NCBI RefSeq assembly: GCF_003584015.1
Contig: NZ_QXFM01000119.1
Span: 1-64,000 of the forward strand
Direction of reading: 5' to 3'
From: Aurantiacibacter xanthus
GTDB lineage: Bacteria; Pseudomonadota; Alphaproteobacteria; Sphingomonadales; Sphingomonadaceae
DNA: 64,000 bases
Below are positions 1 through 64,000 of the stretch, in pieces (the stretch's first letter is position 1; each line of letters starts with the position of its first letter). The translations under genes were made by a program, and so were the position numbers. The notes below the pieces were generated by a model, which was not told the origin of the DNA, ran no database searches, and saw only the letters and a list, made by a program, of their open reading frames with translations.

Positions 1-3
1 TAG

Positions 4-1435
4 CACTACTTTGGCAGAAATCTGATTTTTGGGATTCCCAAGGTGGGATTCCAGTGATTCATAGGGAGCCAGCTTTTCGAAGGGGCTGGCGATGGATACG
101 GATTGGCGTGGCGAACTGGACGAGTGGTTGGCACCGTTTGTAGCGGCGTTGCGACACAAGACGCGTGGCCGGATGTGTCCGGCGTATATCGCGGGACTGA
201 TCGGCCCGGGGGATCGCAAAAGCATACAGCCGATGGCCGCCCGGACAGATGATGTCAGCTACGATCGGCTGCATCATTTCATCGCCAGCGGCGTGTGGGA
301 CGAAGCACCGCTGGAGGCAGCTCTGCTCGCCGAGGCCGACCGGCAGGTAGGCGGCGAGAAGGCCTGGCTGATCATCGACGACACGGCGCTGCCCAAGAAG
401 GGGCGCCATTCCGTCGGCGTGGCGCCGCAATATGCGTCGGCACTGGGCAAGAATGCCAACTGCCAGACGCTGGTGTCGGTGACGCTGGCATCTGGCGAAG
501 TCCCCATCATGGTCGGCCTGCGCCTGTTCCTGCCCGAGAGCTGGACCGGAGACGTGGCCCGCCTGGAACGGACTGGAGTTCCTCTCGATTGCTGCCCCTA
601 CAGGACCAAGCCCGAGATCGCGCTCGCTGAGATCGATCGGGTCGGCGCTGCGGGTGTTCGTTTCGGCTGTGTCCTGGCGGATGCGGGCTATGGCATGTCC
701 GCACCGTTCCGACAGGGGCTGAGTGAGCGCGGGCTTGCATGGGCGGTGGGCATACCTTTCAGACAGAAGGTCTACCCCGCCGATGTTGGGATGATCTTCC
801 CGATCGCTGGAAGAGGTCGCCCTCGCAAGAACGCCATCCCCGACGCAAAATCGATATCCGCCAAGGCAATGCTGGAGATGGCAAGGTGGCGCAAGGTGAG
901 TTGGCGGCGCGGGACCAAAGGGCCACTCTCGGCGCGGTTCGCTGCCGTTCGCGTGCGTGTCGCCGATGGTCCGCCCCAGCGCATCCGGGACATGGGTGCG
1001 CAACATCTGCCCGGCGAGGAGGTGTGGTTGGTCGGGGAGCATCGCTCGACTGGCGAGCGCAAATACTACCTCTCCAACCTGCCTGCCAGCACGCCAATCA
1101 GGCAGCTTGCCGGCGCCATCAAGGCCCGCTGGGTCTGTGAGCAGGGGCATCAGCAACTCAAGGAAGAACTCGGCCTCGATCACTTCGAGGGTAGATCATG
1201 GAAGGGGCTGCACCGACACGCGCTGATGTCCATGATCGCCCTGGCCTTCTTGCAGACCCAGCGCCTCAAGCAGGCCAAGGGGGAAAAAAAGGACTGCCGG
1301 TCCGCCTCCACAGCCGAGCTTACCAGCGATCAGACAGGCCATCATTGACCGCTTCTCCAAGCCACCGGATCGGCCATGCCCGCACTGCGGTCGCTGCATA
1401 TCTGACCCGACACCAGAAAATCTGCCAAAGTAGTG
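4..1435 (+). mobile_element. IS701-family insertion sequence, complete ends
   Basis: A 15-bp perfect terminal inverted repeat, CACTACTTTGGCAGA, lies at 4-18 and in inverted form at 1421-1435, bracketing one transposase gene. The right flank reads ATAG (1436-1439) and the last three bases of the left flank (1-3) are TAG. This fits the 4-bp target duplication of the IS701 family, with its first base outside the window. The element sits inside a TonB-dependent receptor gene. The 1.43-kb size suits a one-gene element. Confidence 0.9.
92..1348 (+). CDS. IS701-family DDE transposase, C-terminus frameshifted
   Basis: This is the 418-residue transposase of the insertion sequence. It has the SRSO17-like layout: an acidic IIDDTALPKKG motif near residue 92, VLADAGYG further on, and a final CEQGHQQLKEELGLDHFEGR motif that should carry the catalytic Glu. 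It starts at an ATG 73 bp inside the left inverted repeat. The last 20 or so residues look wrong. After a run of seven A at 1284-1290, the +1 frame continues with LPAIRQAIIDRF and then PCPHCGRC, ending at a stop at 1431-1433 within the right inverted repeat. That is the expected family C-terminus. One extra A, real or a sequencing error, would explain it. Confidence 0.88.
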   Translation: MDTDWRGELDEWLAPFVAALRHKTRGRMCPAYIAGLIGPGDRKSIQPMAARTDDVSYDRLHHFIASGVWDEAPLEAALLAEADRQVGGEKAWLIIDDTALPKKGRHSVGVAPQYASALGKNANCQTLVSVTLASGEVPIMVGLRLFLPESWTGDVARLERTGVPLDCCPYRTKPEIALAEIDRVGAAGVRFGCVLADAGYGMSAPFRQGLSERGLAWAVGIPFRQKVYPADVGMIFPIAGRGRPRKNAIPDAKSISAKAMLEMARWRKVSWRRGTKGPLSARFAAVRVRVADGPPQRIRDMGAQHLPGEEVWLVGEHRSTGERKYYLSNLPASTPIRQLAGAIKARWVCEQGHQQLKEELGLDHFEGRSWKGLHRHALMSMIALAFLQTQRLKQAKGEKKDCRSASTAELTSDQTGHH

Positions 1436-1816
1436 ATAGTTGCCCGAATCGTTGAGCGGAATGCCGTCAACGGTCTGCGAAATGCGGTCGGAACTGAAAC
1501 CGCGGATCGTGAACGAGCCACCCAGCGAACCGAACGGGTCGTTGTTGGTGAAGCTGACGCCGGGGACCAGGTTCAGCGTGTCGTTGATGGTCTGGCCGGG
1601 GGTCTGGCGCATGATCAGTTCGGATTCGATGGCGACCTTGGCCTTGGGCGAATCCGGGATATCAACACCGCCGACATCGGTATTGCGCGCGCCGGTCACG
1701 ACGATCGCGTTGTCGAACTCGGAGCTACCGGTGGACTGCGCCTGTGCTGCCGATGGAATGAGGAAGGCGGTGGCAGCGCTCAGTGCGCTGGCTGCCAGGA
1801 GATACTTGCAATTCAT
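1436..1816 (-). pseudogene. TonB-dependent receptor, 5' remnant cut by IS701 element
   Basis: The first 127 codons of an outer-membrane TonB-dependent receptor remain. They hold a signal peptide (MNCKYLLAASALSAATAF, then a cut after AQA) and the start of the plug domain with IVVTGARN, a TPGQTINDTLNLVPGVS stretch and TVDGIPLNDSGNY. Reading stops at GNY, where the insertion sequence begins. The rest of the gene should lie left of the window. The start is the ATG at 1816, directly before the signal peptide; a frame-open extension to 1900 encodes nothing signal-like. The ligand cannot be told from the remnant. The gene is almost certainly inactive unless the element excises precisely. Confidence 0.85.
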
Positions 1817-1891
1817 GGATAGGGAGACCCTTCGATTTCTAGCCAATGCTGGTTCGAGGGGGCCCCGGTATGCGGCGAATAAGACAGGAAT

Positions 1892-1909
1892 TGGTAACAA
1901 ATGTTACCA
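1892..1909. promoter_or_regulatory. perfect palindrome upstream of the interrupted TonB receptor
   Basis: TGGTAACAAATGTTACCA has perfect 8-bp arms around two central bases. It lies 76 bp upstream of the receptor start at 1816. Its size and symmetry suit a LacI-family operator, which would fit a carbohydrate receptor. It differs from the palindromes of the beta-glucan locus, so another regulator probably reads it. Confidence 0.5.
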
Positions 1910-2074
1910 GTAAGTTTCGTTGCTGCGATACGATGTCTTGATTGTGACGCTGGTTGTCATCTGAGGGCCGTATTTGCGCAGAAATGGCGGAATTCCGCGC
2001 GTCAAGGCGTTGTTGCTGGTGTGCCACAGTGCCTGTCTATTTGCGCTGCAACATGAGTGCAGCGCCGCGTGGGG

Positions 2075-2365
2075 TCACTCGGCAACCGCATCCATCAGGA
2101 TGAATGTCGCATCCTGTCGCTGGTGGGCATTGATGAGCGGGACCAGCCGGGTGAAATGCTCGGTTTGGCAATGCGCGTCGAGCGCGGCGCGATCCGGCCA
2201 TTCCTCAATGAAGATGAAATGTCCGGGATCTTTCTGGTCCACGAACAGGTCGTAGGCGATGCAAAGCTCTTCCTGTCGGCTCTTCTCGACCAGTTCGCGG
2301 TAGAACGGCAGAACGATCTCGACGGCTTCGGGTTTGATGAAATCCTGTGCGATGACCTTGAGCAT
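2075..2365 (-). CDS. antibiotic biosynthesis monooxygenase (ABM) domain protein, YgiN-like
   Basis: This is a 96-residue single-domain protein of the dimeric alpha-beta barrel type. It begins MLKVIAQDFIKPEAVE, has the E-rich first helix (YRELVEKSRQEELC), then YDLFVDQKDPGHFIFIEEW and a C-terminal TEHFTRLVPLI helix. These are hallmarks of ABM/quinol monooxygenase-like proteins. Such proteins often oxidise or detoxify small phenols or quinols without cofactors, but the substrate is unknown here. The ATG at 2365 is chosen because AAAGGA lies about 6 bases upstream; a TTG at 2380 would place that site inside the gene. It stands alone between the broken receptor gene and the beta-glucan locus. Confidence 0.78.
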   Translation of the reverse strand: MLKVIAQDFIKPEAVEIVLPFYRELVEKSRQEELCIAYDLFVDQKDPGHFIFIEEWPDRAALDAHCQTEHFTRLVPLINAHQRQDATFILMDAVAE

Positions 2366-2396
2366 GATCTGTCCTTTCAAGCAACGCGCTTCTTCC

Positions 2397-2408
2397 GGGG
2401 GGGGGGGG
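2397..2408. repeat. tract of twelve G
   Basis: Twelve consecutive G occur on the plus strand, 32 bp upstream of the start of the ABM-domain gene (2365, minus strand) and downstream of the MFS gene ending at 2507. The tract lies outside coding sequence. Length variation there could alter promoter spacing, but no -35 or -10 can be assigned with confidence. Confidence 0.6.
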
Positions 2409-2506
2409 CGGGGCGGCTGTTTGCGGGCGACATAGCAGAGGCGCGGCCTGCCGGGCCGTTCAATTCACAAGTATTTCGTTTGTGCTTTGAACGGCCTGGA
2501 AGCGGC

Positions 2507-3856
2507 TTAATGCACAGACTTCATGCTGTCAGTCTGGCGGGCAGGGCGGCTGCGCAGGGCCGCAAGGGCGAACAGACAGAGCAGCAGGTAACAGCCCATC
2601 GGCACGATAAAGGCCGTGACGTAGCTGGTCGCGCCCGACACTGCGCCGACCAGCGGCGGAATGAAGGCACCGCCGATGATGCAGGTGCAGAGCATGCCGG
2701 AGGTCGCCTGCTGGCTCGCGGTCGAGCGTTCCAGCGTCAGGGTGAAGATCACCGGAAACATGATCGAGTTGAACAGGCCAATACTCAGCGCGACAAAGCC
2801 TGCCGATACGCCGCCCACGGAAAAGACGTAGAAGCACATTGCCGCGGCCACGAGCGTGAACATGACCAACAGCTTCGCCGCCTGGAAACGCGCCAGCAGG
2901 ACCGTCCCGATCGCCCGGCCTACCATCGCGCCGCCCCAGTAGAAGGCGACGGCCTTGGCGGCCTCCTGCAGCGACACGCCCGGATTGCCGTCATTGCCCA
3001 TCACATGACCCAGCAAGGGCACGGCGAAAGGCGCATCGGACTGGCCCCACACCTGATCCATATTGAGGAACAGCGCCATCTGCGTGCCGATGGCGACTTC
3101 GGCGCCCACGTAAAGGAAGATTGCCGCTCCACCCAGCAAGGCCCAGCGCGACGAGAACACGTCTGCGATCATCGCCCCCACGCTTGGCGTGGCCTCCGGC
3201 TCGGGCGCCGCCGCCGACACCGTGCGGCGCGAGAGCCAGAAGAACAGCATCAGCAGGATCAGCAGACCGCAAATCCAGAAATAGGCGCGGTCGATCCCGC
3301 CCAGCGCGTTGGCGCGGACCTCGGGCGTGATCTCCATGCCCTCGGCGACCTCAACGCCTTCGAGAAACAGGATCCCGCCGACGATCGGACCGATGAAGGT
3401 GCCGAAGCTGTTGAAGGTCTGCGACAGCGTCAGGCGGAAGTGGCTTCCCTCGGGCTTGCCCAGCGAAGCGGCGAGCGGGTTTGCTGCGACCTGCAGAATG
3501 GTGATGCCGCTGGCGAGCCCGAACAGGCCGAGCAGCACCAGCGAATAGGTCGCCAGATTGGCCGCGCCCAGCATCACGAGGCAGGCCACCGCCATCATGC
3601 CCAGCGCGAGCAGGATCGCGGGCACCGGCCGCAGCCGGGCAACCAGCGCCGCCGCCGGGAACGAGATCAGGCCATAGGCAATGAAGAAGGCCGAAGCCGA
3701 CAACTGCGCCTGAAAGTCGGTGAGCACGAAGATGCCCTTCACCGCGGCCACCAGCGGGTCGATCAGCGAAGTGATGAAGCCCCACGCAAAGAACAGCGTG
3801 GTAACGGCGATGAAAGCCGCGCGCACGCTGGCGCCCTGAGCAGTCGGTTGTGTCAT
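2507..3856 (-). CDS. MFS sugar transporter, FucP/GluP type
   Basis: This is a 449-residue inner-membrane protein with about twelve hydrophobic segments. The N-terminus (TLFFAWGFITSLIDPLV, then LSASAFFIAYGLISFPAA) is typical of fucose/glucose-galactose proton symporters of the MFS. It should import the mono- or disaccharide released by the neighbouring glucanases. The start ATG at 3856 has GGGAGGACAAAGG upstream and gives a protein opening directly before the first helix; an extension to 4003 overlaps the GH3 gene and looks spurious. It is the last gene of the minus-strand beta-glucan locus, 32 bp after the GH3 gene. The exact sugar is inferred from neighbours, not from motifs. Confidence 0.85.
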   Translation of the reverse strand: MTQPTAQGASVRAAFIAVTTLFFAWGFITSLIDPLVAAVKGIFVLTDFQAQLSASAFFIAYGLISFPAAALVARLRPVPAILLALGMMAVACLVMLGAANLATYSLVLLGLFGLASGITILQVAANPLAASLGKPEGSHFRLTLSQTFNSFGTFIGPIVGGILFLEGVEVAEGMEITPEVRANALGGIDRAYFWICGLLILLMLFFWLSRRTVSAAAPEPEATPSVGAMIADVFSSRWALLGGAAIFLYVGAEVAIGTQMALFLNMDQVWGQSDAPFAVPLLGHVMGNDGNPGVSLQEAAKAVAFYWGGAMVGRAIGTVLLARFQAAKLLVMFTLVAAAMCFYVFSVGGVSAGFVALSIGLFNSIMFPVIFTLTLERSTASQQATSGMLCTCIIGGAFIPPLVGAVSGATSYVTAFIVPMGCYLLLCLFALAALRSRPARQTDSMKSVH

Positions 3857-3888
3857 GTGCCTTTGTCCTCCCAAGACCGGCGGCCCGC

Positions 3889-6270
3889 TCAGAACGAGCA
3901 GGCCGTCCCTTCCGGTATATCCTGTCGTGCCACCGATGCGATACCGAGCGTCAGCGGCCCTTGCGAGGCGATGGTCAGCGCGTTGCCGAGGCCGGGCAGG
4001 CATTGCTCGGTCAGGACCATCTCGCGCCAGCCCTTCAGCTCGGAATGTTCGAGCTGCGCAGTGATGTCGAGCGTGGTGTCTCCCACGGTGACAGTCACGG
4101 GCGCCGAGGGGCGCCGGGTGATGGTATAGGCGATGACGTAGTCTCCGCTTCCCTCGCCCTCCTGCGCGATGGTGAGCGAGGAGCCGGGGGCGAATGTGAT
4201 TTCGCGTGCGTCCTCCTGCCGGTTCCGGTCCACGCCGCGTGCGCTTACACCAGCCGCCGTTCCGCGCAGGTTTGCGAGCTCAACGCCGCCGGCGCTGGCG
4301 GTGATGCCCGATGCAAGGCGTCCGTCCGCATACCATTGCGCGCCCGCGTCGCCGGACAGGAAGGCGCAGGTCTCGTCGAGTTGGGTGAGGGTGGAACGCT
4401 CGCCCAGCGACAGGCCGTAGCCGAGCGGGAACAGCACCCTGTCGGTGCCGGCGAGCGGACCGCCAGCACAGTCCTTCGGCCATGAGAACGACAGCCGCCC
4501 GGTTGCCTCGCGCTTGCCGAACAGGACATCGGACACGCCCTGGCCTTCGCTGCCGGGAAGCCAACTGGCCACGAAGGCATCGGCAGCGTTCAGCTCGCGG
4601 TTCACCCACATCGGGCGCCCCGAGAGGAACACTGCCACCGTGGGGATACCCTGCGCCTTCAGGCGGAGCAGGATGTCGAGCCCCTCTTCATCGGTGAAGG
4701 CGAGCGTCTTGCGGTCGCCCGAGAACTCGGCATAGGGCTCCTCGCCGAACACCACCACGGCGACATCGGGGGCTTCGCCGGTGAACGATCCATCGGCGGA
4801 AAGCCGGGCTTCGCCGCCTGTCGCGGCGGCCTCGCTGGCGATCCCGGCATAGATCGAGGTTGCGCCGGGGAAGTATTCCGAGGTCAGCTCGCGCCCGCCC
4901 TGCCAGGTCAGCGTCCAGCCGCCCGCAGCCTGCGCCACGCTGTCCGCGCCGCTTCCTGCCACGAGGATGCGCGCATTCGGCTTGAGCGGCAGCACGCCGC
5001 TGTTCTTCAGGATCACCTGCGACTTGGCCACGGCTTCGCGCGCCACGGCGCGGTGTTCGGGCGAGCCGAGCAGGCGCATGTCGCCGGCATTGGGCCGGTC
5101 GGAGGGCCTTGCGGCATGGTCGCCGAGCAGTCCGGCGCGCATCTTGGCGCGCAGCACACGTCCGACCGCCTCGTCGAGCCGCGCCATCGGGATCGTGCCG
5201 TCGTTCACCTGTGCCACGAGATTTTCGAGCAGGGGCTTCCAGTCGTCGGGCACCATATAGACATCGAGGCCCGCCAGAATTGCCTGCGGACAGTCGGAAA
5301 CGGTGCAGCCCTCGATCTGGCCGTGGCCGTTCCAGTCGCCGACGACCAGGCCATCGAAGCCCATCTCGCCGCGCAACAGGCCGGTCAGCAGTTCCTTGTT
5401 GCCGTGCATCTTGCGGCCGTTGATCGAATTGAAGCTGGCCATCACCGCTTCCACGCCCGCGTCGATCGCGGCGGGGTAGGGCACCGCATGCACCGCCTTC
5501 AGCGCCTCGATGTCACCATTGACGTCGCCCTGATCGATGCCGTTCTCGGTTCCGCCGTCGCCGAAGAAGTGCTTGGCAGTGGCGATGACATGGCCTGCAC
5601 CGAGGAAGTCCCCGGAGGCCGGATCGCCTTGCAGCCCTTCGATCAGCGCGGCGCCCATCCGGGCGACCAGTTGCGGGTCTTCGGAATAGCTTTCGTAGGT
5701 CCGGCCCCAGCGGTCATCCTGCGCCACCGCGACGGTGGGCGAGAAGTTCCAGTCGATGCCGGTGACTTCGATCTCGACCGCGGTAGCTGCGCCGATGCGC
5801 CGCACGACATCGGGATCGTGCGTTGCGCCCAGGCCGATATTGTGGGGGAAGATGGTCGCGCCGATGATGTTGGTGTGGCCGTGGACCGCGTCGGTGCCCC
5901 ACATGGTCGGGATGACCGGCTCGCCATTCGTCATCGGCTTGACCGAAGCGTCGTACATTTCGTCGGCAAGGCGCAGCCACTCGGAAGCGGGGGCGAACTC
6001 ATCGCCGTAGGGGCCGCCATTGCCGCCGTTCAGATAGCTGCCGAAGCGATAGCGCTCCATGTCGGCAGCGGTGAACGAATTGATCTGCGGCTGAATGAGC
6101 TGGGCGACCTTGCGCTCCACACTCATCCGCGACAGCAGATCGGCGATGCGGGCATCCTCCGCACTGCGCGCGTTAGCCGGGGCCTGCGATACCGCCACCG
6201 GATCCACCAGCGCAGGCGTGCAACCCGCTACCGAGATCGCACAGGCAATCGCCAACACACTTGTCCGCAT
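3889..6270 (-). CDS. GH3 beta-glucosidase / exo-beta-glucanase, lipoprotein
   Basis: This is a 793-residue glycoside hydrolase family 3 enzyme that should remove terminal glucose from beta-glucans or their oligomers. A lipoprotein signal (MRTSVLAIACAISVAGC) suggests anchoring at the periplasmic or outer-membrane face. The N-terminal barrel carries the substrate-binding KHFFGDGGTENG motif and the VVGDW motif with the likely nucleophile Asp312. The second domain follows (VAVVVFGEEPYAEFSGDR), then a C-terminal galactose-binding-like region of ExoP type. The start at 6270 has GAGGA six bases upstream. A 16-bp LacI-type palindrome lies 21 bp upstream of the ATG, so this gene has its own regulated entry point within the locus. 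Confidence 0.92.
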   Translation of the reverse strand: MRTSVLAIACAISVAGCTPALVDPVAVSQAPANARSAEDARIADLLSRMSVERKVAQLIQPQINSFTAADMERYRFGSYLNGGNGGPYGDEFAPASEWLRLADEMYDASVKPMTNGEPVIPTMWGTDAVHGHTNIIGATIFPHNIGLGATHDPDVVRRIGAATAVEIEVTGIDWNFSPTVAVAQDDRWGRTYESYSEDPQLVARMGAALIEGLQGDPASGDFLGAGHVIATAKHFFGDGGTENGIDQGDVNGDIEALKAVHAVPYPAAIDAGVEAVMASFNSINGRKMHGNKELLTGLLRGEMGFDGLVVGDWNGHGQIEGCTVSDCPQAILAGLDVYMVPDDWKPLLENLVAQVNDGTIPMARLDEAVGRVLRAKMRAGLLGDHAARPSDRPNAGDMRLLGSPEHRAVAREAVAKSQVILKNSGVLPLKPNARILVAGSGADSVAQAAGGWTLTWQGGRELTSEYFPGATSIYAGIASEAAATGGEARLSADGSFTGEAPDVAVVVFGEEPYAEFSGDRKTLAFTDEEGLDILLRLKAQGIPTVAVFLSGRPMWVNRELNAADAFVASWLPGSEGQGVSDVLFGKREATGRLSFSWPKDCAGGPLAGTDRVLFPLGYGLSLGERSTLTQLDETCAFLSGDAGAQWYADGRLASGITASAGGVELANLRGTAAGVSARGVDRNRQEDAREITFAPGSSLTIAQEGEGSGDYVIAYTITRRPSAPVTVTVGDTTLDITAQLEHSELKGWREMVLTEQCLPGLGNALTIASQGPLTLGIASVARQDIPEGTACSF

Positions 6271-6290
6271 TTCAATCCTCACCGTCGCTA

Positions 6291-6306
6291 TTGTGAACGT
6301 TCTCAA
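6291..6306. promoter_or_regulatory. putative LacI operator before the GH3 gene
   Basis: TTGTGAACGTTCTCAA matches the palindrome TTGTGAACGTTCACAA at 15 of 16 positions. It lies between the MFS gene (ends 6344) and the GH3 start (6270). The same palindrome family occurs twice in the receptor/halogenase promoter of this locus, and the only LacI gene in the window is 1.2 kb away. Confidence 0.7.
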
Positions 6307-6343
6307 TTGTTCTTTTGCATGTGCGGTGGCGATTGGCAAGGGG

Positions 6344-7546
6344 CTAAAGCGGGCGGGGAAGTGTGAGCAGCAGCAGCGCGGCAAGGGCGGCGCAGATTGT
6401 CAGGGCGAAGAACAGCCCCGAGAAGCCGAACACCGGCACGAGCGCCAGCGTCAGCCACGGCATGACCAGCGACGGGGTGGTGTTGGTGAGGTTGAACAGC
6501 CCCAGGTCGCGCCCGCGATTGCTCGGCCTTGGCAGCACTCGCAGCGTCTGCCCGCCGTGGATGGCGAGAAACACCGATGCCGATACGCCGAACACCACAT
6601 ATCCGATCATTGCCGAGAGCAGCGTATCCGACAAAGCCATCAGCAGCAGGCCGACCGCGGCGCCAACGGCAGCCACGGGCAGCGGCAGGAAAGGCCTGTT
6701 GACGCGATCGGCCCAGCGCCCGGCAGTGAGGGCGACCGGCACCGACACGACGAGGATCACGCTGAAGATCTGCGCCACCCGTGCGTCGGTCATCACCGGG
6801 TCGACGGTGCGGAACCAGAAGTAGAGATAGGCAAACAGCGCCGCTTCGGAGATTTGAATGAGCAGCCGCGCCAGCCACATTCGCGCCACGGTGAATGGCG
6901 AGGTGGCAGACCGCTCATCGTGGCCGGCATCGCGCGACATTCCTGTGTCGTCCATCAGGTCGGGGAAGGGACGGGGGCGGCCGTACAGCAGGGCGGGCAG
7001 GACGAACGCCGCGACCAGCCCCGCGACCAGCCACAGTCGCCCATCCGGCCCGGCGAGGCCCGGCAAGGTTACGAATGCCGCAGACAAGGCTCCGAGCGCG
7101 GGCGACAGAGACAGCAGCCCGCCCAATGTGCCCTTCTGCACATCGGGAACGCAGTCTCCCGCCCATGCCGTCAGTGGAGCCAGCATCATGTTCACCGCCA
7201 GTTGCCAGACAATCATCACGAGCACGAGCAGCCGGATGTCGTCGACCAGCGAGAACGACAGCAACAGCAGCGACGACAGCACGAGCCCGGCCACGATCCA
7301 CGGCGTTCGCACGCCCGATTTGTCGCTGAGCCAGCCGAACAGGATGTTCCCGCCGCTGGACGCGAGCGCTCCGAAAAAGGTGGCGTAGGCGAGCCATTCG
7401 ATATCGCCCGAGCCGACCATTGCCGTGATGCGGACGGGCAGCAGCAGCGTTATGAACGGAGTGTAGGAGATCGCGCCGCCAGCAGCGGCCAACGCATAGA
7501 GCAGCAGGAAGCGGTTGGCTTGCTTCTGCTGCTGCGCCTGCGTCAT
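6344..7546 (-). CDS. MFS transporter, sugar-type
   Basis: This is a 400-residue major facilitator protein with about twelve membrane segments in two halves. It shows the loop motif GWLSDKSGVRTPW between helices 2 and 3 and the matching ALTAGRWADRVNRPF in the second half. Its start overlaps the stop of the LacI gene by ATGA, so it is translated with the regulator. Two different MFS proteins in one locus suggest two products (for example glucose and an oligomer) or import and export. The substrate is not visible in the sequence. Confidence 0.83.
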   Translation of the reverse strand: MTQAQQQKQANRFLLLYALAAAGGAISYTPFITLLLPVRITAMVGSGDIEWLAYATFFGALASSGGNILFGWLSDKSGVRTPWIVAGLVLSSLLLLSFSLVDDIRLLVLVMIVWQLAVNMMLAPLTAWAGDCVPDVQKGTLGGLLSLSPALGALSAAFVTLPGLAGPDGRLWLVAGLVAAFVLPALLYGRPRPFPDLMDDTGMSRDAGHDERSATSPFTVARMWLARLLIQISEAALFAYLYFWFRTVDPVMTDARVAQIFSVILVVSVPVALTAGRWADRVNRPFLPLPVAAVGAAVGLLLMALSDTLLSAMIGYVVFGVSASVFLAIHGGQTLRVLPRPSNRGRDLGLFNLTNTTPSLVMPWLTLALVPVFGFSGLFFALTICAALAALLLLTLPRPL

Positions 7547-8601
7547 GCGGACGGAGTGGGGGCGGCGGTCGATTCCCGCACGATCAGGCCGGGCTCGATC
7601 ACTTCCGACTCGCCAGGCGGATCCTCGCCCCTGTTGGCGGCGATCAGCAGTTCCACCGCCCGCGACATCGTCGCTGCGACTGGCTGATCGATTGCCGTCA
7701 GCGAGGGCGTGCGCAGCTTGGCGGCAGGCGTGTTGTCGAAGCTGATGAGCGACAGATCGGCGGGGATCGCCAGCCCCATTTGCTGCGCCACGTCCATCGC
7801 CGCGAAGGTCATCTGGTCGCTGCTGGCGATGATCGCGGTCGGCCGCTCGGGCAGCGCGAGCAGCGCGCGGGCGCAGGCAACGCCGCTTTCGTAGCCGAAA
7901 TCGCCGCGCACGCAGAGGTCGTCATGCGGCAGACCGCGTTCGCGCATGACCGCCAGCCAGCCATCCTTGCGCCATGCGCTGAGCTGGTAGTCGCGCGGTC
8001 CGGCGATGAACCCGATCCGGGTGTGGCCAAGATCGGCGAGGTATTCGCTCGCCATGCGCGCCGCGCCTTCGTCGCCCATCACCAGCGGGATGCCGCCGCC
8101 GTTGCCTATCGAACCGATGCGCGCGAAAGGCACCTTGCGCTTGGCAAGCATGGTGGTGATCAGCGGATTGTCCGAATGCGGCGGCGTGAGGATCACCCCG
8201 TCGGGCTCCAGCGCCACCAGCGCCGCGTTGAGTTCGCGCTCGACATGGTCCGAATGGGTGTCGACCAGTTCGAAGATCATCCGGTAGCCGAGTTCGGCGC
8301 ATTTCAGCATTCCGCCGAGCAGCATCTGGTCGACCCAGTCATTGCCGCCGCGCGCCTGCCAGTCGGCGATCGTGCGCTCGCGGTCGTTCAGGGCGAGGAT
8401 CAGGTAGGAGCGTGAGCCGCTCATCCGCCGCGCCGCGATGGAAGGGATGTAGCCGAGCTTGTCGATCGATGCCTGCACCCGCTCCTTCATCGCGGGGCGC
8501 ACGTTCGGCTCGTCATTGATGACGCGGCTGACCGTTTGCAGCGAAACGCCGGCATCGGCGGCCACATGTTTGATCGTTACGGATTGGCGCCGCCTCGCCA
8601 T
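7543..8601 (-). CDS. LacI-family transcriptional regulator
   Basis: This is a 352-residue regulator with an N-terminal helix-turn-helix (VTIKHVAADAGVSLQTVSRVIN) and hinge (IPSIAARRMSGSRSYLI), followed by a periplasmic-binding-protein-like sensor domain (IGFIAGPRDYQLSAWRK, then ATIASSDQMTFAAMDVA-type segments). It sits inside the beta-glucan locus between GH16 and an MFS gene. It probably represses the locus through the palindromes at 6291, 12940 and 12961 and releases them on binding a glucan-derived sugar. The start at 8601 (second ATG, MARRRQSV) has GGGG about nine bases upstream; an ATG two codons earlier is also possible. Confidence 0.88.
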   Translation of the reverse strand: MARRRQSVTIKHVAADAGVSLQTVSRVINDEPNVRPAMKERVQASIDKLGYIPSIAARRMSGSRSYLILALNDRERTIADWQARGGNDWVDQMLLGGMLKCAELGYRMIFELVDTHSDHVERELNAALVALEPDGVILTPPHSDNPLITTMLAKRKVPFARIGSIGNGGGIPLVMGDEGAARMASEYLADLGHTRIGFIAGPRDYQLSAWRKDGWLAVMRERGLPHDDLCVRGDFGYESGVACARALLALPERPTAIIASSDQMTFAAMDVAQQMGLAIPADLSLISFDNTPAAKLRTPSLTAIDQPVAATMSRAVELLIAANRGEDPPGESEVIEPGLIVRESTAAPTPSA

Positions 8602-8615
8602 CAGCATTTACCCCG

Positions 8616-9545
8616 TCAATACCGGCAGGTCGGTTGCCTAGCGCCGCCAGGCTCGCATTGCCAGACCCGGACCCAGTCGATTGCGAATTGCTTGGGGAAG
8701 CCTTCTTCGGCAACTCCGCCCAGCGCGCGCTCTTCTGGCAGGCCGCCGCCGATGGCGAGGTTAAGCAGGAGGTGGAATGGCTGGTCGAACGGCGCATCGG
8801 GCGCCTTCGAGCCCGAACTCCACCAGTCGCTGTTCACCTTGTCGGCATAGACCTCGCCGTCGAGTGTCCAGCGGATACGGCCCGGCTCCCAGATCACGCC
8901 ATAGGTGTGAAAGCCGTCGAGCACCTGCGGCGCGGACACTTCGGTGCTGTCATAGGCGTTGTCGGGCCATTGCCCGCCGAAGTGCAGGGTGCCAAGAATG
9001 GTGTTCTCGCCGCCGGGCTCGCAGCCATCGTCGCATTCGACCCCGAGGTTCACGGCCTCAAGGATGTCGATCTCGCCCGAGGCGGCCCAGCGGCCATAGG
9101 TGTTGGCCTCCGGCAGCATCCAGATCGCCGGCCACACGCCCTGACCTTGCGGCAGCTTCGCGCGCACCTCGATCCGGCCATAGGCCCAGGCGGCCTTGCC
9201 CTTGGTGCTGAGGCGTGCGGAGGTGAAGCGCCTTGTGGCCGTTGCCTGCGGGTCGGATTCTGCCGCGAGGTAGGGCGGCAGCGCAGGGCCGGTGTGGTCC
9301 TCGCGCCTTGCCGTGATCGTCAGCAGGCCGTTCGCCACCGAGGCATTGCGCGGACTGTCGGTGTAGCACTGGCGCTCGTTGTTACCGCCGCCCCAGCAGT
9401 CGATTTCGAACGACCAGTTGGCGGGGTCGAGCGCATCGCCGTCGAATTCGTCAGACCAGACCATCTGCCATTGCGGCTCGGGCCGGGGCGTGACCGTGGC
9501 GCAGGATGCGAGCCCCAGCGCGGCGAGTGATACTGCTCTTTTCAT
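8616..9545 (-). CDS. GH16 endo-beta-glucanase (laminarinase type), lipoprotein
   Basis: This is a 309-residue glycoside hydrolase family 16 enzyme. MKRAVSLAALGLASC is a lipoprotein signal. The mature part opens WQMVWSDEFDGDALDPANW, as usual for laminarinases, and the catalytic ExDxxE signature is present as EIDILE (Glu158, Asp160, Glu163). With GH3 it would cut beta-1,3 or mixed-linkage glucan at the cell surface and pass oligomers on. The start at 9545 is chosen because GGGAG lies six bases upstream; the in-frame ATG at 9551 touches that site. The gene follows the TonB receptor across a strong intercistronic hairpin and precedes the LacI gene by 14 bp. Confidence 0.93.
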   Translation of the reverse strand: MKRAVSLAALGLASCATVTPRPEPQWQMVWSDEFDGDALDPANWSFEIDCWGGGNNERQCYTDSPRNASVANGLLTITARREDHTGPALPPYLAAESDPQATATRRFTSARLSTKGKAAWAYGRIEVRAKLPQGQGVWPAIWMLPEANTYGRWAASGEIDILEAVNLGVECDDGCEPGGENTILGTLHFGGQWPDNAYDSTEVSAPQVLDGFHTYGVIWEPGRIRWTLDGEVYADKVNSDWWSSGSKAPDAPFDQPFHLLLNLAIGGGLPEERALGGVAEEGFPKQFAIDWVRVWQCEPGGARQPTCRY

Positions 9546-9561
9546 AGCCATCTCCCATGGA

Positions 9562-9597
9562 GAAAGGGTCGCCATGGAGGAGCATGGCAACCCTTTC
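9562..9597 (-). promoter_or_regulatory. intercistronic stem-loop between TonB receptor and GH16
   Basis: GAAAGGGT (9562-9569) pairs with ACCCTTTC (9590-9597), and inside it GCCATG (9571-9576) pairs with CATGGC (9583-9588). One mismatch separates the stems and the loop is six bases. It lies 16 bp upstream of the GH16 start and 29 bp after the receptor stop, with no T tract. It may protect the receptor message or lower GH16 translation rather than terminate. Confidence 0.6.
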
Positions 9598-9626
9598 CCA
9601 TTGCGCCCCTTGGGGCAACCTGCGCG

Positions 9627-12600
9627 TCAGAAGTTGAAACGCGCCAGGAAGGTGAAGCGGCGGTCGTTGCGGAACGCCGAGCGGGCGACCCGCGTGCCGG
9701 CGAAGTCGAACACCTGGCTAGTGCGGGTGACTTCGTCGAGCAGGTTAACGCCCTGGACACCGATCTTGATGGTCGGCGTGACGTCGTAGAAAATCGAGGC
9801 GTCGAGCTGCCCGGTGGCCTCGCCGTAAATGGGCGAGAACGGGAAGATCACGTCGCGCGGCGTTTGCAGGAACTCCGAGCGCCAGTTGTAGGCGGCGCGC
9901 GCCGAGAAGCGATTCTTCTCGTAGAACAGCACCGCGTTGACCGTGTGCTTCGAAATCCCGGCCAGCGGCAGGCCTGCCGCAAACGGGCTCTGCTCGGCTC
10001 CGACCGTCGAGTTGGTGAATGCACCGCCATCGACGTAGGTATAGGTGAGCTGCGTTCCGAGCCCCGACAAGACACCGGGCAGAAAGTCGTAGGTCTGCTG
10101 ATAGGCGAGTTCTGCCCCTTTCAGCGTGCCCTCGTCGACGTTGACCGGGCCGTTGATCAGCACTTCGATGGTATTGTCCTGTGAACTGGTGAGGTTCTGG
10201 ACGGTAGCACCCGGATTCTCCAGCTTGCTGACCTTCTTCATGAACAGGGCAGCCGTCAGCGAACCGACGCGGCTGAAATACCATTCCGCCGAGAGATCGA
10301 AGTTCCAGCTCTCGGTCGGGCGCAGCTGCCGGTTGCCCGTGTCGAGGCGGAACAGCGGGCCGGTATCCTGCGTACCCGCATCGACCAGATTCTGCGTGTT
10401 GTCGAAGACAAGACCGCCAGTGCGGAACTGGTCGAGGTCAGGCCGGAAGATGCCCTTGGACACAGCCGCACGGAAGACATAGCCGTTCCCGGTGTCGAAC
10501 CTGACGTTGAAGCTTGGAAGCCAGTGCTCGTATTTCTCCTTGGCGAAATCGTTGAAGATGTCGCCGGTCATGCCGTCGACGAACTCCTGCTGGCGCTCCG
10601 GGGAAAGCGAGCAGAAGCCGGGCGCAGTAGGGCCGGTAACATTGGCGCAGCGGTTCTGAAGGTCTGCCACTTCGGCCACGCCATTTCCGTTGCCGCCGAA
10701 GTTTGGCGAGTTCGGATCCCCTTCGACCGAATTGACCGGCGCATCGAGATAGTCGGGTCGCATGAAGCCAACCACGCCGCGCGAACTGACGTCGGTACGG
10801 ACGTAGCGCAGGCCGATATTGCCTGAGAGGCTGGCGCCGCTATCGAAATCATGACCGAAATCGACGCGGACATAGGCGGCCGTGGTGATCTCCTTGATCG
10901 GAATGATCTCGGGCGGGCAGAACGGATCGCAGGCAGTGGCCTGACCTGTGACCGGGTCGGTATAGGTTCGCCCGTCGATCAGCGGACGGCCTTCGGGCGT
11001 CAGCGTGAAGTCGCGGATCGCCTGCAGCTGTTCGCCCAGTTCGCCGGAGAGGTACTTTGCCACAAGGTCGTCGCCGCCGAAGAATATCGCTTCGCCGTTT
11101 TCGGTCGGCGCGGGGGCATTGCCGCGCTGGAAGTTGTTGCCGAAGGGCGAGTAGACACCAGCGAGCTGAGGGAAGTCAGAGGCATAGGCCCCGCCGCAGC
11201 CATAGGCCTGTGCATCGGCACAATCCCAGTTGCCGCCGCGACCGGTCCAGGGCGCGCCGAGGTTCGACCAGTTTGAGAAGTTCGCGTTGCGGGTCGTTCG
11301 CTTGCGTTCTCCCCAGCGCGCACCGAAGCGCGCTTTGCGGAAGAAGCCGGTGTCGCTGAAATCGTATTCGAAGTCGCCCCGCAGCGTGTACAGCTTGCCT
11401 TCGTTCTTGATCTGGTTGTCGAGGTTGAACCAGAAATAGGATTGCGTCGGATCGGTGAAATAGCCCCCGCCGGACGAGGTGGTGCCGGGCTTGTAGAACT
11501 GGATCGAAGGCGTCTTGCCGCTGTTGTCGATAGCGATATCGGCATAGGTCTGCATCGCGGCGATAAAGCCGGCCTGATTGCGATCCGAATTGACATACTG
11601 GAATTCGAAGTTGCTGCGGAAGCGGTCAGTCAGCTCGAATTCGATGTCGAGCGACAGGTCTTCCGTCATTGCATCTTCTTCCTGCTCGAAGCGCAGGTTT
11701 TCGGTCGAGATACCGGGGATGCCGCCGTCCGAAATCTGGGTCAGGATACCCTTCTGGAAGAGGTTGCCGTTATATTCGAACTGGGTGCCGGGCACGGGTT
11801 CGGGGAAGAAGGCATCGTTGTTCACCAGCGCCAACTGCGAAAACTCGCTGAGCGAACCCTGCGTTGCGGCACGCATGTATTCCGCGGTAACCCGCAGGCG
11901 GCCGTCGTTGCTCTCGAACTGGCCTACGGCAGAATAGGCCTGCCTGTCACGGGTCAGGTGGGTGGTGCGCACACCCGCGCCCTTGGGCACGATGACCGAA
12001 TTGGGCGGCGGGAAATTGGTGGCGTCGAAGTCCGTATCGCCCGAAAATCCGCCCGAGCCGACCGGCCGCACGCGGATACAGCCGGAATCCAGCGTCTCGG
12101 CACGATAGCACGGATCGGTGATTTGCGAGGCGTCGGTGCGCGTCACCAGGCGCTGCTGCGCATAGCCCAGTTGGAGGCCGAAAGTGCCGAGGCGGGTGTC
12201 GAAGGTGTTGGAGGCGAGGGCGGAAAAGCCGGGCGACCATTCGTTGGCGAGATCGCCCACGTTGGCCTCGACTGTGCCAGCGATATGAAACCCGCGCTTG
12301 TCGAGCGGCTTGCGGGTGACGAGATTGACCGTTCCGGCGATGCCGCCGTCGATCATGTCGGCGGTGGTGTTCTTGAACACTTCGACCCGGCCGAGCAACT
12401 CGGGAGAGACGTCGTTGAAGCCGAGGGTGCGGCCGCCGTTGGCGGAAAAGATATCGCGCCCGTTAAGTTCCGAGCGCACGAACGGCAGGCCGCGGATGAT
12501 GACGCCCGAGCCTTCGACGGAGAACCGATCGGGATCGTCGCGGCCGACAAAACGGCTGATATTGACGCCGGGGACACGTTGCAGCGATTCAGCCACCGAG

Positions 12601-12869
12601 CGGTCGGGCAGGGCGCCGATGTCCTCGGCGGTGATAACATCAACCACCGTGTCGGCATCGCGCTTCACGTTCTGCGCGGATTCGAGGCTGGCGCGGAAGC
12701 CGGTGACGACGATCTGGTCAGACGGCTGCGCATCGCCGGTTGCCGGCTCTTCGGCATCCTGCGCCATTGCTACGCCTGGCATGACAAGGCCCAGCGCAAT
12801 GATGGATGCAGTGGTCAGCGCCAAGGTGCGGCGCGAATCTGTTATAGCTTTATTGATCGTGCGAGACAC
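9627..12869 (-). CDS. TonB-dependent receptor, carbohydrate (Caulobacter) type
   Basis: This is a 1080-residue outer-membrane receptor that should import beta-glucan oligomers using TonB energy. It has an N-terminal signal (LALTTASIIALGLVMPGVAMAQ), a TonB-box-like DQIVVTGFRASLESA, and the plug domain with EDIGALPDRSVAESLQRVPGV and IRGLPFVRSELNGR. A long beta barrel ends in the aromatic RFTFLARFNF. The GTG at 12869 is preferred because GGGGAGGA lies eight bases upstream; a TTG at 12887 would include that site. It is the first gene of the minus-strand locus and shares its promoter region, with two palindromic operators, with the divergent halogenase gene. Confidence 0.92.
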   Translation of the reverse strand: MSRTINKAITDSRRTLALTTASIIALGLVMPGVAMAQDAEEPATGDAQPSDQIVVTGFRASLESAQNVKRDADTVVDVITAEDIGALPDRSVAESLQRVPGVNISRFVGRDDPDRFSVEGSGVIIRGLPFVRSELNGRDIFSANGGRTLGFNDVSPELLGRVEVFKNTTADMIDGGIAGTVNLVTRKPLDKRGFHIAGTVEANVGDLANEWSPGFSALASNTFDTRLGTFGLQLGYAQQRLVTRTDASQITDPCYRAETLDSGCIRVRPVGSGGFSGDTDFDATNFPPPNSVIVPKGAGVRTTHLTRDRQAYSAVGQFESNDGRLRVTAEYMRAATQGSLSEFSQLALVNNDAFFPEPVPGTQFEYNGNLFQKGILTQISDGGIPGISTENLRFEQEEDAMTEDLSLDIEFELTDRFRSNFEFQYVNSDRNQAGFIAAMQTYADIAIDNSGKTPSIQFYKPGTTSSGGGYFTDPTQSYFWFNLDNQIKNEGKLYTLRGDFEYDFSDTGFFRKARFGARWGERKRTTRNANFSNWSNLGAPWTGRGGNWDCADAQAYGCGGAYASDFPQLAGVYSPFGNNFQRGNAPAPTENGEAIFFGGDDLVAKYLSGELGEQLQAIRDFTLTPEGRPLIDGRTYTDPVTGQATACDPFCPPEIIPIKEITTAAYVRVDFGHDFDSGASLSGNIGLRYVRTDVSSRGVVGFMRPDYLDAPVNSVEGDPNSPNFGGNGNGVAEVADLQNRCANVTGPTAPGFCSLSPERQQEFVDGMTGDIFNDFAKEKYEHWLPSFNVRFDTGNGYVFRAAVSKGIFRPDLDQFRTGGLVFDNTQNLVDAGTQDTGPLFRLDTGNRQLRPTESWNFDLSAEWYFSRVGSLTAALFMKKVSKLENPGATVQNLTSSQDNTIEVLINGPVNVDEGTLKGAELAYQQTYDFLPGVLSGLGTQLTYTYVDGGAFTNSTVGAEQSPFAAGLPLAGISKHTVNAVLFYEKNRFSARAAYNWRSEFLQTPRDVIFPFSPIYGEATGQLDASIFYDVTPTIKIGVQGVNLLDEVTRTSQVFDFAGTRVARSAFRNDRRFTFLARFNF

Positions 12870-12939
12870 GGCAAGAATCCTCCCCAAACCACGGTTTAGG
12901 CACAGAAGTACCTACCGTTCGATCAGTCGTTAGATAAAA

Positions 12940-12955
12940 TTGTGATCGTTCTCAA
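12940..12955. promoter_or_regulatory. putative LacI operator 1, receptor/halogenase promoter
   Basis: TTGTGATCGTTCTCAA matches the palindrome TTGTGAACGTTCACAA at 14 of 16 positions. It lies 71 bp upstream of the receptor start and 95 bp upstream of the halogenase start. Its centre is 21 bp, two helical turns, from the centre of the next site. Confidence 0.68.
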
Positions 12956-12960
12956 GATAA

Positions 12961-12976
12961 AAATGAACGTTCACAA
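12961..12976. promoter_or_regulatory. putative LacI operator 2, receptor/halogenase promoter
   Basis: AAATGAACGTTCACAA matches the same palindrome at 13 of 16 positions, with a perfect right half-site. Placed two helical turns from operator 1, it could let two LacI dimers or one tetramer bind the same face of the DNA and control both divergent genes. Confidence 0.65.
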
Positions 12977-13049
12977 TTCTGTCGGCTAGTCATATAGGCT
13001 AGGTGCTGCGTAGCCGGGATAAGGCGCGCTCAATGGAGAGGAGAGAGAA

Positions 13050-14561
13050 GTGGCGATCGAACGGATCGTAATCGTCGGCGGGGGTACGGCTGGCTGGATG
13101 ACCGCCGCCGCGCTGTCGCGGATGAAGGCCGGGCACCGCAAGCTCGAGATCGTACTGGTCGAATCGGAGCAGATCGGCACGGTCGGCGTGGGCGAGGCGA
13201 CGATCCCGCCTTTCGTGGACTTCAACCGCCTGCTCGAAATCGACGAGGCGGAGATGCTGGCAGCGGTGCAGGGCACGTTCAAGGTCGGCATCCAGTTCGA
13301 GAACTGGGGCCGGATCGGCCAGAGCTATCTCCACCCCTTCGGCACCTATGGCTATGAGATCGACGGGGTCTCGTTTCATCATGTGTGGCACCGGCTGAAG
13401 CAGGCTGGCGACCCGCGGCCGATCCAGGCGTTCAACCTGGAAACGATGGCCGCCCATTTCGGCAAGTTCCTGCGCACTCCCGACTACGAGAGCGATCACC
13501 TGCCGCCGATGAACTATGCCTACCACATCGACGCCACCCGGTACGCGCGCTTCCTGCGCAGCTATGCCGAAGCGCGCGGCGTGGTCCGGCGCGAGGGCAG
13601 GGTGGCGGACGTTGCGCTCGATGGTGAGAGCGGCCATGTCGCCTCGATCACGATGGACGACGGCGAGGTGATGCCGGGCGATTTCTTCGTCGATTGCTCG
13701 GGCTTTCGCGGCCTGCTGATCGAACAGGCGCTGAAGACCGGTTACGAGGACTGGAGCCACTACCTGCCCTGCAATCGCGCCGTGGCGCTGCCGTGCGAGC
13801 GTGAGGATGGCAGTCCGCCGGCGCTCTTCACCCGTGCCACGGCCCATTCGGCGGGCTGGCAATGGCGGGTGCCGCTACAGCACCGCAACGGCAACGGCCA
13901 TGTCTATTGCAGCGAGTTCATGGGCGATGACGAGGCCCACGCGATCCTCGTCGCCAATCTGGCCGGAAAGCCCGGCGCCGACCCCAACTTCCTGCGTTTC
14001 GTCACCGGGCGGAGAAAGAAGTTCTGGAACCGCAACGTGGTCGCGCTGGGGCTGGCCGCAGGCTTTATGGAGCCGCTCGAATCCACCTCGATCCATCTCG
14101 TGAACACCGGGATCAACAAGCTTGTTTCGATCCTGTCGCTCGATGGGGTGACGCAGGAGCAGGAGGACGCCTTCAACCGTTTGACGGCCAAGGAATACCT
14201 CCGCATCCGCGACTTCCTGGTGCTGCACTACAGCGCCACGGCGCGCGACGATTCTCCGTTCTGGAACCACGTGCGCACGATGGACGTGCCCGATACCCTC
14301 AAGGAGAAGATCGCGCTGTTCCGCAGCAATGGCCAGATCTTCCGCGAGGATGACGAACTGTTCATCGAAACCAGTTGGGCATCGGTCATGATGGGGCAGG
14401 GCATCCAGCCGAACGGGCACAATGTGATGGCCGATGCGCTGCCGCTGGACCAGTTGCGCGGCGAGATCGACGGGATCGAGCGCTCCATCCGCTATCTCGT
14501 CGAGCACATGCCGAGCCACGCGGACTATCTGAGCAAGTATTGCAAGGCCGAAGCCGGGTAG
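13050..14561 (+). CDS. flavin-dependent tryptophan halogenase family protein
   Basis: This 503-residue protein belongs to the PrnA-like FAD halogenases. The FAD motif GGGTAG is at residues 10-15 and EATIPP follows. Lys78 in GTFKVGIQF is in the place of the catalytic lysine, the halogenase-specific WxWxIP motif appears as W270-Q-W-R-V-P, and EPLESTSIHLV carries the usual acidic residue. It starts at a GTG with AGGAG upstream, divergent from the TonB receptor. Family members beside TonB receptors are common in Caulobacterales and Sphingomonadales, and the few studied act as brominases on indoles, but their role in glycan loci is unknown. No separate flavin reductase is nearby. Confidence 0.88.
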   Translation: MAIERIVIVGGGTAGWMTAAALSRMKAGHRKLEIVLVESEQIGTVGVGEATIPPFVDFNRLLEIDEAEMLAAVQGTFKVGIQFENWGRIGQSYLHPFGTYGYEIDGVSFHHVWHRLKQAGDPRPIQAFNLETMAAHFGKFLRTPDYESDHLPPMNYAYHIDATRYARFLRSYAEARGVVRREGRVADVALDGESGHVASITMDDGEVMPGDFFVDCSGFRGLLIEQALKTGYEDWSHYLPCNRAVALPCEREDGSPPALFTRATAHSAGWQWRVPLQHRNGNGHVYCSEFMGDDEAHAILVANLAGKPGADPNFLRFVTGRRKKFWNRNVVALGLAAGFMEPLESTSIHLVNTGINKLVSILSLDGVTQEQEDAFNRLTAKEYLRIRDFLVLHYSATARDDSPFWNHVRTMDVPDTLKEKIALFRSNGQIFREDDELFIETSWASVMMGQGIQPNGHNVMADALPLDQLRGEIDGIERSIRYLVEHMPSHADYLSKYCKAEAG

Positions 14562-14568
14562 GCTCGCG

Positions 14569-15039
14569 TCAGAGCGGCACCGCCGTCGTGTATTTTACCT
14601 GGGCCAGCGTGAAGTGCGAGGAGCCGGTGGCGACTGACGGATGCCGCAGCACGGTGCGCATCAGGAAGCGGTTGTAGTCCTCCACGTCGGATACCAGTAC
14701 CCGCAGCAGATAGTCCCAGTCGCCGGACATCGAGTAGCACTCGATGATCTCGTCACGCGAGGCGATGAAGTTCTCGAATGCCTCGGTGGTTTCGATCAGG
14801 TGGTTCTTGATCTTGATGTGGCAGATAACGTTGACGCTGCGGCCGAGGCGCGCGGCGTTCACCAGCCGGATCTGATGGCCAAGAACCCCATCGGCTTCGA
14901 GCGCGCGAATGCGCCGCCAGCACGAGGCCGTCGATGCGCCGACGCGCTCCGCCAGTTTCGCGTGGCTGATCGAAGCATCGCGCTGCAATTCGTGCAGGAT
15001 CTTGCGGTCGATCGCGTCAATCGGACGTGTGGAACTCAT
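14569..15039 (-). CDS. Lrp/AsnC-family transcriptional regulator
   Basis: This is a 156-residue regulator with an N-terminal winged helix (IDAIDRKILHELQRDASISHAKLAERVGASTASCWRRI) and a C-terminal RAM/AsnC ligand domain ending in SSHFTLAQVKYTTAVPL. It is divergent from the phenylalanine hydroxylase gene, so it most likely senses an aromatic amino acid and controls the phhA-hpd-VOC-fahA operon. The start at 15039 has TGGAG eight bases upstream; the frame stays open further but would run into the divergent gene. It converges closely with the halogenase gene (7 bp apart), with no visible terminator between. Confidence 0.88.
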   Translation of the reverse strand: MSSTRPIDAIDRKILHELQRDASISHAKLAERVGASTASCWRRIRALEADGVLGHQIRLVNAARLGRSVNVICHIKIKNHLIETTEAFENFIASRDEIIECYSMSGDWDYLLRVLVSDVEDYNRFLMRTVLRHPSVATGSSHFTLAQVKYTTAVPL

Positions 15040-15134
15040 GCGGTTGCTCCATCGGCATCGGGATGGCGTTTTGGCGCCGCTGGGACCAGGCCAGCGAGCT
15101 CCACCCAGCAAGCCTTGTATATGGCCTTGATAGA

Positions 15135-15205
15135 GTTTCATCAAATAATCTGAATTTTTGATCGATATATTGCAAGATGGCCGCGCAATGGCCGTTTGAT
15201 GAAAC
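15135..15205. promoter_or_regulatory. inverted repeat in the AsnC/phhA intergenic region
   Basis: GTTTCATCAAA at 15135-15145 is repeated as its exact complement TTTGATGAAAC at 15195-15205, with centres 60 bp apart. AT-rich DNA lies between, including GATATATT near 15164 as a possible -10 region. The right arm overlaps the first ATG of phhA (15199). Likely sites for the adjacent AsnC-type regulator. Confidence 0.5.
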
Positions 15206-16110
15206 CTGATTTCGTGCACGTGCGATATGATGGTGCCATGGCAAACCTCGCCTCTCCTCCGCCGGGAGCAGCGCCCGACTGGACCATTCCTCAGCACTGG
15301 AATGCCTACACTGCTGCCGAACACGCGATGTGGGACCGGCTGTTTGCGCGTCAGGCGGCGATGTTGCCCAGGCGCGTGGTTCCAGCCTTCATGGACGGCC
15401 TCGACATGCTGCGTCTGTCGAAGCCGGGCATCCCCGATTTTGACGAGCTGAACGACCGCCTTGGACGCAAGACGGGCTGGCAGGTCGTTGCGGTGCCGGG
15501 GCTGGTGCCCGATGAGGTGTTCTTCGAGCACCTCGCCAACCGACGCTTCGTCGCCGGGCGTTTTATCCGCACGCCCGCGCAGCTCGACTATATCCAGGAG
15601 CCGGACATCTTCCACGATGTGTTCGGCCACGTTCCGCTACTCGCTCATCCGGTCTTCGCCGACTACATGCAGGCCTATGGCGAGGGCGGCCTGCGCGCGG
15701 CCCGGCTCGGGATGATCGAGGCACTGGCGCGGCTTTACTGGTATACGGTGGAGTTCGGGCTGATCCGCGATAGCGGCGCGCTGAAGCTCTACGGCGCGGG
15801 CATTGTTTCGTCCTACGGCGAGAGTGTGTTCGCGCTCGATGATCCGTCGCCGAACCGCATCGGGTTCGACCTCGAACGGGTGATGCGCTCGCACTACCGG
15901 ATCGATGACTATCAGCAGAGCTACTTCGTGATCGAGAGCTTCGAAGACCTGCTCCAGCAGACGCGCGATGCCGACCTCGGCCCGATCTACGAGCGCCTGC
16001 GTGGCAGCTCCCCCATTGAAGTCGGCGCTCTGACACCGACCGACACCGTCATTCATCGCGGTACGCAGGCCTATGCGCTGGCCAAGGCTGCGCGCCGCCA
16101 GACCAATTGA
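15199..16110 (+). CDS. phhA: phenylalanine 4-hydroxylase
   Basis: This 303-residue non-haem iron, pterin-dependent enzyme converts phenylalanine to tyrosine. The iron ligands are clear: His139 and His144 in [13 protein letters not shown] and Glu185 in [15 protein letters not shown]-type and [10 protein letters not shown] segments match bacterial phenylalanine hydroxylases. It is the first gene of a tyrosine-degradation operon and is divergent from an AsnC/Lrp regulator. The start is uncertain. ATG 15199 lies inside one arm of an inverted repeat and lacks a ribosome site; ATG 15238 (MANLASPP) gives a start closer to the conserved DWTIPQHW segment but also lacks one. Confidence 0.94.
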
Positions 16111-16124
16111 GAGAGGACCAAGAC

Positions 16125-17216
16125 ATGAGCCTGTTCGAAAATCCCATCGGCCTTGACGGCTTCGAGTTCGTCGAATTCAGCGCCCCCGAAAAGGGCCTGC
16201 TGGAGCCTGTGTTCACCGCCATGGGCTTCACCCTCATCGCCCGCCACCGTTCGAAAGACGTGCAGCTGTGGCGGCAGGGCAGCATCAACCTCATCACCAA
16301 CTACGAGCCGCGCAGCCCCGCCGCCTATTTCGCCGCCGAGCACGGCGCATCGGCCTGCGGCATGGGCTGGCGCGTGAAGGACGCGGCCAAGGCCTATGCG
16401 ATGGCGGTCGAACGCGGGGCCGAGCCGGTCGAGGTCCACACCGGGCCGATGGAGCTGCGCCTGCCCGCCATCCGCGGGATCGGCGGCTCGATCATATACC
16501 TGATCGACCGCTACGAAGACGACAACGGCGGTCTGTCTATCTACGACATCGACTTCGTTTACGAGCCGGGCGTCGACCGCCACCCCAAAGGCGCGGGCTT
16601 CCAGATCATCGATCACCTGACGCACAACGTCTATGGCGGGCGCATGGCGCACTGGGCCAGCTTCTACGAGCGCATCTTCAACTTCCGCGAAATCCGCTAT
16701 TTCGACATCAAGGGCGAATATACCGGCCTCACCAGCAAGGCGATGACCGCGCCCGACGGCAAGATCCGCATTCCGCTCAATGAAGAGGGCAAGGCCGGTG
16801 GCGGCCAGATCGAGGAGTTCCTGCGCGCCTACAACGGCGAGGGCATCCAGCATATCGCGCTGCTGTGCGACGACCTTATCGCCGCGTGGGACAAGCTGCA
16901 CGCGCTCGGCGTGCCGATGATGACCGCGCCGCCCGCAACCTACTACGAGATGCTCGACGAGCGCCTGCCCGGCCACGGCGAGCCGGTCGCAGAACTGCAG
17001 GCGCGCGGCATCCTGCTGGATGGTTCGACCGAGGACGGCGACCCGCGCCTGCTGCTGCAGATCTTCGCCCAGCCGCAGATCGGCCCGGTGTTCTTCGAGT
17101 TCATCCAGCGCAAGAAGGACGAGGGCTTTGGCGAGGGCAACTTCACCGCGCTGTTCGAAAGCATCGAGCGCGATCAGGTGCAGCGCGGCCTGCTGACAAA
17201 GGAGGAGCCCGCATGA
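16125..17216 (+). CDS. hpd: 4-hydroxyphenylpyruvate dioxygenase
   Basis: This 363-residue Fe(II) enzyme turns 4-hydroxyphenylpyruvate into homogentisate. It has two VOC-type halves, and the three iron ligands lie in the second half: His164 (IIDHLTHNV), His243 (GIQHIAL) and Glu325 (FFEFIQRK), with the spacing of known bacterial enzymes. The start at 16125 has GAGAGGAC upstream; a TTG at 16107 overlaps phhA. It follows phhA by 14 bp and overlaps the next gene by ATGA, so the four genes form one operon. Confidence 0.96.
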
Positions 17217-17761
17217 GCACGACAGCCCCCGAACTCAAGCGCATCCACCACGTTGCCTATCGCTGCAACGACGCGAAAGAGACCGTCGAATGGTACGAGC
17301 GGGTGCTGGGCATGACCTACACCACCGCCTTTGCCGAGGACAAGGTGCCCTCCACCGGTGAGGACGATCCGTACATGCACGTCTTCCTCGATTGCGGCGG
17401 CGGCAATGTGCTCGCTTTCTTCGAGCTGCCGGGACAGCCCGCGATGGGGCGCGATCCGAATACGCCGGTCTGGGTCCAGCACCTCGCCTTCGAGGTCGCG
17501 GACGAGGCGGCGCTGCTGGCGGCCAAGGCCCATATCGAGGCGCAGGGCATCGCGGTGCTCGGCCCGACCTTCCACGGCGTGTTCCGCTCGATCTATTTCT
17601 TCGATCCCAACGGCCACCGGGTCGAGCTGGCCTGCAATATCGGCACACCCGAGCAATATGCCGAACTCAAGCGCGTGGCCCCGCTGATGCTCGACGAATG
17701 GAGCCAGACCAAGCGTGCGCCTCGCCATGCAGAATGGCTGCACAAGGACCCGAACGCGTGA
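17213..17761 (+). CDS. VOC (glyoxalase/extradiol dioxygenase) superfamily protein
   Basis: This is a 182-residue vicinal-oxygen-chelate protein. It has two beta-alpha-beta-beta-beta modules: [25 protein letters not shown] with a first His, and [10 protein letters not shown] with a second. The terminal [14 protein letters not shown] supplies the usual Glu, so a complete metal site is likely. It overlaps hpd by ATGA and fahA by GTGA and has a strong AAAGGAGG site. Its place between hpd and fumarylacetoacetase suggests a step in homogentisate breakdown or protection from its products, but the reaction is not known. It is far shorter than and unlike homogentisate 1,2-dioxygenase. Confidence 0.85.
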
Positions 17762-18771
17762 AGCTCGCCAGCCTGAACCACGGCCGCGACGGCCATCTGA
17801 TCGTCGTCGCCGATGACCTTGCCAGCTATCTCGATGCCTCCGCTGTTGCCCCGACATTGCAAGCAGCGCTCGACGACTGGGCCGCCTGCGCGCCTCTGCT
17901 CAAGGCGCTGGCCGAGCGGCTGGCGGCTGATCCGGCTGGAGGCGAAACGCTCGATCATTCGGCGCTCGCGGCTCCCCTGCCGCGCGCCTATCAGTGGGCG
18001 GACGGGTCGGCCTATGTGAACCATGTTGCGCTGGTCCGCCGCGCTCGCGGGGCGGAAGTGCCGGACAGCTTCTGGCACGATCCGCTGGTCTATCAGGGCG
18101 GCTCGGACCGCTTTCTGGCTCCCCATGCGGCGATCCCGCTCGCCGACGAGGCCTGGGGCTGCGATATGGAGGGCGAGGTGGTCGTCGTCACCGACGATGT
18201 GCCGCAAGGCGTAACTGCGGAGGAGGCGCGCGGGCTGATCCGGCTGGTCGGGCTGGTGAACGACGTTTCGCTGCGCAATCTCATTCCGGGCGAACTGGCC
18301 AAGGGCTTTGGTTTCTATCAATCGAAGCCCGCCAGCGCGCTATCGCCGGTGTTCGTTACGCCCGAGGCGCTGGGCGAGCGCTGGCGGGACGGGCGGCTCC
18401 ACGGGCCGCTCAAGGTCAATCTGAATGGCCAGCCTCTGGGGCGCGCCGATGCGGGCACCGATATGACTTTCGACTTCGGCACGCTGATTGCGCACCTCGC
18501 CAGGACGCGCTCGCTGGGGGCGGGCACCATCGTCGGCTCGGGCACGGTATCCAACCGCGATGCCGATGGCGGGCCGGGCAGGCCCGTGGCCGATGGCGGC
18601 CTCGGCTACAGCTGCATCGCTGAACTGCGGACGGTCGAGACGATCCGCGACGGCGCGCCGGTAACGCCGTTCCTGAAGGCGGGCGATCAGGTCCGCATCT
18701 GGATGGAGGACGATATGGGGCAGGCGATCTTCGGGGTGATCGATCAGACTGTTGCCGCCACGGCGGAATGA
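17758..18771 (+). CDS. fahA: fumarylacetoacetate hydrolase family protein
   Basis: This 337-residue enzyme should cleave fumarylacetoacetate to fumarate and acetoacetate, the last step of tyrosine breakdown. The C-terminal FAH fold shows the metal-binding acids in a WGCDMEGEVVVVTDDV segment, then LVGLVNDVSLRNLIP, KGFGFYQSKPA and GTIVGSGTVSNRD. The GTG start at 17758 overlaps the VOC gene stop by four bases and has AAGGA upstream. It closes the phhA-hpd-VOC-fahA operon. Homogentisate dioxygenase and maleylacetoacetate isomerase are not in the window. Confidence 0.9.
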   Translation: MKLASLNHGRDGHLIVVADDLASYLDASAVAPTLQAALDDWAACAPLLKALAERLAADPAGGETLDHSALAAPLPRAYQWADGSAYVNHVALVRRARGAEVPDSFWHDPLVYQGGSDRFLAPHAAIPLADEAWGCDMEGEVVVVTDDVPQGVTAEEARGLIRLVGLVNDVSLRNLIPGELAKGFGFYQSKPASALSPVFVTPEALGERWRDGRLHGPLKVNLNGQPLGRADAGTDMTFDFGTLIAHLARTRSLGAGTIVGSGTVSNRDADGGPGRPVADGGLGYSCIAELRTVETIRDGAPVTPFLKAGDQVRIWMEDDMGQAIFGVIDQTVAATAE

Positions 18772-18925
18772 GCGCTTGCCAAGGCACCGGATCAGCGTGT
18801 GGGCGGCACAGCAATTGGGGCTGCCGGGAGTTGTTGGCGCGCCGGTTTGGGGCGCAGCGAAGAGTCTGACGATGGCTGGCAGGTAGCACTGGACATCACC
18901 CGCGTGAGCGCCGTAACGGCTGCGG

Positions 18926-19132
18926 ATGAGCATCCTTGCAACGATCATGAACACCGCCACCGGTCGCCCGATTCAGAAGATGTCCTTCGGCCGGATGCCG
19001 AAGCCGTGGGCCAGCTTCACCCTTGAAACCGGCCAGCTCGTCACCGCCGAGCGGATCGACGTCGGCAAGCCCGCGCCGGGCAAGTTCATCGCCCCGGTCG
19101 AGGTCTGGGTCACGCTCAAGCCCGAAGAATAA
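18926..19132 (+). CDS. small hypothetical protein
   Basis: A 68-codon frame ends 53 bp before the Hsp70-like gene. Its second half (SFGRMPKPWASFTLETGQ, then GKFIAPVEVWVTLKPEE) has a protein-like composition, and the frame is free of stops for its length. No ribosome binding site is visible before the ATG at 18926 or the internal ATG at 18947. I do not recognise the family. It could be a small protein or a decayed remnant. If it is not a gene, 18772-19185 is otherwise empty of features I can name. Confidence 0.35.
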   Translation: MSILATIMNTATGRPIQKMSFGRMPKPWASFTLETGQLVTAERIDVGKPAPGKFIAPVEVWVTLKPEE

Positions 19133-19185
19133 GCCAAGGCTGCCCGCCGCCCGGGCTCCCTGTGCGCGAGATAGGACAGGCCACC

Positions 19186-20508
19186 ATGACCGACCCCAAA
19201 CCCGCCGCACGTGCCATCGGGATCGATTTCGGAACGACCAACTCGGTCATCGCCAGCACCCGCGCCGACGGGGACACGGCGCTGGTCGAATTTGCCGCAC
19301 CCGGCGGCGCGTCCGACGTGTTCCGTTCGGCGCTGTGCTTCTGGCAGGAGCATGCCGTGCGCGGCGGGCTCGGGCACGAAGCAGGCCCATGGGCCATCGC
19401 CGAGTTTCTCGACTTTCCCGAAGGCAGCCGCTTTCTGCAGTCGTTCAAGTCGCTCGCCGCCAATCCCCTGTTCGAGAGCGCCAGCCTGTTCGACAAACGG
19501 CTGCGGTTCGAGGAGCTGGGCCAGATCTTCCTCACCCATCTGCTCGCCCATGCAGGCGAAGCGCTGGCCGATCTGCCCGACAATATCGTGATCGGCCGCC
19601 CGGTGCGCTATGTCGGCGCGCGGCCCGATCCGGCTCTGGCGCGCGCCCGCTATGATGCGATGTTCGCCATGCTCGGACGCCCGGTTCACTACGTCTACGA
19701 GCCGATGGGCGCGGCCTATGGCTTTGCCTCGCGCCTGAACGATCCGGCGACGCTGATGGTGGCCGATTTCGGCGGCGGCACCAGCGACTTCTCGATCGTG
19801 CGGGTGGGCGCCCCCGGCGCGGCGAAGCGTTGCGTGCCGCTGGGCTCGGCGGGCATCGGCATTGCCGGAGACATGTTCGACTATCGGATCATGGACCATC
19901 TGGTGCTCCCGCTGCTGGGCAAGGGCGGCACCTATCGCTCGTTCGACAAGGTGCTGGAAATCCCCTCCGGGCACTATGCCGATTTTGGCGACTGGTCGCG
20001 GCTCGCCCTGATGCGCAACCGGCGCACCCTCGATGAGCTGGCGCGCCTGCAACGCAGCGCCACCGATCCGGCTGCGATCGAACGCATGATTGCGGTGATC
20101 GAGGGCGAACTGGGCCACGCGCTTTACGAAGCGGTCGGGCAGGTGAAGCGCGCCCTTTCGCGCGACACCGAGGCAGAGTTTGCCTTTTCCGCAACGGGGC
20201 TTGCTATCGCGGCGGAGGTCAGCCGTAAGAACTTCGAAGACTGGATCGCGCCCGATCTGCAACGCATTGATCAGACGGTCGACGCGGCGCTGAACCAGGC
20301 CGGACTTTCCGCGCAGGATATCGACCATGTGTTTTTGACCGGCGGATCGTCGCTGATACCGGCGGTGCGCAGGCTGTTCGAACAGCGCTTTGGTGACGAG
20401 CGGATCGCGCAGGGCAACGAGCTGACCTCGATTGCCCATGGGCTGGGCTTGATGGCCGCCGATCCCGATCTTGCCGATTGGGTGATTGAGGAAGAGGAGC
20501 AATCATGA
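19186..20508 (+). CDS. yegD: Hsp70-family protein, YegD-like
   Basis: This 440-residue protein keeps the actin/Hsp70 ATPase signatures: IGIDFGTTNSVIA at the N-terminus, MVADFGGGTSDFSIVRVG for phosphate 2 and VFLTGGSSLIPAVRRLFEQRFG for the adenosine motif. It lacks the normal substrate-binding and lid domains of DnaK, as YegD proteins do. The start at 19186 has AGGA about ten bases upstream. Its stop overlaps the start of a GreA/GreB-type gene by ATGA, which ties the two functionally. A chaperone-like role around transcription or stalled RNA polymerase is conjecture. Confidence 0.87.
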   Translation: MTDPKPAARAIGIDFGTTNSVIASTRADGDTALVEFAAPGGASDVFRSALCFWQEHAVRGGLGHEAGPWAIAEFLDFPEGSRFLQSFKSLAANPLFESASLFDKRLRFEELGQIFLTHLLAHAGEALADLPDNIVIGRPVRYVGARPDPALARARYDAMFAMLGRPVHYVYEPMGAAYGFASRLNDPATLMVADFGGGTSDFSIVRVGAPGAAKRCVPLGSAGIGIAGDMFDYRIMDHLVLPLLGKGGTYRSFDKVLEIPSGHYADFGDWSRLALMRNRRTLDELARLQRSATDPAAIERMIAVIEGELGHALYEAVGQVKRALSRDTEAEFAFSATGLAIAAEVSRKNFEDWIAPDLQRIDQTVDAALNQAGLSAQDIDHVFLTGGSSLIPAVRRLFEQRFGDERIAQGNELTSIAHGLGLMAADPDLADWVIEEEEQS

Positions 20509-20972
20509 GCGTAGCCTTCCGCCGCGAGGGCGATGACGAACATCTCGAACCCAAATTCGAGCTGCCCATTCCGGCCGGTCCCAATCTCGTCACCGCGCGA
20601 GGGCTGGCGCAGATCGACGACAAGGTCGCTGCACTGGAGGCGGCGCTGGCGGGCGCGGAGGACGAAACCGAGATCGCCGCCCTGAAACGCGACCTGCGCT
20701 ACTGGCACACCAGGCAGACAACCGCCGAACGCATGGCCGAGCCTGATGGCAGCCGGGTGGCCTTTGGCACCACGGTGAAATTCACGCTCAACGGTCAGCA
20801 GCGGGCGATCACCATCGTGGGCGGCGATGAGGCCGATCCGGCGGCGGGCCTGCTGGCCTTTTCGGCTCCGCTATCCCGCGCGATGATGGGCAGCGAGGTG
20901 GGGGATCTGATCGACTTCGCGGGCAATGCCGATGCGATAGAGATCCTCGCCATCACCGTGGCGGGGGCCTGA
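20505..20972 (+). CDS. GreA/GreB-family transcription elongation factor-like protein
   Basis: This 155-residue protein has the two-part Gre layout. An N-terminal helical region (LVTARGLAQIDDKVAALEAAL, then EIAALKRDLRYWHTRQTTAERM) probably forms the coiled coil. The C-terminal FKBP-like domain has VAFGTTVKFTLNGQQRAITIVGGDEADPAAGLLAFSAPLSRAMMGSEVGD, matching the conserved SPxxxAL-like region. It overlaps the Hsp70-like gene by four bases. The acidic residues usual at the tip of the Gre coiled coil are not obvious, so it may bind RNA polymerase without cleavage stimulation. It converges with the GH27 gene 12 bp away. Confidence 0.82.
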   Translation: MSVAFRREGDDEHLEPKFELPIPAGPNLVTARGLAQIDDKVAALEAALAGAEDETEIAALKRDLRYWHTRQTTAERMAEPDGSRVAFGTTVKFTLNGQQRAITIVGGDEADPAAGLLAFSAPLSRAMMGSEVGDLIDFAGNADAIEILAITVAGA

Positions 20973-20984
20973 CAGACGGGGCTT

Positions 20985-22334
20985 TCATGAGAGCCGCAAC
21001 AGCACCGAACCGTGCGGCCGGACCGCGCGCGACAGGCGGCCAGAGGCGTCTTCCTCGTTCTGCCCCGTCCACAGGTTGCGGACCGAAACGGCGCGGTTAA
21101 TGCCCAGCATGTCCAGATCGATCCCAACCTCGCGCGGGTCGTTACCGGTGTTGAACAGGGCCAGATAGTGATCGCCATTCGGAGCGCGGGCGGACCAGAT
21201 GCGGGTGCGGTCTTCCACGAAGTGCGGGCGGTTGCCGAACGAGGCCTGATTGACCGCAATCACCTCGGGGTTGGTAAGCAAGGCCTTGGTTGCCGCATCG
21301 AGGTGCCGCAGGTCTCCGCCCATGATCAGCGGCGAGCGCGCGATTGACCACAAGGTCATCACCGTTTGCTGTTCGTCCGGGGTGAACTTCGTATCCCGCT
21401 CGCCCAGCGCCAGTCGGCCCAGCGGCAGCATGTCGGCATCTGGCCAGCTGCCTTCGCCCATAAACGGGTTCCAGTTCTCAAGCCGGGTGAACTGCGCTTC
21501 CAGCATCGGCCATTCGTCCCAGAAGTCGTCGGAGATCCGCCACATCTGGGCGAAGGCGCGCGCGTGATCGCCGCGTATCACCGGCGTCTCTCCCGGTGAC
21601 ATGCTGAGGATCATCGGTCGCCCGCTGTTGACGATCGCGCGATGGATCGCCTCGATCTCCGGGGCATGGGCGTCGTAGGGGCGCGACAGATCATCGACTT
21701 TGACGAAATCGACGCCCCAGGCGGCAAACAGCGCAAAGACACTGTCGTAATAGGCCTGCGCGCCGGGCTTGCTCATATCGACGCCGTACATATCGGGGTT
21801 CCACGAGCACAGGCTGGTGGTGTCGGCAATCTGCGCGGCGGTGACCTCGGTGCCCAACACCGGCAGATCGCGCTTGACCGCAAGGCGGGGGATGCCGCGC
21901 ATCAGGTGAACGCCGAAGCGCAGGCCCAGCGCATGAACCCTGGCGGCGAGCGGCGCAAAACCATGGCCGCCTTCGGACGAAGGGAAACGATTGGGCGCGG
22001 GCAACAGCCGCCCGAAGCCGTCCAGCACCGGTTCGGGTTCGGTGTTGTACTGATAGCTCGACGCGGCGGGTTCGTACCACTGAATATCGACCGTCAGAAT
22101 GTCATAACCGGCGGGCAGCAGGTCGCGCTGCATGATCGCCGCCTGTTCGAGCGTCTGTTCCTCGGTGATGGTGGTGGCAAAACTGTTCCAGCTGTTCCAG
22201 CCCATCGGCGGCGTGGGGGCGAGCTGCGCCGATGCCGAAGCGCGCGCGCCGGGCACCGAGGCCGCCGATGCCAGTGTGGGTACGAGTGCGGTGGTCAGTC
22301 CTGCGCCGAGCAGGCCGCGACGGGACAGGGTCAT
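20985..22334 (-). CDS. GH27 alpha-galactosidase-like enzyme, Tat-exported
   Basis: This 449-residue glycoside hydrolase family 27 enzyme begins with a twin-arginine signal (SRRGLLGAGLTTALVP). The mature protein opens PTPPMGWNSWNSFATTI, typical of the family. DFVKVDD carries the likely nucleophile Asp214, and WRISDDFWDEW the acid/base. Most members release alpha-galactose, but some act on beta-L-arabinopyranose, which would fit the GH127 gene nearby. It overlaps the galactose dehydrogenase gene by ATGA, so product release and first oxidation are translated together from the divergent promoter at about 23.4 kb. Confidence 0.9.
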   Translation of the reverse strand: MTLSRRGLLGAGLTTALVPTLASAASVPGARASASAQLAPTPPMGWNSWNSFATTITEEQTLEQAAIMQRDLLPAGYDILTVDIQWYEPAASSYQYNTEPEPVLDGFGRLLPAPNRFPSSEGGHGFAPLAARVHALGLRFGVHLMRGIPRLAVKRDLPVLGTEVTAAQIADTTSLCSWNPDMYGVDMSKPGAQAYYDSVFALFAAWGVDFVKVDDLSRPYDAHAPEIEAIHRAIVNSGRPMILSMSPGETPVIRGDHARAFAQMWRISDDFWDEWPMLEAQFTRLENWNPFMGEGSWPDADMLPLGRLALGERDTKFTPDEQQTVMTLWSIARSPLIMGGDLRHLDAATKALLTNPEVIAVNQASFGNRPHFVEDRTRIWSARAPNGDHYLALFNTGNDPREVGIDLDMLGINRAVSVRNLWTGQNEEDASGRLSRAVRPHGSVLLRLS

Positions 22335-23281
22335 TCGTGAAACTCCTCCACCTGAACGATCCGTGCGCGCAGAAACGCATCCGCGACGAGCCGCATCGGA
22401 CTTACATCAACCTCCGACACGCCCGCCCGCACGAGAGCCGCAAACCTCCGGTAAAGGCCCGGATATTCGCCCACGAGGTCTTCACCGCGCGTGTCGTGCT
22501 CGCCGAGGGCGCCTTCGGACACCGAAAGCTCCGCCCCGCCTTTGGACAACACCAGCGTGCCCGAGGTCGTCTCGACCTCGATGTCCCAATGCTGTGGGCC
22601 TTCCTGCAGGAAATCGAAATCGAGTTCGATGGGGGCACCGCTGCGGTCACGGCAACTGACCTGCGCGGCAATGGGCGCGCACAGGTTGGCCGGGAACGAA
22701 AGCTGCGAACTGACTACGAACATCGGCGAGGGCAGGATACTGGTGGCAATCGAGAGGCCGTTGATGCCTGGGTCGAACACGCCGAACCCGCCCGGCGCCC
22801 AGATCCAGTCCTGCCCCGGATGCCAGATGCGCACATCCTCGCGCCAGGTGATTTTCGCGCGCGTCATTTCGCGGCCTTTGAGCCACGCGCCCGCCGCCTC
22901 CACCGCCGGCGCAAAGCGCGAGTGCCAGGCGGTGAACAGCGTTACCTTGCGTTCCTGGGCGGCCTCGCGCAGGGCAACGACCTCGGCGATGGTTGCGCCG
23001 GGAGGCTTCTCCAGCAGCACGTGCCAGCCCTGTTCGAGCGCAGTCTGAGCGATATCGTGGCGGACCTGCGGCGGGGTGCAGATGGCCACCGCATCGACCG
23101 CGATTCCGCTTGCTATCAATGCCTCGATGGAGGGGAAGAACGGTGTTGGGCCTTCACTCACGCCAGCGCGGTCGACCGTGGCGACCAGATCGAACTGATG
23201 GCTGCGCGCGATGGCGGGCAAGTGCTGATCGTGCGCGATCTTGCCGAGGCCGATAACGGCGATCCTGATCGGGGCTGTCAC
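22331..23281 (-). CDS. Gfo/Idh/MocA oxidoreductase, D-galactose 1-dehydrogenase-like
   Basis: This 316-residue NAD(P)-dependent enzyme has the Rossmann motif IRIAVIGLGKIAHDQHLPAI at its N-terminus, the EKPP catalytic-lysine motif and GGFGVFDPGINGLSIAT. That pattern resembles the galactose 1-dehydrogenase of pseudomonads. It should oxidise galactose to galactonolactone as the first step toward DgoK and DgoA. The GTG at 23281 is chosen because AAGGGG lies upstream and the conserved fold begins there. A TTG at 23377 would start inside a palindromic operator and add 32 residues not seen in relatives. Confidence 0.82.
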   Translation of the reverse strand: MTAPIRIAVIGLGKIAHDQHLPAIARSHQFDLVATVDRAGVSEGPTPFFPSIEALIASGIAVDAVAICTPPQVRHDIAQTALEQGWHVLLEKPPGATIAEVVALREAAQERKVTLFTAWHSRFAPAVEAAGAWLKGREMTRAKITWREDVRIWHPGQDWIWAPGGFGVFDPGINGLSIATSILPSPMFVVSSQLSFPANLCAPIAAQVSCRDRSGAPIELDFDFLQEGPQHWDIEVETTSGTLVLSKGGAELSVSEGALGEHDTRGEDLVGEYPGLYRRFAALVRAGVSEVDVSPMRLVADAFLRARIVQVEEFHE

Positions 23282-23366
23282 AGCGCGCAGCCCCTTGCTG
23301 GTGCCCTTTCGGCGCTCATGGGCCGCTTGTGCATAGGTTTCCTCCCCGAGGACAGATGTTGCCTTC

Positions 23367-23377
23367 TTGTCCGACAA
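23367..23377. promoter_or_regulatory. putative DgoR-type operator, galactose operon promoter
   Basis: TTGTCCGACAA has 5-bp complementary arms around one base. It lies in the divergent region between the galactose dehydrogenase/GH27 operon and the GntR regulator. Similar 11-mers occur at 24336 and 26944, each in front of another gene of the same pathway. Confidence 0.65.
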
Positions 23378-23462
23378 TATCGCGCGCTAACCGAAACACA
23401 ACCCCGACCTGGCAAACAGGTGTTGCCAAACCTGAGGCGAACTGCGCAAGAAAGTGAGGCAA

Positions 23463-24197
23463 ATGAAACCCGTTGAGAGGTCATCACCAGAGCGAGGCAT
23501 GGCGAAGCGCGAACCGTCCCACATCAAGCTCTCACGTGAACTGGGCGTGCCCATTGTCACCGGCCAGATACGTCCGGGCGACGTGTTGCCGGGGGAGATC
23601 GAGATCGCCGAGGACCATGGCGTTTCGCGCAGCGTGGTGCGGGAGGCGTTGCGTATGCTTTCGGCGCGCGGCCTGATCGAAAGCCGGCCCAAGATCGGCA
23701 CGCGGGTACGGGATCGCGAGGCGTGGAACATGCTCGATCCTATCGTCTTGGAATGGATGTTCGAGGTGACGCCACCGCCCAAGTTCGTCAAAAGCCTGTT
23801 TGAGTTGCGTCTGGTGGTTGAGCCGGCCGCTGCGGCGCTGGCGGCCAAGAAGAAGACTGCGCGCCATCTGGCCGCGATGGGGCATGCCCTGGAAGAGATG
23901 GCGCGCCACACGCTGAGCACGCCCGAAGGTCAGGTGGCCGATCAGGAGTTCCATGCCGCCATCCTGATGGCCACAGACAACGAACTGATGGTCAGCCTTT
24001 CCGCCACGATTGGCGCGGCGGTGCGCTGGACGACGTTCTTCAAGTCGCGCAAAAGCAAATCGCCGCGCGATTCGATCGAGGAGCACCGCGCGTTGTTCGA
24101 AGCAATCGCCGATGGCGATGCCGAACGGGCGCGGCAAGTGACCGAAGAGCTTATCGCCCTGGCGCAGCGCGATACCGAGGTAGCGCTTGGCGCCTGA
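23463..24197 (+). CDS. GntR/FadR-family regulator, DgoR-like
   Basis: This 244-residue regulator has an N-terminal GntR winged helix (GQIRPGDVLPGEIEIAEDHGVSRSVVREALRML) and a C-terminal FCD ligand domain (LFELRLVVEPAAAALAAK, then DQEFHAAILMATDNELMV, EEHRALFEAIADGD). REAWNMLDPIVLEWMFE closely recalls the linker of E. coli DgoR, which answers to galactonate. It sits among genes for galactose oxidation and 2-keto-3-deoxygalactonate use, so galactonate is a likely inducer. The ATG at 23463 has GTGAGG five bases upstream; a GTG at 23454 and an ATG at 23499 are alternatives. Confidence 0.86.
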   Translation: MKPVERSSPERGMAKREPSHIKLSRELGVPIVTGQIRPGDVLPGEIEIAEDHGVSRSVVREALRMLSARGLIESRPKIGTRVRDREAWNMLDPIVLEWMFEVTPPPKFVKSLFELRLVVEPAAAALAAKKKTARHLAAMGHALEEMARHTLSTPEGQVADQEFHAAILMATDNELMVSLSATIGAAVRWTTFFKSRKSKSPRDSIEEHRALFEAIADGDAERARQVTEELIALAQRDTEVALGA

Positions 24198-24303
24198 AGA
24201 GGTGCTGCTTTAGCCGCCGTGCGCGGGACCAGACCTGCGGCATTTTTGGCTTTCTGGCTCGCTGTTAGGGAGGACGTGCCTGCGCGTCAGCAATTTCCGT
24301 TCT

Positions 24304-24329
24304 CATGAACGTTGACTGGCCGGTTCATG
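24304..24329. repeat. inverted repeat CATGAAC / GTTCATG
   Basis: CATGAAC (24304-24310) and its complement GTTCATG (24323-24329) are 12 bp apart in the region between the GntR gene and the GH127 gene. It may be a regulator site. TGAACGTTGAC within it resembles half of the LacI-type palindrome of the beta-glucan locus. Confidence 0.4.
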
Positions 24330-24335
24330 GACATA

Positions 24336-24346
24336 TAGTCAGACAT
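24336..24346. promoter_or_regulatory. putative DgoR-type operator upstream of the GH127 gene
   Basis: TAGTCAGACAT shares 9 of 11 positions with the TTGTCCGACAA palindrome at 23367, counting the middle base as free, and keeps the GTC-N-GAC core. It lies 69 bp upstream of the small frame at 24416 that leads into the GH127 gene. Confidence 0.45.
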
Positions 24347-24415
24347 AATAAGGCGTAACAGCATCAAGCGAGGCCTGTTTCTCACGCGATGGGCCGGTCG
24401 GGGACTGAGGGAAAC

Positions 24416-24571
24416 ATGGCGGACACCATTGGCAATTACGGGGGCGCGGTTCGTGGGCCGGGGCTGCTCATCGTGGCGCTCGGCGAGCTTTACCGGAAGC
24501 TCGTCTGGCTATCGCATGGCCCTCGCACCCATCAGTCCGAGCCCGATGGCCTTGCATGGGAGGCGCTGTGA
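24416..24571 (+). CDS. small open frame translationally coupled to the GH127 gene
   Basis: A 51-codon frame begins with an ATG that has GAGGG five bases upstream. Its stop overlaps the GH127 start as TGATG. The predicted peptide (MADTIGNYGGAVRGPGLLI and so on) matches no family I know and has one hydrophobic stretch but no clear signal. It may be a leader peptide that tunes GH127 translation, or chance. Confidence 0.35.
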   Translation: MADTIGNYGGAVRGPGLLIVALGELYRKLVWLSHGPRTHQSEPDGLAWEAL

Positions 24572-26895
24572 TGCGCTTCACCCGCCGGCAATCCCTCATT
24601 GGCGCGAGCGCCGCGGCGCTGCTTGGCCCGACCTTGGCCAGGGCGGCTGGCGCTGCCCCTACGCTGAATTTGCAGTCTGCGCCGCTGGCAGCAGTGCGGC
24701 TTTCGCCGTCGATCTATGCCGATGCGCAGGTGGCCAACCGGGCCTATCTCGCCTCGCTCGATCCTGAGCGGTTCCTGCACAATTTCTACCTCTCGGCGGG
24801 TCTGCCTGCGCCCAAGCCGGTCTATGGCGGGTGGGAAGCGCAGGGCATCGCCGGGCATTCGCTGGGCCACTGGCTGAGCGCTGTTTCGATCGAAGTGGCG
24901 AATGGAAATGATGCGGGATTGGTCGGACAACTCGACCATTGCCTCGCCGAAATGGCGCGTATTCAGGCCGCGCATGGCGATGGCTATTGCGGCGGCACCA
25001 CGGTCGAACGCGATGGCAAGGTGGTCGACGGCAAGATCGTGTTCGAGGAACTGCGCCGCGGCGAAATCGCCAGCACCGGTTTCGATCTCAACGGTGGCTG
25101 GGTGCCGCTTTACACCTGGCACAAGATCCACGCCGGGTTGATCGACGCGCACCGGCTCGCCCGCAATCCGCGCGCCTTGCCGGTAATGCTGGGGGTGGCG
25201 GGCTATCTCGCCGGGGTGTTGGAGGGGCTGAGCGACGAACAACTCCAGCAGATCATGCGCACCGAATTCGGCGGGCTTAACGACAGCTATGCCGAAACCT
25301 ATGCTCTGACCGGCGAAAAGCGCTGGCTCGATCTGGCGAAGCGGCTCTATCATCGGGCGGTGCTCGATCCGCTGGTGGCGGGCGAGGATCGTCTTGCGGG
25401 GCTCCACGCCAATACGCAGATCCCCAAAGTGATCGGCCTTGCGCGCATCCACGAACTCGACGGCAGCGCCGAAGGTGCTGAAGCCGCGCGGTTCTTCCAT
25501 CAGACGGTCACGCAGCGCCACAGCTATGTAATCGGCGGCAATTCGGAACATGAGCATTTCGGGCTGCCGGACCAGCGCGCGCATCGCATTTCCGAAGCGA
25601 CCTGCGAAGCATGCAACAGCTACAACATGCTCAAGCTGACGCGGCACCTTTACGCTTGGCAAGGCGACGCATCGCTGTTCGACTTTTACGAGCGCGTGCA
25701 CCTCAATCATATCATGGCGCACCAGCGCCCGCGGGACGGGAGCTTCGTCTATTTCATGCCGCTGTCCTCGGGTGCGCGGCGCTACTATTCCGAGCCCGAC
25801 AACAGCTTCTGGTGCTGCGTTGGCACGGGGATGGAGAGCCATGCCAAGCATATGGACTCGATCTACTGGGCCGATGGACAGACGCTTTACGTCAACCTCT
25901 ACATTCCGTCGCAGCTCGACTGGGATGCGCAAGGGATCGCACTCGATTTGCAGACCCGCATGCCTGACGAAGGGCAGGCCCGCCTCACGGTGCGGCGTGC
26001 CCCGCGCGGGCCCCGGCGGATCGCCTTGCGCATTCCGGCGTGGAGCAAGGGCGCCTCTCTCGCGCTGAACGGCAAGCCAGTCGCGGTCGAGCAGGAGAAG
26101 GGCTACGCCGTCATCACCCGGCGCTGGCGCGAAGGAGACACGGTTGAACTCGTCATGCCGATGGCGCTGACGAGCGAGGCCGTGCCCGACGATCCCTCGC
26201 TGGTGGCATTCCTGCACGGGCCGAGGGTTCTGGCCGCCGATCTCGGGCCGGATGATCAGCCCTTCGCGCGCGCCGCTCCGGCCTTGCTGAGCGAGGGCGG
26301 CACGGCCACCGATTTGCTGCGTCCGGCGGGCGAGCCGGGCCACTTCACCGTGCCCGACGCGCTGGGCGGCACGCTCGCCATGGCGCCGTTCTTCGCACAA
26401 TATGACCGTCGTACCGCGGTCTATTTCCCGACCTTCACCGCCGGGCAATGGGCGCAGGAACGCGGTGCCTATCTGGCCGCACAGGACCATGCGCGCGAAC
26501 TGGCACGCCGCACCGTGGACCGCTTCCAGCTTGGCGAGATGCAACCCGAGCGCGACCACCGGTTCGTGCCGGGGAAGAGCGAGGTGGTGAACTGGAACGG
26601 TCGTGCCGCACGCCGGATCGCCGCCGGAGACACGGTCCGCTTTGCCTTGGCGCGGCGTCCGGGGGCTGGTGTGTTGCAAGTGATCGTGTTCGGTGCCGAG
26701 GCAGCGGAGCGTTTCTCGTTGACCGTCGATGGCGAGCCGGTCACGCCGCGGCCTGTGCAGGGCGAGGGCTTCCTCCCGGTCGAATTTGCCTTGCCCGATG
26801 CGGGCGAGCAGGGGCGCGATGAGGCAGAGGTCACACTCACCACCAACAAGGACGGGGCGCTTGTCTACGAAGCGATCATGCTCACCGCCGACTGA
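24571..26895 (+). CDS. GH127-family glycoside hydrolase (beta-L-arabinofuranosidase type), Tat-exported
   Basis: This 774-residue enzyme starts with a twin-arginine signal (TRRQSLIGASAAALL). The body has the DUF1680/GH127 layout: FLHNFYLSAGLPAP, GGWEAQGIAGHSLGHWLSA, GFDLNGGWVPLYTWHKIHAGL, YVIGGNSEHEHFG. The zinc-cysteine catalytic centre is visible as Glu346 and Cys348 in EATCEACNSYNML and Cys415-Cys416 in FWCCVGTG. The family removes beta-L-arabinofuranose from plant glycans; the real substrate here is unknown. A C-terminal beta domain follows. The start at 24571 has GGGAGG seven bases upstream. Its setting suggests arabinogalactan-type side chains. Confidence 0.88.
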   Translation: MRFTRRQSLIGASAAALLGPTLARAAGAAPTLNLQSAPLAAVRLSPSIYADAQVANRAYLASLDPERFLHNFYLSAGLPAPKPVYGGWEAQGIAGHSLGHWLSAVSIEVANGNDAGLVGQLDHCLAEMARIQAAHGDGYCGGTTVERDGKVVDGKIVFEELRRGEIASTGFDLNGGWVPLYTWHKIHAGLIDAHRLARNPRALPVMLGVAGYLAGVLEGLSDEQLQQIMRTEFGGLNDSYAETYALTGEKRWLDLAKRLYHRAVLDPLVAGEDRLAGLHANTQIPKVIGLARIHELDGSAEGAEAARFFHQTVTQRHSYVIGGNSEHEHFGLPDQRAHRISEATCEACNSYNMLKLTRHLYAWQGDASLFDFYERVHLNHIMAHQRPRDGSFVYFMPLSSGARRYYSEPDNSFWCCVGTGMESHAKHMDSIYWADGQTLYVNLYIPSQLDWDAQGIALDLQTRMPDEGQARLTVRRAPRGPRRIALRIPAWSKGASLALNGKPVAVEQEKGYAVITRRWREGDTVELVMPMALTSEAVPDDPSLVAFLHGPRVLAADLGPDDQPFARAAPALLSEGGTATDLLRPAGEPGHFTVPDALGGTLAMAPFFAQYDRRTAVYFPTFTAGQWAQERGAYLAAQDHARELARRTVDRFQLGEMQPERDHRFVPGKSEVVNWNGRAARRIAAGDTVRFALARRPGAGVLQVIVFGAEAAERFSLTVDGEPVTPRPVQGEGFLPVEFALPDAGEQGRDEAEVTLTTNKDGALVYEAIMLTAD

Positions 26896-26943
26896 ACAGC
26901 CACGCGTCTTCTGCGCTGCTTGACCTGCTGGACAGGTGATTTA

Positions 26944-26954
26944 TTGTCGTACAA
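26944..26954. promoter_or_regulatory. putative DgoR-type operator upstream of dgoK
   Basis: TTGTCGTACAA matches the palindrome at 23367 in 9 of 11 positions, keeping TTGTC and ACAA. It lies 25 bp upstream of the dgoK GTG start. Confidence 0.6.
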
Positions 26955-26979
26955 ATAGGCGGGCGCGAGGAGTTGCTGG

Positions 26980-27849
26980 GTGCGCGGTGATTACATCGCA
27001 ATTGACTGGGGCACGACCAACCGGCGGATCTATGTGATCGGCGGTGACGGCTCGCTCAGGCACACCCGCCGTGACCACTGCGGCGCGCTGCGCATGGCGC
27101 GCAGTGACTATCCGGCTGAAATCGGGGCGATACGCGCCGACTATGGCGACCTGCCGGTGATCGCATCGGGCATGGTCGGGTCGAGCCGCGGCTGGGTCGA
27201 CGTTCCCTATTGCCCGGCTCCCGCCTCGATTGCGGATCTGGCGGCGGCTGCTCATGCTTGCGGTGACCGCGTGTTCATCGTTCCGGGCATTTCGGTGCAT
27301 GATCAGCGCGGCTGCGATGTGATGCGCGGCGAGGAGGTGCAGGTGTTCGGAGCGCTGATTTCGGGCGCTGTATCGAGCGGCGCACTGTTCTGCCAGCCGG
27401 GCACCCACAGCAAGTGGATCGCAACGGATGACATCCGCATTTGCGCGCTGTCCACGGCGATGACGGGGGAGCTGTTCGCGCTGCTCAAGTCCGGGTCGGT
27501 CTTGGCGGAAATGTTGCAGGGAGCGGTGACGAATGGCCCCGCCTTTGCCGAGGGCGTCGCGCGAGGAATGGGGGCAACCGATTTGCCGTCTGCGCTATTT
27601 CAGGCCCGCGCGGCGGCCTTGCTTGGTGCGCGTGCCGCACAGGATACCGCGTCCTACGTGAGCGGGCTGCTGATCGGCAGCGATGTCGGCGCGCGCGATC
27701 TTGCCGGCAGAGTGGTTACGCTTCTGGCCGATGGCGATCTGGCGATCCTTTACCGCGCTGCCATCGAGATCGCGGGCGGCACGGTTGAGGTGATCGATTC
27801 GAACGCGGCTTTTACCGCCGGAATTCAGGCAATTTACGAGGCTATGTGA
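26980..27849 (+). CDS. dgoK: 2-dehydro-3-deoxygalactonokinase
   Basis: This 289-residue sugar-acid kinase phosphorylates 2-keto-3-deoxygalactonate. It opens with the ASKHA phosphate motif IAIDWGTTNRR, then VIASGMVGSSRGWVDVPY, VFIVPGISV, DVMRGEEVQVFGAL and FCQPGTHSKWI, the run characteristic of DgoK. The GTG start at 26980 has GAGGAG eight bases upstream. A TTGTC-type palindrome lies just before it, and dgoA overlaps its stop, so the two form an operon controlled with the galactose dehydrogenase genes. Confidence 0.93.
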   Translation: MRGDYIAIDWGTTNRRIYVIGGDGSLRHTRRDHCGALRMARSDYPAEIGAIRADYGDLPVIASGMVGSSRGWVDVPYCPAPASIADLAAAAHACGDRVFIVPGISVHDQRGCDVMRGEEVQVFGALISGAVSSGALFCQPGTHSKWIATDDIRICALSTAMTGELFALLKSGSVLAEMLQGAVTNGPAFAEGVARGMGATDLPSALFQARAAALLGARAAQDTASYVSGLLIGSDVGARDLAGRVVTLLADGDLAILYRAAIEIAGGTVEVIDSNAAFTAGIQAIYEAM

Positions 27850-28478
27850 TGGGTGCAGGTGATTTCGAAGCGGCCTTTGCGGCCTGCCCGCTGGTGGCGA
27901 TCCTGCGCGGGCTTACGCCGCAGGAGGCCCCGGCTATTGGCGATGCGCTGGTCGAGGCCGGATTCACCATGATCGAGGTGCCACTCAATTCGCCCGATCC
28001 GCTCCGTTCGATCGCGATTTTGGTCGAGCGCATCGGCGAGCGGGCGATGATCGGCGCGGGTACGGTGCTGACGGCACAGCAAGTGCGCGAGGTCCACGCG
28101 GCGCAAGGGTGCTTTATCGTGGCACCGAACAGCGACGCGGCGGTGATCGGCGAGGCGCGCTCGCTCGGGATGGGCGCCATGCCCGGCTATTACACCGCGA
28201 CCGAGGCTTTTGCCGCGCTGTCGGCGGGCGCGACCGCGCTCAAGCTGTTTCCGGCAGACAGTGCCCAGCCGGCGATGCTGAAGGCGCAGCGCGCGGTTCT
28301 GCCGAGAGAGGTGAAGGTGCTCGCGGTCGGCGGGATCGATCCGGACAATATGGCCCAATGGCGGGCCGCCGGAGCGGACGGGTTTGGCCTTGGCTCCAAC
28401 CTTTACAAGCCGGGCAGGGCTGCGGAAGAGGTTTACGAAGCGGCCGTGGCCATGGTCGCGGCGGTGCGTCGGCTTTAG
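27849..28478 (+). CDS. dgoA: 2-dehydro-3-deoxy-6-phosphogalactonate aldolase
   Basis: This 209-residue class I aldolase splits 2-keto-3-deoxy-6-phosphogalactonate into pyruvate and glyceraldehyde 3-phosphate. VAILRGLTP, Glu43 in MIEVPLNSP and the Schiff-base Lys132 in ALKLFPAD are in the usual places, with GGIDPDNM and GFGLGSNLYKPG forming the phosphate site. Its ATG overlaps the dgoK stop; a GTG three bases earlier is also possible. With the dehydrogenase and kinase it gives most of the De Ley-Doudoroff pathway, but galactonate dehydratase is not next to it. Confidence 0.93.
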   Translation: MGAGDFEAAFAACPLVAILRGLTPQEAPAIGDALVEAGFTMIEVPLNSPDPLRSIAILVERIGERAMIGAGTVLTAQQVREVHAAQGCFIVAPNSDAAVIGEARSLGMGAMPGYYTATEAFAALSAGATALKLFPADSAQPAMLKAQRAVLPREVKVLAVGGIDPDNMAQWRAAGADGFGLGSNLYKPGRAAEEVYEAAVAMVAAVRRL

Positions 28479-28713
28479 GGGGCCCTGCGCTCAAAGCCCT
28501 GCGCGTATGGGCTTGTGCGCCCGCGCTTCGCTCGCCAGATCGCGCAGCGCTCCGCCCAGCTTGCTCTCGGCGTTCGTCATGCGCGATTTCGCGAGAGGCG
28601 AATTGGCTTCGCCTAAGCCCCGAGCCTCCCTTCGCGGTGAAACGGGATTGCCAGCGATCTGCGATAGCGTGCTATGCGGAAACTCTTAGCCATTCCGTGC
28701 CAGCCACGGTCGC

Positions 28714-29538
28714 ATGATCCCTGCCTCGGAGCCCGCACTGATGACTGGCCGACTGTCTCCCATGTTCCGCATGCCGATCTGTTTCGGCCCTGCGCCCGGC
28801 CCGCGCAATCTGCCCGAGGACAAACAGGGCGAACGCTATCGCAAGGAAACGACCACCCTGTCGCTCAGCGCGCGCAGCGATCCCTCGCTGTTGGCCGCGA
28901 TGTTGCCGCCCGGTTTCACCCTCGCTGGCGAGCCCCGGATCAACCTGTCGTTCCTGATGTTCCGCAATATCGGCTGGCTGGCCGGGCGGGGCTACAATAT
29001 CGCCATCGTCGCCATTCCCGCGCGCTGGCAGGGACTGACCGAGGAGACCGGTCACTTTGTACCGGTGGTGTGGGAGAGCATGGCCGACCCGATCATCACC
29101 GGACGCGAGGAACTGGGCTGGAGCAAGATCTACGCCGACGTTGCCGACCTCGAACCGGATGAGGAGGGCTGGCGCACCCATGCCGAATGGGAGGGGTTCC
29201 GCTTTCTCGACGCCCAGGCGAGCGGCTTCGCTCCGGGCGATCCCGCGCCTCCCGTGCCGATGATGTTTGCCAAGTATATTCCCCGCACGGGCGAGTGGGG
29301 AGAGGCCGATGTGAGCTATGCCACGATCACCGCGCCCGATGGACCTACGCCAGTCCTGCAATCGAGCGAGATCGGCACCGGGTCTTTTGCTTTCCACGCG
29401 GCGCGCTGGGAAGACATGCCGACCCAGTACCCGATCGTGAACGCGCTGGCGGCGCTGCCGCTCGACGATTTCGGTCCGGCGCAGCTCGTGCGGTCGAGCG
29501 GCGGCGGCGATGGCAGCGGGCAGACAATCCTGCGGTAG
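28714..29538 (+). CDS. acetoacetate decarboxylase family protein
   Basis: This 274-residue protein has the ADC fold signatures. Lys138 in GREELGWSKIYADV sits where the Schiff-base lysine of acetoacetate decarboxylase lies, and ITGREELG precedes it. FRNIGWLAGRGYNIAIVAIPARWQG and MMFAKYIPRTGEWGEADVSYATI are further conserved-looking stretches. Members include decarboxylases, aldolase-dehydratases and lactonase-like enzymes, so the reaction cannot be named. It follows dgoA after 235 bp with no gene between. The ATG at 28714 lacks a clear ribosome site; ATG 28741 (MTGRLSPMF) has GGAG further upstream and is possible. Confidence 0.75.
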   Translation: MIPASEPALMTGRLSPMFRMPICFGPAPGPRNLPEDKQGERYRKETTTLSLSARSDPSLLAAMLPPGFTLAGEPRINLSFLMFRNIGWLAGRGYNIAIVAIPARWQGLTEETGHFVPVVWESMADPIITGREELGWSKIYADVADLEPDEEGWRTHAEWEGFRFLDAQASGFAPGDPAPPVPMMFAKYIPRTGEWGEADVSYATITAPDGPTPVLQSSEIGTGSFAFHAARWEDMPTQYPIVNALAALPLDDFGPAQLVRSSGGGDGSGQTILR

Positions 29539-29591
29539 GCGACCATGCGCTCAATCGCTTGAAGGGCGTTGCCCTGCGGTCGCGCGCGCCG

Positions 29592-30713
29592 TCATCTGGC
29601 CGCCTTGCGCCTGATCCGCCAGCGCAGCCATCCGGTTACGAACAGCGCCAGCGGCACTAGTCCGCACAGCGCGGCGACTATTCTTCCGGCGAGACCACCG
29701 GCAGAGCCATCGTGCAGCGCGTGCGTCCAGTTGTTGATCACATTGCCGCCGCTTGCTTCGGCCGCATTGTCCACGGCGAGAACCTTTGCGCTCGCAGCAT
29801 CGACCCAGACGAAGCTGTGCGGGAAGCGGAAGCTCGGATCGGCTGGCACCTGCATCCGCAGGCGGTAGTATCCCCCGGTCAAAGCGGGGGTTTCGATCCA
29901 GGCGATCCGTGCCTCGGGAAGCTGCGACAGGGCAGCGGCAATCGCCTGCGACGGCGCAATCTGCGGGGCGTCGGAATGCTCCGCCTCGACCGAGGGCAGG
30001 GAGGTAACGGCAAGGCCCAACGCACCCAGCGCCGTGTCGCTTTCCTTCGGAAGGGCGAGCATCACGCCGGTCAGCGTCAGCAACAGCAGGAACAGCAGCC
30101 CGCCGAGCCCGGTCAGCTTGTGCCAGTCGCGCAAGGTACGCGATGGCGCGGCCCCGCGCTTGAAGCGCAGCGCCTTGCCCCAGCTTTGGCGCGACCAGCC
30201 CCTCGGCCACCATGCCCACAGCCCGCTCAGCAGCAGCGCCAGCAAGCCAAGGCCCGACCAGCCCACCAGCTTGCCGCCGGTTTCTCCCAGCAACAGCCGG
30301 TAATGCAGATCGTAGATGAAGGTCATGGCATATTCGCCCCAGTAGTCACGCCGCAGCACCCGCATGCCATCGGGCGAAAGCCAGACCATCATCGGACGAA
30401 ACGCATATCCGGCGCGCTCGGGCGGGGCGTAGTAGCGCGCGGGAATTGCGCCCCAAGCGCCGGTGACTTCGAGCCGCCAGGGGCCAGCCTTGTCCGGGTA
30501 CTCGGCCCGCAAGGTGGCGAGCGCCCGGTCCCAGTCTGGCGCCTGCTCGCCTTCCACCCTGATCTCGGGATGCAGCAGGGCATCGATTTCCGGGTAGAAG
30601 ACGAGCACCGTGCCGGTGAGACCAAGGAGGACCAGCAGGCCGCCAAGGCTCAGCCCCAGCCACAGATGCAGCTGGCGCACGACGTGGCGGATCCGGTCCC
30701 CCTGCTGGCGCAT
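29592..30713 (-). CDS. PepSY-associated TM helix protein (PiuB-like)
   Basis: This 373-residue inner-membrane protein has four or five membrane segments: LHLWLGLSLGGLLVLLGLTG near residue 20, LVGWSGLGLLALLLSGLWAWW, LTGLGGLLFLLLLTLTGVMLALP, and a final VAALCGLVPLALFVTGWLRW. Soluble PepSY-type loops lie between. HxxxLHLWLG and RDWHKLTG are family features. Such proteins accompany TonB siderophore or metal receptors and may reduce or process the imported metal complex. Its start overlaps the receptor stop by one base (TGATG), so the two form one translational unit. Confidence 0.87.
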   Translation of the reverse strand: MRQQGDRIRHVVRQLHLWLGLSLGGLLVLLGLTGTVLVFYPEIDALLHPEIRVEGEQAPDWDRALATLRAEYPDKAGPWRLEVTGAWGAIPARYYAPPERAGYAFRPMMVWLSPDGMRVLRRDYWGEYAMTFIYDLHYRLLLGETGGKLVGWSGLGLLALLLSGLWAWWPRGWSRQSWGKALRFKRGAAPSRTLRDWHKLTGLGGLLFLLLLTLTGVMLALPKESDTALGALGLAVTSLPSVEAEHSDAPQIAPSQAIAAALSQLPEARIAWIETPALTGGYYRLRMQVPADPSFRFPHSFVWVDAASAKVLAVDNAAEASGGNVINNWTHALHDGSAGGLAGRIVAALCGLVPLALFVTGWLRWRIRRKAAR

Positions 30714-32746
30714 CAGCCGCGCAGCCTGAGGCTGACGGTTACGTTGCGGCCATTGGCCGGGCTGTGCAGCGTCTGAGCGCCGTCCCACCACACATATTCG
30801 GAGTAGGCATCGCCGATGTTCCTGAGCGTGAGGCCAAGCTCGACCGTCTCGTTGAGGCGGTAGGAGGCGCTGGCATCGAAGACCGTCAGGTCGCCCCAGG
30901 TGCCTTCGGCATTGGCGCTGGTGAGGTGGTAGGACGATTGCCCGCGCCCGCTGAGCGAAAGCGTCAGCGGCTCTGCCGGGCGCCAGTCGACACCGCCCGA
31001 CCACAGCCATTCCGGCGTGTGGCTGATGGTGTTGCCGGCATATTCCGGGTTTTCCGGAGGAGCCACCGAGATGATAGCCTCCTGCCATGCCAGCGCGCCC
31101 CACAGACTGAGGCTGGGCAGCAGGCGGACATTGCCCTGCACATCGACCCCGCGCCGGTCGGTCGCCCCGACATTCTCGAAGTCGCCAAGCGGATCGTTGA
31201 GCTTGCGGGCGATTTCGCCCGTCGCGCTCTGCTCCCAATAGGCGAGGCGGGCCTCCAACAGGTCGCCGAGCGCATACTTGGCGCCCAGTTCCCAGCCTTC
31301 GTTGATCGAGGGTGCAAGGTCCACGACGCGCGGCGCGATCAGATAGGCGCCAGAGCCGAGCCCGATCTGGAAGGTCTTGCCCCAGTTGCCATATAGCGTG
31401 AGCCCCGCCGCCGGTAGCAGCGCGACCGACAGCTTGGGCTGGTCGATGCTGCCATAGTCGTTGATCGGCGCGCTGGTGCCCGCCAGCAGGTTGTCGAAGC
31501 TGCCGCCGACCCAGTCGATGCGGTAGGCGGGCGTGATCCGCAGCCAGTCGGTCGGCTCGACGATGGCCTGCACATAGACCCCGCCCACGGTGAGGTCGAA
31601 CTGCTGGTCGCGGGTCTGGCTGGTGGGGACGCGCTCGACCGCGAGCCAGCGCAGCGAGCGGTTGTCCTGCCACTGCACGTCGCCGCCGGCCTCCAGCATC
31701 AGCGTGGCGGCCCCCAGTTCGCCGTGCCAGTGCAAGGCGCTTGACAGGCCATAGTGATCCTCTTCGGCGAGCCGTCGCTGCTGCGAGGCACTGGCGGAAT
31801 ACTTGACGTAGCGATCATCGCGCAGGCGGTTGAACCACGCGCTGGCCTGCCAGTCGAGCCGGTCGGAGAAGGCGACCTCGGCGCTCAGCGCATACTGCTG
31901 CATGTCGCGGGTGTCGCGGTCGGAGGCGTTGTAGGCGTTGGTCATGCGCGGATTGGCGCGGCTGTCGGCATAGGTGAGGTAGCCGGGTTCGTCGGTATCG
32001 GCCTCGTAATAGCGGGCGAGGGCGCCGAGCTTTACGTCTTCACCCAGCGCAAGGCCCCACTTGCCCGAGAGGCTGAGGCGGTTGCTGTCGGAATGGTCGC
32101 GATATCCAGCGCTCTCGCGGTAGGCGATCTGGTAATTCTGGGTGGTCCTGCCGCTTTCCAGGCCGGCGACGAGCTGCCCTTCGTAGGTGTCGTAGCTGCC
32201 CGCGGCGATGCGCGCTTCGGCGTAGGTGCCGCCGGTGCGGGTGCGGATGTCGGTGCTGCCGGCTATGGCGTGGAGGCCGTAGCGCGGATCGGAGGTGCCG
32301 CGCACGACCTCGATCGTCGCGATGTTCAGCGGGAACACCATGTCGATATAGGGCATGTTGCCGTCGTTGCTGTTCGATGGCACGCCGTCGATCAGCAGCT
32401 TGACCGCGTTGATGGTGCCTTCGCCGTTGAACCCGCGCATCGAGAACTTGCCGCTGCTGGTGCCCTGATTGAAGTCGGTGACCTGAATGCCGGGCATCTG
32501 GCCGATCAGTTCGTAGACGTTGTCGACATCGGCGTTCTGCGCGACATTGCCGCCCATACGGTCGACCGAAGTCAGGACATTGGCGGTGTTGCCGGCCATC
32601 CCGCGCGCGGTGACGACGATGTCGCCGACCGAGAAGCTGGTGTCGGCTTTTCTGGCGGCGGCGGCATTGTCGTCGCTGGCCTTGGCGGCGAGGGGGTACG
32701 TGGCGAGCGCAAGCGCGAGCGCCGAGGATAGGTGCAGTCTGGACAT
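30713..32746 (-). CDS. TonB-dependent receptor, metal/siderophore type
   Basis: This is a 677-residue outer-membrane receptor. A signal peptide (LHLSSALALALATYPLAAKA) is followed by a TonB-box-like VGDIVVTARG. The plug has ELIGQMPGIQVTDFNQGT, FSMRGFNGEG, VKLLIDGVPSNSNDGN and IEVVRGTSDPRYG. The 22-strand-type barrel ends with NVTVSLRLRG. The size suits a siderophore or metal-complex receptor rather than the larger glycan receptors elsewhere in the window. The partner PepSY protein and the DUF2946 gene upstream point to metal, perhaps copper or iron, but the ligand is unproven. GAGGG lies seven bases before the ATG. Confidence 0.9.
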   Translation of the reverse strand: MSRLHLSSALALALATYPLAAKASDDNAAAARKADTSFSVGDIVVTARGMAGNTANVLTSVDRMGGNVAQNADVDNVYELIGQMPGIQVTDFNQGTSSGKFSMRGFNGEGTINAVKLLIDGVPSNSNDGNMPYIDMVFPLNIATIEVVRGTSDPRYGLHAIAGSTDIRTRTGGTYAEARIAAGSYDTYEGQLVAGLESGRTTQNYQIAYRESAGYRDHSDSNRLSLSGKWGLALGEDVKLGALARYYEADTDEPGYLTYADSRANPRMTNAYNASDRDTRDMQQYALSAEVAFSDRLDWQASAWFNRLRDDRYVKYSASASQQRRLAEEDHYGLSSALHWHGELGAATLMLEAGGDVQWQDNRSLRWLAVERVPTSQTRDQQFDLTVGGVYVQAIVEPTDWLRITPAYRIDWVGGSFDNLLAGTSAPINDYGSIDQPKLSVALLPAAGLTLYGNWGKTFQIGLGSGAYLIAPRVVDLAPSINEGWELGAKYALGDLLEARLAYWEQSATGEIARKLNDPLGDFENVGATDRRGVDVQGNVRLLPSLSLWGALAWQEAIISVAPPENPEYAGNTISHTPEWLWSGGVDWRPAEPLTLSLSGRGQSSYHLTSANAEGTWGDLTVFDASASYRLNETVELGLTLRNIGDAYSEYVWWDGAQTLHSPANGRNVTVSLRLRG

Positions 32747-32821
32747 AAAAGTGCCCTCAGGAAATCGGTTATGAGAGTGGGAGCGCCGGGCCGGTCAGGC
32801 AGGCGCATCCGGTGCCGGATT

Positions 32822-33232
32822 TCAGGCGAGGGCAGGCGGGCCGCGCAGCGGCGGGCGCAGATGATCGGGCAGCTGGCGCAGGGCAGGCCCGGCAGGGGCA
32901 AGGCCCAGCAGCAGGATGAAGGCAAAGGCAAGCGCAAGCAGGAACGGGTCGGCCCCGCCCATGGCCACCTTGGCCAGCCCGGCAAAGGCACAATGGCCAT
33001 CCTTCTGCGCGGTCTCGGAAGGACTGCCTTGCGGCTGTTTGCCGGGGATCGCCAGTTGCATCTGCTTGAGCCCGTTGGTGGCATCCGAACAGATCGTGAT
33101 GGTCAGCGTGCGGCCACCGTCACTTGCCAGCATGAATCCGGCAGGGATCATGGCCTTCAGCAGCAAGGCCAGCCCGATCAGCGCCATGGCAAGATGGCGA
33201 CGCGTCATGATGAAGGCGCGAAGAGCGGGCAT
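32822..33232 (-). CDS. DUF2946 family membrane protein
   Basis: This 136-residue protein has an N-terminal hydrophobic segment (HLAMALIGLALLLKAMIPAGFML), a short Cys-containing region (ITICSDATNG, then DGHCAFAGLA) and a second membrane segment (FLLALAFAFILLLGLAPAG). This order is typical of DUF2946, a family often next to copper-linked TonB receptors. Two Cys and a nearby His could bind metal. It lies 75 bp before the TonB receptor on the same strand. The start is the ATG at 33232 with GGGG nine bases upstream; ATG 33208 would also work. Confidence 0.78.
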   Translation of the reverse strand: MPALRAFIMTRRHLAMALIGLALLLKAMIPAGFMLASDGGRTLTITICSDATNGLKQMQLAIPGKQPQGSPSETAQKDGHCAFAGLAKVAMGGADPFLLALAFAFILLLGLAPAGPALRQLPDHLRPPLRGPPALA

Positions 33233-33309
33233 GAAGAGTGCCCCTAGCGTGGCCCTGCGCGCTTGTCAGCAGCCGGTATTCAAGAAGCGGAGAAACTGGT
33301 GGGCACCAT

Positions 33310-34596
33310 TCACGCCAGACTCAACCGCAGGGCGAGCGCCGCCAACGTCACCAGCAGGATGGGCGTTGTCAGCGTGATGCCGACCCGGAAGTAATACCCC
33401 CAGCCGATTGTCACGCCTTTCTGGCCCAGCACATGCAGCCACAGCAATGTCGCCAGCGAGCCGATCGGCGTGATCTTCGGCCCGAGGTCGCAGCCGATGA
33501 CGTTGGCATAGATCATCGCCTCGCGCACCGCGCCGGTCGCACTGGTGGCGTCGATCGACAATGCGCCCACGAGAACGGTCGGCAGGTTGTTCATGATCGA
33601 GGACAGCACGGCAGCGATAATCCCGGTGCCGAATGCCGCGCCCCAGACCCCGCCTTCGGCCGTCCACTCCAGCAATCCGGCCACAGCCGCGGTGAGCCCT
33701 GCCTTGCTCAGGCCGTAGACGACCAGATACATGCCGAGCGAGAAGATCACGATCTGCCAGGGCGCTTCGCGGATTACCTCGCCGGTGGGGATAATGCGCC
33801 CCCGCACCGCGACGACGATGAGGACCAGCGCGCCAATGGCCGCCACGGCGCTGATCGGCACGCCAAGCGGATCGAGCACGAAGAAGCCGACCAGCAGCAG
33901 CGCCAGCACCAGCCAGCCTGCGCGGAACGTGGCATGATCGTGAATGGCCTCAACCGGAGCGCGCAATTGGCTGGCATCGTAGCGGGCCGGAATGTCCTTG
34001 CGGAAGAACAGCATCAGCGCGGCCAGCGTGGCCGCAATCGCGGCGAGGTCGACCGGCACCATCACCAGAGCATAGGCACCGAACCCGATGTCGAAGAAAT
34101 CGGCCGACACGATGTTGACGAGGTTCGAGACGACCAGCGGCAGGCTGGAAGTGTCGGCGATGAAGCCCGCCGCCATTACGAAGGCCAGCGTCGCTCTGGC
34201 GTTATAGCCCAGCGCCCGGAGCATCGCGATCACGATCGGGGTAAGGATCAGCGCGGCCCCGTCGTTGGTGAAGAGCGCCGCCACGCCTGCGCCGAGCAGC
34301 ACGACCAGCACGAACAGCCAGCGCCCGTTGCCACGGCCCCAGCGCGCGATGTGCAGCGCTGCCCATTCGAAGAACCCGGCCCGGTCCATGAGCAGGCTGA
34401 TGAGGATAACCGCGACGAAGGCTCCCGTGGCGTTCCAGATGATGTCCCACACCACGGGAATGTCGGCCAGCGAGATCACGCCGGTGGCAAGCGCCACCAG
34501 CGCCCCGGCGACCGCGCTCCACCCGATGCCGAGCCCACGCGGTTGCCAGATCACCAGCGTGATGGTGGCGACGAAGATGAGGGCCGCAAGAACCAT
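33310..34596 (-). CDS. arsB: arsenite efflux pump ArsB
   Basis: This 428-residue inner-membrane protein is close to E. coli ArsB throughout. [22 protein letters not shown]-like and [72 protein letters not shown] and [18 protein letters not shown] are in order. It exports arsenite or antimonite by proton exchange, or with an ArsA ATPase. Neither arsR, arsC nor arsA lies in the window. Its ATG overlaps the stop of a small upstream frame, and it is followed after 77 bp by the DUF2946 gene on the same strand. Confidence 0.95.
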
Positions 34597-34814
34597 CAGC
34601 CGACAGCTCCGGCGGATGTGTTCGTGGCCTGCTCTCCGTCTGCCTCGGGGGGAGAGTGGTGCTGCATGTTTCCAGCCAGTTCAGGCTCTCTGTGATCGAG
34701 GACTTGCGGGACGCCGAAAGCTGCCAACCGCTCGCCGATGGCAGAGGCCCATCGTCGAAGCTGACGGGCAGGGGGCGCCCCGACGCGCGCCAATTGCAGA
34801 AGTAAGAGGATCAC
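34596..34814 (-). CDS. small overlapping frame between lipid kinase and arsB
   Basis: A 72-codon frame starts at a GTG that overlaps the lipid kinase stop (GTGA) and ends overlapping the arsB ATG (TGATG). It begins with a hydrophobic run ([15 protein letters not shown]) and ends in a polar, Ala- and Glu-rich tail. The family is unknown. Overlaps at both ends suggest real translation or a coupling leader, but codon bias alone could also keep it open. Confidence 0.35.
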
Positions 34815-35722
34815 AGCAGGGGCGTTTGGCCAAGGTGAACCCGCAATGCGCGTCGGCAACAGGTAATCCGGGCCGAACGGATCCGGCGCGGCTCGCCGTC
34901 GAGATTGACGAAGATCTCCTTGTCGGATTCGAACTGAATGCTGTCGGATCGGGTGCGAATGGCGAACCGTTCAAGGCTCGCGGCCCCTTCGTGGATGAGG
35001 GTGCGGATGGCCTCGGTTCCGGCATTCTCCGCCAGCGCGGGCAAAATCATGAGGTCGATCTTGCCATCGTCGAGCCGTGCTTCGGGGCACAGCGTGATCC
35101 CACCGCCCGCCTGTCGTCCATTGCCGAGCGCGAAGGCGAGAAAATCACCTTCCCATTCGAAGCCCTCGGCGTGAAAGCGTCCGCGGCAAGGCTCCATGTC
35201 GCCCAGCCGGACAAGGCCGCTCAGAATGTAGGCGAGGCCGCCCAGGTGGCGCTTCAGATCGGGGTCGGTCTCTGCCGTCACCTGCGAACCGAAGCCGCCC
35301 GAGACGAGATTGACGAAGGGCTCTGCGTCAAAGAGCCCGAGGTCGATGGCGCGCGCTGGCGTCTCGGCCACGAGCCGCAGCGCCGCCTCGGGGTCGGCGA
35401 CCGGAATTCCGGTCGAGTGGGCGAAGTCGTTTGCCGTGCCCAAGGGCAGGATGCCGAACGAGCAGCGCTCGGGCGGCGAAACCTGCCAGGCCGCGCCAAT
35501 CACCTCGTTCACCGTGCCATCTCCGCCGCCCGCGACAATGCAGTCGATCTGGCCCGCGCGCGCATCCTCCACCGCCTCGCGTGCAAGACGGGTGGCATCG
35601 CCCGCTTCCCACGTCACGCGCACACCGATCTCGTGACCTTCGCGCCGAAGCGTCTCAATGGCCGCGCGCACGGCCTGATTTCCGGCGGCCTTGCCGTGAA
35701 GGATAACGCGTATTCTGGTCAT
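34811..35722 (-). CDS. yegS: YegS/diacylglycerol kinase-type lipid kinase
   Basis: This 303-residue protein of the DAGK catalytic family starts at an ATG. It shows the nucleotide motif IVAGGGDGTVNEV, the second glycine motif FGILPLGTANDFAHSTGIP and the metal/acid region CPEARLDDGKIDLMI. YegS-type enzymes phosphorylate lipids, in E. coli phosphatidylglycerol, at the membrane. It is upstream of arsB on the same strand, joined through a small overlapping frame. Whether lipid phosphorylation is linked to metal stress here is unknown. Confidence 0.88.
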   Translation of the reverse strand: MTRIRVILHGKAAGNQAVRAAIETLRREGHEIGVRVTWEAGDATRLAREAVEDARAGQIDCIVAGGGDGTVNEVIGAAWQVSPPERCSFGILPLGTANDFAHSTGIPVADPEAALRLVAETPARAIDLGLFDAEPFVNLVSGGFGSQVTAETDPDLKRHLGGLAYILSGLVRLGDMEPCRGRFHAEGFEWEGDFLAFALGNGRQAGGGITLCPEARLDDGKIDLMILPALAENAGTEAIRTLIHEGAASLERFAIRTRSDSIQFESDKEIFVNLDGEPRRIRSARITCCRRALRVHLGQTPLL

Positions 35723-35770
35723 GGGGGGCTCGGTACTGCTGCTGTCGTCGTCAGGCTGCGGGCTGGCTCA

Positions 35771-36166
35771 TTAGCGCACGCGCGTCCAGACCTGCGTGCG
35801 GCAACCGATAGCGCCAAGCAGGCAGCCTCTGGCCCGGATCGTGTTGGTGTCCACCACGGTGACTGTCCCTGAAAAGGTCTCGCCGAGATCGGGAACGAAG
35901 ACCTGACCCCGCCAGACGCCGGGTTCTTCCTCCGAAAAATTGCGGAACAGCTGGGCCCCGATCAGAGGGTCGGTGCCGCCACGGCGCGAGTCCGCCTTGG
36001 CCTTGTCGTTCGCCCACGAGACGGTCCCGCACATCTGGCGGCCGCAGCGTTCAATCTGAACGTGGACGCTGTTCGAAGGATTGCGCCAAACACCGAGCGA
36101 ACGATCCTGCGCCGATGCCCCGGAGCACAGCAGCAGCGCGGCCCCGATCGCAAGCAAACCTCTCAT
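35771..36166 (-). CDS. DUF2147 domain protein, secreted
   Basis: This 131-residue exported protein has a signal peptide (MRGLLAIGAALLLCSGASA) cut before QDRS. The mature part opens GVWRNPSNSVHVQIERCGRQMCGTVSW, the normal DUF2147 pattern with two Cys, and ends with a Cys pair in RGCLLGAIGCRTQVWTRV. Members are small lipocalin-like periplasmic proteins of uncertain role. It overlaps the HdeD-like gene by ATGA and is expressed after it. Confidence 0.85.
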   Translation of the reverse strand: MRGLLAIGAALLLCSGASAQDRSLGVWRNPSNSVHVQIERCGRQMCGTVSWANDKAKADSRRGGTDPLIGAQLFRNFSEEEPGVWRGQVFVPDLGETFSGTVTVVDTNTIRARGCLLGAIGCRTQVWTRVR

Positions 36167-36729
36167 GACAGCGTGTTGGTCGCGCGCCGTGCGGCCATGG
36201 CAAACCAGACCACAAAGATCCCGCGCGACAGGAAGCTGACCGAAATCAGCATCGCCAGCAGTACGAGGTTTCCGCGCAGGTCCATGAACACCAGCAGCAG
36301 GCCCAGAATGATATGGATAATGCCCAGGAACAGTCTCCAGCCCCGATCCATGCTGATGCGGAAGGCGCTGATGATCTCGGCGATACCCGCCGCCAGCAGC
36401 CAGAAACCCAACATCCAGATCACGGTGGCCGAGCCCGCGAGCGGCATCATTATGACGAGGCCGCCGGCGACAAGTGCGAAAACTCCCAGCACCAGCTCAG
36501 TCCAGCGGGCATGGCCGGACATGGCGGACAGGCCTGCCACAATCGCGAGTATGCCGTAGAACGCAATGGTGAAACCGATCAGCAGGCCGGTCACTATTCC
36601 GGTGGCGAGCGGGTTGGTCAGGGCGACAATGCCCGTGAGGATCAAGAGCAGGCCATAAGCCAGGAGCCAGCCCCAGCGAAACGAGGGCAAAGTGGATTCT
36701 GGCGAGAGTTCCGGGTGCATGTCAGGCAT
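36163..36729 (-). CDS. HdeD-family membrane protein (DUF308)
   Basis: This 188-residue inner-membrane protein has six hydrophobic segments in three similar pairs (WGWLLAYGLLLILTGIVAL, VTGLLIGFTIAFYGILAIV, LVLGVFALVAGGLVIMM, VIWMLGFWLLAAGIAEII, LFLGIIHIILGLLLVF and a last one). This is the DUF308/HdeD pattern linked to acid resistance in enterobacteria. The start at 36729 has GGAG six bases upstream; a TTG at 36741 would include that site. It leads a small operon with the DUF2147 gene. Confidence 0.86.
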   Translation of the reverse strand: MPDMHPELSPESTLPSFRWGWLLAYGLLLILTGIVALTNPLATGIVTGLLIGFTIAFYGILAIVAGLSAMSGHARWTELVLGVFALVAGGLVIMMPLAGSATVIWMLGFWLLAAGIAEIISAFRISMDRGWRLFLGIIHIILGLLLVFMDLRGNLVLLAMLISVSFLSRGIFVVWFAMAARRATNTLS

Positions 36730-36967
36730 ATCGCGCTCCAATCAGAGACGCATACTACACAGGTCGGAGCCTTTGCGGAACTACAAGATCCGGTTGCCTA
36801 AATGGTGGTGCTGCCCGTTCCGGATCTCCCCGATGCTTCAGGCGGTTGCGCTCGATGCCGCTGTGCCGGAACTGGAAGCGGGGCTGGCGCGACTTCTCCA
36901 CGGCCTCCCGGAAAAGGTACGAATCAGACCCGCATCCGCCGCTCTGTTGTTTCTGGCTGGAACCTCT

Positions 36968-37411
36968 TCACGGCCTGCCGCCCTTCCACACCTGCACTTC
37001 GCCAGCATCGGCATCGATGCGCAGCCAGTCGCCGGTTTCGATATGCTCGACCGGGTCGATATCGAAGTCGGTCATGCTGGGTACGCGCAGCACCACAGCG
37101 CCAAGCGCCGCTTTGGTGGTCGTGATCGTGAACAGCATGCCGATGGGCGACATGCCCGCCAGCCTGCTGGTGTGAAACACTGCTGACCAGCCCGAAGAAC
37201 CCTTGGCTCCCGGAAACACGAGGATCTTGCCCGCAAAGCTCACCCCGCGCAGTTCGTGGCGGCTTTCGATCACCTCGCCCTTCATCGGGTTGACGCCGCC
37301 CCAGCCGGAAATAGTCTGCTGTGTCGCCAGCGCTTCGCCTTCGACCACGCCGCCCACCACCTTGCGGCCGCGGATCACCAGATCGGGCTTGCGTGTTGCG
37401 GTTGTAGCCAT
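36968..37411 (-). CDS. aconitase X small (swivel) subunit
   Basis: This 147-residue protein has the swivelling beta domain of the aconitase family: LVIRGRKVVGGVVEGEALA, ISGWGGVNPMKGEVIESRHE, GKILVFPGAKGSSGWSAVF and a C-terminal VEHIETGDWLRIDADAGEV. The PGxxGSSxxS run binds the substrate carboxylate in AcnX enzymes. It overlaps the large-subunit gene by one base (TGATG), so the two form one enzyme. Characterised AcnX enzymes dehydrate cis-3-hydroxy-L-proline or mevalonate phosphate; neither is implied clearly by the neighbours. Confidence 0.86.
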   Translation of the reverse strand: MATTATRKPDLVIRGRKVVGGVVEGEALATQQTISGWGGVNPMKGEVIESRHELRGVSFAGKILVFPGAKGSSGWSAVFHTSRLAGMSPIGMLFTITTTKAALGAVVLRVPSMTDFDIDPVEHIETGDWLRIDADAGEVQVWKGGRP

Positions 37412-38700
37412 CAGTGCAGCCCTCCATTCCAGCGGCCGGTGCAGGCGGCATCGATGCAATCCTGCGTCGTGCCGAACCAGCCTTCGATGCCCATGATCGC
37501 GGGCAGGTAGTGCGTCTGCTTGGCGCTGTCGAAAGCGGCCACCTTCGTGCCCGGTGGCACGGCCTGACTGATTGCAGAGCAGGTGTCTGTCATCAGCTTC
37601 GCGCCGGCGGCGGCGAGGATGCGGTCGTAGCCCGAGGCCATGGCGGTCGCCTTCACCGCGCGGCTGGTGAAGATCCACAGCTCGGTGTTTGCGTGGACCT
37701 TGCGGCCTTCGAGCATCCGCGCCGCATCGGCGATCTGGTCGATCGAATAATGCGGGCAGCCGAGCATGATGTAGTCGACATCGCGGCTGCTGCCGATGGA
37801 ATTGAGCCGTTCGTAGACCTCTGCGCGTTCCTTCGCGCCGTAGGTAAAGGTCTCGCCCTTGTCGGCACCGCCGAAAGCCACTTCGCGGGTGGGCGCCTCG
37901 GGGGTGATGCCGAGCATGTGGTACATCTCGACCCCGCCCGACGAGGCCGCGGCCGCTCCGAAATGCTTGTGCTTGATCAGCGCCGCATCCGAGATGTCGC
38001 CCGACAGCACCGGGATCGCATCCTCCACCGCGGCGCCGGTGAAATAGCCGAGCATCCCCCATTCGAAGATCGAATCCACCGGCACCTCCACCTTGATGGC
38101 GTGCTGACCCTTGCGGAATGCGTCGGTGTGGAAGCCCCAGTTGGGAATGCGCTTGGCCAGCATGGCGGCGCTGGTGCTCTCGCGGCCCTCGCAGTTGGTG
38201 CGCCCGCCGATCACCGAGTTGCAGAACACCACCGCGCTCGATTCCATCCACGCGCAGTGTTCGCCCATCACCGGCACGTTGCCCGCGAGATAGGGGGTGC
38301 AGGTCTTCATCACCTGAATGCCGTGTGCGGCGACTTCGGCTTCGTCGCTGCGGAAGTTGGCGAAGGCTTCCTCGGTCATCCCCTGTTCGCGCCACAGCTC
38401 GGGGTCCATCCCGCCTTGCAGGTGGCACGAGAAACCGTTCATGCGCGGCACGTCGACCACTTCGTCGCTGTCGAGATCGAAGCGCGAGAATACCGCGCGA
38501 TAGTCGCCGCCGTCTTCCTTGTAATAGTCCTTCACCCACTTTGGCGAGGAACCCGGCACCCCGGCGATATTGTTGCAGTAGACAAAGTCGGGCGCGTCGA
38601 GTGCTTCGGCATAGCGGATCAGCAGGTCCATCGCCTTGGCGACGGCTGGCCCCTCGGCGCCGTCGCGCATGGCTTTTTCCGCATCGGTCAGACTTACCAT
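37411..38700 (-). CDS. aconitase X large (catalytic) subunit
   Basis: This 429-residue protein is the AcnX catalytic part (DUF521). FVYCNNIAGVPGSSPKW, GFSCHLQGGMDPELW, TCTPYLAGNVPVMGEHCAWMESSA, FCNSVIGGRTNCEG and DYIMLGCPHYSIDQI are family blocks. Several conserved Cys could hold an iron-sulphur cluster. It is a hydro-lyase. Its start overlaps the IlvD/Edd gene by 7 bp and its stop the small-subunit start by 1 bp, so three genes for two dehydratases are tightly coupled. The substrate is unknown. Confidence 0.88.
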   Translation of the reverse strand: MVSLTDAEKAMRDGAEGPAVAKAMDLLIRYAEALDAPDFVYCNNIAGVPGSSPKWVKDYYKEDGGDYRAVFSRFDLDSDEVVDVPRMNGFSCHLQGGMDPELWREQGMTEEAFANFRSDEAEVAAHGIQVMKTCTPYLAGNVPVMGEHCAWMESSAVVFCNSVIGGRTNCEGRESTSAAMLAKRIPNWGFHTDAFRKGQHAIKVEVPVDSIFEWGMLGYFTGAAVEDAIPVLSGDISDAALIKHKHFGAAAASSGGVEMYHMLGITPEAPTREVAFGGADKGETFTYGAKERAEVYERLNSIGSSRDVDYIMLGCPHYSIDQIADAARMLEGRKVHANTELWIFTSRAVKATAMASGYDRILAAAGAKLMTDTCSAISQAVPPGTKVAAFDSAKQTHYLPAIMGIEGWFGTTQDCIDAACTGRWNGGLH

Positions 38701-40382
38701 TTGGGTTCTCCCCGAGTGTTGGCCATGTCGATCAGCACCGCTCCGGTGCCCATTTCCTGAACGTCGCGGCGGTACATACCGAGCCAGCCAGCGGCGGGCA
38801 CGGCGAATTCGTCGCCCGGGCCGGGGCGGGCGGCCAGTTCCTCTGCCGGCACCATCACGTCGATGCGCCGCGCGGCCACGTCGATCTCGACAGGGTCGCC
38901 GTCGCGCACCAGCCCGATGGGGCCGCCGACCGCGCCTTCAGGGGCGACCTCGGCGATGGTCAGGCCCTTGAGGCACAGGCCCGAGAGCTGCCCGTCTGTA
39001 ACAAAGGCCACGTCCTTGGCGAGCCCCGCCGCATCAATCGCGAACAGGATATTGGAGGCCCCGCCGCCCATCGCCGGGCCGCCCTTCAGGCCTTGCCCGC
39101 GCAGCACGAGAACATCGCCCTTCTGCACCGTGCCGCTGGCGATAGCCTCCATTGCCTGCGCGGTGGTCTCGAACACCCGCGCCGGGCCGGAGAAGGCCTC
39201 GGGCCGGGAGCCGTCGCGGATACCCAGTTTCACCACCGCGCTTTCCGGCGCCAGCGAACCCTTGAGGATCGCAATCGACGGACCTTCCGAGATGGGGTTT
39301 GCGAGCGGGCGAATGACCTCATCGTCGGCCACTGTAACTTCGGAAAGGTCATCGGCCAGCGTCTTGCCCGAGGCGACGATCACCTCGGCATCGAGCAGGC
39401 TTTCGAGCTGCTTCATCATCGCGCGCGCGCCGCCTGCATCCTCGAACTCCTCGATCCGGCGCGGCCCGCTCGGGCGCACGGCGGCGAGGGTGGGAACAAC
39501 GCGGCCCATGTCCTCCCAGATCTGGAACAGGTCGATGTCGAGCCCGCCCTCTACGGCCACAGCCTGCAGGTGCTTGATCGCATTGATCGAGCCGGAGACC
39601 GCCAGCACCATGGCGGCCGCGTTGCGGAATGCGCCCTCTGTCATGATCTGGCGCGGGGTGAGGCCCTCGTTGACCATCTCGACGATCCGCGCGCCTGCCT
39701 CGCGGGCATAGGCGAACATCTTGTCCGAATTGGCGCGCACCGGGGCGGAACCGGCCACGCACATGCCCAGCGCCTCGACCACGCAGTGCATGGTGTTGGC
39801 CGTGGCCATACCCGCGCAGACACCGGGGCCGCGCACGGCCTGTTTGGTCATCGCGTCGACCGAGTGCTTCATCGCGCCGCCCAGCCTCTCGCGCACGCCG
39901 CCGGAGAACAGGTCTTCGATATCGACATGGTCGCCGTCGATCATGCCCGAGGCCTGATAGCCGCCGATCACGAGGATGGTGGGAATGTTCATCCGCATGG
40001 CGGCCATCAGGTGGCCGGGCGGGGTCTTGTCGCAGGAGGTGAGGCAGACCATCCCGTCGAGCAGCGCGGCCTCAACCTGAGCCTCGATGTCGTTGGGGAT
40101 CAGATCGCGCCCGGCGAGGATATAGCTGCCCTGCCGCGCGGCCCCGGTGATGAAGTCCGAAGGCGCGGTTGTGCGCACTTCGAACGGCACACCGCCAGCG
40201 GCGCGGATCGCCTCTTTCACCTGTTTGGCCACGCCATCGAGATGGGCGTAGCACACAGCCAGTTCGGAGGAGGAATTGACCACCGCGATCTTCGGCTTGG
40301 CGAGGTCTTCCTCAGACAGACCCAGCGCCTGCCAGTGCGCGTGGCGGACGGGGGAATTGGCGGCGAGACTTCTCAGGGTCAT
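38694..40382 (-). CDS. IlvD/Edd family dehydratase, [2Fe-2S] type
   Basis: This 562-residue dehydratase has the family core: VVNSSSELAVCYAHLDGVAK, LDGMVCLTSCDKTPPGHLMAAMRMN, GVCAGMATANTMHCVVEALGM, and VTDGQLSGLCLKGL near the C-terminus with the likely catalytic Ser. Cys44, Cys117 and Cys189 have the spacing of [2Fe-2S] dihydroxy-acid and sugar-acid dehydratases. It is unlikely to be the housekeeping IlvD, because it is embedded with aconitase X and a TonB receptor. A sugar-acid substrate (aldonate) is a reasonable guess. The C-terminal tail, GAVLIDMANTRGEPKW, is unusual. Confidence 0.87.
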   Translation of the reverse strand: MTLRSLAANSPVRHAHWQALGLSEEDLAKPKIAVVNSSSELAVCYAHLDGVAKQVKEAIRAAGGVPFEVRTTAPSDFITGAARQGSYILAGRDLIPNDIEAQVEAALLDGMVCLTSCDKTPPGHLMAAMRMNIPTILVIGGYQASGMIDGDHVDIEDLFSGGVRERLGGAMKHSVDAMTKQAVRGPGVCAGMATANTMHCVVEALGMCVAGSAPVRANSDKMFAYAREAGARIVEMVNEGLTPRQIMTEGAFRNAAAMVLAVSGSINAIKHLQAVAVEGGLDIDLFQIWEDMGRVVPTLAAVRPSGPRRIEEFEDAGGARAMMKQLESLLDAEVIVASGKTLADDLSEVTVADDEVIRPLANPISEGPSIAILKGSLAPESAVVKLGIRDGSRPEAFSGPARVFETTAQAMEAIASGTVQKGDVLVLRGQGLKGGPAMGGGASNILFAIDAAGLAKDVAFVTDGQLSGLCLKGLTIAEVAPEGAVGGPIGLVRDGDPVEIDVAARRIDVMVPAEELAARPGPGDEFAVPAAGWLGMYRRDVQEMGTGAVLIDMANTRGEPKW

Positions 40383-40408
40383 GCGGGGCGTCTTTCGGGA
40401 AAGATGGC

Positions 40409-40444
40409 AAAAAAGCCGGCCAGACTCCGCTGGAGCCCGGCCGG
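40409..40444 (-). terminator. intrinsic terminator after the TonB receptor gene
   Basis: Reading the minus strand, CCGGCC (40444-40439) pairs with GGCCGG (40421-40416) around an inner CTCC/GGAG stem with an AGC loop. One C then precedes six T (40414-40409). It lies 13 bp after the receptor stop and 27 bp before the dehydratase start, so it should reduce but perhaps not abolish read-through. Confidence 0.75.
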
Positions 40445-40457
40445 AGAGGGGATCAGG

Positions 40458-43394
40458 TCAGAACCGGGCGCGTACACCGCCCTTGAACATCCGGCCCACG
40501 GGGTTGAACAACACGTTGTTGCCCGCGCCGTTGGCACCGGGGAAGGTGGGCGGGTTCTGGTCGAACACGTTGTCGATCCCGGCGAAGATCTCGAAGCGCT
40601 GGCCGGAGGCCGGGAGCAGCCGGTAGGTCGCCATCAGATCGACATAGGTGCGCGAGGGCAGTTCGTTGATGTTCACGCTGTTCGGGTCCTCGAACGAGAA
40701 ATCCGGATCGCCGGGGGCGACGAAGGTGGGGAAGAAGAACCCCTTGTCGATCCAGCGCACGTGAGTGTTGAACGAGAAGGCTTCGCCAATATCGAGCGCG
40801 ATATTGGCATCGAGCGTCCAGTCCGGCGCGCCCGACGGGGTGCCGCCGCGCAGGCCGGTCTGCCCGGCGCGCTGGGTTGCGCCCACCGAATCGTAGGTGA
40901 TGAGATCCTTCACATGGTTCGCCAGCAACATCACCGAGAGCTGGTTGTCGCCGCCAAGCGGCTGGCGATAGTTCAGCTGGAAGTCGATCCCGCGCGCGAC
41001 CAGACGGTTCACGTTCTGGATCGTATCGTTGATGTTGGTGACATTGTTCGAAGCATCGCGGGTAATCAGCGAGCACGACAGCGTGTCGCCATCTTCGCAG
41101 CGCTGCACGATGTTCTGCTGGCCCAGCGTGCCGATCGCGTTCGAAATGTCGATGTCGTAATAGTCGACCGAGGCGCGGAACTGGCTGAGGAAGCCTCCGG
41201 TCGGTTGCAGCACCACGCCTGCGGTAAAGGTGTCGGCTTCTTCAGGAAGGAGGCTGGCGTTCGAGCCCTTGGTGATTGGCACGATCACCTGCACCCCGCC
41301 GTTGCCGACGTCGGTCAGGATGCCGGTGGTGGTGGTTTGCGGGCCGAACAGCTCGGGCACGTTGGGCGCACGAATATCGCGTGAGCGGGTAACGCGCATC
41401 CGCACCGCCTCGACCGGTGCCCAAACCGCGCCGAGCTTCCAGGTAGTCGCATTGACCGAGGAACTGTCCGCGAAGGCGGAGGAGCGGTTGTAGTGCGTCT
41501 GCCGGATTGCACCGCTGAGGCCGAGCTCCTCGGCAAAGGTCACGCCGCTGAGCAGCGGCACGTCGACTTCGGCATAGCCTTCGACCACTTCGACCTTGCC
41601 CGCGATTGCCGATCCGTTGCCGGCGTTGAAGAACCCGCCAGCCTTCGAGATGTCGTCGGTGTCGCCGCTGAGATCGTCGCTGCGGTACTCCCCGCCGAAC
41701 GCCACACCGACCGGGCCGCCGGGCAGTTCGAACAGGCTGCCGGCCACGTTGGCGGCAACGATGTGCTGCGTGGTGACGCTGGTCTGGAAGCCCGAGCCGG
41801 TGACGTAGGCGACCGCCTGGTCGAAGTTCGCGCCCTGGCCATAGCCGAAGGGATTGAGCGGAACGCAGGACGGATCGTCGTTGGCAGGATTGGCATCGGC
41901 GTTCACACGGCACACAGGCACCCCGCCGACGCTGGTTGCGTCGAGCGCTTTCACGATGTTGGCGGTGATGGTGTTGTTGGTGAGATCCGAGCGGAACGAG
42001 TTGCGGCCATACTGATAGTAGGCGTCGGCGGTCCAGCCGCTGCCCAGCTCGTATTCGAGCCCGGCCACCACCCGGAACACGCGGTTTTCCGCCTTGATCT
42101 GCGTTGCCCCGACATCATGGAAGCCTTTGCCGAGGGTGAAGCTGGTCGCCCCGGAACTGGCAAGGATCGTCGGAATATCGAGGGTTGGATCGTTCGAGCG
42201 CGGGATGAACGGGTTATCGTCCTGGATGACGATGCCGATATTGCGATAGGCGGTCGAGCGGTGGCGGCCATCGGCTCCGCCCACGGTCACGCCCAGTTCG
42301 AACGAGAGATCCTCGCTTGCTTGCACAGTCAGCAGGCCCATTGCGCTGTAGCGTTCGGTGGGGGAGACGATCGGGAAATCGAAGTAGGGGTTTTCTTCAG
42401 CGGGCGTGCCGGTTTCGCCGCCCACCATCCAGATGCGGTTGGCATAGGAGCCGAACTGATAGCGCCGGGGCGTGCCATCGTTGTTGAAGGTGATGCCGTC
42501 GATCGGGCGCAGCACCGGCACATCGACACCGGTAAAGGCGCTGGCGGGCGGAGTGGTGACACCCTGATAGTCGGCGCTCCAGGTGGCGGCATTGGGCAGG
42601 ATGTTCGAGGCCGGGCGGTCGGGTGACTGACCCGCGGCGAGCGGATTGCGCCCGATGATCGTCATGCCGTTCACGCACCAGTCGCGGTCGCGGCAGGCGT
42701 CGATCCCGTCGGACTTCTCCCACTCGCCACCAACCACGAGGTGAACGTTGGAGCCGAAGTCCCAGCCGCCGGCCACGCCGACCTGACGGGTGAGGTTGTC
42801 GTTCCGGTTCGAGATGCCGAACTGGGCGTTGGCCTTGTAGCCGGTGAAGTCGCGGTCGAGAATCAGGTTTACGACGCCCGAAACCGCGTCGGACCCGTAG
42901 ACCGCCGAGGCACCGCCGGTCACCACATCGGCGCGGCTGAGCAGGATCGAGGGGATCATGTTGGTGTCGACCGTGCCCTGCGTGGTCGAGGAGACGAACC
43001 GCTTGCCGTCAACCAGCGTCAGCGTGCGCACCGCGCCGAGGCCGCGCAGGTCGAGGATGCGGCCGCCGATATTGAGGCCGGGGCCGGGGTTGAGACCCGA
43101 GGTCGCCGGACTGGCCGTGGCGGAAAAGCTCGGCAGTTCGTTCAGCGCATCGCCGAGGTTGGTGATGCCGCGCTGTTCGATCTGGTCCGAGCCGAGCATC
43201 GTGACCGGCGTGGGCTGCTCGAAGCTCGAACGAATGCGCGAGCCGGTGACGACGATCATGCTGTTCTCGCCACTCGCTGCCGTTTCGGACGGTGGCGAGG
43301 CGGCTGCCTGATCCTGCGCCTGTGCGGCAGAGGACAAGCCAATCGCAAGTGCAAACGCGCAGGTAGTTGCCGAAAAGACGGTGGCCTTCGTCAT
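40458..43394 (-). CDS. TonB-dependent receptor of the IlvD/AcnX locus
   Basis: This 978-residue outer-membrane receptor has a signal peptide (MTKATVFSATTCAFALAIGLSSAAQAQ). The plug has IVVTGSRIRSSFEQPTPV, LGDALNELPSFSAT, ILDLRGLGAVRTLTLVDGKR and ADVVTGGASAVYGSDAVSGVVN. The barrel ends GGVRARF. The plug resembles the large sphingomonad/xanthomonad receptors for plant-derived molecules. The start at 43394 has GGGAG five bases upstream; ATG 43397 directly before it is possible. It is divergent from a LysR gene and upstream of the two dehydratases, so it likely imports their precursor. Confidence 0.9.
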   Translation of the reverse strand: MTKATVFSATTCAFALAIGLSSAAQAQDQAAASPPSETAASGENSMIVVTGSRIRSSFEQPTPVTMLGSDQIEQRGITNLGDALNELPSFSATASPATSGLNPGPGLNIGGRILDLRGLGAVRTLTLVDGKRFVSSTTQGTVDTNMIPSILLSRADVVTGGASAVYGSDAVSGVVNLILDRDFTGYKANAQFGISNRNDNLTRQVGVAGGWDFGSNVHLVVGGEWEKSDGIDACRDRDWCVNGMTIIGRNPLAAGQSPDRPASNILPNAATWSADYQGVTTPPASAFTGVDVPVLRPIDGITFNNDGTPRRYQFGSYANRIWMVGGETGTPAEENPYFDFPIVSPTERYSAMGLLTVQASEDLSFELGVTVGGADGRHRSTAYRNIGIVIQDDNPFIPRSNDPTLDIPTILASSGATSFTLGKGFHDVGATQIKAENRVFRVVAGLEYELGSGWTADAYYQYGRNSFRSDLTNNTITANIVKALDATSVGGVPVCRVNADANPANDDPSCVPLNPFGYGQGANFDQAVAYVTGSGFQTSVTTQHIVAANVAGSLFELPGGPVGVAFGGEYRSDDLSGDTDDISKAGGFFNAGNGSAIAGKVEVVEGYAEVDVPLLSGVTFAEELGLSGAIRQTHYNRSSAFADSSSVNATTWKLGAVWAPVEAVRMRVTRSRDIRAPNVPELFGPQTTTTGILTDVGNGGVQVIVPITKGSNASLLPEEADTFTAGVVLQPTGGFLSQFRASVDYYDIDISNAIGTLGQQNIVQRCEDGDTLSCSLITRDASNNVTNINDTIQNVNRLVARGIDFQLNYRQPLGGDNQLSVMLLANHVKDLITYDSVGATQRAGQTGLRGGTPSGAPDWTLDANIALDIGEAFSFNTHVRWIDKGFFFPTFVAPGDPDFSFEDPNSVNINELPSRTYVDLMATYRLLPASGQRFEIFAGIDNVFDQNPPTFPGANGAGNNVLFNPVGRMFKGGVRARF

Positions 43395-43487
43395 CATATC
43401 TCCCTTTCCCACTGTGATCGTGGTTGTTGGGCAAGGGGATATGCAGCGTTGAGTGAACGGACAATATGCCATAATGAGACGCCAGCG

Positions 43488-43502
43488 TTCGCAGATCGCG
43501 AA
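43488..43502. promoter_or_regulatory. putative LysR box between the TonB receptor and LysR genes
   Basis: TTCGCAGATCGCGAA has perfect 5-bp arms and contains the T-N11-A pattern of LysR sites. It ends 16 bp before the LysR ATG and about 95 bp before the divergent receptor start, a usual place for autoregulation and activation. Confidence 0.5.
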
Positions 43503-43518
43503 TAATGGGAAGAGCGTT

Positions 43519-44457
43519 ATGGACACTCTGGTGAATATCCGCACCTTTCTGGCCGCCGCCAGTCTGGGCAGCTTTGCCGCCGCCGCGCGGGCCGAGCGGA
43601 TTGCGCCATCGGTGGTGTCGAAGCGGATCGGCCAGCTTGAGCATCAGTTCCGGGTAACGCTGTTTCACCGCTCCACGCGGGAGATCCTGCTGACCTCGGA
43701 CGGGCGCCGCCTGTTGCCGCAATGCCAGCGCTTGCTCGCGCAATATGAGGAAATCGCCGAGCCGGAGGCGACCGAGACCGTGCGCGGGCACTTGCGCATC
43801 GACGCGCCGGGCACCGTGACCAACCGCATCTTCGGCCCGCTGTTTGGCGAGTTCATGCAACTCCATCCCGAAGTGACGATCGACTTGCGACTGATCGACC
43901 GCCTGAACGACCAGCTCGATCTGGATTGCGATCTGACCATCGGCGCGCGCCCCTCGACCAGCGGACAGGTCGTCGAGATTCCCCTGATGCCTTATTCCAA
44001 CGCGACCTATGCCAGCGCACGCTATTGCGAGGAGTTTGGGACGCCAGTCCATCCTCACCAGCTGATGGAGCACAAGTGTCTGGCCTCGTTGCTCTATGGG
44101 AACACCTGGCACTTCTATAGCGAGCACAACGATTTCGCGGTGAGGGTGCAGCCACGGTTCCAGGTCAACGATGCGCTCGTGTTGCGCGAAGCGGTCCGGC
44201 AGGGGCTGGGGGTGGCCGTGCTGCCCTCGATACTGGTGGCCGACGACGTTGCGAGCGGCGCGTTCGTCAGGCTGTTGCCCGATTTTCGGCCACCGCCGCT
44301 CTGGCTCAAGGCGATGGTGCCCAGCCAACGGATGCTGAAGCCCAATGTGCGGGAACTTGTTGCTTTTCTGCAAGAAAAGCTCGCTATGGCGCAGGAGAAA
44401 TCAGGCGCTGAAATGTGGAATGTGTTGCCGCACAGGCAGCAAGTGGACTTTCAGTAG
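43519..44457 (+). CDS. LysR-family transcriptional regulator
   Basis: This 312-residue regulator has an N-terminal helix-turn-helix (FLAAASLGSFAAAARAERIAPSVVSKRIGQLEHQF, then LFHRSTREILLTSDGRRLL) and a substrate-binding domain (HLRIDAPGTVTNRIFGPLFGEFMQLHPEVTIDLRL, then AVRQGLGVAVLPSILVADDV). The ATG at 43519 has GGAAGAG six bases upstream. It is divergent from the TonB receptor of the IlvD/aconitase-X locus and is the best candidate regulator of that locus. The ligand is unknown. Confidence 0.9.
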   Translation: MDTLVNIRTFLAAASLGSFAAAARAERIAPSVVSKRIGQLEHQFRVTLFHRSTREILLTSDGRRLLPQCQRLLAQYEEIAEPEATETVRGHLRIDAPGTVTNRIFGPLFGEFMQLHPEVTIDLRLIDRLNDQLDLDCDLTIGARPSTSGQVVEIPLMPYSNATYASARYCEEFGTPVHPHQLMEHKCLASLLYGNTWHFYSEHNDFAVRVQPRFQVNDALVLREAVRQGLGVAVLPSILVADDVASGAFVRLLPDFRPPPLWLKAMVPSQRMLKPNVRELVAFLQEKLAMAQEKSGAEMWNVLPHRQQVDFQ

Positions 44458-44813
44458 CCTCGGTCCGATCCGGGGCTGAACCGTGAAAATTGCGGCCATC
44501 TCATGGTTTCATCTTGCGGCAATCTCTTAGACTGTTCTGTCAGTATCTATTTCAATGTGTGCTGGCATTCTTTCAGGGGCTTCGAATTGGCGGAAATATG
44601 CTCTTCGGGCGGCCACTATTTTGCATCTCGTCGGTTGAGCCTCAATGGCTGCGGTGACCGTTAAGATTGATGGAAAATCAGAGGGTAACGCTAAATCGTC
44701 CCACTTTGATAGACATATGTTAGGAACACTTGCTCCAAGGTCAGCAGCGGCATAGCTGACTGATTATCGGCGCGTTTTTATCGCGCGCTGATATGCCTGG
44801 GGGACAAACAAAG
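44458..44813. other. 356-bp intergenic region before the glycan locus
   Basis: The composition is visibly more AT-rich than the flanking genes. No open frame with a ribosome site is seen. Short complementary arms GCGCG/CGCGC around a T-rich loop lie near 44769-44785. A promoter for the glycan operon probably lies here, but I cannot place its boxes with confidence. Confidence 0.5.
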
Positions 44814-45794
44814 ATGCGTGGTACTTTGAAGGGAAGTACGATTGTCACAGGTGGGGCGGGTTTCCTCGGCTCCTTCCTGTGCGAAAGGCTGCTCGAACGC
44901 GGCGAAGATGTGGTCTGCATCGACAACTTCTTCACCGGGCGGAAAGAAAACATCCGCCAGCTCATGGATAACCCTCGCTTCGAGGTGCTGCGCCATGACG
45001 TGACCGTTCCCCTGCAAATCGAAGCGGATGCGATCTACAATCTGGCCTGCCCGGCCAGCCCGATGCACTATCAGTTCGATCCGGTGCAGACGACGAAGAC
45101 CAGCGTGCTCGGGGCGATCAACATGCTCGATCTGGCGCGTCGGACCAAGGCGCGCATTCTGCAGGCCTCCACTTCAGAGGTCTACGGCGATCCGAAGCAG
45201 AGCCCGCAAGCCGAAAGCTATTGGGGACACGTCAATCCCATCGGCCCGCGCGCCTGCTACGACGAGGGCAAGCGCTGCGCCGAGACGCTGATTTTCGATT
45301 ACCGCCAGCAGTATGGCCTCAGCACCAAGGTCGCCCGCATCTTCAACACCTATGGCCCGCGGATGCGGCCTGACGACGGGCGCGTCATATCGAACTTCAT
45401 CATTCAGGCGCTGCGCAATCAGCCGATCACGATCTATGGCGATGGCGAGCAGACCCGGTCCTTCTGCTACGTCGACGACCTGATCGACGGGCTCATCCGG
45501 CTGATGGATGCCCCGGAAGAGACCTGCGGCCCGATCAACCTTGGCAACCCGGTGGAATTCACCATCCGCGAACTGGCGGACCTGGTGATCGCGCAAACCG
45601 GATCGCGCTCGGTGATCGAGCAGCATCCGATCCCCGTCGACGATCCCAGACAGCGCCGACCCGACATCACGAAGGCGCGGCAAAGCCTTGATTGGGAGCC
45701 GGAAATTCAACTGAAGCAAGGCCTCGAAAAGACCATCTCCTATTTCGAGCAATTGCTGCGGGATAACGATCAGCTGACGTTGCACCTGCCATGA
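44814..45794 (+). CDS. UDP-glucuronate decarboxylase (UDP-xylose synthase)
   Basis: This 326-residue short-chain dehydrogenase/reductase converts UDP-glucuronate to UDP-xylose. It has the NAD motif [17 protein letters not shown], the strongly diagnostic [41 protein letters not shown], the catalytic YDEGKR (YxxxK), and [11 protein letters not shown]. The ATG at 44814 gives a start close to the conserved fold and has GGGGGAC upstream; ATG 44793 is also in frame. It opens the surface-glycan operon and overlaps the GalE gene by ATGA. Confidence 0.92.
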
Positions 45795-46768
45795 AGAGGG
45801 TCTTCGTTACCGGAGGCGCGGGGTATGTCGGCGCGCATTGCTGCAAGGCCTTTGCGGCCGATGGCTGGGAAGTCGTCACGTTCGACGATCTCTCGCGCGG
45901 TTGGCGCGAAGCGGTGCGGTGGGGGCCGCTGATCGAGGGCTCGCTGCTCGACCGCGAGGCGCTGGGCCGCGCGATGGATGAGACCAGGCCCGACCTCGTC
46001 GCCCACTTTGCTGCCTTCGCCTACGTCGGGGAGTCGGTCGGCGATCCCGGCCTTTACTATCGTAACAACACGGTGGCTTCGCTCAACCTGATGCAGGAAC
46101 TCGTGGCGCGCGCGGCGGTGCCGGTGCTGTTTTCGGGAACCTGCGCCTCTTACGGCAATCCGCAGTTCCTGCCGATCACCGAAGATCACCCACAGGTGCC
46201 GATCAATCCCTATGGCTGGTCCAAGCTGTTCGTGGAGAAGATGCTGCACAGCTTTCATGCCGCCCACGGGCTGAACTCGGTAACGCTGCGCTATTTCAAC
46301 GCCGCCGGGGCCGACCCGGACGGCGAGATCGGCGAGCGGCACGAGCCGGAAACGCATGCCATCCCGCTCGCGATCGAGGCGGCCATCAACGAGGCGGCGG
46401 ACTTCACCGTTTTCGGGACCGATTTCGATACCCCGGACGGCACTCCGGTGCGCGACTATATCCATGTGACCGATCTGGCCGATGCCCATGTTCGCGCGGC
46501 GAACTATCTGCTCCGCGAGGCTGGTTGCCATGCGTTCAATCTGGGCACCGGTCAGGGCACCAGCGTGAAGGAGCTTCTCGCGGCGGTGGCGCGCGCGGTG
46601 GGGGCGGAGCCGAAGGTGACCTGGGGCGCACGGCGGGCAGGCGATCCGGCGATCCTCGTGGCCTCGGCGCAAAAGGCGAAAAGCCACCTTGGCTGGACAC
46701 CCGCTCACTCGTCCATCGAGGAGATTGTCGAGAGCGCCCTGACATGGCGCAACAGCATGGGCCGATAG
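45791..46768 (+). CDS. galE: UDP-glucose 4-epimerase family protein (GalE-like)
   Basis: This 325-residue enzyme has the NAD motif [28 protein letters not shown] with the catalytic Ser/Thr, YGWSK with the catalytic Tyr and Lys, and [24 protein letters not shown], all typical of GalE. It epimerises UDP-hexose C4. Because it overlaps the UDP-xylose synthase gene, UDP-xylose to UDP-arabinose is an equally likely use. The next gene, a glycosyltransferase, starts directly after its stop. Confidence 0.88.
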
Positions 46769-47758
46769 ATGGCAGGCGCTCCAGACAGGGGCACCGTCGC
46801 CGTGGTGATCCCCATGTACAACGCTGCCGAAACAATCGAGCGAACGCTGCAAAGCGTGCGTGCGCAGACCTATGCCGATCTCGATATCGTGGTGGTCGAT
46901 GACGGGTCGGGCGATCGCGGGCCCGAGCTTGTGATGTCCGTCGCCGCGCGCGATCCGCGGGTCAGGCTGGTCCGGCAAGGCAATGGCGGTGTGGCCGAGG
47001 CCCGCAACCACGGCGCGGCCCTGACCACGGCCCCTTATCTGGCCTTTGTCGATGCCGACGATCTGTGGGCGCCGGAAAAGGTCGCGGCGCAAATGGCCTT
47101 GATCGCCGGCGGACCGCCAGCGCTCGCCTATTGCTGGTTCTGCCAGATCGACCGGCGCGACCGGGTCTATCGGCCCAGCTACCGTCCGCCCAGCTACGAG
47201 GGCGATGTCAGGCGGCAACTGGCGGGCGAGAACTTCATCGGCAACGGCAGTTCGATGCTGATGCATCGCGAGGTGTTCGACGTGGTCGGCGGCTTCGATG
47301 CCGAGCTGCGCGCGAAGGGTGCGCAAGGCTGCGAGGATTACATGTTCGCCATGGCGGCGGCGCAGCATTTTCCGTTCCGCTGCGTGCCCCGCCGACTGGT
47401 GGGCTACCGTATCATGCGGGGGAACATGTCCAGCGATGCGGAAAAGATGGTCCGGTCATACGAACTGGTGGTCGAGCGTTTCGCGCGCGAGATGGCCGAC
47501 TATCGCGACGAGTTCGTCGACCATCACCGCAACTTCCTGCTGTGGCATGCCCAGCGCGCGGCCATGGAGGGCGCACGCAAGAGAGCCATCCTCATGATGC
47601 GTCGGCTTCAGCAAGATCATGCGTTTGCGTCGTCTTCGCTGTGGCTCGAACTGGTTGGATTCTATATCAAGGCGCTCTTGACGCCGCGCTGGTTGAAAGA
47701 TTGCGTCGCCCGCATGGGGCTGATTTCACGCCCGAGATATCAGGACGGCACTTGGTAG
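46769..47758 (+). CDS. family 2 glycosyltransferase
   Basis: This 329-residue cytoplasmic GT-A enzyme shows VAVVIPMYNAAETIERTLQSV, IVVVDDGSGDRG and the metal-binding DAD in LAFVDADDLWAPEKV. An acceptor-side GGFDAELRAKGAQGCEDYMF follows, with ED as the likely base. It should add one sugar to the surface glycan whose nucleotide precursors come from the two genes before it. Its start abuts the GalE stop. Donor and acceptor cannot be read from the sequence. Confidence 0.87.
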   Translation: MAGAPDRGTVAVVIPMYNAAETIERTLQSVRAQTYADLDIVVVDDGSGDRGPELVMSVAARDPRVRLVRQGNGGVAEARNHGAALTTAPYLAFVDADDLWAPEKVAAQMALIAGGPPALAYCWFCQIDRRDRVYRPSYRPPSYEGDVRRQLAGENFIGNGSSMLMHREVFDVVGGFDAELRAKGAQGCEDYMFAMAAAQHFPFRCVPRRLVGYRIMRGNMSSDAEKMVRSYELVVERFAREMADYRDEFVDHHRNFLLWHAQRAAMEGARKRAILMMRRLQQDHAFASSSLWLELVGFYIKALLTPRWLKDCVARMGLISRPRYQDGTW

Positions 47759-47854
47759 GCCTTTGCTCGCAATGAAAACCGTTCGGTCTGCAACAGGCTT
47801 TGGGAAGAGAGGCGGGGCCTGTTCCGGTCGCCTCTTCATGGGACATTGGCGGTC

Positions 47855-48643
47855 ATGCTGAGGGCGCGCACTTTCGACCGCGATCGGCTCGTCCATTTGC
47901 GCGATGTTATTTTCGTGTTGGTGCGGCGCGATTTCCGTGCCCGCTACAAGCACACCAGTGTTGGCATGCTGTGGTCGGTCCTGAACCCGCTGCTGTTTCT
48001 GGCGATCTTCTATGTGGTTTTCGCGCATGGGCTGGATCTGCTTGAAACCCCGCGCCTGAGCGGCATCTTTATCGCGATCCTGTCATGGCAATGGGTGCAG
48101 GCGGGGCTCAACCAGGCCGCCGCCAGCATCACCGGCAACGCCAATCTGATCGGTCAGCCGAGCTTCCCGGTCGAGGCTTTGCCGGTGGTCTCGACCATCT
48201 CCTCGCTGGTCAACTTCCTGATCGCGCTGCCACTGCTTGCCATGTTCATGCTGTTCGAGGGGTTCACCCTCGGGGCGAGCGCGCTGTGGCTACCGGTGAT
48301 CCTGGCGATTCAGTTCGTGATGATCCTCAGCGCGAGCTATTTCGTGGCGGCAATGAATGTCGGTTTTCGCGATGTCGAACAGAGCCTGCCGATCGTGTTG
48401 CAACTCGGCTATTTCATCACGCCGATCTTTTACGAGCTGGGCAGCCTGTCCAGCAGCATCAAGGCCTTCGTGCTGCTTAATCCGGTCACGCATCTGGTGG
48501 AGGCCTATCGCGCAATCCTGCTGCGACAGGAGGCGCCCGACTGGGGGGCGCTGAGCGTCATCCTGGCGGGCTCGCTGCTGCTGCTGATCGTGACGGTGGC
48601 CTATTTCCGATCGGCCCGCTCGCGCTTTCTGGAGGAGCTATGA
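47855..48643 (+). CDS. ABC-2 type polysaccharide export permease (Wzm-like)
   Basis: This 262-residue membrane protein has about six segments, including WSVLNPLLFLAIFYVVF, SLVNFLIALPLLAMFML, LWLPVILAIQFVMILSASYFV, GYFITPIFYELGSL and a final SLLLLIVTVAYFR. It begins with the cytoplasmic DVIFVLVRRDFRARYKHTSVGMLW of O-antigen and teichoic-acid exporters. It works with the ATPase encoded next, overlapping by ATGA. ATG 47855 is taken as the start; a TTG at 47846 is in frame. The 96 bp before it hold no other feature I can name. Confidence 0.89.
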   Translation: MLRARTFDRDRLVHLRDVIFVLVRRDFRARYKHTSVGMLWSVLNPLLFLAIFYVVFAHGLDLLETPRLSGIFIAILSWQWVQAGLNQAAASITGNANLIGQPSFPVEALPVVSTISSLVNFLIALPLLAMFMLFEGFTLGASALWLPVILAIQFVMILSASYFVAAMNVGFRDVEQSLPIVLQLGYFITPIFYELGSLSSSIKAFVLLNPVTHLVEAYRAILLRQEAPDWGALSVILAGSLLLLIVTVAYFRSARSRFLEEL

Positions 48644-49869
48644 GCGAGGTTGTGTTGCGCGCCGAAGGGGTGGGCAAGGCCTTTCGGCGCTATGCCACGC
48701 CCAATCCGGCCACGATGAAAGAGGCACTCCTGCGCGGCTTTTCGCGCGGGAAGGCTGAGCGGGTCTGGGCCCTGCGAGGGGTCGATCTGGAGGTCGAGGC
48801 CGGGGCGATGGTGGCTGTGATCGGTCATAATGGCGCGGGCAAGTCGACCCTCCTGCGTCTGCTGGGCGGCGTGATGCGCCCCGATGAAGGGCGGATCGAG
48901 CGGCGCGGACGAACCGCTGGTCTGCTTGACCTCAACGTCGGGATGCATCCGGAACTGAGCGGGCTGGAAAACCTCCAGATCGGCGGCGTCGTCGCGGGGC
49001 TGACCCGGCAGCAGGTCGCCCGTCGGATGGACGAGATCATCGCCTTTTCCGAACTTGAGCCTTTCATCGAGGCCCCGTTCCGCACTTACAGCAGCGGGAT
49101 GAAGATGCGGCTCGGCTTCGCGGTGGCGTCGCATGTCGACCCCGATATCCTGCTGGTGGACGAGGTGCTGTCGGTGGGTGATCTCTCGTTCCAGAACAAG
49201 TGCCTTGAGCGGATCGAAACGATCAAGCGGCAGGGCACTGCCGTGGTGCTGATCAGCCACGATCTCGAACAGGCCGAGAGGCTGTCCGACAAGGTGATGT
49301 GGTTGCGGCAGGGCGAGGTCGTGGCGGTGGGGCAATCGGCAATGATCGTCGGCGACTATCGCGCGGCGATGTCGAGCAAGTCGCGCGCCGTGACACCGAG
49401 CGGGAAGCCCGATCGCGTTCTGGCGATGGGCCATGTGCTGCGAACCCACGAAAACCGCTTCGGGTCGATGGAGATGGAGATCGAAGACCTGCGCCTGCTT
49501 GGCGCAAAGGGAGAGCCTGTCAGCGAGATCGGACCGACCGATCCGCTCACCATCGAAATCGAATATCGTGCCGAGACCGGGGTTGCTCCGATTATCGGGC
49601 TCAGCATCGGCCGCGATGACGAGGAGGTGATCGACATCTCGTCCGAAGGCGACCGTATCGAGCTTGCGGGCGGCTCCAATCGGGTGGCGGTGAGCTTCAA
49701 GGGCCTCGATCTCAAGCCGGGCGACTACGCGGTGAGCGTTGGGCTATACGAGCCGAGCTGGGCCTATGCCTATGACTACCACTGGCGCGCCTATCCGCTG
49801 ACTGTCACCGGGCAGGCACGTGACGATCGCTCGGGGCCACCGCGCCGGTGGACGGTGCAGTCTCGCTAG
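48640..49869 (+). CDS. ABC polysaccharide export ATPase with C-terminal carbohydrate-binding domain (Wzt-like)
   Basis: This 409-residue protein has an ABC domain with Walker A GHNGAGKST, signature YSSGMKMRLGFAV, Walker B DILLVDE and the switch LISHD. It is followed by a C-terminal beta domain of about 150 residues (from MEMEIEDLRLLGAKGE to YDYHWRAYPLTV). Wzt proteins of this kind bind the glycan end before export. The last 65 bp overlap the 3' end of a convergent glycosyltransferase gene. Confidence 0.92.
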   Translation: MSEVVLRAEGVGKAFRRYATPNPATMKEALLRGFSRGKAERVWALRGVDLEVEAGAMVAVIGHNGAGKSTLLRLLGGVMRPDEGRIERRGRTAGLLDLNVGMHPELSGLENLQIGGVVAGLTRQQVARRMDEIIAFSELEPFIEAPFRTYSSGMKMRLGFAVASHVDPDILLVDEVLSVGDLSFQNKCLERIETIKRQGTAVVLISHDLEQAERLSDKVMWLRQGEVVAVGQSAMIVGDYRAAMSSKSRAVTPSGKPDRVLAMGHVLRTHENRFGSMEMEIEDLRLLGAKGEPVSEIGPTDPLTIEIEYRAETGVAPIIGLSIGRDDEEVIDISSEGDRIELAGGSNRVAVSFKGLDLKPGDYAVSVGLYEPSWAYAYDYHWRAYPLTVTGQARDDRSGPPRRWTVQSR

Positions 49870-51136
49870 GGGCGAGGGCGGAGCGGCCGTGGCCCCCGTC
49901 CTGCACCGCCTGAAGGCCTGCCGCGCGCAGATACTCGTCGGCGAAATCCCGGCAGAGCAGGGGCCGCAGGTATCCAGCGTGCAATTGCTCGCGCCCCGGG
50001 TCGGCAGGCACCGTGCCAATGATATTCCGCCCCCATTTCAGCACGATACCGTGGGGGCGCCTGGCATCCAGCACCTGCTCGGCAGCCTCCACCCCGTCCT
50101 GCAAATCGATGACGAGGGGGGCGTGATCGTCATTGTAGGATTGTTCGCTCGCGGCAATCAGCCTGAGCAGTTCCTCGCGGCCATCGGCACCCGCGACGAC
50201 CCCGCGCCAGTAGTTGTGCATGAGCAGCAGGTCTGACAGACGGCGCCAGACGCGGCGCAACCGCAGGCGGTCGGCAATGCCCAGCAACACGTGCGTACCT
50301 CCGGCGAGGAGCGCTGCCAGCCTCGGCGAAGTGAAGGCCAGACGCTGCGCAAGCCGGGAAATTCGCGACCAATGGAAGTTGCCTAGCCGCAGGGTTCTGG
50401 TGAGCGGCGGATAGCGCCGTGCGAGCCAGACATTGGCCACGCCCTCATCGTACTGACGGCGCAACGAGCGGGCAAAGTCGGTCCGCTCCTCGTGCACGCC
50501 GCTCGCCTCGCGGCTGAAGCTGAAGCAGGCCCCGGCCTCGATCAGACGGTAGCCCAGTTCATAGTCCTCGTGGCAGCGCAGTTCGGTCTCGAACCCGCCC
50601 AGTTGGCGGAACAGCGCGGCAGGAAGCGAGAAGTTGCCGCTGAGCAGATCGCGATAAGTGAAGCGGTGGCCGGGTTCGGCCATGCGGTCGAAGATCGTTT
50701 CCCACCATCCACGCAAGGCCGAAGCGTAAAGGCCGCTCTGGGTGGCCAGTCTGGTGGGCAGGTAGCCGATCACCACCAGCGGATGACGAACCGCGTTGCG
50801 ATGCCGGGCAAGATGGCTCGCCACGAAGTCCGGCGCTGCATTGATATCGTCATCGAGGAAGATCAGCAGCTCGGCGCGGGCGCTTCGCGCACCCGTGTTG
50901 CGTGCTAGTGCCGGACCGCCGTTCTCCTGCTCCACGATGGTGAGCGGGTAGGGCAGTTCCATCGCGCTGGCGCGGGCGACGGTGTCGTCGACACAGCCGT
51001 CCGAAACCAGCACCACTTCGAACGTGCCAGCGGCAACCGATTGCCGCGCCAGTGCGGTGAGTGTTCGCACCACGGTATCGGCGCGGTTGAAGGTGGCGAT
51101 CACGACCGACGCCTGCGGTGTGCTGTTCCTATCCAT
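49805..51136 (-). CDS. family 2 glycosyltransferase, convergent with the Wzt-like gene
   Basis: This 443-residue GT-A enzyme opens ASVVIATFNRADTVVRTLTAL and has VVLVSDGCVDDT, LLIFLDDDINAAPDF with the metal-binding acids, and GGFETELRCHEDYELGYRL with ED as the likely base. A long C-terminal helical part follows. Its last 21 codons lie antisense to the Wzt-like gene. It overlaps the upstream glycosyltransferase gene by 8 bp and the two form a minus-strand pair facing the export operon. Confidence 0.86.
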   Translation of the reverse strand: MDRNSTPQASVVIATFNRADTVVRTLTALARQSVAAGTFEVVLVSDGCVDDTVARASAMELPYPLTIVEQENGGPALARNTGARSARAELLIFLDDDINAAPDFVASHLARHRNAVRHPLVVIGYLPTRLATQSGLYASALRGWWETIFDRMAEPGHRFTYRDLLSGNFSLPAALFRQLGGFETELRCHEDYELGYRLIEAGACFSFSREASGVHEERTDFARSLRRQYDEGVANVWLARRYPPLTRTLRLGNFHWSRISRLAQRLAFTSPRLAALLAGGTHVLLGIADRLRLRRVWRRLSDLLLMHNYWRGVVAGADGREELLRLIAASEQSYNDDHAPLVIDLQDGVEAAEQVLDARRPHGIVLKWGRNIIGTVPADPGREQLHAGYLRPLLCRDFADEYLRAAGLQAVQDGGHGRSALAPSETAPSTGAVAPSDRHVPAR

Positions 51137-52310
51137 AACGCAGCAGCTTCCGGCGGCGGATGTTTCTTACCGAGCGCAGATAGGCCCATGGCCCGCGCAG
51201 GCAGCCGCGGATCTCCGCCCGGATCATGCGGCGGTCGACCTCGGGGCCCCGGCGCAACAGGGCGCGCAGGATCGCTTTCGCCTGAGCGTGGCGAAACCAC
51301 AGCCAGGCGATGCGAAAGACCCCGAACTCGCCATCGACCAGGAGGGCGCGGGTCATCGCGGCATAGGCCCCGGTGCCATAGCCCTCGATGGCCTTCTCCA
51401 GTTCGTCGGGCGAATTGCGGTGGCGATGGCGGTTGATGGCGCGCGGCTCGTAAACGATGCGGTATCCGGCCCCGAGGATGCGGGAATACATCTCGTGATC
51501 GCCGCCAGATTTGGTGACGGTTCCGGCATCGAGCGCGCCGTCGAACCCGCCCACCGTCTCGACCAGCGAACGCCTGACCGACATGTTGACCCCCGCGCCG
51601 ATCGCGCCCGGTGTGAGCGGATCGTCGCGCATCGGATCGAACACGCGGCGTTCGAACCCGCGAATGAAGCTCGAATATTGCTCGAACTCTTCCTGCGACG
51701 GATGCTCCAGCTCCAGCGGGACGGTGAGGCCGGTCACGCACAGCACGATGGGCTGGATGTAGTTGGCAAGGTGCGCGGTGAGCCAATGCCGATCGGGCAC
51801 CGCGTCGTCGTCGATAAAGACCACCACTTCGCCGCTCGCTTCGCGCAGTGCGCGGTTGCGGGCGTGGTTTAGGCCGGCAACCGGTTCGCGCAGATAGCGG
51901 ACGCGCGGCATTGCGCGCACCAGCGCTTCGGTCCGGTCGTCCGAGGGGCAATTGTCGATAACGAGCACCTCGTGCTCCGGGCCGTCGAGGTCGAGGATAC
52001 CCTCCAGGCAGCGTTGCAGGTCGTCGGGCCGGTCACGCGTGCAGACCGCGACCGTAGCCGAAGGCAGCGTCGCGGCGGCTTCGCGGTCGTCACCGCCGAG
52101 CAGGATCCGGTCGCGCAGGTGGCAGGCGCCGGCAGACAGGGCGTTCTCGATGGCGGTGCCTTCGATGCGCTGGTCGGCAATGGGGATCGTTACCTGCTCG
52201 ATCGGGGCATTGCGGCAGCGAACGAGGATCAAGGCATGCGAATAGTGCGCGGCGATGCCCAGCCGGCTGAACGGCGCGGTCCATTCCCAATCGAATACAA
52301 GCGTCGCCAT
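51129..52310 (-). CDS. family 2 glycosyltransferase with N-terminal extension
   Basis: This 393-residue protein has about 85 residues of unknown fold, then a GT2 domain with ATVAVCTRDRPDDLQRCL, VLVIDNCPSDDRT, VVFIDDDAVPDRHWL and NMSVRRSLVETVGGFDGAL. SGGDHEMYSRIL holds the likely acidic base. It belongs with the surface-glycan locus. Its start at 52310 is 104 bp after the sensor kinase stop on the same strand, with a probable promoter in that gap. Confidence 0.86.
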   Translation of the reverse strand: MATLVFDWEWTAPFSRLGIAAHYSHALILVRCRNAPIEQVTIPIADQRIEGTAIENALSAGACHLRDRILLGGDDREAAATLPSATVAVCTRDRPDDLQRCLEGILDLDGPEHEVLVIDNCPSDDRTEALVRAMPRVRYLREPVAGLNHARNRALREASGEVVVFIDDDAVPDRHWLTAHLANYIQPIVLCVTGLTVPLELEHPSQEEFEQYSSFIRGFERRVFDPMRDDPLTPGAIGAGVNMSVRRSLVETVGGFDGALDAGTVTKSGGDHEMYSRILGAGYRIVYEPRAINRHRHRNSPDELEKAIEGYGTGAYAAMTRALLVDGEFGVFRIAWLWFRHAQAKAILRALLRRGPEVDRRMIRAEIRGCLRGPWAYLRSVRNIRRRKLLRYG

Positions 52311-52414
52311 CGAAGTCCTTGCCTTGCGAACCGGGCCCAGTGGATGAAATTTCCCTTATCTGTCGAGTGCTTGTGAAAAGGTGTACGAATGTTGGACCAT
52401 TGCCGCGTGGATGC

Positions 52415-53518
52415 TTAAATCGCACCGGCAGCGGCGGAAAGGGATGGCGGGGCCCATCGCGGGACCGATAGGGCAAAGAAGCAGGCCTGCCCGTCCACGC
52501 CGTAAAACGCCGAGCCGCCATGGGCCTTGGCAATCGCCTGCACCACCGACAGCCCGAGGCCCGAACCTGCGCGGCTGCCGCCTTCGGTTTGCTTGCCCTG
52601 GGCAAACAGCTTGAAGGCATCCCGGGCAAAGTCGTCAGGCAGACCCGGCCCCTGATCGACCACCCGGATCTCGACCGTGTCTGCGTGCATGCTGGCTTCG
52701 ACGCACAAGTCGCAGGGGTTGGCATGGCGCTGGGCGTTGTCGACCAGCGCCAGCAAGGCCTGGCGGATGCGTGTCATATCGAGCACGGCCTTGCCGGGAG
52801 CCGGGGATATGGTGAGGCTAAACCCCGCCTCGACCAGACCCGGCTCGACCAGTTCGCCAAACTCGGCGATTTCGCGTGCCAGATCCACCTCGATGCGCTC
52901 CAGCCGCATTTCGCCGCTGTCGAGCAAGCTGACGATCCGCAGGTCTTCCACCAGCCGCGACAGCCCTTCGACCTGCTTGAGCAGCCGGTGTAATTGCGCA
53001 TCGTCGGGACTGAACACACCATCGATCATGCCAAGCAGACGCCCACGCAAAATGGTCAGCGGGGTGCGCAGTTCGTGGGCGATCTGGGCATTCCAGGTGA
53101 TAACATCGTGGGCGATTTCCTCCAGCCGGTCGGCCATGCTGTTGAAGTCGGACACCAGCAAGGCAGCTTCGCCCGGCAGATCGTCATCAGCCTGGGCTCT
53201 GGCAGTGAGATCACCTTCGGAAATCCGCCGCGCGGCCTGCGCCACCGATGCCAGCGGTGCGACAATGCGGCCGGCAAGGCGCAGCGCCATCGTAATCGTG
53301 ACCAGCAGTACCAGTGCGGCCACCAGCGCCAGCACCAGCAATTCCGGCGTCGTGGGAAGGAGTATGCCGTTGTCCTCCTTCGGTAACAGGTTGGGGTAGA
53401 AGCTGTAGGCGGCCAGATAGAGCAGGTAGATGCCGAGATAAGATGAGAGCACGCCCATGAAGGCACCAAGCCCCATCGACAGGGCAACATGCCGGCCAAG
53501 GCCCTTGAGCGGCTTCAT
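52415..53518 (-). CDS. AdeS/BaeS-like sensor histidine kinase
   Basis: This 367-residue kinase has two membrane segments (about residues 11-40 and 59-80), a HAMP linker (RIVAPLASVAQAARRISEGDLTARA), His148 in IAHELRTPLTILRGRL, and an ATPase domain with LVDNAQRH, DQGPGLP and GSGLGLSVVQAI. It resembles Acinetobacter AdeS, including ARRISEGDL and NAQIAHELRTP. The start overlaps the response regulator stop by ATGA. Together they likely control the divergent RND pump at 54.4-60.1 kb. Confidence 0.92.
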   Translation of the reverse strand: MKPLKGLGRHVALSMGLGAFMGVLSSYLGIYLLYLAAYSFYPNLLPKEDNGILLPTTPELLVLALVAALVLLVTITMALRLAGRIVAPLASVAQAARRISEGDLTARAQADDDLPGEAALLVSDFNSMADRLEEIAHDVITWNAQIAHELRTPLTILRGRLLGMIDGVFSPDDAQLHRLLKQVEGLSRLVEDLRIVSLLDSGEMRLERIEVDLAREIAEFGELVEPGLVEAGFSLTISPAPGKAVLDMTRIRQALLALVDNAQRHANPCDLCVEASMHADTVEIRVVDQGPGLPDDFARDAFKLFAQGKQTEGGSRAGSGLGLSVVQAIAKAHGGSAFYGVDGQACFFALSVPRWAPPSLSAAAGAI

Positions 53519-54219
53519 TTGACCGCCAGCAACCGATAGCCGACGCCGCGCACACCCGATGGCATGTCGTCGATCCCCGCCTCGGCAAGCTTCCGGCGCA
53601 GCTTGCTGATATGGCTGTCGACCGTGCGGTCGAGCGCGTCTCCGCCCGGCAGGCAGGCGTCGACCAGTTCGCCCCGGCCGAACACCCGCATCGGCGCGGC
53701 GGCCATGTGAACCAGCAGGCGATACTCGGTAAGCGTGAGGTTGAGGTGGACCAGTTCGCCGCTGGCCGCATCGGCGACACTGGCAAGGTGGCTGTCCGGG
53801 TCAATCCTGAGCGCGCCCACGCGGACGATCCTGCTCCCTGAATTGCCCGCCGTGCGGCGCAGCACCGCGCGCACCCGCGCCACCACCTCGACCGGATTGA
53901 ACGGTTTGACCACATAGTCGTCAGCCCCGATCCGCAGGGCTTGCAGCTTGTCGATATCCTTGTCGAGTGCGGTGATCATGATGACGGGCGTGGTCCCGCG
54001 TCGGCGGATTTCGCTGAGGACATCCCAACCGTCGCTGCCGGGCAGGCCGACATCGAGCAGCACCATGTCGGGCTTCAGGCTCTTGTGCAAATCAAGCCCG
54101 GCTTTCCCGTTCGCGACGGAGATGGAGCGAAAGCCCTCACGTTCGAGATAGGCGGTCACGATCTCCGCAATCTCGGCCTCGTCTTCCACAACGAGCACAA
54201 GGGCATTGTCCGTTTGCAA
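53515..54219 (-). CDS. AdeR/BaeR-like response regulator
   Basis: This 234-residue OmpR-type regulator has a receiver with Glu12-Asp13, phospho-acceptor Asp56 (VLLDVGLPG) and Lys105 (VVKPFNP). A winged helix follows (LTLTEYRLLVHMA, RTVDSHISKLRRKL, RGVGYRLL). MITALDKDIDKLQALRIGADDYVVKPFN resembles Acinetobacter AdeR. The TTG at 54219 is the likely start because GGAGGAGGATCAGGAAC lies just before it; longer frames run into the divergent promoter. A direct repeat in that promoter is a likely binding site. Confidence 0.92.
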   Translation of the reverse strand: MQTDNALVLVVEDEAEIAEIVTAYLEREGFRSISVANGKAGLDLHKSLKPDMVLLDVGLPGSDGWDVLSEIRRRGTTPVIMITALDKDIDKLQALRIGADDYVVKPFNPVEVVARVRAVLRRTAGNSGSRIVRVGALRIDPDSHLASVADAASGELVHLNLTLTEYRLLVHMAAAPMRVFGRGELVDACLPGGDALDRTVDSHISKLRRKLAEAGIDDMPSGVRGVGYRLLAVK

Positions 54220-54281
54220 GTTCCTGATCCTCCTCCAGAACGGGTGCACTATAGCGGCGATTATCAGGGGAGGGCCACTGG

Positions 54282-54314
54282 CCTCCACACAATCGCAACA
54301 TAGCCTGCACACAA
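54282..54314. promoter_or_regulatory. direct repeat in the adeR-like/RND intergenic region
   Basis: CCTCCACACAA (54282-54292) is repeated as CCTGCACACAA (54304-54314), one mismatch, with starts 22 bp apart (two helical turns). The pair lies midway between the regulator (54219) and the pump operon (54403). OmpR-type regulators bind direct repeats of this size, and AdeR is reported to bind a direct repeat in the equivalent spacer. Confidence 0.65.
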
Positions 54315-54402
54315 GGTCGACGCTCCGGTGTCATAGGCGCCGTGAAATCTGGCCGGATACCGGCCGCACATGGGCAGCCCACCGGGCGGAGACGAAGAAT
54401 TT

Positions 54403-55545
54403 ATGATTGCAAAGGTCCGCAAGCGCGCATCGCTCGCTGTTGTCGGCACGCTTGGCCTGGTGCTGGCCGCCTGCTCGTCGCCGGAGCAGGCACCGCCGCC
54501 CGAAATAGAGGTGGCGGTGCTCAAGGTGAAGCCTGAGCCGCTGGCGCTGTTCGACGAGTTGCCGGGCCGGGTGGTGGCCTACCGGGTGGCCGAGATCCGT
54601 CCGCAGGTCGGCGGGATCGTGCAGCGCCAGCTGTTCGAGCAGGGCAGCGAAGTGCGCGCCGGACAGCCGCTGTTCCAGATCAACGCCGCGCCGTTTCAGG
54701 CCGACGCCAACAGCTCGGCAGCGGCCTTGCAGCGGGCCCAGGCGACCTTCGCCCGTGCCCGGCTTCAGGAGGAGCGCCTGCGCCCGCTGGTCGATGCCGA
54801 TGCGATCAGCCGCCAGAGCTATGACGATGCCCGCGTCGCGCGCGATCAGGCCGCCGCCGACGTTGCCGAAGCGCGTGCCGCTCTGGCGCGGCGCCGGCTC
54901 GATGTGGGCTTTGCGCGGATTACCTCGCCAATCTCAGGGCGCATTGGCGAGGCGCTTGTGACCGAAGGCGCGCTGGTCTCGGCCAATGACGCCAATCCCT
55001 TGGCGACGGTGCACCAGATCGATCAGGTCTATATCGACGTGCGCCAGCCGGTCGCCCGCATCGAGACGATGCGTGCTGCCATCGAGGCGGGCACAGCCGA
55101 CGAGAATGCGCCGGTCGAGATCCTCTCGACCGAAGGCCAGCCCTATCCGGTGAAGGGGCGGATGCTGTTCTCCGGCATTACCGTGGACCCGAGCACGGGC
55201 AACGCCGTCGTCCGTGTGCTGGTGCCGAACCCCGACCGGCGCCTGCTGCCGGGCATGTTCGTCCGCGCGCGGCTGCCGCGCACCTTCGAGCAGGAGGCGA
55301 TCACCGTCCCCCAGCAGGCAGTGCGCCGCGATCCCTCGGGCAAGGCGCAGGTCTTTGTCGTCGATGGCAAGGGGCAGGTCGCGGCCCGCGACGTGGTCGT
55401 GGGTGACGTGATCGAGGGGCGTTACCACGTTTCGAGCGGCCTTCGCGCCGGGGAGACGGTCATTGTCGAAGGGCAGGACAAGGTTCAGCCCGATGTGCCC
55501 GTCAAGTCCATCGCCTGGCGGCCTGCCGCCGCAGCAGCACGCTAG
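54403..55545 (+). CDS. RND efflux periplasmic adaptor lipoprotein
   Basis: This 380-residue membrane fusion protein starts with a lipoprotein signal (SLAVVGTLGLVLAAC). The barrel-sandwich begins GRVVAYRVAEIRPQVGGIV, a coiled hairpin spans about residues 95-170 (AALQRAQATFARARLQEERL), then comes VGFARITSPISGRIGEALV. The last part has GMFVRARLPR and VPQQAVRR. It links the inner pump to the outer channel. ATG 54403 is chosen directly before the signal, with GGAGACGAAG upstream. It is first in the adaptor-pump-channel operon. Confidence 0.93.
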   Translation: MIAKVRKRASLAVVGTLGLVLAACSSPEQAPPPEIEVAVLKVKPEPLALFDELPGRVVAYRVAEIRPQVGGIVQRQLFEQGSEVRAGQPLFQINAAPFQADANSSAAALQRAQATFARARLQEERLRPLVDADAISRQSYDDARVARDQAAADVAEARAALARRRLDVGFARITSPISGRIGEALVTEGALVSANDANPLATVHQIDQVYIDVRQPVARIETMRAAIEAGTADENAPVEILSTEGQPYPVKGRMLFSGITVDPSTGNAVVRVLVPNPDRRLLPGMFVRARLPRTFEQEAITVPQQAVRRDPSGKAQVFVVDGKGQVAARDVVVGDVIEGRYHVSSGLRAGETVIVEGQDKVQPDVPVKSIAWRPAAAAAR

Positions 55546-55563
55546 GCGAGGGGAGAGCGATCC

Positions 55564-58500
55564 ATGCCGCAGTTCTTCATCAACCGGCCCATCTTCGCCT
55601 GGGTCGTCGCCATCGTGATCGTGCTGGTCGGCTTGATCGCGATTCCCCAGCTGCCGATTGCCCGCTACCCGACCGTGGCGCCGCCCTCGGTCAGCATCTA
55701 CGCGAGCTATCCCGGTGCAACGCCGCAGGCGATGAACGACAACGTCGTCAGCCTGATCGAGCGCGAGCTGTCGAGCGTCAAGAACCTGCTCTATTTCGAA
55801 TCCTCGGTCGACACCTCGGGCGAGGCCTCGGTTACGGCCACGTTCAAGCCGGGCACCGATCCCGAGCTGGCGCAGGTCGACGTGCAGAACCGCCTCAAGA
55901 CGGTCGAGCCGCGGCTGCCGCAAATGGTGCGGCAGACCGGGGTGACGGTGGAAGCGGCCTCGTCGAACTTCCTGATGATCATCGACCTGATTTCGCCCGA
56001 TGGCAGCCGCGACCCGGTCCAGCTGGGGGACTATGCCGCGCGCAATGTCGTGCCCGAACTCAAGCGGATTGCGGGGGTCGGGCGGACGCAGCTGTTCGGG
56101 TCCGAACAGGCGATGCGCGTCTGGTTCGATCCGACCAGGCTGCTCGCCTATAACCTGTCGATCGGTGACGTGACTGCGGCTATCGCGGCGCAGAATATCC
56201 AGATCGCGCCGGGCAAGCTGGGCGACTCCCCGGCCATTCCAGGACAGCGCGTGACCGTGCCGCTCACGGCAACGGGGCAGCTCAGCACGCCGGAGCAATT
56301 CGCGGCCATCGTGCTGCGGGCCAACCCCGACGGCTCCAGCGTGCGGCTGGGCGATGTGGCGCGGGTCGAGCTTGGCGGGCAGACCAGCAGCTTCTCGGTT
56401 CGCACCAATGCCAATCCCAGCGCGGGCGTGGCGATCATGCTGTCGCCCGGCGCCAACGCGGTGCAGACGCAGCAGGCGATCCTCGCCCGGCTCGACGAAC
56501 TGAAGCAGGACATGCCCGCAGGCATCGAGCCGGTGGTGACCTTCGACACCGCGCCCTTCGTCAGGATTTCGATCGAGAAGGTGGTGATCACCCTGATCGA
56601 GGCGATGGTGCTGGTGTTCCTCGTGATGTTCCTGTTTCTGCAGAACGTCCGCTACACCTTCATCCCGGCGATTGTCGCGCCGATTGCCTTGCTCGGCACC
56701 TTCACGGTGATGCTGCTGGCCGGGTTCTCGATCAACGTGTTGACGATGTTCGGCATGGTGCTGGCCATCGGGATCATCGTCGACGACGCAATCGTGGTGG
56801 TCGAGAATGTCGAGCGGCTGATGGCCGAGGAAGGGCTGTCGCCCAAGGAGGCGACGATCAAGGCCATGCGCGAGATCACCGGCGCGGTGATCGGGATCAC
56901 GCTGGTGCTGTCCGCCGTGTTCATTCCGATGGCCTTCGCCAGCGGCTCGGTCGGGGCGATCTATCGCCAGTTCACGCTGTCGATGGCGGTGTCGATCCTG
57001 TTCTCGGCCTTTCTGGCCTTGTCGCTCACGCCAGCCTTGTGCGCGACGATCCTGAAGCCGGTGCAGGGCCACCAGAGCAAGAACCGTTTTTTCAGCTGGT
57101 TCGACCGCAGCTTCGCCAGCATGACCGAGCGCTATCGCGGCTGGCTGGGCCTGTTGCTGCGGCATACGCGCCGGGCGATGGCGGGCTTCGCGCTGATTGT
57201 CGGCCTGCTGGTCGTCAGTTTCGTGAACCTGCCGACCGCTTTTCTGCCGGAAGAGGATCAGGGCTATTTCATGACGCTGTTCCAGCTCCCCGCCGACGCA
57301 ACGACCGAGCGCACGCTCGATGTCGTCAGGCAATACGAGGAGCACGCCTTGAACCGCCCGGGCATCAAGGATCTGGAAACGGTGCTGGGCTTTGGCTTCG
57401 CCGGCTCGGGCACCAATGTCGCCATGGCCTTCACCATGCTCAAGGACTGGGGCGAGCGCGATGGCGCCACCGCCGCCGCCGAAGTCGCCAGCGCGACCGA
57501 GGCGATGGCCAATGTGCCCGAAGGTATGGTCATGAACCTGATGCCGCCCGCTATCGACGAATTGGGCACCTCCTCGGGCTTTGCCCTGCGCTTGCAGGAT
57601 CGCGCCAATCAGGGCGAGGAGGCGCTGTTGGCGGCGCAGTACCAGCTGCTGGCGGCGGCCGCGCAGAGCACGCAGGTGGTCGGCGTCTATCCCGAAAACC
57701 TGCCCGACAGCACCAGCGTCGAACTCGTGATCGACCGCGAGAAGGCCGAGGCGCTCGGCGTTCCGTTCGCAGCGATCAGTGAGACGATCTCGGCGGCGAT
57801 GGGTTCGTTCTACGTCAACGACTTTCCCGAGCGCGGGCGGATGCAGCAGGTGATAGTCCAGGCTGACGCGCCCTATCGCATGCAGCTGGCCGACGTGCTG
57901 AAGCTCAACGTCCGCAACCAGACCGGCGGCATGGTGCCGCTGTCCGAAGTGGTGACGCCGGTCTGGGGCCAGACGCCGTTGCAGTTGACCCGCTACAATG
58001 GCTACCCGGCGATGAAGATTGCCGGCGAGGCCGCGCCGGGCGTGTCGAGCGGCGATGCCATGGCCGAGATGGAGCGGCTGGCGGCGGACCTGCCCAGAGG
58101 CTTTGCCATCGAGTGGACCGGCCAGTCGTTGCAGGAGCAGCAGGCCGGAGCCGAGGCGCCGATGCTGCTGGCGCTGTCGATGCTGGTGGTGTTCCTCGTG
58201 CTGGCCGCGCTTTACGAGAGCTGGTCGGTGCCGCTCTCGGTGATGCTGGTGGTGCCGCTGGGGCTGGTCGGCGCGATTGCGGCGGTGATGCTGCGCGGCC
58301 TGCCGAACGACATCTTCTTCAAGGTGGGGATGATCACGATCATCGGGCTCTCGGCGAAGAACGCGATCCTGATCGTCGAGTTCGCCAAGCAGTATCGCGA
58401 CGAGGGGATGGGACTGGTCGAGGCAGCGATGACGGCGGCAAAGGTGCGCTTGCGCCCGATCATCATGACCAGCCTTGCCTTCACGCTCGGCGTGGTGCCG

Positions 58501-58704
58501 CTGATGCTCGCCGCCGGGGCCAGCGCCGAGACGCAGCATGCCATCGGCACCGGGGTGTTCGGCGGGATGATCACGGGCACGATCCTCGCGGTGTTCCTGG
58601 TGCCGGTGTTCTTCGTCGTGGTGATCGGGCTGGCCGACAGGCTGCGCCAAGGCCGCAAGGAGCGTCACGACAAACCCGCTGCGCCTGAGGGAGCAAGGCC
58701 ATGA
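55564..58704 (+). CDS. RND multidrug efflux pump, HAE1 family (AcrB/AdeB-like)
   Basis: This 1046-residue inner-membrane transporter has the full HAE1 length. It opens MPQFFINRPIFAWVVAI and carries the proton-relay Asp407-Asp408 in MVLAIGIIVDDAIVVVENVER, at the same numbers as AcrB. LPEEDQGYF and GLSAKNAILIVEFAKQ are further landmarks. It exports hydrophobic drugs and similar compounds from the periplasm. It lies 18 bp after the adaptor gene and overlaps the channel gene by ATGA. Confidence 0.95.
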   Translation: MPQFFINRPIFAWVVAIVIVLVGLIAIPQLPIARYPTVAPPSVSIYASYPGATPQAMNDNVVSLIERELSSVKNLLYFESSVDTSGEASVTATFKPGTDPELAQVDVQNRLKTVEPRLPQMVRQTGVTVEAASSNFLMIIDLISPDGSRDPVQLGDYAARNVVPELKRIAGVGRTQLFGSEQAMRVWFDPTRLLAYNLSIGDVTAAIAAQNIQIAPGKLGDSPAIPGQRVTVPLTATGQLSTPEQFAAIVLRANPDGSSVRLGDVARVELGGQTSSFSVRTNANPSAGVAIMLSPGANAVQTQQAILARLDELKQDMPAGIEPVVTFDTAPFVRISIEKVVITLIEAMVLVFLVMFLFLQNVRYTFIPAIVAPIALLGTFTVMLLAGFSINVLTMFGMVLAIGIIVDDAIVVVENVERLMAEEGLSPKEATIKAMREITGAVIGITLVLSAVFIPMAFASGSVGAIYRQFTLSMAVSILFSAFLALSLTPALCATILKPVQGHQSKNRFFSWFDRSFASMTERYRGWLGLLLRHTRRAMAGFALIVGLLVVSFVNLPTAFLPEEDQGYFMTLFQLPADATTERTLDVVRQYEEHALNRPGIKDLETVLGFGFAGSGTNVAMAFTMLKDWGERDGATAAAEVASATEAMANVPEGMVMNLMPPAIDELGTSSGFALRLQDRANQGEEALLAAQYQLLAAAAQSTQVVGVYPENLPDSTSVELVIDREKAEALGVPFAAISETISAAMGSFYVNDFPERGRMQQVIVQADAPYRMQLADVLKLNVRNQTGGMVPLSEVVTPVWGQTPLQLTRYNGYPAMKIAGEAAPGVSSGDAMAEMERLAADLPRGFAIEWTGQSLQEQQAGAEAPMLLALSMLVVFLVLAALYESWSVPLSVMLVVPLGLVGAIAAVMLRGLPNDIFFKVGMITIIGLSAKNAILIVEFAKQYRDEGMGLVEAAMTAAKVRLRPIIMTSLAFTLGVVPLMLAAGASAETQHAIGTGVFGGMITGTILAVFLVPVFFVVVIGLADRLRQGRKERHDKPAAPEGARP

Positions 58705-60110
58705 TCCGTCGTGCGTGCATTGTATGGCCAGCGCTGCTGCTGGCCGGGTGCTCGATGAACCCGCAACTGGAGATGCCGGTCGCCCCGGTTGCCGCAGCCT
58801 ATCCGCTCGCCAACGCGATGGACGAGGCCCATGCCGCCGACCTCGGCTGGCGCGAGATGTTCGGTGATCCGCGCCTGCAACGCCTGATCGCCCGGGCGCT
58901 GAGCGACAGCCGCGATCTGCGCATCGCGGTGCTCAATGTCGAGGCGGCGCGCGCGCAGTTCCGGGTCCAGCGCGGGGCCATGCTCCCCGCTGTCGAGGTG
59001 GCGGGCAGCTACAGCAGGCAGCGCACTTCCGCTGCCGCCGAAGCCGAGGCGGGCCGTGGAAGCGAGTTCGACCAGTTCACGGCGCAGGCCGCGCTCACCA
59101 GCTTTGAGATCGACCTGTTCGGTCGTTCGCGCTCGTTGTCGCAGGCCGCGTTCGAGCGCTATCTCGCCACCGACGAAGGACGGCGTGCGACGCAGATCGC
59201 GCTGATCGGCGCGGTGGCCGATGCCTACCTCGCCGAACGTCTGGCTGACGAACAGCTCAAGCTGACCGAGGCGACGCTGAGCGATTGGCGCCAGTCGCTC
59301 GATATTGCGCGGCGGATGCATGCGGCGGGGCAGAACAGCGGCGTCGACGTGGCGCAGGCCGAGGGGCAGGTGCGGCAGGCCGAGGCCGATCTCGAAGCGC
59401 GCAGACGGGTGCTGGCCCAGTCGACCAACGCCTTGGCGCTGCTGATCGGCGGGCCGCTGCCCGAGGATCTGCCGCCCCCGTTGTCGCTGGCGGAGCAAGG
59501 CATCCGCACGCAGCTTCCCGCCGGCCTGCCGTCCGATCTGCTGGTCCGCCGGCCCGACATCCGCGAGGCCGAGCATCAACTGGTAGCCGCCAATGCCGAT
59601 GTGGGGGCCGCCCGAGCGGCCTTCTTCCCGCGCCTGTCGCTGACGGCGGCGTTCGGCTTTGCCAGCGGGGCGCTCGACAGCCTGTTCAACGCGAGCAGCC
59701 GGGCCTGGTCGTTCACGCCGCAGGTCGCTGCGCCGATCTTTCAGGGCGGGCAACTGCGCGGCAATCTCGATCTGGCCGAGGTCCGCAAGTCGGTGGCCGT
59801 GGCGAACTACGAGCGCGCGATCCAGTCGGCCTTCCGCGAGGTCGCCGATGGTCTGGCCGGACGCGCCACCTTCGAACGCCAGCTCGATGCGCAGCGGCAG
59901 GCTGTCGCCACCACGGCGAGGCGTGTGATGCTGTCAGACCTGCGTTACCGCGCAGGGGTTTTCGGACGGCTCGAACTGCTCGACGCGCAGCGTGACGATT
60001 ATGCGGCGCGCAGCGCGCTGCTCGACCTTGAACGCGAGAATCTGTCGAATGCGATCGGGCTCTATCGCGCTCTGGGTGGCGGTTTGCTCGAATATGGGGC
60101 CCAGGATTGA
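58701..60110 (+). CDS. outer-membrane efflux channel lipoprotein (OprM/NodT family)
   Basis: This 469-residue protein has a lipoprotein signal (CIVWPALLLAGC). Two repeats of the TolC-like fold follow: AVLNVEAARAQFRVQRGAMLP with TSFEIDLFGRSRSLS in the first, and LVAANADVGAARAAFFPRLSLTAAFG with APIFQGGQLRGNLDLAE in the second. It completes the tripartite pump whose adaptor and transporter lie just upstream. The short spacing to the acetyltransferase gene after it suggests shared transcription. Confidence 0.94.
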   Translation: MIRRACIVWPALLLAGCSMNPQLEMPVAPVAAAYPLANAMDEAHAADLGWREMFGDPRLQRLIARALSDSRDLRIAVLNVEAARAQFRVQRGAMLPAVEVAGSYSRQRTSAAAEAEAGRGSEFDQFTAQAALTSFEIDLFGRSRSLSQAAFERYLATDEGRRATQIALIGAVADAYLAERLADEQLKLTEATLSDWRQSLDIARRMHAAGQNSGVDVAQAEGQVRQAEADLEARRRVLAQSTNALALLIGGPLPEDLPPPLSLAEQGIRTQLPAGLPSDLLVRRPDIREAEHQLVAANADVGAARAAFFPRLSLTAAFGFASGALDSLFNASSRAWSFTPQVAAPIFQGGQLRGNLDLAEVRKSVAVANYERAIQSAFREVADGLAGRATFERQLDAQRQAVATTARRVMLSDLRYRAGVFGRLELLDAQRDDYAARSALLDLERENLSNAIGLYRALGGGLLEYGAQD

Positions 60111-60115
60111 ACGCG

Positions 60116-60679
60116 ATGATTGACGCAATTGAAACCGAACGGCTCGTTCTGCGGGGCTTTCGCAAGACAGACGCGGCTGACCTGTTCGCCTATCTGAAAC
60201 AGCCCGTCGCCAGCTGTTTCCTGTCGCTGAAGCTCGACAGCCTCGACGCGGCGGAAGCCGAAGCGGAAAAGCGCAGCCAGAGCGGCGAGAACATCGCCGT
60301 CTGCCTGAAAGACACCGGCCAGATGATCGGCGATCTGTTCGCGATGGACGAAGGCGATACCTTCGGGGTGGGGTGGAACTTCAACCCGGATTTCGGCGGG
60401 CAGGGCTATGCCTTCGAGGCGGCTCGCGCCCTGTTTGACGATCTGCTCACGGTCAGAAACGTGCGGCGGCTCTATGCCTATGTCGAGGATCACAATGCGG
60501 CCTCGCGGCGGCTGTGCGAACGGCTGGGGATGCGTGAGGAAGGACTTTTCGTCGAATATGTGTCGTTCACGAGTGATGCCAACGGCGACCCGATCTACGA
60601 GAACACGATGCAATATGCCATCCTGCGCAAGGAATGGCTCGCATCCTCACTCGCCCGTAGCGGACCTAGGCAGGATTGA
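60116..60679 (+). CDS. GNAT-family N-acetyltransferase, RimJ/RimL-like
   Basis: This 187-residue protein begins IDAIETERLVLRGFRKTDAADLFAYL, has WNFNPDFGGQGYAFEAARALFDDL with the acetyl-CoA-binding loop, and RLYAYVEDHNAASRRLCERLGMREEG, the standard GNAT order. The acceptor is unknown. The ATG at 60116 has AGGA nine bases upstream; a TTG at 60107 overlaps the channel gene. The position at the end of a drug-efflux operon could mean drug acetylation. Its 3' end overlaps soxR by 14 bp, tail to tail. Confidence 0.86.
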   Translation: MIDAIETERLVLRGFRKTDAADLFAYLKQPVASCFLSLKLDSLDAAEAEAEKRSQSGENIAVCLKDTGQMIGDLFAMDEGDTFGVGWNFNPDFGGQGYAFEAARALFDDLLTVRNVRRLYAYVEDHNAASRRLCERLGMREEGLFVEYVSFTSDANGDPIYENTMQYAILRKEWLASSLARSGPRQD

Positions 60680-61118
60680 TGAGCCGTTGCGGGCCCGCGC
60701 CGCGCTGCCCCAGTTCGTCCATCGGATTGCGCAGTGGGCAGTCCTCCAGCGACATGCAGCCGCAGCCGATGCAACTCGTCATCTGGTCGCGCAGTTGCGT
60801 CAGCGAATCGATCCGTTCGTTGAGCATCTCGGTCCAGGCATTGGTGAAGTTGCGCCAGTCTGCGGCGGTCGGAATATGATCGTGCGGCATCTCCGCCAGC
60901 GTTTCCTTGATGATCGCCAGCGGAATTCCGGCGCGCTGGGCAATGCGGATCAGTGCGATCCGGCGCAGCACCGAGCGGTGATAGCGCCGCTGGTTGCCGC
61001 TGGTGCGCCAACCCTCGATCAGGCCTTGCCGCTCGTAAAAATGGACCGTCGAGACCGCCACGCCGCTACGCCGCGCAACATCCCCGACAGCGAGAACATG
61101 CAGTGCTGAAGAAGACAC
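60666..61118 (-). CDS. soxR: redox-sensitive activator SoxR
   Basis: This 150-residue MerR-family regulator has a winged helix (LAVGDVARRSGVAVSTVHFYERQGLI, then TSGNQRRYHRSVLRRI), a dimerisation helix and the [2Fe-2S] ligands Cys116, Cys119, Cys121 and Cys127 in CIGCGCMSLEDCPLRNP. These match E. coli SoxR with a three-residue offset. It starts at GTG with AAGGA six bases upstream. It is divergent from an RND adaptor gene with a SoxR box between, so the pump operon is its likely target. No soxS is seen. Confidence 0.95.
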   Translation of the reverse strand: MSSSALHVLAVGDVARRSGVAVSTVHFYERQGLIEGWRTSGNQRRYHRSVLRRIALIRIAQRAGIPLAIIKETLAEMPHDHIPTAADWRNFTNAWTEMLNERIDSLTQLRDQMTSCIGCGCMSLEDCPLRNPMDELGQRGAGPQRLINPA

Positions 61119-61127
61119 AGATAATCC

Positions 61128-61158
61128 TTGACCTTAACATATGTTGAGGTTGTATGGG
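61128..61158 (+). promoter_or_regulatory. SoxR-type promoter: -35 and -10 spaced 19 bp
   Basis: TTGACC (61128-61133) and TATGGG (61153-61158) are 19 bp apart, the stretched spacing that MerR-family activators correct by twisting DNA. The SoxR box fills the spacer. Transcription would run into the RND operon starting at 61224. Confidence 0.55.
61132..61149. promoter_or_regulatory. SoxR box
   Basis: CCTTAACATATGTTGAGG is an 18-bp near-perfect palindrome resembling the known SoxR site CCTCAAGTTAACTTGAGG. It lies 14 bp from the soxR start and 75 bp before the adaptor gene. Confidence 0.85.
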
Positions 61159-61223
61159 GCGTGTCGGCTTGTTTCGCAAGCTTCCCTTTTGCCCGCCTGC
61201 ACGGGCTCAGAACCGGAGCCGAC

Positions 61224-62342
61224 ATGACATCGAAAGCGCGTCTGAAAGAGCGCCTCCCGCACCTTCGCACCATCCTTGCCACGCTTGTGGCGCTGGCCAT
61301 CATTCTGGGCGGCCTGTTCGTCTGGCGCGGGCTGAAGGCCGGGCAGGCGCAGGAGTGGGAGCAGGCACCGCTGCCTGTGGTCGCCATGCAGGTCAATCCG
61401 CGCGAGGTGCCACTGGCGCTCGAAGCGATCGGTACGCTCAGCGCTGTGCGCGAAGTGGAGCTTTCGGCAGAGGTTGCGGGCCGCGTGTCGGCGATCCGGT
61501 TCGATTCAGGGGCTCAGGTCGGTGCCGGAACCGTGCTGGTGCAGCTGTTCGACGGGCCGGAACGGGCCGACCGGGCCGCGGCACAGGCACGGGCGGCCTT
61601 CGCCCGCACGCAGGTCGCGCGCTCGGAAGAGCTGGCCCCCAGCGGTGCGGAACCGCGCGAGCGGCTCGAAGAGCGGCGGGCGCAGCGCGATCAGGCGCTG
61701 GCCGAGGTGCGCCAGCTCGATGCGCGGCTGACCCAGAAGCAGGTGCGTGCGCCCTTCGCCGGCCAGATCGGGCTGCGCCGGGTCAATCCGGGCCAGTATC
61801 TCAATCCCGGCGACGCCATCGCCACGCTGACGGACCTCTCGCGTCTTTATCTCGAATTCGCGCTGCCGCAGCAGAATCTCGCGCTGGTGAAGCCGGGTGC
61901 GACGGTGCTGCTGGCGAGCGATGCCTATCCCGAGCGGACATTCGCCGCACGCGTGAACGCGGTCGAGCCCCGCATCGGCGAGGATACGCGCAACGTCACG
62001 GTGCAGGCGATCCTGCCCAATCCTGACCGGGCTTTGCGCCCCGGCATGTATGTCACCGCTTCGCTGGAACTGCCCGTCCAAAACGGCGCGCTGGTCGTTC
62101 CGGCCACCGCCATCCAGACCTCGGCGCAAGGCGACAGCGTGATCGTCATTCGCGGCAGCGATGCGCGCAAGGGGGGCAAGGCGGAATATGTGCCGGTCAT
62201 GGCGGGCCGCCGCATCGGCAATGATGTGGTGATCACGCAGGGGCTGGCCCCCGGCGATGTGGTGGTGACGGAGGGCCTGCTGCGCGTTCAGCCCGGCGCC
62301 GATGTCACCGTGGTGTCGCCCGCAAAGGCGGGGGCGCGCTGA
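61224..62342 (+). CDS. RND efflux periplasmic adaptor, second pump
   Basis: This 372-residue membrane fusion protein has one N-terminal membrane anchor (TILATLVALAIILGGLFVW) and no lipobox. Barrel-sandwich segments EAIGTLSAVREVELSAEVAGRV and VRAPFAGQIGLRRVNPGQYLNPG flank a short coiled hairpin (about residues 115-165). TLTDLSRLYLEFALPQQNLALV and PGMYVTASLELP follow. It resembles the MexH/VexA-type adaptors. The ATG at 61224 has GGAG six bases upstream; a frame extension to 61128 would start in the SoxR box. The pump gene follows after one base. Confidence 0.92.
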   Translation: MTSKARLKERLPHLRTILATLVALAIILGGLFVWRGLKAGQAQEWEQAPLPVVAMQVNPREVPLALEAIGTLSAVREVELSAEVAGRVSAIRFDSGAQVGAGTVLVQLFDGPERADRAAAQARAAFARTQVARSEELAPSGAEPRERLEERRAQRDQALAEVRQLDARLTQKQVRAPFAGQIGLRRVNPGQYLNPGDAIATLTDLSRLYLEFALPQQNLALVKPGATVLLASDAYPERTFAARVNAVEPRIGEDTRNVTVQAILPNPDRALRPGMYVTASLELPVQNGALVVPATAIQTSAQGDSVIVIRGSDARKGGKAEYVPVMAGRRIGNDVVITQGLAPGDVVVTEGLLRVQPGADVTVVSPAKAGAR

Positions 62343-62343
62343 C

Positions 62344-64000
62344 ATGGCCTTCACCGACATCTTCATCCGCCGCCCGATCCTCGCCGTGGTGGTCAGCCTG
62401 TTCATTCTGCTGGTGGGCCTGAGCGCGACCTACACGCTGCAAGTGCGGCAATATCCCCGCATGGAAAGCGCCACGATCACCATCGACACCGCCTTTCCCG
62501 GCGCGACGCAGGACGTGATGCAGGGCTTTGTCACCACACCCATCGCCCAGGCCATCGCGACCGCCAGCGGCATCGAATATATCACTTCGACCTCGACCCA
62601 GGGCAGCAGCCGGATCAGCGCCAAGCTGGTGCTCAACACCGATGCGGACCGCGCGATGACCGAAATCCTCGCCAAGGTGCAGCAGGTGAAGTTCCGCCTG
62701 CCTGAAGGCGTGACCGATCCGGTCATCACCAAGATCACCGATGGCGCCTCGGCGATCCAGTATATCTCCTTTATCAGCGACGATCTGCCGGCGCCCCAGC
62801 TGGTCGATTTCGCTACCCGCGTTGCCCAGCCGATGCTGACCTCGGTTCCCGGTGTCGCCTCGGCCCAGATCAGCGGCGGCGCGCCGCTGGCGATGCGGGT
62901 GTGGGTCGATCCGGTAAAGCTTGCCGCGCGCGGAATGACGGCGGGCGACATTGCGGCGGCGCTGCGGGCCAACAACGTGCAGGCATCGCCCGGCCAGCTG
63001 AAAGGCGCAAATACCGCCATCAACATCACCGCTGGAACCGACCTCACCAATGTGGAGGCGTTCCGCTCCATGGTGGTGAAGACCGGCATCGGCGGCGTGG
63101 TGCGGCTGAGCGATATCGCCACCGTCGAGCTCGGCGGCCAGAACTATGACGCGGCGGCCCAGTCTTCCGGGCGCAGCGGGGTGTCGATCGCCATCTCGCC
63201 GACGCCTGACGGCAACCCGCTGGAAATCGTCGCGGCGGTGAAAGACCTGCTGCCCGAGATGCAGCGCGTCGCTCCGCCGGGGGTGGAGATCGGCAACGAC
63301 TTCGACGTCGCCCATTTCGTCAACGCCTCGATTGACGAGGTGCAGAAGACGCTGATCGAAGCGGTGCTGATCGTGATCGTGGTGATCTTCCTGTTCCTCG
63401 GCTCGCTGCGGGCGGTGATCATTCCTATTGTCACCATTCCGCTGTCCCTGCTCGGCACGGCGGCGCTGATGCTGGCCTTCGGCTTCTCGTTCAACCTGCT
63501 CACGCTGCTGGCGATGGTGCTGGCCATCGGCCTCGTGGTCGATGACGCCATCGTCGTGGTCGAGAACATCCACCGCCATATCGAGGAAGGGCTCAAACCG
63601 TTCGAGGCGGCGCTGATCGGCGCGCGCGAAATCGTCGGGCCGGTGATCGCGATGACGATCACGCTGGCGGCGGTCTATGCCCCGATCGGGCTGATGGGCG
63701 GACTGACCGGCGCGCTGTTCCGCGAATTCGCCTTCACGCTGGCGGGCTCGGTGCTCGTCTCGGGTGTGGTCGCGCTGACGCTTTCGCCGATGATGAGCGG
63801 CAAGCTGCTGCATGCGAAACTGGGTGAGGGGCGGCTGAGCCAGGCGATCGAGCGCAACATGCATCGCCTCACCAGCGGCTATTCGCGCCTGCTCGACCGG
63901 ACGCTGGCTGCGCGAGCGGCGGTCATGATCGTGGGGGTGGCCATGCTCGGCGCGATTGTGGTGCTGTTCACCGGCGCCCAGCGCGAACTCGCCCCGCCGG
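62344..64000 (+). CDS. RND efflux pump, second system (partial, cut by window end)
   Basis: The first 552 codons of an HAE1-type transporter remain; the rest, some 480 residues, should lie right of the window. It opens MAFTDIFIRRPILAVVVSL, has TGxxYITSTSTQGSS-like and MRVWVDPVKLAARGMTAGDIAAAL segments, and the proton-relay Asp400-Asp401 in MVLAIGLVVDDAIVVVENIHRH. It is distinct from the first pump (different N-terminus and porter domain) and pairs with the SoxR-controlled adaptor. A redox-active substrate, as for MexI, is plausible. Confidence 0.92.
   Translation, partial: MAFTDIFIRRPILAVVVSLFILLVGLSATYTLQVRQYPRMESATITIDTAFPGATQDVMQGFVTTPIAQAIATASGIEYITSTSTQGSSRISAKLVLNTDADRAMTEILAKVQQVKFRLPEGVTDPVITKITDGASAIQYISFISDDLPAPQLVDFATRVAQPMLTSVPGVASAQISGGAPLAMRVWVDPVKLAARGMTAGDIAAALRANNVQASPGQLKGANTAINITAGTDLTNVEAFRSMVVKTGIGGVVRLSDIATVELGGQNYDAAAQSSGRSGVSIAISPTPDGNPLEIVAAVKDLLPEMQRVAPPGVEIGNDFDVAHFVNASIDEVQKTLIEAVLIVIVVIFLFLGSLRAVIIPIVTIPLSLLGTAALMLAFGFSFNLLTLLAMVLAIGLVVDDAIVVVENIHRHIEEGLKPFEAALIGAREIVGPVIAMTITLAAVYAPIGLMGGLTGALFREFAFTLAGSVLVSGVVALTLSPMMSGKLLHAKLGEGRLSQAIERNMHRLTSGYSRLLDRTLAARAAVMIVGVAMLGAIVVLFTGAQRELAPP

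Follow-up and report, generated by a model that had tools for sequence, protein, structure and literature searches.

A two-subunit AcnX and an IlvD/Edd dehydratase in Aurantiacibacter xanthus as candidate members of a flavoprotein-linked hydroxy-acid module

Organization of the locus

The window analysed here (the whole stretch of 64,000 nucleotides from Aurantiacibacter xanthus) was scanned against Pfam. The scan confirmed a two-subunit AcnX, an IlvD/Edd dehydratase (IlvD-1), a TonB-dependent receptor and a divergent LysR gene, all where the initial annotation had placed them (Table 1). The two Fe-S dehydratases are thus real and belong to different families, and the receptor and LysR genes do adjoin them. 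Overlaps amount to 1 bp between the genes of the large and small AcnX subunits and to 7 bp between the IlvD and AcnX large-subunit genes. Both AcnX subunits scored above the Pfam cut-off, so that catalytic and swivel domains are present. The small subunit matched that of TkAcnX (E 3e-23) and the large one matched TkAcnX (E 2e-46) and AtAcnX (E about 1e-37).

Table 1. Genes and features of the AcnX-IlvD locus in the window
Feature	Position	Strand	Description
AcnX small (swivel) subunit	36968..37411	-	147 aa; PF01989 77 bits, E 9e-22
AcnX large subunit	37411..38700	-	429 aa; PF04412 341 bits, E 1e-101
IlvD/Edd dehydratase (IlvD-1)	38694..40382	-	562 aa; PF00920 + PF24877
Terminator-like hairpin, receptor/IlvD junction	40416..40444	-	13 pairs, then T run
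TonB-dependent receptor (most likely start)	40458..43397	-	979 aa; PF07715 + PF00593
LysR regulator, divergent (most likely start)	43519..44457	+	312 aa; PF00126 + PF03466

The open frame of the receptor reaches 43544; yet the ATG at 43397 fits its relatives and is the most likely start, as is the ATG at 43519 for LysR. Both starts were corrected because the resulting protein lengths equal those in the close relative L052. The receptor may be on a separate transcript, given the hairpin with its T run at the junction with IlvD; the scan concerned found three terminator-like sites against 5.3 in shuffled sequence, and no promoter-like site. Comparison with Aurantiacibacter suaedae (L052) further revealed that an MFS transporter gene present in that relative is absent here from the receptor/IlvD junction. 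The lost transporter was compared with six of 45 MFS matches.

The AcnX subclass

Key residues of AcnX were strictly conserved. Cys134, Cys315, Cys374, Glu153, Ser154, Lys394 and Tyr398 were identical in 83/83 large subunits, and the catalytic-type Ser72 was found in 84/84 small subunits. The three cysteines are assigned as cluster ligands, and the window proteins kept all Fe-S ligands together with the catalytic Ser, Glu, Lys and Tyr. Trp37, Gly74, Phe79, His80 and Lys100 of the small subunit were near-invariant across the subclass (84 sequences). In the set of 83, position 88 was Asn in 31/83 sequences.

Substrate-binding positions told a different story from those of the described types. 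AtAcnX, a type I enzyme, shares with the window AcnX the fold family, the catalytic Ser/Glu/Lys/Tyr, the ring-packing Trp and two cluster cysteines. Yet it is a fused chain instead of two subunits, and its third cysteine lies in a C-X-C arrangement, whereas Cys315 of the window protein is placed as in archaeal AcnX. Its substrate residues Asp203, Thr72, Cys71 and Ile206 are replaced by Ala46, Gly74, Ser73 and Pro49. The type IIb mevalonate 5-phosphate dehydratase TkAcnX (PDB 7CNR/7CNS) is closer in having two subunits, the three cysteine positions and the catalytic residues. The window AcnX differs in being bacterial, in its linkage to catabolic-type genes and in the positions of Ser50 and Asn53 (phosphate side), Leu27 and Val64, which became Pro49, Ser52, Trp37 and Gly74. 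With the landmark residues of both absent, the window AcnX appears to fall outside the hydroxyproline and mevalonate-phosphate dehydratase types. By landmarks only, it can be likened to types IIc-IIf, being bacterial, two-subunit and devoid of both landmark sets; the function of these bacterial subclasses was named open in 2021 (PMC8184944).

Hydroxyprolines were among the substrates suggested in the initial annotation, and types I and IIa are indeed cis-3-hydroxy-L-proline dehydratases (PMC8184944). The missing substrate residues argue against this choice: Ala46 and Gly74 stand in place of the Asp and Thr that bind the amino group, and the Asp occurred in 0/83 subclass members and in both L050 and L051, two AcnX family members of about 30% identity. 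Moreover, AcnX is strongly linked to IlvD and a flavoprotein (see below). A hydroxyproline dehydratase standing beside an unrelated IlvD is therefore scarcely credible. In the subset of neighbours scanned, neither pyrroline-2-carboxylate reductase nor other lhp genes were found.

The IlvD/Edd subfamily

The window IlvD displayed the marks of its superfamily, i.e. N- and C-terminal ILVD_EDD domains, cysteine motifs, CDK and the catalytic Ser, which it shares with DHAD and sugar-acid [2Fe-2S] dehydratases (PMC9314677). Yet it remained under the cut-off of all 8 NCBIfam models matched (TIGR00110, 446 bits versus a cut-off of 618) and, apart from a second copy (see below), was only 30-40% identical to the remaining IlvD/Edd proteins encoded in the genome. 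Its motifs are SCDKTP, GVCAG and SGLC, and its C-terminal residue is Trp. Among 44 subfamily members, SGL[CV] and CDK were found in all (44/44 each) and SCDKT in 43/44, next to a GVC[ASQ]G pattern; SCDKTT occurred in 4/44, GVCSG in 15/44 and a C-terminal His in 0/44. The window protein displays neither the marks of SADHT (GCDKTT, GHC(M/N)T, SGTA, C-terminal His) nor those of BCADHT (GCDKNM, GACGG, SGGT) or PADHT (GCDKTT, GTCSG). Differences from DHAD and sugar-acid enzymes (PMC9314677) thus include SGL[CV] in place of SGTA or SGGT and the lack of a C-terminal His. Judged by these motifs, the subfamily fits none of the three described [2Fe-2S] classes.

The initial annotation had included aldonates and uronate derivatives among possible substrates, and a route in which both dehydratases serve such sugar acids (aldonates or aldarates) deserves mention. 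Membership of the IlvD/Edd family speaks for it, as do the hydroxyacid dehydrogenase, aldehyde dehydrogenase and mandelate-racemase-family genes found by the flavoprotein and IlvD genes of Polaromonas; several of these gene families also occur in three Cupriavidus plasmids. However, the C-terminal His and SGTA that are typical of sugar-acid dehydratases (PMC9314677, PMC11316719) are both lacking, and the MFS transporter was nearest to an aromatic-acid family, under the cut-off of that family. We consider this route distinctly unlikely.

A flavoprotein and a second IlvD in the same genome

A PF12831 flavoprotein, which recurs beside AcnX and IlvD in other genomes, is absent at the window locus. 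The genome has one strong PF12831 gene, on contig C131, where it stands beside IlvD-2, the second copy (68% identical to IlvD-1). On sequence grounds, the module is split in this genome, with receptor, IlvD-1, AcnX and LysR in the window, and flavoprotein and IlvD-2 on C131. Housekeeping genes beside IlvD-2 (aminotransferase, PhaC, phasin, ClpS, LptF/G) were considered as pathway genes and dropped as chromosomal surroundings.

Structural comparison of a flavoprotein model (Foldseek, VIA-align) gave tied matches to many flavoproteins (Z 16.9-19.3 among the matches listed), so that no function follows from the fold. Urocanate reductase (6t85) and fumarate reductase (1jrx) were among them, with Z 18.9 and 18.8 and rmsd 3.4 over 241 and 3.6 over 244, respectively. 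Sequence searching of the PDB gave matches confined to the FAD motif or to other short segments.

Distribution across genomes, loci and plasmids

The family survey covered 397 family genomes, searched for AcnX, IlvD and the flavoprotein. AcnX matches occurred in 118 of them, of which 96 had short aconitase-like matches only and 2 had Asp-type AcnX of about 30% identity and were dropped, leaving 20 counted. The IlvD subfamily was represented by only 36 copies. The flavoprotein accompanied IlvD in 26 of 27 IlvD genomes and AcnX in 18 of 20 AcnX genomes. IlvD was found in 14 of the latter; 13 genomes had IlvD without AcnX and 6 had AcnX without IlvD. Among the 33 genomes with a flavoprotein, the presence of AcnX was independent of that of IlvD (both/AcnX only/IlvD only/neither: 14/4/12/3; odds ratio 0.88, p = 1.0), such p-values being only descriptive because the genomes concerned are relatives of one another (within the family, IlvD spans 7 genera and the flavoprotein 11). 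A few genomes scored as negative for a gene are not complete (G268, 73%; G275, 86%; G117, 87%). Copies of the IlvD-1 type (73% or more identical) were accompanied by AcnX in 11/11 family genomes, which would also fit a pathway needing both enzymes.

At the level of loci, the best 80 of 415 AcnX loci were examined and, with L048, L049 and the window, made up a set of 83. Genes were called with our own script trained on ten window genes, which misses some (e.g. the annotated Polaromonas flavoprotein), so that neighbour counts are lower bounds; less than 8 kb lay on one side in 30 of the best 80. Neighbours received their family labels from BLAST clustering and from scanning one or two members each with Pfam, and BLAST similarity also served to assign the PF12831 type in L118/L131 and the plasmid flavoproteins of L240, L241, L243 and L246-L248. 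The start-to-start distance between AcnX and an IlvD of the subfamily did not exceed 8 kb at 39 of the 83 loci (38 of the best 80 of 415), and distance matrices of AcnX large subunits and IlvD over these 39 loci were correlated (r = 0.918). A PF12831-type gene was called within 10 kb at 51 of the best 80 of 415 loci and not at the other 29, which include the nearest relative L052. Runs of IlvD, flavoprotein and AcnX were compact in Paroceanicella and L238, and the three lay within 9 kb in the acidobacterial L120. Altogether, the trio recurred in Alpha-, Beta- and Gammaproteobacteria and in at least one acidobacterial contig. When plasmids were searched from the IlvD side, a flavoprotein of the same type was found in 8/8 records with a gap of <6 kb (adjacent in 6), and AcnX in 2/8.

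Co-occurrence across loci and family genomes led us to reject a chance neighbourhood of AcnX and IlvD, and the co-occurrence elsewhere on which the initial annotation had made its proposal depend was indeed found for these two genes. Its five-gene unit did not hold, since the PF12831 gene is a more constant partner; receptor, regulator and inner-membrane transporter are exchangeable. Among the best 80 of 415 AcnX loci, the two main PF12831 types (28 and 21) were never found together, nor were the receptor family (20) and TctC (18), as would be expected of interchangeable parts. The LysR family was seen at 9 of these loci. The receptor family was mostly upstream and on the same strand (exceptions, L061 and L072), and this recurrence speaks against the view that receptor and LysR (e.g. 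an iron or haem receptor) are unrelated neighbours of the IlvD-AcnX pair. The terminator-like hairpin that parts receptor from IlvD and the loss of the linking MFS gene would suit such a view, which is nevertheless highly unlikely in the face of the 20 loci. Membership of these genes in a conserved module of catabolic type, served by an uptake system of its own, is supported, as initially proposed.

Neighbouring genes and substrate

Neighbours varied with lineage and included TauD, GMC, PQQ dehydrogenase, RraA aldolases, SDR and aldehyde dehydrogenase; one common substrate is therefore not assured. In three Pigmentiphaga loci (L122 copies identified), the strand of IlvD also carried genes for crotonase and feruloyl-CoA synthase. 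In Variovorax, the neighbours of the flavoprotein included two alpha/beta hydrolases and a protein annotated as shikimate dehydrogenase, and in Polaromonas flavoprotein, IlvD and TctC stood beside hydroxyacid dehydrogenases, an aldehyde dehydrogenase and mandelate-racemase-family enzymes; no AcnX was found in the stretches shown of these two loci. Given the feruloyl-CoA synthase, shikimate dehydrogenase, 2-hydroxyacid dehydrogenases and acid transporters encountered elsewhere, a plant-derived hydroxy or hydroaromatic acid, often encountered as a hydroxycinnamate ester, is in our view the most likely substrate class, though as a lead only.

Branched dicarboxylates would be another choice: the flavoprotein would act as a fumarate-reductase-like desaturase, and the substrates of AcnX and IlvD would be a 2-substituted malate and its 2-substituted tartrate counterpart, respectively. 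AcnX would then work as an aconitase-like hydratase or dehydratase. The fold matches to 6t85 and 1jrx, among many flavoproteins, are consistent with such a route, and a second carboxylate might be held by Lys100 and His80, which are specific to the subclass. Transporters for acids (TctC, TRAP) point the same way, as do an Amdase-family gene in L118 with a relative in L131 and a 37% AcnX of L134 with two RraA-like neighbours. The Amdase family includes maleate isomerase. However, the fold match fits MnmG, geranylgeranyl reductase and monooxygenases as well, and no enzyme of such a route was constant, which makes it fairly unlikely.

Candidate pathway

Two models had been offered by the initial annotation, i.e. 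successive dehydration of one substrate and parallel dehydration of epimers. In the former, IlvD and AcnX would act one after the other on a single polyhydroxy acid. The overlap of their genes within one operon, the matrix correlation and the strict company of IlvD-1 and AcnX in family genomes plead for it. Yet either dehydratase often occurs without the other, as seen in the 13 IlvD-only and 6 AcnX-only genomes, in their independence within flavoprotein genomes and in the scarcity of AcnX on IlvD plasmids, although IlvD-1, taken by itself, might yet be such a partner in sequence. Successive dehydration is thus disfavoured and, in our opinion, clearly improbable.

Independence of the two dehydratases among flavoprotein genomes favours parallel routes around a flavoprotein hub over obligate successive steps. 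That the locus is part of a conserved hydroxy-acid module, with parallel AcnX and IlvD tied to the PF12831 flavoprotein, is a plausible reading, if a little short of probable. A small hydroxy acid would enter by the TonB receptor (porins elsewhere) and then by an MFS, TTT or TRAP transporter. IlvD would dehydrate an alpha,beta-dihydroxy acid to a 2-oxo acid. By analogy with AtAcnX, AcnX would take water off a beta-hydroxy acid, with Ser72 of the small subunit accepting the alpha-proton and the hydroxyl departing via the Fe-S cluster, Glu153 and Lys394. Both enzymes may act in parallel on related substrates, e.g. stereoisomers, and the flavoprotein, by making or using a compound with C=C or C=O, would join the two routes. 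The separate presence and absence of the two genes favours the parallel model and does not prove it. An unrelated enzyme could replace a missing dehydratase, a point to bear in mind for any reading based on presence and absence.

An extended version, with up to three Fe-S dehydratases (AcnX, IlvD-1 and IlvD-2) for different stereoisomers of a single hydroxy acid and a PF12831 flavoprotein of new function, is a minority possibility. If true, this AcnX would provide the first function for its subclass, and IlvD would represent a fourth [2Fe-2S] IlvD/Edd class, without the threonine important in known classes.

Among known systems, tricarballylate catabolism combines the TcuA flavoprotein, an aconitase-family enzyme and a dedicated acid transporter. 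The likeness to the present module lies in these three components; the protein families are others and no IlvD takes part there.

The enzyme families are known, and the gene content points to an undescribed pathway with both dehydratases and the flavoprotein. In agreement with the initial annotation, a full-text literature search found no described pathway joining AcnX and IlvD among the matches listed. The one paper containing both terms, PMC8184944, in its available portion names ILVD/EDD only as another [2Fe-2S] superfamily; the available portions of PMC12997858 and PMC8191317 name no gene of this set. No paper joining SYK-6, TonB-dependent and aconitase was found. In our survey, genome G144, whose AcnX position matches the SYK-6 record L064, held AcnX, an IlvD of the subfamily and two flavoprotein copies. 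SYK-6 is a strain used for lignin-breakdown studies, and the question is therefore approachable in a well-studied strain.

The module gives an AcnX that resembles types IIc-IIf in its landmarks a genetic setting in cultured bacteria, and it draws attention to two more enzymes, an IlvD class with altered catalytic motifs and the PF12831 flavoprotein. Should a plant acid be the substrate, a route widespread in soil and rhizosphere would have been overlooked.

Organization of the window locus

The gene set proposed in the initial annotation, i.e. a two-subunit aconitase X (AcnX, large and small subunits AcnX-L and AcnX-S) with an IlvD/Edd dehydratase (IlvD), a TonB-dependent receptor and a divergent LysR gene, was confirmed, as were the overlaps of 7 bp (IlvD/AcnX-L) and 1 bp (AcnX-L/AcnX-S). 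The genome comprises 4.38 Mb, and the window is its contig C112. Receptor and IlvD are set apart by a terminator-like hairpin of 13 pairs with a T run. In the surroundings occur an ArsB-type arsenite efflux gene (TIGR00935, 669 bits) and a run of genes resembling polysaccharide export clusters, the first of which was labelled by profile scan and the others by reading their translations.

Features of the window locus and its surroundings
Feature	Position	Strand
TonB-dependent receptor, IlvD/Edd dehydratase, AcnX-L, AcnX-S (type II), in this order	43397 down to 36968	-
Receptor/IlvD junction, containing the terminator-like hairpin	40382-40458	
LysR gene, divergent	43519-44457	opposite to receptor and dehydratase genes
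ArsB-type arsenite efflux gene	33310-34596	
Sugar-nucleotide epimerase, glycosyltransferase-like and ABC-transporter-like genes	44793-49869	

A scan of genome contigs yielded 415 AcnX relatives, the best 80 of which were retained as named loci (L-numbers). These best 80 originated from sphingomonads, other Alpha-, Beta- and Gammaproteobacteria and a few acidobacterial contigs, and the closest to the window among them was L052 from Aurantiacibacter suaedae (AcnX-L 98% identical). There, an MFS transporter gene sits between receptor and IlvD. The DNA alignment with the window was continuous on both sides of this gene, and 1.46 kb containing it was absent from the window. The six best matches to this transporter family in the window's genome reached no more than 48% identity, whereas copies from five related loci were 68-79% identical; the inner-membrane transporter thus seems to have been lost from the window operon.

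Residue conservation in the two dehydratases

All 83 large subunits compared kept the cluster and catalytic residues Cys134, Cys315, Cys374, Glu153, Ser154, Lys394 and Tyr398, and Ser72 of the small subunit was conserved in 84/84. The cysteines correspond to those of archaeal type IIb enzymes, for which PMC8184944 describes a [3Fe-4S] cluster and assumes [4Fe-4S] for the active form. Yet, the residues contacting the hydroxyproline amino group in AtAcnX (type I, cis-3-hydroxy-L-proline dehydratase), Asp203 and Thr72, are replaced by Ala46 and Gly74, and those marking out the phosphate substrate in TkAcnX (type IIb, mevalonate 5-phosphate dehydratase) are also altered. Trp37, whose counterpart in AtAcnX stacks on the substrate ring, was kept in 83/84 small subunits, and Asn44, Phe79, His80 and Lys100 were likewise near-invariant. 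Judged by these residues, the window AcnX behaves like a member of types IIc-IIf, which possess neither landmark set and await characterisation according to PMC8184944.

The window IlvD scored below the cut-off of all eight NCBIfam models that it matched, and its subfamily fits no class by the class motifs given in PMC9314677. SGLC or SGLV was present in 44/44 members, SCDKT in 43/44 and GVC[ASQ]G in 44/44; a C-terminal His occurred in 0/44. Characterised IlvD/Edd enzymes instead display SGTA, SGGT or a related threonine-bearing motif in place of SGL[CV]. As this threonine matters for activity according to PMC9314677, its absence here indicates a probably shifted active site.

Co-occurrence with a flavoprotein

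Among 397 genomes of family Sphingomonadaceae, AcnX-L matches (E <= 0.001) occurred in 118 and true AcnX in just 22, of which 20 were at least 49% identical (one of these 20 with a match spanning 263 residues only). The IlvD subfamily was found in 27 and a PF12831 flavoprotein, absent from the window locus, in 33. AcnX and IlvD occurred together in 14 genomes, AcnX without IlvD in six and IlvD without AcnX in 13; the flavoprotein accompanied AcnX in 18/20 genomes and IlvD in 26/27. Both AcnX genomes devoid of this flavoprotein encoded another one close to AcnX, either a second PF12831 type (G195, locus L082) or an amine-oxidase-like flavoprotein (G278, locus L049). In L049, AcnX is 49% identical and the operon comprises an SDR, an aldehyde dehydrogenase and the amine-oxidase-like flavoprotein in place of IlvD and PF12831. 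Among the 33 genomes with the flavoprotein, AcnX and IlvD occurred independently of each other (14/4/12/3, p = 1.0, uncorrected for kinship and with some genomes incomplete).

Phylum-wide, the IlvD subfamily was present in only 6 of 398 genomes, two of them outside the family. One of these two displays IlvD-AcnX-flavoprotein-MFS-porin-MFS as a single run; in the other, IlvD and flavoprotein lie at most 20 kb apart in a stretch where AcnX was not found. On plasmids, eight records contained the IlvD subfamily, with a flavoprotein of the PF12831 type (assigned by similarity) nearby in 8/8 and AcnX in 2/8.

The presence of AcnX in all 11 family genomes with IlvD-1 (the window copy type, at least 73% identical) is also consistent with successive dehydration, IlvD and AcnX acting one after the other. 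Each dehydratase was often encountered without the other and seldom without the flavoprotein, which leads us to favour a model in which the dehydratases work in parallel, with the flavoprotein as their hub, rather than in succession.

Within 10 kb of AcnX, the 80 named loci encoded PF12831 proteins of any type (51), IlvD (38), AAHS-like MFS (26), the receptor family (20), TctC (18), MarR (18), IclR (16), TauD (10), GMC (10) and LysR (9). Of the 50 loci flanked by 8 kb of sequence in either direction, 36 contained PF12831 and 26 IlvD. Three named loci (L052, L059 and L111) displayed IlvD but no called PF12831 gene. The two main PF12831 types, about 20% identical to each other, were mutually exclusive in the 80 loci, as were the receptor family and TctC; since neither pair was ever found together, the members of each look like interchangeable parts. 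On a Cupriavidus necator plasmid, a more distant AcnX (37% identical) precedes a TctC-like gene, a gene for a lactonase-like protein and two RraA-like genes.

The window's genome has a single strong PF12831 gene, located on contig C131 and adjoining a second IlvD copy (IlvD-2, 68% identical to the window IlvD). This second locus also encodes a TauD dioxygenase, along with two proteins resembling TonB receptors. As locus L056 unites receptor, IlvD-1, AcnX, flavoprotein, MFS and IlvD-2 in a single run, the window's genome seems to carry the same module split into two pieces.

The flavoprotein was assigned to PF12831 by profile scan. Its predicted model (pLDDT 84.8) matched a geranylgeranyl-reductase-like protein (3oz2, Z 19.3, rmsd 4.2 over 299), FixC (7koe_C, Z 19.2, rmsd 4.9 over 314), MnmG (3ces, Z 19.0, rmsd 5.0 over 318) and urocanate reductase (6t85, Z 18.9, rmsd 3.4 over 241); these tied matches show a predicted flavoprotein fold rather than any reaction. 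In the anaerobe Sporomusa termitida, a plasmid encodes AcnX (31%), flavoprotein (about 33%) and MFS (about 31%) relatives plus LysR, which suggests that the flavoprotein step is independent of oxygen. In this acetogen, the AcnX, PF12831 and MFS relatives adjoin Etf, acyl-CoA dehydrogenase and CoA-transferase genes. More remote flavoprotein relatives (about 33-36%, L244 and L245) are encoded in operons together with CoA transferase and enoyl-CoA hydratase; ferredoxin genes lie nearby.

Possible substrates and pathway

Neighbouring genes in four groups suggest hydroxy or hydroaromatic acids of plant origin as substrates, which hydroxycinnamate esters may release, although these leads are not decisive and partly disagree. 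In three Pigmentiphaga loci (L121, L122 and L129; protein identities from L122), crotonase and feruloyl-CoA synthase genes follow IlvD on the same strand. The Variovorax flavoprotein shares about 62-64% identity with AcnX-linked counterparts; the other members of its run are TctC, two alpha/beta hydrolases, a TIM-barrel protein, an annotated shikimate dehydrogenase and an SMP-30 protein. A Polaromonas flavoprotein-IlvD-TctC group adjoins D-glycerate and other hydroxyacid dehydrogenases and two mandelate-racemase-family enzymes. Finally, TauD, a TPP enzyme, an MFS-type protein and an 844-aa protein are encoded beside AcnX on the opposite strand in SYK-6.

Beyond the demonstrated linkage, co-occurrence and residues, an organic acid would be taken up; IlvD would form a 2-oxo acid from an alpha,beta-dihydroxy acid, AcnX would remove water from a beta-hydroxy acid, and both reactions would be linked to the flavoprotein. 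If stereoisomers of one acid were the substrates, this would explain why as many as three dehydratases are needed. The possible new catabolic route proposed initially is partly supported in this form: its core differs, being a flavoprotein hub, and of the two models then offered (successive dehydration of one acid or parallel dehydration of two epimers) the parallel one is preferred. The enzyme families were already known; their combination and the chemistry proposed for it would be new.
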